Part shown: one piece after another, positions 1-33,566 of the stretch
Layout: every line of letters begins with the position of its first letter
Numbering within the stretch: the stretch's first letter is position 1
From: a virus
Virus record (IMG/VR): IMGVR_UViG_3300028840_008200
Location: 1 to 33,566 of that record
Length of the DNA: 33,566 bases
Direction: 5' to 3' (one strand)
The notes under the pieces: model-generated
Database searches by the model: none
What the model was told of the DNA's origin: nothing
The model's input: the letters and a program-made list of their open reading frames with translations, nothing else
Program-made: the position numbers and the translations under genes

Positions 1-3
1 ACC

Positions 4-1191
4 ATGGCAAAACCGTTTGACCCACGGAAGGTCCTCAAGCACATTGCCAATCCTCTGCTGCAAGAGTTCTTCACGCGGCGTGGAGAACTGCTGGATGTGC
101 CCTGGGACGAGTTGACCGAGTACAAGATCGAGCCTGTGTTCGAGGCGTGGCAGCAGCTGGACGAGGCGAAGCAACTCGAGGTGCAGGTTCTGCTGCGCGA
201 CATCCACGAACTGGCTGACCATCGCGGTGTGGCGGCGCTGGTGGAACTGGTCCGGCAGCGGTGCCCCGACCGCGCCGCCGAGTTCGAGGCCCAGGGCGGC
301 GAAGCGGACAAGGCGATGTGGGCCTACCTGAACGTCCCGGAGGTCTTCGAGGACGCGGCCATGTTCGCCCGCGCGGACGCCCTGGCGGCCGGGCGCTACT
401 GGGAGAAGCGCAACGGCCTGCCCAAGGGCAAGCTCACCGTCGACGAGGCCCTCACGAACCGGCTGGCCAAAGCCCTGACCGACTATTACGGGCCGCTGCA
501 GATGCGCGGGCGGTTCTGCAAGGTCGTTCATTACCCCCGCAGCGGCGGCGCGGAGTACTTCTTCGCCTACCTGGACGACTACCCGGGCAAGCACGTGGTC
601 TTCGACGACAACGGTCAGCCGACGCTGCAGTCCGGCCGGTACGCCTTCGAAAACGTCTTCGTCTACAACAGCAGCGAGGGGGCGATGGAGTCCTACGCAC
701 CGGGTGGCAAGAAGGTCCGCGAGCCCTTGGAGGCCGCGTTCTGCGACGCGGTGCTGGGCATCGAGGTCGATCCGGCCGACCCGCTGCGCGCGTCGTACAA
801 ACTCGATCACCTGCTGCGGACGGACTACCCGCTGACAACCGACCCCAGAGACAGGATTGAAGAGGCCCGCATCACATCGATGCGTCTGGCGCCGCATGGC
901 AGCAACGGCTCGGTGGAAATCAAAGCCGACATCAAGGGGCCGCCCAGCGACATATACCGCAAGATCGAACGATGGCTGAGCGGCAAGCACCTGCCCCGCG
1001 AAAGCACCGGCGTGCTGAAGGTGACTTTCCGCCTCAAGTTCCATCACGACGGGCCGGGCCGCGCGCCGACGATGACGTTCACCGTCGGGGTGCCCAGTTC
1101 CTGTGACCTGAAGAGCTTGCCCGACGACAAGCGGGAGATCGGCGAGCGGTGCCTGAAGCTCTGGGAGGTGACCGGTGATGGCGAGGAATGA
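4..1191 (+). CDS. Conserved hypothetical protein, left-end gene
   Basis: I do not recognise a family for this 395-residue protein. It begins with ATG at the left edge, so upstream signals are not visible. The composition is that of a soluble protein: no signal peptide or membrane segment, a helical charged N-terminal third (about residues 1-110), and a mixed middle rich in aromatic residues. The C-terminal part (about 285-390) alternates hydrophobic and charged residues like a beta-rich domain. GC-rich third positions support real coding. Its last codons overlap the start of the next gene, so the two are probably translationally coupled and work together. The pair ends at a strong terminator. 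Function unknown. Confidence 0.8.
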   Translation: MAKPFDPRKVLKHIANPLLQEFFTRRGELLDVPWDELTEYKIEPVFEAWQQLDEAKQLEVQVLLRDIHELADHRGVAALVELVRQRCPDRAAEFEAQGGEADKAMWAYLNVPEVFEDAAMFARADALAAGRYWEKRNGLPKGKLTVDEALTNRLAKALTDYYGPLQMRGRFCKVVHYPRSGGAEYFFAYLDDYPGKHVVFDDNGQPTLQSGRYAFENVFVYNSSEGAMESYAPGGKKVREPLEAAFCDAVLGIEVDPADPLRASYKLDHLLRTDYPLTTDPRDRIEEARITSMRLAPHGSNGSVEIKADIKGPPSDIYRKIERWLSGKHLPRESTGVLKVTFRLKFHHDGPGRAPTMTFTVGVPSSCDLKSLPDDKREIGERCLKLWEVTGDGEE

Positions 1192-2140
1192 CCTTCTGCG
1201 TATGCTGCTCGCTGCGGCCGACGACGTCGACCGCAGCTTCGACCGCGCCGCTGCAGCAACCTGGCCTCCAGGATCGCTGGACGAACTTCAACGGCTGGGC
1301 ATTCTGCGCCGCTCTGCCGGCGGGATGTACGCCACGTGCCCGAACTGCGACGAGGGGCATGTCGAGCCGGTGACGGTGGTTGATGGGCGCTTCTACATCT
1401 CCTGCCCCGAGGCCATGCTCGTGGAAGTCGAGCCGGAGATGTGCGAGCGATGGGAGATCGACCCGGCTGGCCTGGCCACAGCAGTCGCCGATCTGCTGGG
1501 GCTCAAGGGCAAACCCAAGCAGGTCGTGGCCGACCGCTTTTGGAGGCTGGGGCGGACACCGTGGCCGCCCGGCCCTGAAAAGAGCCGTCCGGTAGTCTTC
1601 ATCTGCGGTTTGGGGAGCCCTGACGCCTCCGAGCTGGTCGGGCGCGTACCGATGGACGGCCGGACAATCGTGCTGGTGCCGAATCAGGTCCCCGACGAAC
1701 ATGCCTGGCCCGGCAAGAGGCCACCGGTGATTGCGCTGTCGGACGTGTTGTCGTGGGCCGACTCGATCTGCCTCGACGCTGAGACCGTTATGGACCTGGT
1801 GCAGGCGGCGGATGACACCCCCTACATGGCCGGTGGCCTGGAAATCACGGACAGCGACCTACAGATGATGATCCGCCGGCACGTCAAAGCGGACAAGAAG
1901 ACGGAACTGTCCGATGAGGCCATGTTGCAGGCTCTCAAGATGCACGGCGGGAACGCCTCCGCTGCAGCCAAATGGCTGAACGAGCAGGGCTGTAAGGTCC
2001 ACCGTTCAACAGTTTGGCGGCGACTGAACAGGCTTCGGGAAGCCTATGACGTGGACAGAACTGACGACTCACCCTCTGTCGCACGGACTGTTGCGTCGCA
2101 ACGCCGCGACAGGCAGAAGAAATTCCTCGAAAGACGTTAG
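1178..2140 (+). CDS. Unknown protein with zinc-knuckle-like motif and C-terminal HTH, putative regulator
   Basis: The protein has 320 residues from ATG 1178; a GTG three bases upstream is an alternative start. A GGAGG at 1164-1168 lies at suitable distance from either. Near residue 50 there is CPNC and about 20 residues later a further Cys in ISCPE, which may be part of a metal site. The middle part contains hydrophobic strands of Rossmann-like character. Around residues 245-290 the segment DEAMLQALKMHGGNASAAA followed by STVWRRLNRL reads as a Fis-like or HTH_8-like helix-turn-helix. The C-terminus is basic. It overlaps the preceding unknown gene and is followed by an intrinsic terminator. 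A DNA-binding role is inferred from the HTH; the target is unknown. Confidence 0.75.
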   Translation: MARNDLLRMLLAAADDVDRSFDRAAAATWPPGSLDELQRLGILRRSAGGMYATCPNCDEGHVEPVTVVDGRFYISCPEAMLVEVEPEMCERWEIDPAGLATAVADLLGLKGKPKQVVADRFWRLGRTPWPPGPEKSRPVVFICGLGSPDASELVGRVPMDGRTIVLVPNQVPDEHAWPGKRPPVIALSDVLSWADSICLDAETVMDLVQAADDTPYMAGGLEITDSDLQMMIRRHVKADKKTELSDEAMLQALKMHGGNASAAAKWLNEQGCKVHRSTVWRRLNRLREAYDVDRTDDSPSVARTVASQRRDRQKKFLERR

Positions 2141-2171
2141 TCCCACCACATCAACAACTTGGGCGACGCAC

Positions 2172-2198
2172 AAGCGGGCTTTCGGCCCGCTTCTTTTT
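2172..2198 (+). terminator. Intrinsic terminator after the first two genes
   Basis: A perfect 8-bp stem (AAGCGGGC at 2172-2179 and GCCCGCTT at 2185-2192) with a 5-base loop is followed by CTTTTT. It lies 31 bases after the stop codon of the second gene. This is a classic rho-independent terminator and isolates the left-end pair from the sigma-like gene downstream. The rest of the gap to 2362 shows no convincing promoter box. Confidence 0.9.
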
Positions 2199-2362
2199 GC
2201 GCCAACCGCGACACCACCGGCTTCGGTCGAGGCCGGCCAGCTCAGTACTGGGCCAGTCACGACCGCACCTGTGGAACCTCGCGGCATGTCGTCGCGGCAC
2301 AGACTTTCGACCGTGCGGCTGCTGACTGACTCCAGGAGCCAGTGGACCGGCCTTGAGGAACC

Positions 2363-2944
2363 ATGGCCGAGAGCCACGATATCGTTTCCCACCCGTTCAC
2401 CGTCTATTTCATCCGTACCAAGGCCCGTGATTTATGCGAGCGGTCTGACTTTTCCTGGTCGGACTTCGAGGATCTCCAGCAGGACATGCGGGTGTACCTG
2501 CTGGAGAAGGCACATTTGTTCGATCCCGATCGGGGCAGCCTCGAGGCCTTCGTAAACAAGGCCGTCTGCACCTGGGTGGCGATCCATCTCCGCTACCGCG
2601 ACCGCCAGAAGCGGCGTGATTCGTACAAGGCGGTGTCGCTGGAACGCACCCGCGTCGAGTGCGACGGGGAGATCACTTCGCTGGGTCTTGTCTTGCTTGA
2701 GGAAGACGGCCGTCGTCTTGAGCGGAACTTCTGCCTTTCCGATCTCGAGCGCTTCGAACTGCGCGAGGCCGTCGACCACGCGATGGGCAACCTGGACCCC
2801 AAAGACCGGGAGATCCTGACCCACGTGGCCGCCCGCGGCGTGGCCAGCGCGTCCAGGGCCTTCGGCGTTTCGCGTCGTCAGATCGACAACGCCGTCGCCC
2901 GTGCCCGCGCCCACTTCGAAAAAGCCGGCCTCGGTGCCGACTGA
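2363..2944 (+). CDS. Sigma-70-family-like sigma factor
   Basis: This 193-residue protein has the two-domain plan of a small sigma factor. Residues about 15-90 (DFEDLQQDMRVYLLEKA, FDPDRGSLEAFV, then a basic WVAIHLRYRDRQKRR stretch) look like region 2. Residues about 140-190 (LDPKDREILTHVA, FGVSRRQIDNAVARARA) look like region 4 with its helix-turn-helix. A GAGG precedes the ATG at short distance. It is a single-gene unit after a terminator. A perfect copy of a 22-bp repeat begins 18 bases after its stop, ahead of the recombination genes, and the second copy precedes the head genes. A role in switching phage transcription is inferred; a non-sigma HTH protein is the alternative. Confidence 0.72.
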   Translation: MAESHDIVSHPFTVYFIRTKARDLCERSDFSWSDFEDLQQDMRVYLLEKAHLFDPDRGSLEAFVNKAVCTWVAIHLRYRDRQKRRDSYKAVSLERTRVECDGEITSLGLVLLEEDGRRLERNFCLSDLERFELREAVDHAMGNLDPKDREILTHVAARGVASASRAFGVSRRQIDNAVARARAHFEKAGLGAD

Positions 2945-2961
2945 CCGGGCAACCCGTCCGC

Positions 2962-2983
2962 CCACGGCATAGGTAACCAGTAA
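2962..2983 (+). repeat. 22-bp direct repeat, copy 1 (candidate phage promoter or operator)
   Basis: This stretch starts CCACGGCATAGG and ends AACCAGTAA. It is identical over 22 bases to 18506-18527 and I found no third copy on either strand. It sits in the gap between the sigma-like gene and the exonuclease gene, 76 bases ahead of the latter's ATG. A GC-rich inverted repeat (GGCC, TTCGGG, GGCC) lies further downstream in the same gap. Placement ahead of a gene block suggests a shared control site. Confidence 0.7.
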
Positions 2984-3059
2984 GCACACAACGCAATCCT
3001 CCCCCGGAGGCCCAGGCACGGACGCCGGGCCTTCGGGGGCCGGGGCCGGACAGCAAGAC

Positions 3060-3881
3060 ATGAGAACAAGCATGGACCTGAACATTGACCTCAGCATCCT
3101 GGAAGTCGAACCCGCCGATCAGTATCACGCCCAGGCGGGCCGCTTCCTCAGCAGCCACCAGTTGCTGGACTTCATCAAATGCCCGTGGCTGCACCGCAAG
3201 AAGTCACTCGGCCTCATCGAGGATACGGATTCGCCGGCCTACCTGCTCGGACGTGCCGCCCACGTCCGCATCGTCGAAGGCCGGGATGTCTACGAGACCG
3301 CCTTCGCCCTCGGCGGCCCGATCAACCCCAAGACCGGCAAGCCCTACGGCTCTGCCACCAAGGCGTTTGCCGAGTGGGCGCAGGCCCAGGGCAGGCCGGT
3401 ACTCTCGCACGAACAGGTCGAACTCATCGAGCAGATGGCCTCCGGCGTGGCGCAGAACAGCGAGGCCGTCGATCTGCTGCTCTACGGCCGCAGCGAAGGG
3501 GTCGTGAGGGCTGACTACTGCGGCGCACCGTGCCAGGTCCGCATCGACTGGGTCCACCCGCATCGCGGCATCGTGGATTTCAAGACCTGCGACGACCTGA
3601 CGTGGTTCGAGTCCGACGCCCGCCGCTACGGCTACCACCGGCAGGTGGCCTTCTACAGGTCCGTGCTGGCCCAGGTGCTCGACGGCCTGCTGGCACCCGT
3701 CCACCTGGTCGCGGTCGAGAAGAAGGAGCCGTTCCGCTGCGGCGTCTGGCAGGTGAGCGAAGACACGCTGGCAATCGCCCAACGGGAGAACGAAGCGGCC
3801 ATCCGGCGGCTGTGCTACTGCCGGGAGAACGACCACTGGCCCACGGGCTACGAGGAGATCCGCATGCTGGACATCGCCTAG
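3060..3881 (+). CDS. PD-(D/E)XK phage exonuclease (RecE/DUF3799-like)
   Basis: The 273-residue protein carries the nuclease core of the PD-(D/E)XK superfamily. An Asp in RIDWV (about residue 163) is followed by VDFKT (172-176), giving the D...DxK signature. YHRQVAFYRSVL (from about 193) matches the Q/Y helix typical of RecE- and RecB-like exonucleases. An early SSHQLLDFIKCPWLHR segment matches the N-terminal recognition region of the DUF3799/Cas4-like group. Such enzymes resect double-stranded DNA ends for single-strand annealing recombination. The neighbours (Sak4-like ATPase, DUF669 protein, RusA) support this. A second in-frame ATG twelve bases in (residue 5) is a possible start. Confidence 0.82.
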   Translation: MRTSMDLNIDLSILEVEPADQYHAQAGRFLSSHQLLDFIKCPWLHRKKSLGLIEDTDSPAYLLGRAAHVRIVEGRDVYETAFALGGPINPKTGKPYGSATKAFAEWAQAQGRPVLSHEQVELIEQMASGVAQNSEAVDLLLYGRSEGVVRADYCGAPCQVRIDWVHPHRGIVDFKTCDDLTWFESDARRYGYHRQVAFYRSVLAQVLDGLLAPVHLVAVEKKEPFRCGVWQVSEDTLAIAQRENEAAIRRLCYCRENDHWPTGYEEIRMLDIA

Positions 3882-3888
3882 ACATCTC

Positions 3889-3943
3889 GCGCCCGGGCGG
3901 CTTGTGGCGAGTCCATCAAACGCGACGGCCACCCCTCGGGCGC
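3889..3943 (+). ncRNA. Stable stem in the gap before the tRNA-like element
   Basis: GCGCCCG at 3889-3895 pairs perfectly with CGGGCGC at 3937-3943. Inside it GTGGC (3904-3908) pairs with GCCAC (3928-3932). It abuts the tRNA-like fold at 3949. It has no U tract, so it is not a standard terminator. It may be part of one longer structured transcript or an mRNA-processing signal. High GC makes some chance pairing likely. Confidence 0.3.
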
Positions 3944-3948
3944 ACTAC

Positions 3949-4011
3949 GGCAGGGCCGGGCTTGCGGGGCCCATGCGCCCCGGAACGTGGGTTCGACTCC
4001 CACCCCTGCCA
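3949..4011 (+). tRNA. tRNA-like element lacking a D arm (degenerate tRNA or tRNA mimic)
   Basis: A 7-bp acceptor stem GGCAGGG (3949-3955) pairs with CCCTGCC (4004-4010), followed by discriminator A4011. A perfect T arm has stem GTGGG/CCCAC and the consensus loop TTCGACT (3992-3998). Between them are only 31 bases. They fold as an anticodon-like stem CGGGG (3965-3969) with CCCCG (3978-3982) around a loop containing CAT, plus a 9-base linker in place of the D arm. The usual U33 before the anticodon is missing and CCA is not encoded. The 3' half is too canonical to dismiss, but a functional tRNA is doubtful. It could be a tRNA remnant, a tRNA mimic or a recombination target. Confidence 0.45.
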
Positions 4012-4053
4012 GTTGCAGCAGGAACACGGACACCCAGCGATAGAGGACAACCC

Positions 4054-4842
4054 ATGACACTGATGAAACAGATTCGAAGCGGACCCCGCCACTCACCCCC
4101 CAGGCTCCTTGTTTACGGCGTCGAGGGCGTCGGCAAGTCCACCACCGCCGCCCAGGCCCCCAAGCCTATCTTCATCCCCACCGAGGATGGGTTGGACCAG
4201 ATCGACTGCGACTCCTTTCCCCTGGCCCGAAAGTTCGAGGAGGTGATGTCGGCCATCTCGGCGCTGTACGGCGAGGATCACGAGTTCCAGACCGTCGTGA
4301 TCGACAGCCTGGACTGGCTGGAGCGGCTGATCTGGGACGAGGTCTGCCGGGAATACGGCGTCAAGAGCATCGAGAAGGCCGACGGCGGCTACGCCAAAGG
4401 CTACACCCACGCCCTGACGCAGTGGCGGCAGGTCTTGGACGGCCTGGACGCCCTTCGCAACCAGCGCGGCATGGCCGTCATCCTGCTGGCCCACTCCAAG
4501 GTCGAGAAGTTCGAGGACCCCGAATCAACGGCCTACGACCGCTATTCGCCCCGCCTGCACAAGCACGCCGCCGCTCTGATCACTGAATGGTGCGATGGGG
4601 TGTTGTTCGCCACGCGGAAGTTCCGCACCGAAAGCGAGGAGTCCGGTTTCAACCGCACGCGCTCCATCGCCGTGGCGCTGGGGGCCGACGGCGGGGAGCG
4701 TATCCTCCGGACTGTTGGGGGACCGTCGTGCATCGCCAAGAACCGCTACTCCCTGCCGTCCGAGCTGCCCCTGTCGTGGCAGGCCCTCGTGTCGGCGATG
4801 ACCCAAACGAACAACCAGACCAAGGAGAACGCCAATGGCTAA
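4054..4842 (+). CDS. RecA-fold ATP-binding protein (AAA_24 / Sak4-like recombinase)
   Basis: From ATG 4054, preceded by AGAGGA, this is a 262-residue protein. An in-frame start at 3904 would translate the tRNA-like region and is rejected. The Walker A motif GVEGVGKST is at residues 22-30. VVIDSLDWLE, about 70 residues later, is a Walker B-like strand, and VILLAHSKVEKFED resembles the RecA sensor region. This is the phage AAA_24 group, which includes Sak4-like single-strand-annealing proteins. Its gene overlaps the DUF669 gene and follows the exonuclease, a common phage recombination set. Role (homologous annealing, ATP-dependent) is from family knowledge. Confidence 0.8.
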   Translation: MTLMKQIRSGPRHSPPRLLVYGVEGVGKSTTAAQAPKPIFIPTEDGLDQIDCDSFPLARKFEEVMSAISALYGEDHEFQTVVIDSLDWLERLIWDEVCREYGVKSIEKADGGYAKGYTHALTQWRQVLDGLDALRNQRGMAVILLAHSKVEKFEDPESTAYDRYSPRLHKHAAALITEWCDGVLFATRKFRTESEESGFNRTRSIAVALGADGGERILRTVGGPSCIAKNRYSLPSELPLSWQALVSAMTQTNNQTKENANG

Positions 4843-5293
4843 CCTGAACGGATTCAACGCGACCGAAGTCGAACCGACCACCAGCTTCGATCCGCTGCCG
4901 GCGGGCAAATACCTCGCCGCCATCACCGAAAGCGAGATGAAGCCCACCAAGAGCGGGTCGGGCAGCTACCTCCAGTTGAGCTTCACCATCCTGGAGGGCG
5001 AGTACGCCAACCGCGTGCTGTGGGCGCGGCTGAACCTCAACAACCCCAACGCCACGGCCGTCAAGATCGCCCGGGGCGAACTGTCGGCGATCTGCCGTGC
5101 GGTCGGGGTGCTGCAGCCCCGCGACAGCGTGGACCTGCACAACCTGCCGCTGGTGATCACCGTCAAGGTAAAGAAGCGCCAGGACACCGGCGAGCTGGCC
5201 AACGAGATCAAGGGCTACGCCCGTAAGGACGCGGCCAATGGCCAGCAGCCCCAATCGCCCGTCAGCGATAGCACCCCGCCCTGGAAACGCTAA
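4835..5293 (+). CDS. DUF669 family phage protein (likely ssDNA-binding partner)
   Basis: The protein is 152 residues. The early LPAGKYLAAITESEMKPTKS followed by LQLSFTILEGEYANRVLW is the hallmark of DUF669 proteins. These have an OB-like beta-rich N-terminus and sit beside phage recombination ATPases. The C-terminal tail is polar, rich in Gln/Ser/Pro, and ends PPWKR, reminiscent of the flexible tails of single-strand-binding proteins, though not acidic. It overlaps the ATPase gene by 8 bases. A single-strand DNA-binding role with the recombinase is inferred. Confidence 0.8.
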   Translation: MANLNGFNATEVEPTTSFDPLPAGKYLAAITESEMKPTKSGSGSYLQLSFTILEGEYANRVLWARLNLNNPNATAVKIARGELSAICRAVGVLQPRDSVDLHNLPLVITVKVKKRQDTGELANEIKGYARKDAANGQQPQSPVSDSTPPWKR

Positions 5294-5309
5294 CCCACAG
5301 GAGAACGAC

Positions 5310-5552
5310 ATGACCCACAACCTTTTGATCCTGACAGTCGCCGGCGTCTGGATGATCGGCGCCCTCGCCGGATACCTACTCGCCCGCCGGGCCAATCGCG
5401 CCATGGGTTGCCCCTGGACCCGCAACGACCGGCTTTTTGCCCTGGTGTTTTCGGCGATGTGCGGGCCGCTGATGCCGGTCTTCGTCATCGTGATGCTGCT
5501 GACCTACAAGCTGCTGTCCTCCAAGTGGGGCAACCGGGAAGCCAGGTGGTAA
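5310..5552 (+). CDS. Small two-segment membrane protein
   Basis: An ATG at 5310 follows an AGGAGA site and gives 80 residues. Residues 4-24 (LLILTVAGVWMIGALAGYLL) form one membrane segment, then a basic loop (ARRANRAMGCPWTRND), then a second segment at about 42-68. The reading frame stays open upstream to 5238 but lacks a better start. No family is recognised. It lies between recombination genes in one operon, so it may be a small phage membrane protein of early function, possibly host-takeover or exclusion. Confidence 0.65.
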   Translation: MTHNLLILTVAGVWMIGALAGYLLARRANRAMGCPWTRNDRLFALVFSAMCGPLMPVFVIVMLLTYKLLSSKWGNREARW

Positions 5553-5556
5553 GCAC

Positions 5557-5955
5557 GTGCTGACGCTACAACTTCCATATCCGCCCAGCATCAACCACTA
5601 CTGGCGACGGGTCGGGCAGCGCACGCTGCTCAGCCGGGAGGGCCGGACGTTCCGCAAGAACGTCTGCGCCCTCCTGGGCGGCGGCGGGCCCCGCAAGCCG
5701 CCATCCGGCGGGCGGATCGCACTGGCGATGGACGCCTTCCCGCCCGACCGTCGCCGTCGCGATCTGGACAACATCGCCAAGCCGGTGCTGGACGCGCTCC
5801 AGCACGGGGGCGTCTACGCCGACGACAGCCAGATCGACCTGCTGCTGACGCGGAGGCGAGACGTGGCCGCCGGGGGCCGGCTTGAAGTCTGGATTGATGA
5901 ACTGCCCCTGCAGCGTTGCCCCCTCTGCGGCGGGCGACTTGAGGAGAACAACTGA
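5557..5955 (+). CDS. rusA: RusA-family Holliday junction resolvase
   Basis: The 132-residue protein begins LTLQLPYPPSINHYWR, the typical RusA N-terminus. It carries the catalytic Asp cluster FPPDRRRRDLDNIAKPVLDAL followed by GVYADDSQI. These are the D...DxDN...DD residues that bind metal in RusA. The start is GTG 5557, four bases after the preceding stop. RusA enzymes cut four-way junctions made by recombination or replication. An oddity is the C-terminal tail CPLCGGRLEENN, half of a zinc ribbon, not part of the core fold. Confidence 0.9.
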   Translation: MLTLQLPYPPSINHYWRRVGQRTLLSREGRTFRKNVCALLGGGGPRKPPSGGRIALAMDAFPPDRRRRDLDNIAKPVLDALQHGGVYADDSQIDLLLTRRRDVAAGGRLEVWIDELPLQRCPLCGGRLEENN

Positions 5956-5957
5956 CC

Positions 5958-6587
5958 ATGGACGGTCTCAAACGCATCTACATCGCCGGGCCGATGACCG
6001 GCCTGCCAGAGCATAATTTCCCGGCCTTCCACGCGGCAGCCGAGCGGCTTCGCAATGCGAGATGGGACGTCGTGAATCCGGCGGACAACTTCGGTGGGCG
6101 GACCGACCTGCCGCGTTCGGCCTACCTGCGTGCTGACATCGTCGCGCTTCTTCAGTGCGACGCCATCGCATTGCTCCCCGGATGGGAGCTCTCCGCCGGC
6201 GCGGCGCTCGAGGCCGCCCTCGCCGCCGAAATCGGCCTGAGTTTCTTCGACGCGTCCTCCGGCACGCAGATGGAGGAGCCGCCCAGAACGTCCCTCTTCG
6301 TCGAACACGGCATGGCGTCCATCCTGGATACCGCCAAGCGGATCACCACCGGCCAGCGCCAGGAGGATTACGGCCATCCATCCGACGACTTCGGACGGGC
6401 ATCGCAAATGTGGACCGCGATCCTAGGCCATAAGCTGCGCGAGGGGGAGAAGGTGACGGCCGAGGATATCCCCCTGTGCATGATCGCCGTCAAGCTCGCC
6501 CGCCAGGCCCACCGCCACAAACGCGACAACCTGGTGGACATCGCCGGGTACGCCCGCACGGCCGCCATGATTGCGGGGGATGAGTAA
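5958..6587 (+). CDS. DUF4406-DUF6378 fusion (nucleoside deoxyribosyltransferase-like)
   Basis: The 209-residue protein has two parts. Residues 1-95 (RIYIAGPMTGLPEHNFPAF, then CDAIALLPGWELSAGA) match DUF4406, related to nucleoside 2-deoxyribosyltransferases. Residues about 120-209 (ILDTAKRITTGQRQEDYGHP, AEDIPLCMIAVKLARQAHR, DNLVDIAGYA) match DUF6378, a helical domain common in phage nucleotide genes. Both domains occur separately in many phages. A role in nucleotide pool handling or base salvage is inferred. The start follows GGAGAAC by a few bases and the end overlaps the next ATG. Confidence 0.8.
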   Translation: MDGLKRIYIAGPMTGLPEHNFPAFHAAAERLRNARWDVVNPADNFGGRTDLPRSAYLRADIVALLQCDAIALLPGWELSAGAALEAALAAEIGLSFFDASSGTQMEEPPRTSLFVEHGMASILDTAKRITTGQRQEDYGHPSDDFGRASQMWTAILGHKLREGEKVTAEDIPLCMIAVKLARQAHRHKRDNLVDIAGYARTAAMIAGDE

Positions 6588-6823
6588 TGAACGACCTTGA
6601 TCTCGAAGTCATCGACGATACCGACGTCATGGAGTCCTGGCGGACCTTGGAGCGGACATGCCGCAAGTGCCAGTGGTGCAAACAGCATCGGGGCTGCAAG
6701 CACGGGCCGGACCCGTATCTCTTCTACTTCCACGACGAGATCGAGATGGTCTGGTTGTGCGATGAGTGCTACTCCATCCGCCAGAACGGCCTGCACCTGC
6801 CCGACGGGGAGGTGGCTGAATGA
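6587..6823 (+). CDS. Cys-rich zinc-finger-like mini-protein
   Basis: This 78-residue protein has CRKCQWCKQHRGCKHG near residue 25 and WLCDECYS near residue 57. The two Cys clusters could hold one or two zinc ions. It is acidic at both ends. Start and stop both overlap neighbouring genes by one and four bases, showing tight operon packing. No family recognised; it could be a zinc-binding adaptor for the helicase that follows. Confidence 0.7.
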   Translation: MNDLDLEVIDDTDVMESWRTLERTCRKCQWCKQHRGCKHGPDPYLFYFHDEIEMVWLCDECYSIRQNGLHLPDGEVAE

Positions 6824-8535
6824 TGGCATGCGCCACTGCCCCAACAGCGATCACGCTGCGCCCGTACCAGACCGAAGCGGTCAGCGCCGTCTACGATCAC
6901 CTGCGCCAGCGCGACGATCACCCCTGCGTGGTGATCCCGACGGCAGGCGGCAAGACGCCGGTGATGGCCGCTATCTGCCGGGACACCGTAACGCAGTGGG
7001 ATGGACGGGTGCTGATATTGGCGCATGTAAAGGAACTGCTCGAACAGGCCGTCGATAAGCTCACGCACATGGCCCCGGACCTGTGGAATCGGATCGGGGT
7101 CTACTCGGCGGGGCTCAAGAGTCGCGACATCGAGCACCCGATCATCGTGGCAGGAATTCAGAGCGTCTATCGCCGTGCGGCCGAGCTCGACCGCTTCGAT
7201 CTTGTTCTGATCGACGAGGCGCACATGCTGCCGCCCGACGGCGAGGGCATGTATCGCACATTCCTGGCCGACGCTCATGTGGTGAATCCCAGTGTCAGGC
7301 TGATCGGCCTGACGGCGACGCCCTATCGCATGACCACGGGGATGATCTGCGGGCCGGAGAACCTGCTGAATCACGTGTGCTACGAGGTGGGCGCGCGTGA
7401 GTTGATCGTCCAGGGCTACCTCTGCCCGCTGAAGACCAAGGCCGGTCGCCAGAAGGTCGATACATCGGACCTGCATATCCGGGGCGGTGAGTTCATCGCC
7501 GGAGAGGTCGAGGCGTTGATGGACGACGACGCGCTGGTCCGATCGGCCTGCCGCGAAATCGTCGATCACACCGGCGAGCGGCATTCGGTGCTGATTTTCG
7601 CCAGCGGAGTCAAACACGCCCGGCACGTGCAGAGCGTGCTCGGCGAGATGGGGCTGACGTGCGGCTTCGTCTGTGGGGAGACACTGTCTTCCGAGCGGGC
7701 CGATACGCTCGAGCGGTTCAAGGACGGAGACCTGAAGTACCTTGTCAACGTCAACGTGCTGACCACCGGCTTCGATGCGCCGAACATCGACTGTGTGGCG
7801 ATGCTGCGGCCGACCAACTCGCCGGGCCTCTACTACCAGATGGTCGGCCGCGGCTTCCGGCTTGATCCTTCCAAGGACGACTGCCTGGTCCTGGACTTCG
7901 GAGGCAACATCCTGCGCCATGGCCCTGTCGATGCCCTGGAGATCGGGGACCGATCATCCGGCAATGGGGAAGCGCCCGCCAAGGAATGCCCCGAGTGCCA
8001 GGCGGTGATCCACGCCGCCTACGGCACCTGCCCGGAGTGCGGCCATGAGTTCCCGCCGCCCGAACGCCAACAGCACGACCGCCAGGCATCGACCGCCGGC
8101 ATCCTCTCCGGTGAGGTCACCGAAAGCGAGTACGAGGTCACCGAGGTCTACTATAGCGTCCACGTCAAACGCGACGCGCCCGAAGACCACCCGCGCACGA
8201 TGCGCGTGGACTACCGCTGCGGCTTCAGCGACTACCGCAGCGAGTGGGTCTGCCCCGAACACACAGGCTACGCCAGGGGCAAGTTCGAGGCCTGGTGGCG
8301 GGCGCGATCCGGCGAGCCGCTGCCCGATATGGCCGAGCAGGCCGTGGAGATCTGCGAGGCAGGCGGCGTCGCCGAGACCAAGGCCATCACCGTCCGGTCG
8401 GTTACCGGCGAGAAATACGACCGAATCACCGACTACCAACTCGGCCCGATCCCGCCGAGGCTCGACGGCGGCGATGAGCGCGATGACGGCGAACTGCCTG
8501 AGCCCACCTGGCCTGAAGACGAGGTGCCGTTTTGA
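6820..8535 (+). CDS. Superfamily 2 DNA helicase with zinc ribbon
   Basis: The 571-residue protein has all main SF2 motifs. LRPYQTEAV is the Q-like start, PTAGGKT (residues 40-46) is Walker A, DEAH (132-135) is motif II, LTATPYR (about 164) is motif III, and QMVGRGFR (about 340) is motif VI. Residues 390-411 hold CPEC...CPEC, a four-Cys zinc ribbon. A C-terminal domain of about 140 residues is rich in aromatic and acidic residues and is unassigned. It resembles the UvrB/ResIII-type helicases near phage primases. It unwinds DNA in replication or recombination. Its 3' end overlaps the primase start. Confidence 0.88.
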   Translation: MMACATAPTAITLRPYQTEAVSAVYDHLRQRDDHPCVVIPTAGGKTPVMAAICRDTVTQWDGRVLILAHVKELLEQAVDKLTHMAPDLWNRIGVYSAGLKSRDIEHPIIVAGIQSVYRRAAELDRFDLVLIDEAHMLPPDGEGMYRTFLADAHVVNPSVRLIGLTATPYRMTTGMICGPENLLNHVCYEVGARELIVQGYLCPLKTKAGRQKVDTSDLHIRGGEFIAGEVEALMDDDALVRSACREIVDHTGERHSVLIFASGVKHARHVQSVLGEMGLTCGFVCGETLSSERADTLERFKDGDLKYLVNVNVLTTGFDAPNIDCVAMLRPTNSPGLYYQMVGRGFRLDPSKDDCLVLDFGGNILRHGPVDALEIGDRSSGNGEAPAKECPECQAVIHAAYGTCPECGHEFPPPERQQHDRQASTAGILSGEVTESEYEVTEVYYSVHVKRDAPEDHPRTMRVDYRCGFSDYRSEWVCPEHTGYARGKFEAWWRARSGEPLPDMAEQAVEICEAGGVAETKAITVRSVTGEKYDRITDYQLGPIPPRLDGGDERDDGELPEPTWPEDEVPF

Positions 8536-10979
8536 CCACCGCTATTGACAGCATCCAGGAGGCAGTAGCCCGGTATCTGACCGCCGGCCTGTGCGTTCTG
8601 CCCGCCATCCGGGCCGAAAAACGCCCCGCTGTGGGTCGGTGGAAGCAGTATCAGACCAGGCCGCCCACCCCCGCGGAGCTGTCGGCCTGGATGGCCAGCA
8701 GTCCCGATGCCGTCTGCATTCTCTGCGGGCAGGCCTCCCGTAACGCGGAGATTCTGGACTTCGACGCCAACGGCGAGTTGTTCGACCGATGGTGCGAGAA
8801 GCTCCGCGCAGCCGCGCCGGGCCTGCTGGAACGGCTGGTCCTCTCCCGAACGCAGTCAGACGGCCGGCACGCCGTCTACTGCTGCCAGACGCCGGTCTCC
8901 GGCAACATGAAGCTGGCCCAGCGCCGCGTGGGTGACAACATCGTCACGCTGATCGAGACCCGGGGCGAGGGCGGGCTGTTCCTCTGCGCCCCCACGGCCG
9001 GATACGAGCTGATCCAGGGCGACCTGGCAGACCCGCCCGTGCTGACCGGCCAAGAGCGCGACATCCTGCTCCAGGCGGCGTGGGAACTGAACGAATATCT
9101 GCCGCCGGTGGTCGATGGTCCGACGCACAGCGGCATTGTCGGCCAGAGAGCCGCGCTGTCGGCAGAGAATGGCGGCCCGTGCGCAGAGAACGCCCACAGC
9201 GGCGATTGTCCGTCAGACAATGGCCCGGCCGGCCAGAGAATGGCAATGTCCGTCGGACAGGCGGGCTGTTCGCCAGAGAATGCCGACAGGCCAGGCGATG
9301 ACTTCAACCGTCGCGGAGATGTGCGGGCTGTGCTCCAACAGCACGGCTGGGTGCGGGTAAAGGGCGGAGAGAACGAATACTGGCGCAGGCCCGGCAAGGA
9401 ATCGGGCACGTCGGCCACGTTGAAGGCGTGCGAAAACGGCCTGGTGTTCTACGTCTTCTCGTCCAATGCCGCGCCCTTCGAGCCCGGCCAGCCTTATTCG
9501 GCGTTCGCGGTGTACGCGCTGCTGAACCACGGCGGCGATTGGGCACAGGCTGCCAGTTCTCTGCGACTGTCTGGCTACGGCGGCGATTCTCTGGCAGACA
9601 ACGCCTCCGGCACAGACATCTCGGCCATCATGGAGATGTCCGCCGCACCCGGCGCTTGTCCGTCGGACAATGGCCATGGTGGGGCCCACAATGCCGACAA
9701 TGGCGATCATCGGCCGGACATTCCCGACCCCGGGCCGATCCCCGAACATCTCTTCCGTGTGCCGGGCCTTATCGAGCAGGTCATGGACTTCACGCTCGCC
9801 AATGCGCCCTATCCGAACGTCGGCCTGGCGTTCTGCGGGGCGATGGCCCTGCAGTCCTACCTGGCCGGCCGGAAGGTCTGCGATACCGGCGACCTTCGGC
9901 CCAACATCTACCTGCTGGCCCTGGCCTCCAGCGGCACCGGCAAGGACTTTCCCCGCAAGGTCAACGCCCGTGTGCTGTTCGAGATCGGGCACGTGGCGGC
10001 GCTGGGCGATAAGTTCGCCTCCGGGGAGGGCATCCAGGACGCCCTGGCGCGAACTCCGGCCATGCTGTTCCAGAACGATGAGATGGACGGCGTCCTGCGG
10101 CAGATCAACCTGGACCGCGAGAACAAACGCGAGTCGATCCCCAACATCCTGCTGACTCTCTACACCACCGCCGACGGCGTCTACCCCATCCGCGTCAAGG
10201 CCGGCCAGAAGGAAGCCGCCAGCATCGATCAGCCCCACCTGACCCTGTTCGGCACCGCCACGCCGCAGTACTTCTACGAGGCCCTCAGCCAGCGGATGCT
10301 GACCAATGGCTTTTTCGCCAGGCTGATCATCGTCGATATCGGCCAGCGCGGTCAGGGACAGACGCCCGGCTCGGCGCGACATCTGCCCGAGTCGATCCTC
10401 CAGACGGCCCGCTGGTGGGCCGAATACCAGCCCGGCAGCCGTAAGGCCAACCTGCTGGGCGTTCATCCCGAGCCGAAGCCGGTGCCGTACACACCCGAGG
10501 CCGACCAGGCCATCAAGGACCTGCAGCGCCAAACCGAGGCCGAATACGACCAGGCTCACGCCCGCAACGACGAGGTCGCCAAAGTCGCCTGGTCGCGGAC
10601 CACCGAAAACGCCAGCAAGTTGGCGCTGCTGTATGCCTGCAGCGAAAACCACGAGGACCCCGTCATCGGCCTGCCGGCCGTCCAGTGGGCGCGGGAGTTC
10701 GCCATGCACCAGACACGCCGGCAGCTGTTCCTGGCGTCCAGCTACGTGGCCGAGAATCCCTTCCACGCAGAGTGTCTGAAGCTCATCCGCAAGCTGCGGG
10801 AAGCACCGAGCCAAGAGCTGCCGCACAGCGTCCTGCTGAAGCGCATGAAGATGAAGACCAAGGACTTCAAGGAGCTGGTCGAAACGCTGGTTCAGCGCGG
10901 CGATGTGCTGACCCTGCCCGTTCAGACCTCCGGGCGAACCGGCCTGACGTATCGTCTGGCGGACGGGGAAGGAAGGTGA
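8532..10979 (+). CDS. Primase-polymerase / DUF3987-type replicative ATPase
   Basis: The start is TTG 8532, overlapping the helicase stop. The 815-residue protein combines an N-terminal primase-polymerase-like domain (residues about 10-190) with a C-terminal ATPase of the DUF3987 type (about 400-815). The first shows ILDFD near residue 74 and SDGRHAVYCC near 110, matching the DxD and sxH motifs of prim-pol. The ATPase has Walker A SSGTGKDFP near 465-472 and an Asp/Glu-rich QNDEMDGVL. Between them, residues about 195-400 form a low-complexity linker encoded by short palindromic repeats, interrupted by a compact segment around 260-350 with HGWVRVKGGENEYWRRPG. It likely primes and unwinds phage DNA at its origin. 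Confidence 0.85.
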   Translation: MTTAIDSIQEAVARYLTAGLCVLPAIRAEKRPAVGRWKQYQTRPPTPAELSAWMASSPDAVCILCGQASRNAEILDFDANGELFDRWCEKLRAAAPGLLERLVLSRTQSDGRHAVYCCQTPVSGNMKLAQRRVGDNIVTLIETRGEGGLFLCAPTAGYELIQGDLADPPVLTGQERDILLQAAWELNEYLPPVVDGPTHSGIVGQRAALSAENGGPCAENAHSGDCPSDNGPAGQRMAMSVGQAGCSPENADRPGDDFNRRGDVRAVLQQHGWVRVKGGENEYWRRPGKESGTSATLKACENGLVFYVFSSNAAPFEPGQPYSAFAVYALLNHGGDWAQAASSLRLSGYGGDSLADNASGTDISAIMEMSAAPGACPSDNGHGGAHNADNGDHRPDIPDPGPIPEHLFRVPGLIEQVMDFTLANAPYPNVGLAFCGAMALQSYLAGRKVCDTGDLRPNIYLLALASSGTGKDFPRKVNARVLFEIGHVAALGDKFASGEGIQDALARTPAMLFQNDEMDGVLRQINLDRENKRESIPNILLTLYTTADGVYPIRVKAGQKEAASIDQPHLTLFGTATPQYFYEALSQRMLTNGFFARLIIVDIGQRGQGQTPGSARHLPESILQTARWWAEYQPGSRKANLLGVHPEPKPVPYTPEADQAIKDLQRQTEAEYDQAHARNDEVAKVAWSRTTENASKLALLYACSENHEDPVIGLPAVQWAREFAMHQTRRQLFLASSYVAENPFHAECLKLIRKLREAPSQELPHSVLLKRMKMKTKDFKELVETLVQRGDVLTLPVQTSGRTGLTYRLADGEGR
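9130..9290 (+). repeat. Cluster of short palindromic repeats in the primase linker (block 1)
   Basis: Variants of TGTCCGTCGGACA occur here: TTGTCCGTCAGACAA at 9206-9220 and TGTCCGTCGGACA at 9247-9259. Several related half units GCCAGAGA(ATG) occur near 9142, 9230 and 9272, and GCAGAGAA near 9162 and 9183. All are in frame and encode the Ser/Gly/Asn-rich linker. The pattern looks like a propagated palindromic element rather than codon bias. Confidence 0.6.
9575..9725 (+). repeat. Cluster of short palindromic repeats in the primase linker (block 2)
   Basis: The same motif family reappears: TTCTCTGGCAGACAA at 9587-9601 (opposite orientation of the GCCAGAGAA unit) and the perfect 15-base palindrome TTGTCCGTCGGACAA at 9656-9670. 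These are followed by ACAATG units near 9688 and 9697. It codes for the linker just before the ATPase domain. Confidence 0.55.
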
Positions 10980-11211
10980 AGTATGGTGCAAAAAGCCCAA
11001 GACAGGCCGGTCTTCTTTCCCTTCTGTCACCCCATCCTTCACCAGCCAGGGGTGAAAGAAGTACGCGCTGTAAACACAGTAAATACTACTACTTCTCTTC
11101 TTCTTTCTCTCTTTCACCCACACGTACACGCGATAGCGATTTTCAGGCGCGCGTGCGCGCATGGAGGGTGGGTGAAGGAAGTTTGGGGAAGGAAGTCATT
11201 AGGTACTTCCT
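10965..11211 (+). other. Iteron-like repeat region, candidate replication origin
   Basis: The gene-free gap 10980-11315 after the primase gene is full of a GGTGAAGGAAGT-like unit. Forward copies lie at about 10965-10982, 11049-11062, 11166-11182 and 11185-11197. Inverted copies lie at about 11011-11031, 11034-11043 and 11091-11119 as CTTCTTT...TTCACCC tracts. AGGAAGT (11190-11196) also pairs with ACTTCCT (11205-11211). The section 11070-11115 is locally AT- and pyrimidine-rich. Direct and inverted iterons beside an AT-rich tract and a replication gene are typical of origins. From 11212 to 11315 I see no further structure apart from the AGGAG before the next gene. Confidence 0.45.
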
Positions 11212-11315
11212 CGCCGAGGGCTTCCTGATGGCACGGGAACGCGTCGGCTTACATGGCACAGTTTTTCAAGAACGCGCCGATTTTGCGGTGCACGGACAGA
11301 AGGAGTACGAAATGC

Positions 11316-11651
11316 ATGGATGCGAACGAAATGGATGCCTGGCGACGTGCGACCGGTCGGTTGATCGGCCGATGGAAAACGGACCTCAACAACGGACGCA
11401 TGCTCCGCGACCCGTGGTCGCGTGCCGCTCACAGCATGGTGCAGGCGTGGCGAATCCGCCTCAGCCGTCCACCCGCCAAGGGCAACGCGCGCGTCGCGCC
11501 TCGACCGACGTGGAAGATCTTCGCCCAGCGAGGCGTGGGAATCCTCGCCAGCAAGAAGCATCACGCCCGCAAGAGCGACTGGCAGCTTTGGGCCAGCCGA
11601 CGGAGGGCACCGGGGAGCCGGTACATCCCCAAGCGCGATCGCAAGTGGTGA
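11316..11651 (+). CDS. Small basic Trp/Arg-rich hypothetical protein
   Basis: From ATG 11316 (AGGAG at 11301-11305) this is 111 residues, strongly basic, with eight tryptophans and many Arg/Lys. It begins MDANEMDAWRRATGRLIGR and ends KRDRKW. High GC at third positions in this frame, and not in the alternative one, supports it. Its stop overlaps the GTG of the HNH gene, so the two are likely co-translated. No family recognised; nucleic-acid binding is plausible from charge alone. Confidence 0.65.
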   Translation: MDANEMDAWRRATGRLIGRWKTDLNNGRMLRDPWSRAAHSMVQAWRIRLSRPPAKGNARVAPRPTWKIFAQRGVGILASKKHHARKSDWQLWASRRRAPGSRYIPKRDRKW

Positions 11652-11926
11652 CCTGCGACGTATCGGTCGAGAGCGTATTGCGGCTGCTTGATGCCCAGCA
11701 GCACCGCTGCGCCCTGACGGGCCGCAGACTGACGCCGCAGACGGCCGCTCTCGATCACATCGTACCCGTTCGCTTCGGCGGCGAGCACGCCATCGACAAC
11801 GCCCAGGTTCTGCATAAGGACGTCAACCGCGCCAAGGGATCGCTGACGAACGAGGAATTCATCGGCATGTGCCGTGAGGTCGTCCGCCGGTCCGACGGCT
11901 ACATGACGCGAAAGGAGTCGCTATGA
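11648..11926 (+). CDS. Small HNH endonuclease
   Basis: A GTG at 11648 gives 92 residues. QQHRCALTG is the first metal Cys region of HNH nucleases. LDHIVPVRFGGEH holds the DH...P motif, and NAQVLHKDVNRAKGS holds the N...LH..N..K motif. The frame stays open far upstream, but that part reads through the preceding gene in another frame and is non-coding. Small HNH proteins in phages serve in packaging, as homing-like nucleases or as anti-competitor nucleases. Here it lies between replication and methylation genes and overlaps both. Confidence 0.8.
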   Translation: MTCDVSVESVLRLLDAQQHRCALTGRRLTPQTAALDHIVPVRFGGEHAIDNAQVLHKDVNRAKGSLTNEEFIGMCREVVRRSDGYMTRKESL

Positions 11927-13290
11927 CCACTACCAAGGACGCAACCACCCAGAAGTTCGCCGTCGAGCTGCGGAAGATCGACGACGTCCGCCCGTACGAG
12001 TGGAACCCTCGCATCAACGATCAGGCCGTCGACGCCGTGGCGGCCAGCCTCGCCGAGTTCGGCTTCCGCCAACCGATCGTCGTTGACGAAGACGGTGTGA
12101 TCATCGTCGGCCACACCCGCTGGAAGGCGGCCAAGCAGCTCGGCCTGGCCAAGGTGCCCGTCCACGTGGCCACCGACCTGACGCCTGAGCAGGTCCGCGC
12201 CTACAGGATCGCTGACAACAAGACCGGCGAGCTGGCCGACTGGGACCTGGAGATCCTGCCCATCGAACTCAACGAATTGCGCGAGGGCGGATTCGACATG
12301 GACGTGCTGGCCTTCGACGAGGAGGAACTGGGCAAGCTGCTGAGCAGCGCCCAGGGCGTGACGGAGGGGCTCACCGATCCGGACTCGATCCCCGAGCCGC
12401 CCGACGACCCGGTCGCGCAACGAGGCGACATCTGGGTGCTGGGCAATCACCGCCTCATGTGCGGCGACAGCGGTTCGCCTGAGGACCTGGACCGCCTGCT
12501 GGACGGTGCGACCATCGACCTTGTCAATATGGACCCGCCGTACAACGTCAAGGTCGAACCCCGCAGTTCCACGGCCATCGCCGCCGGCAACAGCTCGCAC
12601 CCGGACCTGTCGAAGAAAATGCACCACCAGGGCTTCGACGTCGCCCGGGGCGTCACCGATCCGAAGAAGGCACGCAAGAAGATGCGGGCCAAGGACCGGC
12701 CGCTGGAGAACGACTTCGTCACGGACGAGGCGTTCGACAAGATGCTGCTCGACTGGTTCGGCAACGCGTCTCGTGTGCTTAAGCCGGGCGGGTCCTTCTA
12801 CATCTGGGGAGGGTACGCCAACTTGGGCAACTATCCCGCGCCGCTCAAGAAATCCGGCCTGTACTTCAGCCAGGGAATCGTGTGGGACAAACAGCACCCC
12901 GTTTTGACGCGGAAGGACTTCATGGGGGCGTTTGAGATCTGCTTCTACGGCTGGAAGGAAGGCGCGGGCCATCACTTCTACGGCCCCAACAATGCGACCG
13001 ACCTCTGGCACGTCAAGAAGGTCAATCCCCAGGCGATGGTCCACCTGACCGAAAAGCCCGTCGAACTGGCCGTCCGCTCGATCCAGTATTCGTCCAAGCC
13101 CGGCGAGAACGTCCTGGACCTCTTCGGCGGAAGCGGCTCGACGCTGATTGGCTGTGAGCAGACCGACCGCCGTGCATTCCTGATGGAGCTGGACCAGGCG
13201 TACTGCGACGTGATCGTCAAGCGGTGGGAGGACTTCACGGGGCGGAAAGCAGAGCGGCTGGTATCCGCCAAACCGGAAGAAGTGGCCTAA
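11923..13290 (+). CDS. ParB-like / DNA adenine methyltransferase fusion
   Basis: The 455-residue protein starts with a ParB/Srx-like domain (residues about 10-120: RPYEWNPRIND, GFRQPIVVDEDGVIIVGHTRW). A methyltransferase of the N6-adenine/N4-cytosine class follows. The catalytic DPPY motif is at residues 204-207 (VNMDPPYNVKV) and the AdoMet-binding LFGGSGST near 400-407. The DPPY-before-FxGxG order is that of the beta class. This fusion is common in phages, where an orphan methylase marks phage DNA against host restriction. No cognate restriction enzyme is adjacent, apart from a small HNH gene. The start overlaps the HNH stop (ATGA). Confidence 0.92.
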   Translation: MTTTKDATTQKFAVELRKIDDVRPYEWNPRINDQAVDAVAASLAEFGFRQPIVVDEDGVIIVGHTRWKAAKQLGLAKVPVHVATDLTPEQVRAYRIADNKTGELADWDLEILPIELNELREGGFDMDVLAFDEEELGKLLSSAQGVTEGLTDPDSIPEPPDDPVAQRGDIWVLGNHRLMCGDSGSPEDLDRLLDGATIDLVNMDPPYNVKVEPRSSTAIAAGNSSHPDLSKKMHHQGFDVARGVTDPKKARKKMRAKDRPLENDFVTDEAFDKMLLDWFGNASRVLKPGGSFYIWGGYANLGNYPAPLKKSGLYFSQGIVWDKQHPVLTRKDFMGAFEICFYGWKEGAGHHFYGPNNATDLWHVKKVNPQAMVHLTEKPVELAVRSIQYSSKPGENVLDLFGGSGSTLIGCEQTDRRAFLMELDQAYCDVIVKRWEDFTGRKAERLVSAKPEEVA

Positions 13291-13667
13291 TGGGCATGCT
13301 CGCGGAAGAAATCAGCGATGTCTGCTTTTGCGGCCTTCCCGGTGGCCACGGCCATCGTCAGCTCGTACAAGGCACCTTGGGGTGCATCTATCTCGATCCC
13401 GTTGAGGTCCAAGAACACCAGCGCGGCCACGGTTCCGGCGCGTTTGTTGCCGTCGATGAACGGGTGGTTCTGCACGATATGGAACAGGTAGGCCGCCGCC
13501 ATCTCGAAGAGGTCGTTGTGCAGGAACTGGCCGCCGAAAGCCGCCCGCGCTTGAGCAACGGCCGATTCGAGCAGCCCAAGGTCGCGCAGGCCATGCTCAC
13601 CGCCGTAGAGTTCGACCTGGTCGGCATGGAGCGTCAGGACGTCCGCCGTATCAAGGAAGTCCGTCAT
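13287..13667 (-). CDS. doc: Doc-family toxin (Fic/DOC fold)
   Basis: The 126-residue protein carries HPFIDGNKRAG (from residue 68), the Fic/Doc active-site loop. The N-terminus LTLHADQVELYGGEHGLRDLGLLESA is typical of death-on-curing proteins. Doc transfers phosphate from ATP to elongation factor EF-Tu and so stops translation. It is encoded on the opposite strand to the flanking phage genes and its tail overlaps the methyltransferase end by 4 bases. It follows the antitoxin gene by 6 bases. In a phage this pair would act as addiction or exclusion. Confidence 0.92.
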   Translation of the reverse strand: MTDFLDTADVLTLHADQVELYGGEHGLRDLGLLESAVAQARAAFGGQFLHNDLFEMAAAYLFHIVQNHPFIDGNKRAGTVAALVFLDLNGIEIDAPQGALYELTMAVATGKAAKADIADFFREHAH

Positions 13668-13673
13668 GGCCTG

Positions 13674-13901
13674 CTATTCCGCCAGCCGTTTCAAGTCGTC
13701 GCCGTGCTTGCGGTTGATCTTGGCCAGCGACGCGCGGAGCTTGGCCTGACGAGCCTTGTCACGCACGGGCGTGATCATGAGGTGGTCGCCGTTGGTGATT
13801 ACCTCCAACGGCGTGTCGGCGGAAATATCCAGCATCTCCAGGATCGGCTTGTCGATCACCAGGGCCAGGCTGTTGCCGTGCTTGATCAATGTCTTGGTCA
13901 T
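13674..13901 (-). CDS. AbrB/MazE-type antitoxin partner of Doc
   Basis: The 75-residue protein starts MTKTLIKHGNSLALVIDKPI, the swapped-hairpin (SpoVT/AbrB) DNA-binding fold. It ends in a basic helical tail suited to binding the toxin. ATG 13901 is chosen over 13907 because AGGAG (13908-13912) lies 6 bases from 13901 but directly abuts 13907. The classic Doc partner is Phd; an AbrB-type partner is a known alternative. It probably represses its own promoter through the two GTATACAC sites upstream. Confidence 0.88.
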   Translation of the reverse strand: MTKTLIKHGNSLALVIDKPILEMLDISADTPLEVITNGDHLMITPVRDKARQAKLRASLAKINRKHGDDLKRLAE

Positions 13902-13919
13902 TGCCATCTCCTCTTGCTC

Positions 13920-13958
13920 GTATACACAAAGTATACACCACATTTTCGGCCAAGGCAA
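13920..13958 (-). promoter_or_regulatory. Toxin-antitoxin promoter with paired operator sites
   Basis: On the minus strand TTGCCT (13953-13958) and TATACT (13930-13935) form -35 and -10 boxes 17 bases apart. The 8-base direct repeat GTATACAC (plus strand 13920-13927 and 13931-13938) has copies 11 bases apart, about one helical turn. Each copy contains the palindrome GTATAC, and they overlap the -10 box. This is a typical autoregulatory operator. Confidence 0.75.
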
Positions 13959-13978
13959 GCGGGATGTTTAGCCGAAGA

Positions 13979-14005
13979 GCACCCCGGCCAAAGGGACCGG
14001 GGCGC
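13979..14005 (-). terminator. Possible terminator hairpin of the leftward operon
   Basis: CCCCGG (13982-13987) pairs with CCGGGG (13997-14002) around a 9-base loop, with two further GC pairs beyond a mismatch. It lies 35 bases past the HARE-HTH stop. There is no U tract, so it is only a weak or factor-assisted candidate. Confidence 0.35.
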
Positions 14006-14039
14006 TGGAAATGGGGACGCAGGGCGTGGGTGGTCGTTG

Positions 14040-14627
14040 CTAACGGCGGAGGCTGAACTTGCCGCGCTCGGCCTTTACGAAGCGACTGGCGTCGCCCTTG
14101 TCCTTGATCTCGCGGGAAATCGCCGCATAGAGGCTGTTGGCCGGCGTCTTGCCGCCCTTGCGGGGTGCCCACAGGTTACGCTGGACGGCCAGGTCCACGA
14201 TGTCCTTGCACCGCATCGGGTCGCCGGTTCCCAGCGAAAGCAGGTGGGCCGCTGCGTCCAGCAGGCTCATCGGCTTGGCCTCACCTTTGGCCGCGGTCGC
14301 GTGACGTTGGCCCGTGTGGCGTTTTGTGGCGGCCTTGGCGTCCTTGGTCGCCTTGGCGGGCGTCTGGCCGCCCTGGGCCGACGTGTCGGCCTTCGCCTGG
14401 GCTTCATACTCCGCCAGCGGCACGATCTTCTTGCGCTTGCTGGCCGGTGCATGCTTGGCTGGCCCACGCAGGCGCTGTGCGCTCTTGATGCGGACCTTGC
14501 GGTTGGTGGCGACGTTGATGCCGTCCCACCCGCCGTGGGGGTTTTCGCCGGTGATCTTCACGTCAGCCAGCGTCCCGCTGACTTTCGCTCGATACGTCTC
14601 GCCGATCTTGACTTGGTCTTTCTTCAT
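14040..14627 (-). CDS. HARE-HTH domain protein
   Basis: The 195-residue protein has an N-terminal beta-rich part (IGETYRAKVSGTLADVKITG, GGWDGINVATNRKVRIKSA). A low-complexity Ala/Lys linker spans residues about 60-118. The C-terminal HARE-HTH domain (SLLDAAAHLLSL, MRCKDIVDLAV, NSLYAAISREI, RFVKAERGKFSL) occupies residues about 120-195. HARE-HTH is a winged-helix-like domain found in ASXL, RNA polymerase delta and many restriction-linked proteins. It is thought to sense DNA modification. The nearby methyltransferase fits such a role. It is the last gene of a leftward operon. Confidence 0.85.
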   Translation of the reverse strand: MKKDQVKIGETYRAKVSGTLADVKITGENPHGGWDGINVATNRKVRIKSAQRLRGPAKHAPASKRKKIVPLAEYEAQAKADTSAQGGQTPAKATKDAKAATKRHTGQRHATAAKGEAKPMSLLDAAAHLLSLGTGDPMRCKDIVDLAVQRNLWAPRKGGKTPANSLYAAISREIKDKGDASRFVKAERGKFSLRR

Positions 14628-14651
14628 GGTGTTGCTCCTTGCGTTAGGGGT

Positions 14652-14894
14652 CTACATGTGCAGCTCGTCGAGGCTGCGTTGGATTTCGGATTTCTCGAAG
14701 CCGGAGAAGAACGCCAGCGTCTCGATCAACTGCTCGCGGACGTGTTCGAGCGAACCGACCGAGGCCCAGGTGACCTCGTCGTCATCTTCGAACTTCTCCA
14801 GCTCGCACTCGATCCAGTCGGCCAGGCTGGCGATGTCGGCCTGGGCGCGTTTGAAGGCGTCCATCATGCGCTGCTTGTTCGGTGTCGTTGCCAT
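14652..14894 (-). CDS. Small acidic helical hypothetical protein
   Basis: This 80-residue protein is strongly acidic in its middle (ECELEKFEDDDEVTW) and predicted helical at both ends. The ATG follows AAAGGAAAT. It sits in a five-gene leftward operon between HARE-HTH and another acidic mini-protein. Its length and charge resemble DNA mimics and anti-defence proteins, but no family is recognised. Confidence 0.68.
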   Translation of the reverse strand: MATTPNKQRMMDAFKRAQADIASLADWIECELEKFEDDDEVTWASVGSLEHVREQLIETLAFFSGFEKSEIQRSLDELHM

Positions 14895-14927
14895 GGTCGT
14901 GATTTCCTTTCAGACCGGTGCCTACGG

Positions 14928-15146
14928 TCAGTTCTCCAGCATGTCCGCGATGTACTGCAGCAGCGAGGCCAGGCAGACGGCGTCGAGTTGCCCGCCCTCC
15001 TCGATCATCTCGCAGGCCTTGTCGACGAACGGGTCGTCCTCGGGCCCGCAGCCGGGCATGCGTACGGACAGGTCGATGTTCGTGACGGACTCGGCGGTCT
15101 CCCGCAGCGTGAAGACAATGGCGTTTCTGATTTCGGTGTCGTTCAT
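14928..15146 (-). CDS. Small acidic hypothetical protein
   Basis: The 72-residue protein (MNDTEIRNAIVFTLRET..., ending LLQYIADMLEN) is acidic and helical with a short Cys/Gly/Pro loop (MPGCGPEDD). It is preceded by AAGGAGA at good distance. No family recognised. Gaps to its neighbours are 18 and 33 bases, so it is translated independently within the operon. Confidence 0.68.
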   Translation of the reverse strand: MNDTEIRNAIVFTLRETAESVTNIDLSVRMPGCGPEDDPFVDKACEMIEEGGQLDAVCLASLLQYIADMLEN

Positions 15147-15164
15147 GGTCGTCTCTCCTTGCGG

Positions 15165-15437
15165 TCAGATGTCGCTGAGGCGAAGCAGCTCGCGGTAGTA
15201 GTCGTGGATCATGCTGTTGGTGCCGCGGCAGCCGTCGAGGTGGTGCTGGAGGCACTCGGCCATCGACCAGAGGTCGTCCTGGCAGTCGGCGGTGACGTGG
15301 TGCTCGCGGCCGTCGGGCACGTCGGGCGTGAGGATGGTGACGACCACCATCGTCGGGGCGGTGCCGCAGCCCGCTCGACGCTGGGCGGTGGCGTAGTGGC
15401 CTGGCTTGCCTTCGAAGTCGATTCGCGTCAGTCGCAT
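15165..15437 (-). CDS. Small hypothetical protein, His/Cys/Asp-containing
   Basis: The 90-residue protein has a beta-like N-terminus (MRLTRIDFEGKPGHYATAQ, PTMVVVTILTPDV) and a helical half with AECLQHHLDGC and YYRELLRLSDI. AAGGAGAACG precedes the ATG. Scattered His and Cys residues could bind metal. No family recognised. It is the second gene of the leftward operon. Confidence 0.68.
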   Translation of the reverse strand: MRLTRIDFEGKPGHYATAQRRAGCGTAPTMVVVTILTPDVPDGREHHVTADCQDDLWSMAECLQHHLDGCRGTNSMIHDYYRELLRLSDI

Positions 15438-15455
15438 GGTTCGTTCTCCTTGTCG

Positions 15456-15644
15456 TTAGAGGTTGATGCGGGCCTTCCGCAGGCTCTCGACCGTCGTCTT
15501 GGCCTGGTCGGCGAGGGCGGCCAGCTCCGGGTGGCTCTCGAGGATGCCGTCCTGACGCATCTGCCAGACCATCTCGTGGATGAGGCTCTCGGCGTCGGCC
15601 AGGGCGACCTTGGCGTTCTTGATCTTGGCGGGCGTTGCGTTCAT
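15456..15644 (-). CDS. Small helical hypothetical protein, first gene of leftward operon
   Basis: From ATG 15644, preceded by AAGGAGATATGAA, the product is 62 residues, mostly helical (AKIKNAKVALADAESLIHEM and AALADQAKTTVESLRKARINL). The frame is open upstream to 15731 but without an SD site there. It is the promoter-proximal gene of the five-gene leftward block. No family recognised. Confidence 0.65.
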   Translation of the reverse strand: MNATPAKIKNAKVALADAESLIHEMVWQMRQDGILESHPELAALADQAKTTVESLRKARINL

Positions 15645-15774
15645 TTCATATCTCCTTGCTATTGCCTGCTTTACATGCACATTCAGCCATGGCTTTTCGA
15701 CCTCATCAAGGCAATTAACCGCCTGTCGCAAAAGAACTTACATATTTTCATAAGCATGCGAGGGGGCTAGAGAT
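15645..15774. promoter_or_regulatory. Divergent intergenic promoter region
   Basis: The gap separates the leftward small-gene operon from the rightward packaging genes. It is the most AT-rich part of the neighbourhood (TTACATATTTTCATAAG near 15737-15753), as expected for divergent promoters. No single -35/-10 pair is convincing on either strand. A GAGG near 15760 serves the rightward gene at 15775. Confidence 0.5.
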
Positions 15775-15981
15775 ATGGCCGAAGAATCCTTGAAAATCAC
15801 GGCCCTGACGCCCGCCCAGGCCGCCAAAATCCTCGCCTCCGCCTACCGGCGGCGGGTGACCGTCGAGCAGGTCCGCCAGGTCGTCGAGGCCGGGGGACTG
15901 GCCCGAGCGGACGGGACGTTCAGCCTGATCGAATACGTGGCCTACCTGGCCGAGGAGGTGACCGGTGGCCACGCAGATTAA
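15775..15981 (+). CDS. Small HTH-like protein, possible small terminase subunit
   Basis: The 68-residue protein (LTPAQAAKILASAYRRRVTV, then EQVRQVVEAGG, then FSLIEYVAYLAEEV) looks like a small helical DNA-binding module. Its gene overlaps the terminase large-subunit start by 17 bases. It also resembles residues 10-62 of that subunit: LTPAQ vs LRPAD, the shared Ser-Ala, TVEQVR vs TEFQLR, a Gly, YVAYL vs YAAWL. The position fits a small terminase, although it is shorter than usual. Weak similarity by eye only. Confidence 0.6.
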   Translation: MAEESLKITALTPAQAAKILASAYRRRVTVEQVRQVVEAGGLARADGTFSLIEYVAYLAEEVTGGHAD

Positions 15982-18229
15982 CCCACGCAAACTCCGTCCG
16001 GCCGACCTGCTGCGTCTGGTCAACTCCGCCGGGCGCGGCGGCGTGTTGACTGAGTTCCAGCTCCGCCGTCACCGCAACCAGGCCGGCTACACCATCGGCG
16101 ACGCCCGGACGGTCGACCTTTTCAGCTACGCCGCCTGGCTGACGCTGGAATACTTCAAGCCCAAGGCCGAGCCGCTGAGTTACGACCAGCAGAAGGCACG
16201 CCAGGCCGAGCGCAACGCCGAGGCCGTCCGCGCCGCCCAGGACATCGGCGAGATTCCGGCTGTCGCCGATCCAGACCGCAAGGCCCGCTGCGAGGCATCG
16301 TTTAGGGACTTCTGTGAGACGTACTTCCCGGAGGTCTTCTACCTGCCGTGGTCCGACGATCACCTGCGTGTGATCGACAAGATCGAAAAGGCCGTCCGAA
16401 CCGGGGGGCTGTTCGCCATGGCCATGCCTCGCGGATCGGGCAAGACGGTGCTGTGCCAGACGGCGGTGCTGTGGTCGGCGCTGATCGGGGCGACGCCGTT
16501 CGTCTGCCTGATCGCAGCCAGCGCCGAACGGGCCCGCGACCTGCTGGAAAACATCAAGATCTGGCTGGAGACCAATCCGCTGCTGGCGGCCGACTTCCCC
16601 GAGGTGGCCTACCCGATCCAGTGCCTCGAGCGGATTACCAACCGGCAGAAGGGCCAGAAGTACAAGGGCGAACCGACGCGGATCGACTGGGCATCGGATC
16701 GGATCGTGTTGCCGACCATCGCGGGATCAAGAGCATCGGGCGTGGTCATCTCCTCCAGCGGCATGAAAGGCAGCGATATCCGCGGGCAGAACTACGCCCG
16801 CGCCGACGGCCAGGTCGTGCGGCCGCAACTGGTGATGGTCGACGACCCGCAGACGACCGAGTCGGCCTGGTCGCCCAGCCAGAGCCAACGCCGCGAGGCG
16901 ATCCTGGCCGGCGACGTGCTGGGCATGGCCGGGCCCGGCAAGAAGATCGCCGGGCTGATGGCCTGCACCGTGATCCGACCGGCCGACATGGCCGACAACA
17001 TCCTTGACCGCGAGAAACACCCCGAGTGGCAAGGCGAACGGACGAAGATGGTCTACGCCTTCCCCTCCAGCGAGAAGCTGTGGGCCAAGTACGCCGAGCT
17101 GCGGGCCGATTCGCTCCGCAATGACGGCGACGGCAGCGAGGCGACCGAGTTCTACATCGCCAACCGCGACGACATGGACAGGGGCGCAATAGTAGCCTGG
17201 CCGCAGCGGTTCAATGAGGATGAGGTCAGCGCCATCCAGCACGCGATGAACCTGCGGTACCGCGACGAGGCGGCGTTCTTCGCCGAGTACCAGAACGAGC
17301 CGATCGTCGAGGAGATCGGCGAGGAGATGCTCACCGCCGAACAGATCGTCGCCAAGCTAAACGGCTACCGGCCTGGCGAGATCCCTATCGGCTGCACCCA
17401 CCTGACGATGTTCATCGACGTCCAGCAGAAGGTGCTGTTCTGGATGCTGTGCGCATGGGAAGACGACTTCACCGGCTACATCGCCGATTACGGCACCTGG
17501 CCCGAGCAGAAACGAGCCTACTTTACGCTGCGGGACGTCCATTCAACACTGGGTCGCGCGACACCCGGTGCTGGACTCGAGGGGCAGATCTTCGGCGGGC
17601 TGGAGAAGCTGACCGCCGAGAAGCTCTCGCGGGCCTATCGGCGCGAGGATGGCGCGGAGATGCGTATCGACCGCTGCCTGGTCGACGCCAACTGGGGCCA
17701 GTCCACGGACGTGGTCTACCAGTTCTGCCGGCAGAGCAGCTTCGCCGGCATCCTGCTGCCCAGCCACGGCAAGTACGTCGGGGCGTCCAGCGTGCCCTTC
17801 AGCGAGTACAAGCGCAAACGCGGCGACCGCGTTGGGTTGCACTGGCGCATCCCGAACACGATCGGGCGACGCCAAGTCCGGCATGCCCTGATCGACACGA
17901 ACTACTGGAAGACGTTCGTTCATGCCCGCCTGGCCGTGGCCATGGGCGATCCGGGCTGCCTGTCGCTACCCGGCCGGGACGAGAAGGTCCATCGACTGCT
18001 GGCCGACCACCTCACGGCCGAGTACCGCGTCAAGACCGTCGCCCGCGACCGGACCGTGGACGAATGGAAGCTCCGCGCCACACGCCCGGACAATCACTGG
18101 CTGGACTGCCTCGTCGGCTGCGCCGTGGCGGCGTCCATCCAGGGTGTTTCGCTGGCTGGTGTGGAGGCCCGTGCCTCAGAGCCTCGCCAGCGGCTGCGGC
18201 TTTCGGAGATTCAAAGGGGCAGACGGTAG
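15965..18229 (+). CDS. terL: Phage terminase large subunit
   Basis: The 754-residue protein starts at GTG 15965 after GAGGAGG. It is the DNA-packaging motor ATPase-nuclease. Walker A MPRGSGKT is at residues 154-161, Walker B LVMVDDPQ at about 288-296. The C-terminal nuclease region has MFIDVQ (about residue 480), CLVDANWGQSTDV (about 565) and HWLDCLVGC (about 715), fitting the acidic clusters of the GpA-like terminases. The first about 70 residues precede the usual start and resemble the small protein just upstream. It is followed directly by a zinc ribbon gene and then the portal block. Confidence 0.92.
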   Translation: MATQINPRKLRPADLLRLVNSAGRGGVLTEFQLRRHRNQAGYTIGDARTVDLFSYAAWLTLEYFKPKAEPLSYDQQKARQAERNAEAVRAAQDIGEIPAVADPDRKARCEASFRDFCETYFPEVFYLPWSDDHLRVIDKIEKAVRTGGLFAMAMPRGSGKTVLCQTAVLWSALIGATPFVCLIAASAERARDLLENIKIWLETNPLLAADFPEVAYPIQCLERITNRQKGQKYKGEPTRIDWASDRIVLPTIAGSRASGVVISSSGMKGSDIRGQNYARADGQVVRPQLVMVDDPQTTESAWSPSQSQRREAILAGDVLGMAGPGKKIAGLMACTVIRPADMADNILDREKHPEWQGERTKMVYAFPSSEKLWAKYAELRADSLRNDGDGSEATEFYIANRDDMDRGAIVAWPQRFNEDEVSAIQHAMNLRYRDEAAFFAEYQNEPIVEEIGEEMLTAEQIVAKLNGYRPGEIPIGCTHLTMFIDVQQKVLFWMLCAWEDDFTGYIADYGTWPEQKRAYFTLRDVHSTLGRATPGAGLEGQIFGGLEKLTAEKLSRAYRREDGAEMRIDRCLVDANWGQSTDVVYQFCRQSSFAGILLPSHGKYVGASSVPFSEYKRKRGDRVGLHWRIPNTIGRRQVRHALIDTNYWKTFVHARLAVAMGDPGCLSLPGRDEKVHRLLADHLTAEYRVKTVARDRTVDEWKLRATRPDNHWLDCLVGCAVAASIQGVSLAGVEARASEPRQRLRLSEIQRGRR

Positions 18230-18418
18230 ATGACACAGACCACCGCCACACCATCGCTCAAGCAGAAGCGCGGCCTGGAATGCCCCAAGTGCGGCTGCGG
18301 TCATTTCCGGGTGCTCTATACCCGCCGTGCGCTGGGCGGCCGGCTGCTTCGCCGCCGCGAATGCCGCTACTGCGGGCGGCGCATCACGACGTATGAGACC
18401 AGCGCCGCGTTGAAATAG
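18230..18418 (+). CDS. NrdR-like zinc ribbon mini-protein
   Basis: The 62-residue protein is essentially a zinc ribbon: CPKCGCGHFRVLYTRR, then RRRECRYCGRRITTYE. This order of CxxC, RRRxCxxC and TTYE is the N-terminal signature of the ribonucleotide reductase repressor NrdR. The ATP-cone domain of NrdR is absent. The ATG abuts the terminase stop. It may be a DNA-binding adaptor for packaging or a small regulator; the role is unknown. Confidence 0.78.
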   Translation: MTQTTATPSLKQKRGLECPKCGCGHFRVLYTRRALGGRLLRRRECRYCGRRITTYETSAALK

Positions 18419-18505
18419 CGACCGATTCCCACCTCCAGGTTCTAGATACGGAACATCTTTACGTCTTTCGGGGGTTTTCCGGTGATCGGCGGTGCGCGGC
18501 CCCCG

Positions 18506-18527
18506 CCACGGCATAGGTAACCAGTAA
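18506..18527 (+). repeat. 22-bp direct repeat, copy 2 (candidate phage promoter, operator or packaging site)
   Basis: Identical to 2962-2983. It lies in the 133-bp gap 18419-18551 between packaging and portal genes. Part of it, GGTAACCAGT (18516-18525), forms a hairpin with ACTGTTACC (18534-18542), with one bulged base and an 8-base loop. The hairpin ends 9 bases before the next ATG. The first copy lacks this partner. The upstream part of the gap (18419-18505) shows GC-rich stretches but no clear gene or promoter. Confidence 0.7.
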
Positions 18528-18551
18528 CGGGCCACTGTTACCGGAACCCCC

Positions 18552-18749
18552 ATGAACGACGAACTCGACAAGTCAATCAAGACCAATGCCGAAGGTCCCG
18601 CCAAGGCGTCCGGGGATGCCGGCAGCGTCGAACAGCACAAGCTCTCCGAGCAGATCGCCGCGGATAAGTACCTGGAGTCCAGGAAGGCCAGCCGCGCCAA
18701 GGGCCTGGGGATCAAGCTGGCGAAGATATCGCCGGGAGGGACCGTCTGA
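18552..18749 (+). CDS. Small head-region protein upstream of portal
   Basis: The 65-residue protein is polar with an acidic N-terminus. It ends in a basic LESRKASRAKGLGIKLAKI segment followed by SPGGTV. Its stop overlaps the portal start, as small head proteins often do. It may be a gpW-like connector or a minor capsid factor, but I cannot assign a family. There is no strong SD; the hairpin in the leader lies immediately upstream. Confidence 0.6.
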   Translation: MNDELDKSIKTNAEGPAKASGDAGSVEQHKLSEQIAADKYLESRKASRAKGLGIKLAKISPGGTV

Positions 18750-20191
18750 TGTGGCCGTTCCGCAAAGGCAGGAAGGCTTCCTCCCGGACACGTTCCCTCC
18801 CGGCGGTGGTCCGGGCCCGCTATGACGCGGCGCAGACCACGGCCGAGAACGCTCGCCACTGGGCGATGGCCGACGCACTGTCGGCCGACGAGGCCGCCTC
18901 ACCCGACGTCCGCCGCAAGCTGCGGCAGCGCAGCCGATACGAGGTGGCCAACAACTCCTACGCCAAGGGCATCGTGCTGACCATCGCCAACGACTGCATC
19001 GGGACAGGCCCGCGCCTCCAACTCCTCTCCGGTGGTGACGAGATCAACCGCCGCGTCGAGTCGGCGTTTGCGGCATGGGCGGAGGCGGTCGATCTGGCCG
19101 GCAAGCTCCGCACGATGCGCATGGCCAAGGCCGCCGACGGCGAGACGTTCGCAGTGCTGACGGCCAATCCGATGATCGACTCGCCCGTGATGTTGGACGT
19201 GCAGCTCGTAGAGGCCGATCGCGTGGCGTCACCGACTATGGCGATGCTGCCGTCGGCCGGCGACATCGACGGCATAATCCTGGACGCCTGGGGCAACCCG
19301 CAGACTTACTGCGTTCTGCGACAGAATCCCGGCGACCTGGCGGGCTGGAACTTGCAGTACGACCTGGTTCCCGCCGATGCGGTGGTCCACTGGTTCCGTT
19401 CGGATCGGCCGGGCCAGCACCGGGGCATCCCCGAGATCACGCCGGCGCTGCCGCTGTTCGCCCAGTTGCGGCGCTACACGTTGGCGGTGATCGCCGCCGC
19501 CGAGACCGCCGCAGACTTTGCGGCCGTGCTGTTTACCGACTCACCGGCCAACGGCGAGGCCCAGTCGCTGGAGCCGATGGACGTCGTCGAGCTGGAGAAG
19601 CGCATGGCCACGGTGCTGCCGGACGGCTGGCGGCTGGGACAGGTCGAGGCCCAGCAACCGGCCACGGGGTACGGTGAGTTCAAGCGGGAGATCCTCAACG
19701 AGATCGCCCGCTGCCTGAACCTGCCCTATAACATCGCCGCCTGCAATTCCTCCGGCTACAACTACGCCTCGGGGCGGCTCGATCATCAGACCTACTACAA
19801 GTCCATCCGCGTCGAGCAGGCCCACCTGGCCGAGGCCGTGCTGGATCGGATTCTTGCCGCCTGGCTCGATGAGGCCGAACTCCTGACCGAGTTCGCCTTC
19901 CTCCGCAACGCGGATGCCTTCGCTCATCAATGGTTCTTCGACGGCACCGAGCACGTCGACCCGGCCAAGGAGGCAAGCGCCCAGGCGACCCGCCTGGCCA
20001 GCAACACCACCACGCTGGCCGTCGAATACGCACGCCAGGGCCGCGACTGGGAGACCGAACTCCGCCAGCGGGCCAAGGAAAAAGAGTTGATGGCCGAGCT
20101 GGGCCTGACCACATCGCAGGCCGCGCCGCAACCTGCAGATCAAGACAACGAGGAGGCCGACACGGATGTCGAGCAAGACCAAGCAGCCTGA
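18749..20191 (+). CDS. Phage portal protein (lambda-type)
   Basis: The 480-residue protein matches the lambda-type portal family (Phage_portal_2). The N-terminus has RARYDAAQTTAENARHWAMA and SPDVRRKLRQRSRYEVANNS, and the core ANDCIGTGPRLQL and DGETFAVLTANP. LPYNIAACNSSGYNYASGRLDHQTYY (here split: LPYNIAAC and SGYNYASGRLDH) is the conserved stretch around residues 322-345. The C-terminal tail is acidic. It forms the dodecameric channel at the capsid vertex. It overlaps the protease-capsid gene by 26 bases. Confidence 0.92.
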   Translation: MWPFRKGRKASSRTRSLPAVVRARYDAAQTTAENARHWAMADALSADEAASPDVRRKLRQRSRYEVANNSYAKGIVLTIANDCIGTGPRLQLLSGGDEINRRVESAFAAWAEAVDLAGKLRTMRMAKAADGETFAVLTANPMIDSPVMLDVQLVEADRVASPTMAMLPSAGDIDGIILDAWGNPQTYCVLRQNPGDLAGWNLQYDLVPADAVVHWFRSDRPGQHRGIPEITPALPLFAQLRRYTLAVIAAAETAADFAAVLFTDSPANGEAQSLEPMDVVELEKRMATVLPDGWRLGQVEAQQPATGYGEFKREILNEIARCLNLPYNIAACNSSGYNYASGRLDHQTYYKSIRVEQAHLAEAVLDRILAAWLDEAELLTEFAFLRNADAFAHQWFFDGTEHVDPAKEASAQATRLASNTTTLAVEYARQGRDWETELRQRAKEKELMAELGLTTSQAAPQPADQDNEEADTDVEQDQAA

Positions 20192-22235
20192 CTATCTGAC
20201 CTTCCGCTGCCCGCTGACGGTCGAGGCAGCCGAGGGGACGGACAAGCAGATGCCGCGGTTCCGCATGGTCGCCTACACCGGCGGGACGATGCGGATCAGC
20301 GGTTTCCCGCACCCGGTGGTGGTGGACCTGGAGGGCCTGTCCATCGACCGCCAGGACATCCCGGTCCGCCTGGACCACAACCCGCGCCAGGGCGTCGGCC
20401 ACACGCAGCGCGTGGTCATCGAAAACGGCCAGGTCGTCGCCGAGGGCCTGGTCAGCCGCGACACCTCCTGGGCCCGTGACGTCGCCAAGAGCGGCGTCAA
20501 CGGCTTTCCCTGGCAGGCCAGCATCGGCGCTGCCGTGGTGGACGCCGAGTTCGTCCCCAACGGCCAGCACGTAACCGTAAACGGCCGGACCTTCACCGGG
20601 CCATTGCACGTGGTCCGCAAGGCCGTCCTCAAGGAAATCTCGTTCGTCGACAGCGGCGCGGACACCGCCACCAGCGCGCGGATCGCCGCCGCCGACAGCG
20701 CATCGCAGACACCCAACCATAAGGAGCAGCTTCCGATGGATGACAACGCACCAGACAGCACGACCACCGATGCCGTAACCATGCAGGACGACGGGCAGGC
20801 CGACGACACGCCCGAAGACACCGACACCCCGGATCGGCTCAAGGCCGATACCGATGCGCCGCCCAAGCCGACTGCCCCGGCCGAGACGCCCGACACCGTC
20901 AATGCCTCGGCAGCCGATGACGACGACCCCGTCACGCAGAGCCGCCGCCGGATGGCTGCCGAGACCCGTCGGGTCGAGGCCATCCGCAAGGTCTGCGCTG
21001 GCAAGCACCCCGACATCGAGGCCAAGGCCATCGAGGAGGGCTGGGACGAGGCCCGCACCGAACTGCACGTGCTCCGCGCATCCCGGCCCCAGGTGCCGGC
21101 CGCAGCGAGCCGGCCCCGCAACACCAGCCCGCAGGTCTTCGAGGCCGTGGCGCTGATGGCATCGGGCCTTCCCAACAGCCGGATCGAGGCCGTCTATGAC
21201 GAGCCGATCCTGGAAGCGGCCGACAAGCTGCGGGGCGTGGGCATCCAGGAGTTCTGCGAACTGGCCTGCGGGGCACAGCTGCCTCGCTTCCGGCGGGACG
21301 CATCCGGCTGGCTGCAGGCGGCGTTCAGCACCACCAGTCTGCCGGGCATCCTTTCCAACATCGCCAACAAGATGCTGCTGGAGGGCTACAACTACGTCGA
21401 GGACGCCTGGCGTCGCATCGCCAAGATCGCCTCGGTCAACGACTTCAAGGAGCACACTCGCTACCGGATGACCGGGGCCTTTCAGTTCCAGCAGGTCGGG
21501 CCGGATGGGGAGCTCAAGCACGGGCAGCTGGATGAGCAGACCTTCGGCCAGAAGGCTGCCACCCATGGCATCATGTTCGCCCTGACGCGCCAGATGATCA
21601 TCAACGACGACATGGGCGCGTTCACCGATATCCCACGCCAGATCGGGATGGGGGCGGCCGAGGCCATCGCCGACGCGACCTGGGGGCTGTGGCTGTCGAA
21701 TCCCGTTCAGTCCGACGGCAAGGCGTTCTTCCACGCCGACCACGCCAACTACGTCACCGGGGCCGACACGGCGCTGTCTGTCGACAGCCTGACCGATGCG
21801 GAGGTCGCCTTCGGGCTCCAGACCAAGCCCAACGGCAAGCCGCTGGGCATTCCGGCCGGCATCCTGCTGGTCCCCACGGCGCTGAAGGTCCCGGCCGAGA
21901 TGCTCATGAAGAGCGTCCAGCTCAACGAGACCACCACCGCCAACAAGGCCAAGCCCTCGGCCAACCCCCACGTGGGCAAGTTCGACGTGGTCTCCAGCGT
22001 GTACCTGTCCAACAGCAGCTTCACCGGGGCCTCGAGTAAGGCCTGGTATCTGCTGGCCGACCCCAACCGCCTGCCGGCCATAGAGGTCGCATTCCTAAAC
22101 GGCGTGGACCGGCCCACCGTGGAGAAGACCGACGCGGACTTCAACACCCTCGGCATCCAGTTCCGCGGGTACATCGACTTCGGCGTCCGCGAACAGGACC
22201 ACCGGGGCGCACTGAAAATCAAGGGCGAGGCGTAA
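20166..22235 (+). CDS. Prohead protease-scaffold-major capsid fusion (Mu T-like capsid)
   Basis: The 689-residue protein combines three parts normally encoded by two or three genes. Residues 1-185 form a prohead protease: RLDHNP gives His71 and PWQASIGA gives Ser119, the herpesvirus/HK97-type catalytic pair. Residues about 190-300 are an Asp/Thr/Pro-rich spacer that would act as scaffold. Residues about 310-689 resemble the Mu gpT-like major capsid protein (ATHGIMFALTRQMIINDDMG, DIPRQIGMGAAEAIADATWG). Self-cleavage near the spacer would release the capsid domain. No stop or frameshift lies between the parts, so this is a true fusion. Confidence 0.88.
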   Translation: MSSKTKQPDYLTFRCPLTVEAAEGTDKQMPRFRMVAYTGGTMRISGFPHPVVVDLEGLSIDRQDIPVRLDHNPRQGVGHTQRVVIENGQVVAEGLVSRDTSWARDVAKSGVNGFPWQASIGAAVVDAEFVPNGQHVTVNGRTFTGPLHVVRKAVLKEISFVDSGADTATSARIAAADSASQTPNHKEQLPMDDNAPDSTTTDAVTMQDDGQADDTPEDTDTPDRLKADTDAPPKPTAPAETPDTVNASAADDDDPVTQSRRRMAAETRRVEAIRKVCAGKHPDIEAKAIEEGWDEARTELHVLRASRPQVPAAASRPRNTSPQVFEAVALMASGLPNSRIEAVYDEPILEAADKLRGVGIQEFCELACGAQLPRFRRDASGWLQAAFSTTSLPGILSNIANKMLLEGYNYVEDAWRRIAKIASVNDFKEHTRYRMTGAFQFQQVGPDGELKHGQLDEQTFGQKAATHGIMFALTRQMIINDDMGAFTDIPRQIGMGAAEAIADATWGLWLSNPVQSDGKAFFHADHANYVTGADTALSVDSLTDAEVAFGLQTKPNGKPLGIPAGILLVPTALKVPAEMLMKSVQLNETTTANKAKPSANPHVGKFDVVSSVYLSNSSFTGASSKAWYLLADPNRLPAIEVAFLNGVDRPTVEKTDADFNTLGIQFRGYIDFGVREQDHRGALKIKGEA

Positions 22236-22258
22236 ACCCCACAGACAAGGAGCCAACC

Positions 22259-23128
22259 ATGGCAAAGGAAGCGATATTCGTTCAAGACGGGCTCATCATT
22301 GACTACACGCCTGCCGCCGACGTCGCCGCCGGTGAGGTGGTCGTCCTGGGCAAGACCTGCTTTATCGCCAAGCTGGCCATCACGGCCGGCACGCTGGGGG
22401 CCCTGGCCGCCACGGGCGTCTATTACGTCCTGAAGACCGACGGCCTGGCCTTCGATCCCGGCGAGGCCGTCTACTGGGACGACACGGCCAACGAGGCGAC
22501 CAAGACCACCACCGACGTCTACATGGGCGTGGCCGTCAAGGCGGCCGCTGCCGACGACTCGGCGGTCTACACGCACCTGCGGAGCCTCCAGGAGGCCATC
22601 GCCGATCAGTTCGGCCTAGCCGACCTCTCGGACGTGGGCACGCCTACGGCGACTGCCGGCAATCTGCTCATCGCAGACGGCGACAGCTTCGAGGGCAAGG
22701 CGGCAAGCGGCCTGCTGACGCTGCTGGCCACGGGAGCCTTCGGCCTGCCCGACGCGGCTGATTCGCAGTTGGGGCTGCCTCTGGTCTTCGAAAAGGTCTT
22801 CGACGGCACGGCCGCCGAGGTGCACGTCTTCGACGGCGACTGTCCCCGCAAGCTGCGGATCATCGACGCCAGCGTCCTGATCACCACTGCCGGTGCAGCT
22901 GCTGCCGACGTAACGCTCACGCTGGATGACGGCACCGACGCCATCACCGACGCGATGGCCGTCAACGCGGCCGGTGCGGGCGTGGCCGTCAACACCATCG
23001 TCAGTGCAGGCGAGATCGACAACACCAAGGCGACCGTCGACGTCGACGGCACGCTGGATATCACGCTGAGCACAACGACCAACGCCCCGGCCGGCATCGT
23101 CCGCGTGACGGCATTGCCTGTGGCGTAG
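22259..23128 (+). CDS. Capsid decoration-like protein (DUF2190 N-terminus)
   Basis: The 289-residue protein follows the capsid gene with AAGGAG before its ATG. Residues 1-110 (AKEAIFVQDGLIIDYTPAAD, GEVVVLGKTCFIA, GEAVYWDDTANEAT) match DUF2190, a family of capsid-cementing proteins. Residues about 175-289 are beta-rich (LRIIDASVLITTAGAAAADV, TVDVDGTLDITLST), suggesting a second jelly-roll-like domain. It is likely to stabilise or decorate the head. Confidence 0.75.
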   Translation: MAKEAIFVQDGLIIDYTPAADVAAGEVVVLGKTCFIAKLAITAGTLGALAATGVYYVLKTDGLAFDPGEAVYWDDTANEATKTTTDVYMGVAVKAAAADDSAVYTHLRSLQEAIADQFGLADLSDVGTPTATAGNLLIADGDSFEGKAASGLLTLLATGAFGLPDAADSQLGLPLVFEKVFDGTAAEVHVFDGDCPRKLRIIDASVLITTAGAAAADVTLTLDDGTDAITDAMAVNAAGAGVAVNTIVSAGEIDNTKATVDVDGTLDITLSTTTNAPAGIVRVTALPVA

Positions 23129-23145
23129 GCCCGGAGAATCACCAC

Positions 23146-23499
23146 GTGACGGACATGCTCCAAGACGGTTTGACCTGGCTGGACTCGCAGCGCGTCGCGC
23201 ACATGTCCAGCCAGGTCGCCTACCGGCGAGATCCGGACGAGGTGACCGTCAAAGCCACGTTCGGCAAGACGGATGTCGAGATCGCGGATGAATCGGGACT
23301 GACGATCCAGGCGCAGGTGTGGGATTTCCTGATCGCGGCAGAGGAGCTGGGCCTCGAGCCGGAACCCGGCGACGTGATCGCCGCCAATGGACGCAAGTAC
23401 GAGGTCATGAACCTGGGTGGCGAAGGATGCTGGCGATGGAGCGATCCGTACCGAATGACCTGCCGCATCCACACCAAGGACATAGGACCAGACACGTGA
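23146..23499 (+). CDS. Head-tail connector / head-closure-like protein
   Basis: From GTG 23146 (CGGAGA ahead) the product is 117 residues. It is beta-rich, with TVKATFGKTDVEIADESG, EPEPGDVIAANGRKYEVMN and MTCRIHTKDIG. Length, fold pattern and position after the decoration gene suit a head-closure or adaptor protein. Its TGA overlaps the next GTG. Family assignment is by context. Confidence 0.65.
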   Translation: MTDMLQDGLTWLDSQRVAHMSSQVAYRRDPDEVTVKATFGKTDVEIADESGLTIQAQVWDFLIAAEELGLEPEPGDVIAANGRKYEVMNLGGEGCWRWSDPYRMTCRIHTKDIGPDT

Positions 23500-23717
23500 G
23501 TGAATGCAATCAATTTGAGGCCTGCCAGAAGCACTTCGAGGCGATCCACGGCAAGCTGGACCGCCTGGATGAAGCCGTCCGCGGTAACGGCCGGCCCGGC
23601 ATTACCGTTCGGCTGGACCGGCTGGAACAGGACGCCAAGCGCCAGGGCAGGCTTGTGTGGCTGATCGTCGGTGCGGTCGTGACCGTCGTGGTCGCATGGA
23701 TCAGGAGCAAGCTATGA
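23496..23717 (+). CDS. XhlA-like coiled-coil membrane mini-protein
   Basis: From GTG 23496 the 73-residue product has an amphipathic helix (HFEAIHGKLDRLDEAV, RLDRLEQDAKRQG), then one C-terminal membrane segment (LVWLIVGAVVTVVVAWI) and a basic end RSKL. This matches the layout of XhlA-like phage proteins linked to lysis. It lies unexpectedly among connector genes. Start and stop overlap both neighbours. Confidence 0.7.
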   Translation: MSECNQFEACQKHFEAIHGKLDRLDEAVRGNGRPGITVRLDRLEQDAKRQGRLVWLIVGAVVTVVVAWIRSKL

Positions 23718-24151
23718 GCCTGGCCACCGACATCGCCGACGCCGTCGCCGCCGAGCTCAACGCGGCCGATCCGAGCACGTTCAGCCAGGATCTTACGGCC
23801 GAGCGGAAGGTCCTGCCGTCCTTCGATCTGCCCGACTTGGCGGAGCTCAAGGTCTGCGTGGTGCCGAAGGCCGTGACGATCACCGGGGCCACGCGTGCGG
23901 CCTGCCAGTACGAGATCGCAGTCGACATCGGCATCCAGAAGAAGCTCGGCAGGGACCTGGACACTGAGGTCGCGTCGCTGGGCACGCTGGCGGACGAGAT
24001 CGCCGACTACCTGCGGCGGCGGCCGCTGGCGGCCGCACCTTACGCGGCATGGGCGTCGATTGCCAACGAGCCTGTCTATGCCCCCGAACACCTCGCCGAG
24101 CAGCGAGTGTTCACCAGCGTACTGACCGTCACTTATCGGGCACTGAAGTAG
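23714..24151 (+). CDS. Tail-completion-like / minor connector protein
   Basis: ATG 23714 overlaps the preceding TGA; the product is 145 residues. The alpha-beta pattern (SLATDIADAVAAELNAADP, YEIAVDIGIQKKLG, VFTSVLTVTYRALK) is like the tail-terminator or completion family that follows head-closure genes. An upstream start at 23657 would cover the preceding gene and lacks an SD. Role is inferred from position and size. Confidence 0.62.
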   Translation: MSLATDIADAVAAELNAADPSTFSQDLTAERKVLPSFDLPDLAELKVCVVPKAVTITGATRAACQYEIAVDIGIQKKLGRDLDTEVASLGTLADEIADYLRRRPLAAAPYAAWASIANEPVYAPEHLAEQRVFTSVLTVTYRALK

Positions 24152-24160
24152 AGGACTGTC

Positions 24161-24577
24161 ATGGCGAAGAAGTGGATTCAATCTGCCGACGTTGCAGTTG
24201 ACGAGGCGACCGGCGAACTGCTGGTCCGCGTGGCGGGCAACATCGAGCCTAAGCGGGCGAAGATCGACTGCGCCAGTGATGCGGCCGCCGGGAACGTCAT
24301 CGTGCCGGCCGTCGAAGGCAAAAGCATCCACGTACTGTCTGTCGTCCTGATGGCCGGCGGCGGCGTAGAGGCGACGTTCTATTCCGGCCCGGCCGATACC
24401 GGCACGGCCCTAACCGGCCCCATGCCCCTTGCAGATAGCAGCGGATTCTCCTGCGGGGCGGCAGCCGCACCGGCACTGGCTTGGCTGGCTACGGCCGTCG
24501 GCGAGGCCCTGACGCTCAAGCTCTCCGACGCCGTCCAAGTCAGCGGCTTCATCGTCTACTGCGAGGTCGAGCCGTGA
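24161..24577 (+). CDS. Structural hypothetical protein
   Basis: The 138-residue protein is beta-rich and small-residue rich (VAVDEATGELLVRVAGNIEP, SIHVLSVVLMAGGGVEATFY, LTLKLSDAVQVSGFIVYCEV). It looks like an immunoglobulin-like or jelly-roll virion component. It is the gene between the completion protein and a 350-residue unknown, and its stop overlaps the latter's GTG. No family recognised. Confidence 0.65.
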   Translation: MAKKWIQSADVAVDEATGELLVRVAGNIEPKRAKIDCASDAAAGNVIVPAVEGKSIHVLSVVLMAGGGVEATFYSGPADTGTALTGPMPLADSSGFSCGAAAAPALAWLATAVGEALTLKLSDAVQVSGFIVYCEVEP

Positions 24578-25626
24578 GAGTAAGCGTCGTCAACACGCAC
24601 ATCGACCGCTGCGGCCTTCGGCTGCGAGTCCACGCCCGGCCCAAGTACCTGCGGATGGCCGGCCGCTGGCAGGCGATTGCAGATGTGGTCAACGTCGCCC
24701 GCGACAAAGCGAGCGGGGCCTACCGCGTCGCCTGCGGCGAGGACTGGATCAGCTTCGCCCCGCGAAAGCGCCAGGGCAAACTCATCGAGGCGGTAGTTTC
24801 TGACTGGCACTTCGGTGACGTCCTGGAAGTCGGCAGCGGCTACGACGACCTCGTCGAATATGACATCGCGCATTCGTCCGAGGTCACGCCCACAGGGAGC
24901 GGATGGCGTTTTGCGGCCGTCACAGACATCGAAGTCGGCGTCTTCCTGACGGACTGGCTGGCGACGTTCGGCCAGCGCGTGAGGATCGATGCGACTTCCG
25001 TATCCGTCGACCTGAGTGATCACCGAGGCGATCCGGCTGGCCGCGTCAACCTGGACCCCATCATCGTCGACTCCGGTCAGGTTGGCGGAGCGGGCCGCGC
25101 GAGCACGACCTGGTCCGATACGCGCAACGGGGCCGGCGTCCTGTCACTGATGACCCCCAACGCCCTCGTGCATCCGAACGTCGGCGGCGGACAAATGGGA
25201 TGCCTTCGCGGGGCGTGCCGGTTTAACACCTCCGCCGTGCCGGCCGCCGGTTCGGCCGTCTTGAAGTTCACACCGACCCCGGGTCTGGCCGGACCCGCCA
25301 TCATGCCGGCCGAGCGTGTCCACGTCTGCCGGCCCACGATCAGCCTCTACGGCCAGCCACCGCGCTACACAATCTACACCGAGGTCAAGGCCGGCTACGA
25401 GGCCCACCCATGGGGCGTGATGAGCCAGGTCGGCGGCGAGTACGTCTTGGACTTCACGGAACACTACGAGCAGACGGACGAGTTCGACATCGGCTTCGCC
25501 GAGGCCGAGTGCGACGTGGCCAACGTCGCCCCGACCGTCCCGGCGGGCGTTCAGATCGAAGACGCCTACCTGGAACTGACATTGCCGACCAAGGACGGGC
25601 TGTGCCTGCTGGGAGCGGGGTCCTGA
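24574..25626 (+). CDS. Unknown structural protein of the tail module
   Basis: From GTG 24574 the product is 350 residues with no recognised family. It is beta-rich throughout with few helices, without signal or membrane segments. Notable parts are GCGEDWISFAPRKRQGKLIE (shown as GEDWISFAPRKRQ), the Gly-rich HPNVGGGQMGCLRGACRF and the acidic end. It carries over five Cys residues. Position between connector and tail-tube genes suggests a virion protein, possibly a minor tail or head-fibre component. Confidence 0.6.
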   Translation: MRVSVVNTHIDRCGLRLRVHARPKYLRMAGRWQAIADVVNVARDKASGAYRVACGEDWISFAPRKRQGKLIEAVVSDWHFGDVLEVGSGYDDLVEYDIAHSSEVTPTGSGWRFAAVTDIEVGVFLTDWLATFGQRVRIDATSVSVDLSDHRGDPAGRVNLDPIIVDSGQVGGAGRASTTWSDTRNGAGVLSLMTPNALVHPNVGGGQMGCLRGACRFNTSAVPAAGSAVLKFTPTPGLAGPAIMPAERVHVCRPTISLYGQPPRYTIYTEVKAGYEAHPWGVMSQVGGEYVLDFTEHYEQTDEFDIGFAEAECDVANVAPTVPAGVQIEDAYLELTLPTKDGLCLLGAGS

Positions 25627-26057
25627 TGGCCATAGGAATGGACATCAAGAAGCTTTTCTTCGACCGCAAGGCGGTGATCGACAGGGTCGGCAAGGCGACG
25701 CGGAAGGTGCTCAGTCGCTTTGGGGCATTCGTGAGGACTACCGCACGCGGCAGTATCCGCAAGCGAAAGAAGATATCCCCGCCCGGCTCACCGCCAAGCA
25801 GCCACAGGGGGCTGCTCAAGAAGTTCATCTTCTTCGGCTACGAGCCCGCCAGAAACAGCGTGGTGATCGGGCCGGTGAGGCTCAGCCGCAAGCCTGGCGA
25901 CGCGCCCCACACCCTGGAGCATGGCGGTAAGTCCACGGTCGTCGAAGGCAACCGCCGCAAGCGCCGCGTGAAGATAGCGGCCCGGCCCTTCATGGGCCCG
26001 GCCATGGCCAGGGAAAAACCCAAGCTGCCGGCCATGTGGCAAGGCAGCGTGAAATAG
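25626..26057 (+). CDS. HK97 gp10-like minor tail / connector protein
   Basis: ATG 25626 overlaps the previous stop and the product is 143 residues, very basic. RVGKATRKVLSRFGAFVRTT and the conserved end ARPFMGPAMAREKPKLP (the ARPFMxPA motif) recall the HK97 gp10-like tail-completion family. It would sit at the head-tail interface. Start region GMDIKKLFFDR is typical of the family. Confidence 0.75.
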   Translation: MAIGMDIKKLFFDRKAVIDRVGKATRKVLSRFGAFVRTTARGSIRKRKKISPPGSPPSSHRGLLKKFIFFGYEPARNSVVIGPVRLSRKPGDAPHTLEHGGKSTVVEGNRRKRRVKIAARPFMGPAMAREKPKLPAMWQGSVK

Positions 26058-26069
26058 GAGCACTCACCA

Positions 26070-26537
26070 ATGTCACAGACATTTCTGCTGGGAATGAACG
26101 CGAAGGTCTATCAGGGCACCGCCGGTGATCCCCTGACGGACCTGACCGAGATGAGCAACGTCAAGGATGTCACGCTGACGCTCGAGGCCGGCGAGGCGGA
26201 CGTGACAACCCGCGGTAACAGTGGCTGGCGGGCCACGGCCACCACGCTGCGTGAGTGCACGTCCGAGTTCGAGATGCTCTGGAAGCCCGGCGACGCGGCA
26301 TTCGAGGCGATAAAGACCGCCTTCCTGACCGCCGGGACACTGCGACTTGCTGTGCTGACCGGCGAAAAGAGCGCCGATGGCATCGACCCGGTCACCGGGA
26401 CAGAAGGGCCGCTGGGCGACTTCTCGATCACCAACTTCACACGCAACGAGCCGCTGGAAGAGGGCGTGACGGTGTCAGTCACGGCCAAGCTGGCGGTCTT
26501 CGACGAGTGGATCACAGACGGTCTGGAGGCTGCGTAA
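26070..26537 (+). CDS. Major tail tube protein
   Basis: The 155-residue protein has the tail-tube pattern: an early QTFLLGMNAKVYQGTAG, the central DVTLTLEAGEADVTTRGNSG and the C-terminal ITNFTRNEPLEEGVTVSVTA. This is the tail-tube fold used in many siphoviruses; gene order (connectors, tube, chaperone, tape measure) agrees. GGAG precedes the ATG and the TAA overlaps the chaperone start. Confidence 0.85.
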   Translation: MSQTFLLGMNAKVYQGTAGDPLTDLTEMSNVKDVTLTLEAGEADVTTRGNSGWRATATTLRECTSEFEMLWKPGDAAFEAIKTAFLTAGTLRLAVLTGEKSADGIDPVTGTEGPLGDFSITNFTRNEPLEEGVTVSVTAKLAVFDEWITDGLEAA

Positions 26538-27007
26538 TGAAGACATTCAACGACACGGCCGGTCGGACCTGGACGATCTCGCTCAATCTCGGCACGGCGA
26601 TGGCGGTCAAGGATGCCCTGGAAATTGACCTGCTCCAGCCCGAGGCCGGCGATCCGCCGCTGCTTACCCGTCTGGGCACGGACGAGATGCTCCTGGGACG
26701 CGTGCTGTGCGCACTGCTGGAAGGCCAGTTCGAGGCCAAGAAGGTCTCGGCCGAGGATGTCCGGGCGAGTTTCGACGGGGCGACGCTGCTGGCGGCGCAG
26801 AAGGCGTTCTACGAGGAACTGGTGGATTTTTTCCGAAGCCGCGGCCGCAACGACAGGGCCAAGGCGGTCGCGACGCAGATGCGGATGATCGACGCGGCGG
26901 TGGCCGCGATAGAGACGCGGATAGACGGGATCGACGTGGACGAGACGATCCGTGGCGCGATGTCTGGCGAATCGCAGGAAGCGTCGGGATCGACCCCCGG
27001 CCTCTGA
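26537..27007 (+). CDS. Tail assembly chaperone, zero-frame product (gpG-like)
   Basis: The 156-residue protein (MKTFNDTAGRTWTISLNLGT, AMAVKDALEIDLL, EMLLGRVLCALLEGQF) is the helical tail-chaperone type that precedes tape measures. Codon 98-99, TTT TTC, with the preceding T, forms a T TTT TTC slippery heptamer at 26827-26833. A -1 shift there would enter the overlapping frame that ends at 27255. Frame-zero continues to a normal TGA, so both products are expected, as for lambda G and GT. Confidence 0.8.
   Translation: MKTFNDTAGRTWTISLNLGTAMAVKDALEIDLLQPEAGDPPLLTRLGTDEMLLGRVLCALLEGQFEAKKVSAEDVRASFDGATLLAAQKAFYEELVDFFRSRGRNDRAKAVATQMRMIDAAVAAIETRIDGIDVDETIRGAMSGESQEASGSTPGL
26827..26833 (+). promoter_or_regulatory. 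-1 ribosomal slippery heptamer T TTT TTC
   Basis: Six T residues then C, placed so that zero-frame codons are TTT and TTC. This fits the X XXY YYZ rule for -1 frameshifting. A T6 run in such GC-rich DNA is unusual. No other X XXY YYZ site occurs in-frame between here and the stop at 27007. Confidence 0.65.
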
Positions 27008-27255
27008 CGCTTCGGCAATTGCTGGACATGGCCGAAGGGCTGGGCCGGCGGCGGTGGGCGCATACGTCGCTTATCTGCGCCCTGATCGCAAACGCCCACC
27101 GCGACCCCAAGAAGCACCGGCCGTTCAGGCCTAGCGACTTCGACCCGTACGCCAAGCAGTCGCGGCGGACGGACGCGATAGAGGTCAACGCCGAGACGGT
27201 AGGACTGATGCGGGAAGCATTCGCCTCCCGCTTTGGCAAACAGAAAGGACGCTGA
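26833..27255 (+). CDS. Tail assembly chaperone, -1 frameshift extension (gpGT-like)
   Basis: After a -1 shift at 26827-26833 translation proceeds in this frame. It runs through a charged linker (about 40 residues) and then a conserved-looking segment: DVWRIAGSVGIDPRPLTLRQ, RRRWAHTSLICALIANAHRD and RPFRPSDFDPYA. No ATG or GTG precedes the conserved segment in this frame; the first ATG, 27028, would cut off its start. The fused product would have about 239 residues. Alternatively the domain starts at 27028 or an upstream TTG/CTG. It ends one base before the next ATG. Confidence 0.68.
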   Translation, partial: PKPRPQRQGQGGRDADADDRRGGGRDRDADRRDRRGRDDPWRDVWRIAGSVGIDPRPLTLRQLLDMAEGLGRRRWAHTSLICALIANAHRDPKKHRPFRPSDFDPYAKQSRRTDAIEVNAETVGLMREAFASRFGKQKGR

Positions 27256-27256
27256 C

Positions 27257-27472
27257 ATGGACACTACGAAACCCGGTTACAAGACGACGGAGTTCTGGCT
27301 CTCGCTGCTGGCGACGCTGCTGGGGTTCCTGCTGGCCTCGGGCGTGATGGACACGGTGCCCGAGCAGTCGTGGATCGCCCGCCTGGTGGGCGGAGCGGTC
27401 GCGGCCCTGGCCTCCCTGGGCTACAGCGCCAGCCGGGCGAAGGTCAAGGCGGGCGCTACGGCAGGAGAGTGA
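27257..27472 (+). CDS. Small holin-like membrane protein
   Basis: From ATG 27257 (AAAGGA ahead) the product is 71 residues with two hydrophobic segments. FWLSLLATLLGFLLASGVM spans about residues 13-31 and WIARLVGGAVAALASLGYSA about 39-58. The basic C-terminus is ARAKVKAGATAGE-like (KVKAGATAGE). Size and topology fit a class II-like holin, but lysis function is inferred only; no endolysin is visible nearby. Confidence 0.65.
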   Translation: MDTTKPGYKTTEFWLSLLATLLGFLLASGVMDTVPEQSWIARLVGGAVAALASLGYSASRAKVKAGATAGE

Positions 27473-27473
27473 C

Positions 27474-27707
27474 GTGGGCCTGCTTGGCAAAATCGCGGAC
27501 TTCCTGGGCCGATTGCTGGCGGCGCTGATACCGGCCATCGGCCGGGAAGTCCGGAAGAACAAGACGGTCAAACAGACTGGAGCCGACCATGAAACGCTGG
27601 AAACGCTGGATCGTGATGTTTGGGACGCTGCTACTTCTGACAGGGTGCAGCAACATCTTCGCTCCCAGGATCGAGCCGCACCCGGACGCCCCGATCCTGG
27701 TGACTGA
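27474..27707 (+). CDS. Small amphipathic/membrane-associated protein, possible spanin-like partner
   Basis: From GTG 27474 (AGGAGA ahead) the product is 77 residues. The N-terminus GLLGKIADFLGRLLAALIPAIG is a hydrophobic to amphipathic helix, followed by a charged basic part. The final 39 residues overlap the lipoprotein gene that begins at 27589 in another frame. The tail may be mainly a by-product of that overlap. Membrane-attached with a nested lipoprotein recalls Rz/Rz1, but it has no clear periplasmic coiled coil. Confidence 0.5.
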   Translation: MGLLGKIADFLGRLLAALIPAIGREVRKNKTVKQTGADHETLETLDRDVWDAATSDRVQQHLRSQDRAAPGRPDPGD

Positions 27708-27870
27708 CACCTTCGGCGGGTTCGTCAAGGGCGCGGTGTACGACAAGGAGCGCAACGAGATGCTGCCATGCGGGTGGTTCTGGGTCGGCCGCTACGACGG
27801 CTGGACGCTGCACAAGTTCGACTGGAACCAGCGGATCGAGGCCGAGCAGGCTTCGGATGATCCGGAGTAG
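27589..27870 (+). CDS. Small lipoprotein, nested start
   Basis: The 93-residue protein has a lipoprotein signal: basic MKRWKRW, hydrophobic IVMFGTLLLL and lipobox LTGCS with Cys about residue 20. The mature part is short and polar with aromatic clusters (CGWFWVGRYDGW) and an acidic end. It starts inside the preceding gene in the +1 frame, by 119 bases. That nesting and the lipobox recall Rz1-like outer-membrane spanin subunits, though it is longer and not proline-rich. The frame runs opposite to the fluoride cassette just downstream. Confidence 0.72.
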   Translation: MKRWKRWIVMFGTLLLLTGCSNIFAPRIEPHPDAPILVTDTFGGFVKGAVYDKERNEMLPCGWFWVGRYDGWTLHKFDWNQRIEAEQASDDPE

Positions 27871-27914
27871 GAAAACTTGGCTCGGAGTCGGCGGACCCGG
27901 AAATGACCCGTACC

Positions 27915-28271
27915 CTACTGCAAGGCATCGCCTGTGCCCTCGCCGTGTCGGTAGGCCAGGATACGGACCTTCTCCAACGTAATCAGCCCTTCCTTCACCA
28001 TCCGATCCAGTTCGGGAAGGAATCGCTCGATGCGTTCGGCCTTGTCGGCGATCTCGATGACGATCGGCAGGTCTTCCGAGAGTCTCAGTATCTTGGCCGT
28101 GTGGATGCGGCTGTGGGCACCGAACCCTTCCAGTCCACGAAGGACCGTGGCTCCCGCCAGGCCACACTCGCGCGCCTTGCGAACGATGGCTTCGTAGAGC
28201 GGCTTTCCTTCCCATCGGTCGCTTTCTCCGATGAACACCCTGACCAGTTGTCCTTCGCCTTCGGTCTTCAT
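27915..28271 (-). CDS. DUF190 protein, fluoride-cassette partner of CrcB
   Basis: The 118-residue protein matches DUF190 (QLVRVFIGESDRWEGKPLYE, then AIVRKARECGLAGATVLRGL and SEDLPIVIEIADKAERIERF). These small ferredoxin-like proteins are often encoded beside crcB and controlled by fluoride riboswitches. AAGGAG stands before the ATG, 11 bases after the CrcB stop, so both are one operon. Exact role in fluoride handling is not settled. Confidence 0.88.
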   Translation of the reverse strand: MKTEGEGQLVRVFIGESDRWEGKPLYEAIVRKARECGLAGATVLRGLEGFGAHSRIHTAKILRLSEDLPIVIEIADKAERIERFLPELDRMVKEGLITLEKVRILAYRHGEGTGDALQ

Positions 28272-28282
28272 TCCGGTCTCCT

Positions 28283-28663
28283 TCAGACGCCAATGGCTCT
28301 GACCGCGACCCAGCCGAGCATGACCGCCGCGAGGCCCAGAAGCACGTTGACCGCGACGTTAAGCGTGGCCATTTGGAAATCGCTTGCTCGGAAGAACTCG
28401 AACGTCTCGTACCCCACCGTGGAGAACGTCGTAAACGACCCGAGGAGTCCGACCAGCAGGAAGAGGCGCGTGGTGGGGCTGAACATCTGCCTCTGTTCCA
28501 GCAGACACATCAGGCCGCCGATCAGCAGGCAGCCGACGACGTTCACCGTCAACGTTCCGGCGGGAAAGGACGTCCTGGAGAGTCGGTGGACCAAACCGGA
28601 AAGCGAGTACCGGGCGACCGCGCCCAGGAAGCCGCCCAGGCCAATAACCATTAGTTTGAGCAT
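28283..28663 (-). CDS. crcB: CrcB/Fluc fluoride channel
   Basis: The 126-residue membrane protein has four hydrophobic segments. Signatures are GGFLGAVARYSLSG near the start, TVNVVGCLLIGG in the middle and GLLGSFTTFSTVGYE, the Fluc pore Phe/Thr-Ser motif. Fluc forms antiparallel dimers that export fluoride. It runs opposite to the tail operon. Its SD (AGGAG, 28670-28674) lies 6 bases from the ATG and inside a hairpin linked to a fluoride riboswitch. Confidence 0.94.
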   Translation of the reverse strand: MLKLMVIGLGGFLGAVARYSLSGLVHRLSRTSFPAGTLTVNVVGCLLIGGLMCLLEQRQMFSPTTRLFLLVGLLGSFTTFSTVGYETFEFFRASDFQMATLNVAVNVLLGLAAVMLGWVAVRAIGV

Positions 28664-28669
28664 GTCTAA

Positions 28670-28693
28670 CTCCTACCAGCAATTCGGTAGGAG
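28670..28693 (-). promoter_or_regulatory. Riboswitch expression platform: SD-masking hairpin
   Basis: On the minus strand CTCCTACC (28693 to 28686) pairs perfectly over 8 bases with GGTAGGAG (28677 to 28670) around an 8-base loop. The 3' arm contains the crcB SD. The 5' arm is also the 3' end of the fluoride aptamer. So ligand binding would free the SD. No U tract follows, pointing to translational control. Confidence 0.82.
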
Positions 28694-28734
28694 TCATCAG
28701 CCTCATTGGCGGTCAAGGGCAGACTCCATTGCCC
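28686..28734 (-). ncRNA. Fluoride riboswitch (crcB motif)
   Basis: The minus strand reads GGGCAATGGAGTCTGCCC, then TTGACCGCC, a short spacer, then GGCTGATGACTCCTACC. It matches the fluoride aptamer: the GATGGAG-like 5' part, the ACCGCC segment and the conserved GCTGATGACTCCTAC end, with pairing of GGAGT and ACTCC and the pseudoknot. It is directly upstream of crcB, its classic target. Identified by pattern, not by covariance search. Confidence 0.93.
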
Positions 28735-28755
28735 AGCGATCCCTGCGTCGCTGTG

Positions 28756-28784
28756 GTTGTAACCGATTGGGGATTCACGGTCAA
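28756..28784 (-). promoter_or_regulatory. Sigma70-type promoter of the fluoride cassette
   Basis: Minus-strand TTGACC (28784 to 28779) and TACAAC (28761 to 28756) are spaced 17 bases apart. The start would be about 10-20 bases upstream of the aptamer. It overlaps the leader of the rightward tape-measure gene, whose ATG is 28802 on the other strand. Confidence 0.72.
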
Positions 28785-28801
28785 GGGGATGGCGGCGCGC
28801 T

Positions 28802-30823
28802 ATGACATCCACCCAAGGCATCCGAGCCGGCCGTGCGTTCGTCGAGTTGTTCGCCGACGACAGCAAGCTTGTGCGCGGCCTGCGGGCGGCGCAGGCGAAG
28901 ATCAAGGCGTTCGGGGTGAACGTCCGCGACTTCGGCCTCAAGCTCATGGGCCTGGGCGCGGCCATGCTCGCGCCGCTGGCGGCATCGGCAAAGTATTTCA
29001 GCGGCTACGGCGACCAGGTCGCCAAGATGGCCAAGCGGACCGGCGTCTCGACCGAGACGCTCAGCGAGCTTCGCTTCGTGGCCAGCCAGACCGGCACGGA
29101 GTTCGAGACGCTGGAGAACGCCTTCCGCAAGATGCAGAGGTCGATCTACGATGCCGGGCGCGGGCTTTCCACGCAGACCGACGCGCTGGCCGATCTGGGC
29201 TTGAAGTACGAGGATTTCGTGGGACTCTCGCCCGAGCAGCAGTTCAAGCTGCTGGCCGACGCCATATCGAAGGTCGAGGACCCCACCACCAAGGCCGCCA
29301 TCGCCATGTCGCTTTTCGGCAGGACGGGGACGAACCTGCTGCCGATGTTCGCCGCCGGGGCCGAGGGCATCGAGCAGCTCCAGGAAGAGGCCCGGCGGCT
29401 GGGGCTGACCATGAGCGGCGAGGACGCCAAGGCAGCCGAGGACTTCACCGACGCGATGGACCGGCTGTGGAAGGTCGTCAAGATGGGCGTGTTCAACGTG
29501 GGCGCTGCCCTCGCCCCGGCACTGCAGCGGCTTGCAGGTGTTCTCACATCCGTCGCGACGTATGTAAGCAACTGGATCAAGCAGAACCGCGAGGTCATCG
29601 TCACCGTGGCCAAAGTAGCCGTCATCGTCCTGGCGGCGGGAGTGGCGCTTGCCATACTCGGCACTGTCATATCCGGCCTGGGTTCCGTTCTCGGGGCATT
29701 GATCACGGTCATAACCACCGTCGGCACCGTCCTGAAGCTTTTCGGGGCGGTGATCGCCTTCCTCGTCTCGCCCATCGGTATGGTCATCGCAGCGCTGGCG
29801 GCGCTGGGCGGATACCTGGTCTATACTTCCGGCCAGGGAGGTAAAGCCCTGGGCTGGCTGGGCGATAAGTTCAACGTGCTGAAGCAGGACGCGATGGCGG
29901 CCTACCAGGGCATATCCGACGCCCTGGCGGCGGGCGACATGGCCCTGGCGGTCAAGGTCCTATGGCTGACGCTCAAGATGGAGTGGACCCGCGGCGTGAA
30001 CCTGATCGAGAAGGCGTGGCTGAACTTCCGCAACTTCTTCGTGCGTGTAGGCTACGACGCCTTCCACGGGCTGCTGGCGGTGGCGGAGATAATTTGGCAC
30101 GGCCTGGAGGTCGGGTGGATAGAGACGACGGCGTTTTTCAGCAAGCTGTGGACGAACTTCGGCAGCTTCTTCGCCAAGACTTGGGAACGGATCAAGGCCG
30201 GGGCGAAAAAGGCCTGGAACTGGATCAAGAGCCTCTTCAGCGACTCGGTGGACCTGGAGGCCGAGAACCGCCTCGTCGAGGAGGAGAAGAACCGCGCCAT
30301 CTCCCAGATCGAGGACGAGCAGCAGCGGAAGATCGCAGAGCGGGAGGCGCAGAGGCAATCGGAGCGCGAGCGGGCGGCGGCCGTGCATGAGGCCACGCTG
30401 GCCGAGATAGGCCGGCAGAACCTCGAAAAGCACCAGCAGCTCGACGCGGAATACGCCGACCGCATGGCCGAAAACGAGGCCGACCTTGCTGCCGCACGCC
30501 AGGAGTGGCAGGACGCACTCGACGTCGCCCGTCAGAAGCGGGAGGCGAAAGAGGCCGAAGGCCCGGGCCCGGAGGGCATGGAAGGCCCGCAGGCGATAAT
30601 CGACGCGGCCCAGGCGGCCCTGGCCGGCCTGGGCGACGTGGGCGATGTCATCTCCGAACAGGCCGAAAAGATCGGCGTCAAGGGGACGTTCAACGCCGCA
30701 GCCGTCCGGGCGCTGGCGGCAGGCGACGCCGCAGATCGCACGGCCCAGGCCACCGAGGAGACTGCCAAGAACACCAAGCGCCTGGTCCAGGAGGCCCAGA
30801 GCGGCGGGCTTACGTTCGCCTAG
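28802..30823 (+). CDS. Tail tape measure protein
   Basis: The 673-residue protein sets tail length. The N-terminal part (SKLVRGLRAAQAKIKAFGVN, GDQVAKMAKRTGVSTETLSE, LSPEQQFKLLADAISKV) is the tape-measure core pattern. Hydrophobic segments span about residues 262-345 (VIVLAAGVALAILGTVISGL). An amphipathic middle (FFSKLWTNFGSFFAKTWERI) and a long charged coiled coil (about 480-590, AENRLVEEEKNRAISQIEDE) follow. GGGGA lies ahead of the ATG. It is short for a tape measure, implying a short tail. It is preceded by the opposite-strand fluoride cassette, which separates it from the chaperones. Confidence 0.9.
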   Translation: MTSTQGIRAGRAFVELFADDSKLVRGLRAAQAKIKAFGVNVRDFGLKLMGLGAAMLAPLAASAKYFSGYGDQVAKMAKRTGVSTETLSELRFVASQTGTEFETLENAFRKMQRSIYDAGRGLSTQTDALADLGLKYEDFVGLSPEQQFKLLADAISKVEDPTTKAAIAMSLFGRTGTNLLPMFAAGAEGIEQLQEEARRLGLTMSGEDAKAAEDFTDAMDRLWKVVKMGVFNVGAALAPALQRLAGVLTSVATYVSNWIKQNREVIVTVAKVAVIVLAAGVALAILGTVISGLGSVLGALITVITTVGTVLKLFGAVIAFLVSPIGMVIAALAALGGYLVYTSGQGGKALGWLGDKFNVLKQDAMAAYQGISDALAAGDMALAVKVLWLTLKMEWTRGVNLIEKAWLNFRNFFVRVGYDAFHGLLAVAEIIWHGLEVGWIETTAFFSKLWTNFGSFFAKTWERIKAGAKKAWNWIKSLFSDSVDLEAENRLVEEEKNRAISQIEDEQQRKIAEREAQRQSERERAAAVHEATLAEIGRQNLEKHQQLDAEYADRMAENEADLAAARQEWQDALDVARQKREAKEAEGPGPEGMEGPQAIIDAAQAALAGLGDVGDVISEQAEKIGVKGTFNAAAVRALAAGDAADRTAQATEETAKNTKRLVQEAQSGGLTFA

Positions 30824-30832
30824 GAACCCGGC

Positions 30833-31645
30833 ATGCCCATAACCTGCACCGAAAACCCCGACTCAAGGCGTTACACCGAAGGCCAGTCGGCCGAGCTGCT
30901 CTATACCGTCCGCGGCACGGCGGATGAGGCCGAGGTGCAGACGGCGCTGGACGATGAGTCGCCGCTGTTCTTCCACGGCCTGGTCCGCCAGCCGGGCACG
31001 GTCGAGCCGGTCCACGTCGATACCGACAACCCCGATTCGTGCATCTGGACCGGCACCGTCAACTACGCGCCCTGGCAGCAGTCCGATCCGCCGCAGACGG
31101 GCGACTCGCAGTTCAGCTTCGATACCGGCGGCGGCACGCAGCACATCACCCAGTCCATCCAGACCATCGGCAAGTATGCCGCCAGCGGCACGCCGCCCGA
31201 CTTCAAGGGCGCTATCGGCGTCACGCACGACAATGTCGAGGGCGTGAACATCACCATCCCCGTCTACAACTTCTCCGAGACACACTACCTGGCCGATGCG
31301 GTGGTGACGGGTGCGTACAAGGGGACGCTGTTCAACCTGACCGGCAAGGTCAACGCCGGCGCGTTCAAGGGCTTCGCCGCCGGCGAGGTCTTGTTCCTGG
31401 GGGCCTCCGGCTCCAAGCGTGGCGAGGACGACTGGGAGATCACCTTCCGCTTCGCCGGCAGCCCGAACCGCACGAACATCACCATCGGCGACATCACCGG
31501 AATCAACAAGAAGGGCTGGGAGTACCTGTGGGTCCGCTACGAGGACGCCGAGGACGCCGCCGCCCAGACGCTGGTCAAGAAACCCACCGCCGCCTACGTC
31601 GAGAAGGTCTACGAGGAGGGCAACTTTGCGGGGCTGGGGATATAG
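30833..31645 (+). CDS. Distal tail / virion hypothetical protein
   Basis: The 270-residue protein starts after the tape measure. The beta-rich pattern (RYTEGQSAELLYTVRGTADE, DSQFSFDTGGGTQHITQSIQ, VNITIPVYNFSETHYLA, EDDWEITFRFAGSPNRTN) suits a distal tail or baseplate hub subunit. Family assignment is not possible by eye. It ends two bases before the GTG of the next gene. Confidence 0.68.
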   Translation: MPITCTENPDSRRYTEGQSAELLYTVRGTADEAEVQTALDDESPLFFHGLVRQPGTVEPVHVDTDNPDSCIWTGTVNYAPWQQSDPPQTGDSQFSFDTGGGTQHITQSIQTIGKYAASGTPPDFKGAIGVTHDNVEGVNITIPVYNFSETHYLADAVVTGAYKGTLFNLTGKVNAGAFKGFAAGEVLFLGASGSKRGEDDWEITFRFAGSPNRTNITIGDITGINKKGWEYLWVRYEDAEDAAAQTLVKKPTAAYVEKVYEEGNFAGLGI

Positions 31646-31647
31646 CC

Positions 31648-32832
31648 GTGGGCGACCACCTGCGAAAAGTCCAGTCCGGCTCGCCGTTAGTCATCCCGGC
31701 CGCGGCATACAACGCCTTCATCGACGCGGCGGTCGATTATCAGGGCCGGCGCAGCACGGCCGAGCAGACCGCCACGCCTACATACCAGCAGGCCGGGATC
31801 GTCCTCCTCCGCAACGACAGCGGCGCGGCCGTTGACCGCTTCGGCGTCCTGGGCCTGGGCGACCCCATCATCCTTCCGACCGGCAACGAGCAGGTCTTCA
31901 AGAACTACCCGGCGTTTGCCGGCGTCACGCCTGATATCGACGACCACTGGAACCGCTACATCATCACGCAACAGCCCATCGCCGCCGGCGCGATAGGCCG
32001 GGCCATGGTAGCCGGTGTTACCGCCGTCAAGCTGGACGTCCTGACCGCTGGCGTCACAACCGCGACGCTAGTCAATGGCGAAAAGACCAAGCTAGCCACG
32101 GGCCCCGGCGGGGCGCAGGTGCTTTGGCGCGGGGAGCCGGCAGGCGGGTACGGCAACGAGGCGTGGGCCAAGGTGCTCATCGGCTCACCGCCGGGGACAT
32201 TCTTCGGCCGCGTGGCCAGGCCCGAAAACCGCACAATGGACGACTGCTCGTGGATTCGGCCGGGCACGGCCGGCAATCCGCCTTACGTCTACGTCAAGTG
32301 CATCGCACCGGACGACACCACGACCGGCCTCGTGGTCGGGTCCGCCACGGAGGGTAGTTTCCTGAAGGTCTACCTGACGGCCGGGACGTTCCACAATCCC
32401 TCCGGCTATTCGCTCCACCCGCCGCCGGAGGAGCCCAACGTCCGCCAGGACGACGTCATATCCTTCGTGCGGCACGGGTCGAATTATTACGGCGTAGACT
32501 ATCCCATGGACAGGCCGCTGGGCGATGAGAAGCTCATCTTCAACGCGACGCTCTCGCCGGGCTTGCCGCGCGGGTGGTACTACATGGAAAGCGAAGCATC
32601 CGTCCGCATGCCGAATACCTCCCTGACTGCGTTGGGTGCGGAAATCACTAACAGCGATATCCGCCAGACGCTCCTGGTGGTCAATGACGAAAACCCCGGC
32701 GACTGGGAGCTGCCGCTCAATCGTTCGCAGGGCGCTGTTGGGGTGGCCATACCGTTCCCAATCGAGACGGAGATACCGCCGGATGAGGGCGCGATGGGCA
32801 GCTACCACCGCGTCGCACAGAGGGTCAACTGA
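31648..32832 (+). CDS. Tail-associated structural protein
   Basis: From GTG 31648 the product is 394 residues. The early part VGDHLRKVQSGSPLVIPAAA recalls conserved N-termini of phage proteins after the tape measure. AGIVLLRNDSGAAVDRFGVL is a beta-rich motif. The rest is polar and beta-rich without coiled coil or membrane segment. It probably belongs to the tail tip or adsorption apparatus. The frame continues upstream over the previous gene, but that is not coding. TGA overlaps the last gene's ATG. Confidence 0.68.
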   Translation: MGDHLRKVQSGSPLVIPAAAYNAFIDAAVDYQGRRSTAEQTATPTYQQAGIVLLRNDSGAAVDRFGVLGLGDPIILPTGNEQVFKNYPAFAGVTPDIDDHWNRYIITQQPIAAGAIGRAMVAGVTAVKLDVLTAGVTTATLVNGEKTKLATGPGGAQVLWRGEPAGGYGNEAWAKVLIGSPPGTFFGRVARPENRTMDDCSWIRPGTAGNPPYVYVKCIAPDDTTTGLVVGSATEGSFLKVYLTAGTFHNPSGYSLHPPPEEPNVRQDDVISFVRHGSNYYGVDYPMDRPLGDEKLIFNATLSPGLPRGWYYMESEASVRMPNTSLTALGAEITNSDIRQTLLVVNDENPGDWELPLNRSQGAVGVAIPFPIETEIPPDEGAMGSYHRVAQRVN

Positions 32833-33566
32833 TGGGCATAGGAATAGCCGCAATCGTGGTGCGGGGCGCAGCCGACAGCGTGCAGGTCTACACGCGGGAG
32901 GGGACGACCTCGCACGAGTCGATCATCAAGAAGCACGGCCTGCGGGACACGGACACGTCGCAGCTCGCGCGGGTCTACCTGGCCAGTCCGGACCCGCGGG
33001 ACTACTTCCGGCCTGAAAAGTACCGGCTGCTCATGCGGAGTGCCGCTTACCTTCGGCGCTACGGCCCGCAGCGTGTCCTTGCCGGCTACGAGAACGAATG
33101 GCCCGCGTGGTTTGACGAGGAGAAGCAGGAGCACGTGAGGGCCCAGCTACACCGCAAACTGGAAGCTGCACTGGCCGCCAGGCCCATCGTGGTCAACTCG
33201 TTCCTGGACCTGCGGGGTTCAGACATGACTTCGCTGCCACAGCTCTACGTCCGCGACTCGGTGAACATCGAGTACTCTCAGATCGCCGAGCTTGCCCCCG
33301 GCACGCGGATCGTCGGGTCTCTTTATGCCACCGGCTCCAAGCTGACCCGTCTGCCGGAGGATCTGACTGTCGGCTGCAACCCCTATGATCCAGCCAATGG
33401 CTCGCTCATGATCGAGGGCCTGCCGATCACGGAACTGCCCGAGTCCCTCAACGTCGGCGGCGTCATCCGCGCTGCCGGGTCACGCCTAACATGGGATGGC
33501 ATCCCCGAACAGCTCTGGCCGAATGTTCAGGGGCTAGGCATGCCCGCGCCGGCATCGAGCCGGTGA
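32832..33566 (+). CDS. C-terminal leucine-rich-repeat-like protein at the window end
   Basis: The 244-residue protein ends on the last base. Residues about 1-115 are a mixed domain (HGLRDTDTSQLARVYLASPD, YGPQRVLAGYENEWPAWF). From about 118 it shows about 20-residue units: VVNSFLDLRGSDMTSLPQL, VNIEYSQIAELAPGTRIVGS, LYATGSKLTRLPEDLTV, LMIEGLPITELPESLNVGGV. This L..LP..L.V.G.L pattern is repeat-like and of the kind seen in phage and bacterial leucine-rich proteins. It may bind a receptor or host protein; unknown. Confidence 0.65.
   Translation: MGIGIAAIVVRGAADSVQVYTREGTTSHESIIKKHGLRDTDTSQLARVYLASPDPRDYFRPEKYRLLMRSAAYLRRYGPQRVLAGYENEWPAWFDEEKQEHVRAQLHRKLEAALAARPIVVNSFLDLRGSDMTSLPQLYVRDSVNIEYSQIAELAPGTRIVGSLYATGSKLTRLPEDLTVGCNPYDPANGSLMIEGLPITELPESLNVGGVIRAAGSRLTWDGIPEQLWPNVQGLGMPAPASSR

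Follow-up and report, generated by a model that had tools for sequence, protein, structure and literature searches.

A predicted translational fluoride switch in a crcB cassette beside a phage tape-measure gene

The window analyzed here, i.e., the whole 33,566-nucleotide stretch of the IMG/VR virus record IMGVR_UViG_3300028840_008200, contains portal, terminase, head, tail tube, and tape-measure genes and, on its minus strand, a leader followed by crcB, the classic fluoride riboswitch target. The locus raises the questions of how this leader would control crcB and how such a cassette came to lie in a phage genome. An earlier note had proposed that a single strand serves both a fluoride aptamer and a hairpin hiding the crcB Shine-Dalgarno (SD) sequence. 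The locus is very probably a translational fluoride ON switch, and its cassette (riboswitch, crcB, DUF190, and possibly its own promoter) an accessory insertion in the phage. Taken by itself, the leader is a fluoride riboswitch of the ordinary kind and belongs to a known class; the phage location is its sole unusual part and the part worth remembering.

The aptamer and its operon

The fluoride riboswitch aptamer (28742-28681, minus strand) is the sole match of the whole record to Rfam family RF01734, at 47.5 bits (E 2.4e-10; gathering score, 34). Stem P1, supported by the Rfam alignment and the fold, pairs 28734-28730 with 28721-28717 and encloses the loop strand GGAGUC (28727-28722), which is complementary to the 3′ strand GACUCC (28695-28690) and forms the pseudoknot with it; a second stem in the Rfam alignment pairs GCC (28710-28708) with GGC (28702-28700). 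The aptamer, which would bind fluoride, sits immediately 5′ of the fluoride-resistance gene crcB (28663-28283, minus strand; 126 aa; Fluc fluoride channel; PF02537, E 6.7e-27), which would be under its control and is followed in the same operon by a DUF190/COG1993 gene (28271-27915, minus strand; 118 aa; PF02641, E 2e-43). The CrcB N terminus aligns with those of homologues, with the start at 28663, and the invariant columns of the domain are kept. In the TTFSTF segment, which reads TTFSTV in the phage protein, the second Phe is replaced by Val; this Phe is a pore-lining residue in Fluc channels, and transport could therefore differ. The closest chromosomal CrcBs found share no more than approximately 50% identity with the phage protein and belong to many phyla, and crcB-DUF190 pairs also occur in chromosomes (L086, L089-L091, L094, and L097). 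Between the start of the tape-measure gene and the aptamer, a weak candidate sigma-70-like promoter, TTGACC-17 nt-TACAAC (28784-28756, minus strand), was recognized by eye; the promoter scan, which demands T at the last position, did not call it. No terminator was found after DUF190 (fold z -0.3).

One strand for pseudoknot and hairpin

The shared strand GACUCCUACC (28695-28686, minus strand) comprises the pseudoknot 3′ strand GACUCC and the hairpin 5′ arm, as supported by the sequence, the Rfam alignment, the fold, and covariation with the downstream arm in homologues. Within it, CTCCTACC, which the earlier note had described as both the aptamer 3′ end and the hairpin 5′ arm, is indeed located at 28693-28686, and GGTAGGAG is located at 28677-28670, both on the minus strand. 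The hairpin that was said to hide the crcB SD exists, although the proposed length of 8 bp was too short: the fold (28696-28667, minus strand) has 12 pairs including two G-U, formed by 28696-28685 with 28678-28667 around a loop at 28684-28679, with an energy of -17.2 kcal/mol. The masked SD, AGGAG (28674-28670, minus strand), belongs to crcB as claimed, being followed after six bases by the ATG at 28663 of the frame that matches PF02537. This alternative hairpin therefore shares a strand with the aptamer and contains the SD, as in a translational platform.

The hairpin takes the same GACUCC as the pseudoknot, plus UACC, and its SD arm contains GGAGU, with letters identical to those of the aptamer loop, such that loop and SD are direct competitors. 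Since GGAGUC (28727-28722) and the SD arm contend for the same GACUCC (28695-28690), the proposed mutual exclusion of aptamer and hairpin follows directly from the sequence. The competition between the loop GGAGUC and the SD arm GGUAGGAGUU for one strand is unusually clean, and the locus adds a further clear example of strand exchange, a well-studied mechanism, in its translational form. When the 45 downstream bases were shuffled 20,000 times, an equally good helix arose by chance in 11 cases, compared with 162 of 20,000 (0.8%) when AGGAG was held in place; the latter is the fairer figure because any SD is partly complementary to CUCCU.

For the predicted hairpin, comparative evidence is stronger than the shuffle statistic. 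Fluoride riboswitches were fetched from three phyla, with approximately 300 genomes per phylum sampled around one Acidobacteriota, one Verrucomicrobia, and one Glycocaulis genome; above-cut-off matches were found in 92 of 297, 35 of 289, and 40 of 299 genomes, respectively, and the sample consists of the best-scoring matches of the three phyla and gives no frequency estimate. Across 86 non-redundant loci, pairing of the shared strand is far better with the downstream sequence of the same locus than with one exchanged from another locus (z ~11), relatedness being controlled by removal of downstream sequences more than 70% alike and nothing further. The same test yielded z ~6.7 for the 55 loci with a fixed ACTCCT core, and for the 24 loci with AGGAG downstream the observed value was reached by 1 of 2000 permutations. 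The pair CTCCTACC/GGTAGGAG recurs in L121, as CTCCTACC-TCAAC-GGTAGGAG, and in L125, and is replaced by CTCCTACG/CGTAGGAG in L138 and L144, CTCCTACA/TGTAGGAG in L127, and CTCCTATC/GATAGGAG in L193. After the downstream partner, some loci have a U run (terminators) and others a start codon, L121, L125, L119, and L193 being chromosomal translational parallels; an automatic classification by a crude rule with many misses assigned 17 platforms to terminators, 17 to SD, and 62 to others. A study of 1901 fluoride riboswitches (2026) reported a conserved aptamer-hairpin overlap with covariation at the pseudoknot for terminators and took its widest motif to cover translational platforms too (PMC13273304). 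Given this published overlap and the chromosomal covariation, the mechanism is sound and already known in kind; the window is a translational version of it, and the mechanism is not novel.

Predicted translational output and probable kinetic switching

Fluoride-gated SD exposure is the best-supported reading of the leader and is predicted to proceed as follows. The aptamer would emerge first, and its loop GGAGUC would pair with GACUCC to form the pseudoknot. Bound fluoride would lock the pseudoknot, such that the arm UGGUAGGAGUUA, located in the next 30 bases, could not displace the loop, and AGGAG would remain free for the translation of CrcB (and DUF190). When fluoride is absent, the SD arm would invade the pseudoknot, build the 12-pair hairpin, and mask the SD; the hairpin-arm letters GGUAGGAG would be needed for this repression.

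The output would be translational. The hairpin is followed by neither a U tract, whose absence had been pointed out before, nor an intrinsic terminator, as judged from the sequence and a terminator scan. Translational control, which the earlier note had preferred to transcriptional control, is the natural reading because the U tract is absent and the 3′ arm holds a well-spaced SD, and it gains support from the recurrence of this layout in chromosomes. Alternatively, transcription could be stopped without fluoride by the same hairpin, which is an intrinsic terminator in many fluoride riboswitches (L002, L157, L172, L161, and L171), or by Rho, which could act on the RNA while crcB is untranslated. 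This alternative is unlikely, as the hairpin is followed here only by UU, the scan returned no terminator-like site in 27800-28900, and the SD lies well spaced within the 3′ arm. The fluoride riboswitch of L002 (6878-6960, plus strand), located close to a tRNA gene and to the end of its contig, forms this hairpin too (ACTCCTACC/GGTAGGGGT), with TTTT after it, and is likely a terminator version.

For the translational switch, folding energies were obtained from models that contain neither pseudoknots nor tertiary contacts. The SD is fully paired in the fold of the full-length leader. Modelling with and without aptamer constraints, proposed in the earlier note as a check, bears out the expected effect: the cost of opening the SD decreased from 10.6 to 4.2 kcal/mol when P1 was imposed and the pseudoknot bases were blocked. 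SD exposure may be partial, because even under the imposed aptamer the model retains some UACCG/UGGUA pairing and still pairs the SD with sequence elsewhere. The aptamer state costs approximately 14.8 kcal/mol before credit for pseudoknot and fluoride, and the pseudoknot duplex amounts to approximately -8 kcal/mol versus -17 kcal/mol for the hairpin. These models suggest that the hairpin should win at equilibrium. In a series of transcript lengths folded without pseudoknots, non-hairpin structures win up to approximately 28675 and the hairpin from approximately 28673 onward. Because the hairpin is so stable, as judged from the costs of SD opening and of the aptamer state, fluoride probably acts kinetically during transcription and not by an equilibrium shift; the hairpin being far stabler than the pseudoknot, slow binding of fluoride would leave the switch in its off state. 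In the Bacillus cereus switch, the pseudoknot forms first and is then displaced by the terminator unless fluoride is bound; fluoride blocks this displacement, and fluoride riboswitches act kinetically (PMC11077080).

The same difference between hairpin and pseudoknot energies could also mean that the leader is decayed or non-switching, with crcB in the phage constitutively silent or expressed at a low level. This is highly improbable, considering that the aptamer core is intact at 47.5 bits, that crcB and DUF190 are intact, that helices are as long in the chromosomal homologues L125, L193, and L183, and that kinetic action of fluoride riboswitches is known (PMC11077080).

A cargo site in phage genomes

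In antisense orientation, the cassette occupies the junction (27870-28802) between a phage lipoprotein gene (27589-27870, plus strand) and the tail tape-measure gene (28802-30823, plus strand; phrog_9483, E 3.9e-42). Via the tape-measure protein, 80 viral relatives were fetched. In the 23 relatives for which a similar lipoprotein was found, its gene ends 5-28 bp before the tape-measure gene in 19 and 395-871 bp before it in four, compared with 931 bp in the window. Other cargo occupies the same junction in L004, L007, L031, and L041. The insert of L007 is a Mom DNA-modification gene. As the junction is closed to 5-28 bp in 19 of 23 relatives but filled in four, it is regarded as a variable cargo site of a large phage family, and the crcB cassette as a moron-like insertion. 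An assembly chimera, in which a bacterial riboswitch-crcB-DUF190 fragment was falsely joined into a phage contig, is scarcely credible: although the cassette was found only once in the viral contigs, the genes on either side of it belong to the phage and keep the gene order of the relatives, the cassette fits exactly the junction that holds other cargo, and two false joins would be required. Elsewhere in the window, one gene (11923-13290, plus strand) encodes an N6/N4 DNA methyltransferase with a fused ParB-like domain, and the two halves of one open reading frame (5958-6587, plus strand) match different families, the first a nucleoside deoxyribosyltransferase family and the second a family that bears the label phosphofructokinase.

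Few viral contigs encode CrcB: when 2.9 million contigs were scanned under the guidance of a profile, at least 10 loci were detected, a lower bound since the scan demands exact peptide patterns. The phage types described here come from loci other than L211, L212, L213, and L217. CrcB occurs in three phage types including the window, two of them with a riboswitch. In a different phage (L107, 1108-1650, minus strand; also L105 and L108), a fluoride riboswitch of 63 bits and CrcB lie beside a cytosine methyltransferase gene, and the SD pairs with the shared strand over only five bases. In an unrelated phage (L216, 4959-5369, plus strand), crcB lies antisense between the major tail protein gene and a small gene adjoining the tape-measure gene; no fluoride riboswitch was detected there, and L215 gave the same CrcB match. 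L216 would represent an independent CrcB capture at a similar place. No close relatives of the window CrcB or DUF190 were found in viral contigs, no CrcB match at E 1e-5 in the INPHARED phage collection, and no CrcB in the searched phage records related by tape measure, the matches L105, L107, and L108 in that search having come from the aptamer pattern and not from tape-measure kinship. L210, which looks like host flank (tRNA and cellular genes), was left out as phage CrcB; as fluoride riboswitches, L003 and L084 were rejected because they matched the short aptamer pattern without an Rfam fluoride riboswitch, and L106 because it scored below the cut-off. L003 carries two type-P5 twister ribozymes (7707-7775 and 8685-8741, plus strand) approximately 1 kb apart on one viral contig.

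From these sequences, it appears likely that phages have captured crcB more than once and that the window holds a self-contained fluoride-sensing, fluoride-export moron. The cassette suggests fluoride resistance as phage cargo, of which no description was found in the literature searched, although absence is not thereby proven. If true, infection or lysogeny could give the host fluoride tolerance on demand, and the cassette would presumably benefit phage or host.

Like phage morons, the cassette is antisense and occupies a gene junction, next to the tape-measure gene, that is otherwise closed; its cargo is predicted fluoride export under a riboswitch, with its own promoter only suggested and no terminator found. 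With the RF01734/crcB-motif class, it shares the aptamer, a pseudoknot strand common to the downstream hairpin, and crcB downstream, and differs in its SD-sequestering instead of terminator platform and its phage location. Reports of translational fluoride riboswitches exist for hyperthermophilic archaea (Speed et al., 2018, cited in PMC11077080), and earlier work inferred such riboswitches (Weinberg, 2010; Baker, 2012, cited in PMC8814607). The window, which is bacterial-phage DNA, resembles these as described, in having a fluoride aptamer that is predicted to govern ribosome access. Finally, Acidobacteriota chromosomes (L090 and L091) contain the same three parts, riboswitch, crcB, and DUF190, in the same order as the window, with CrcB 42-44% and DUF190 approximately 60% identical, whereas their platforms are terminators with a U run.
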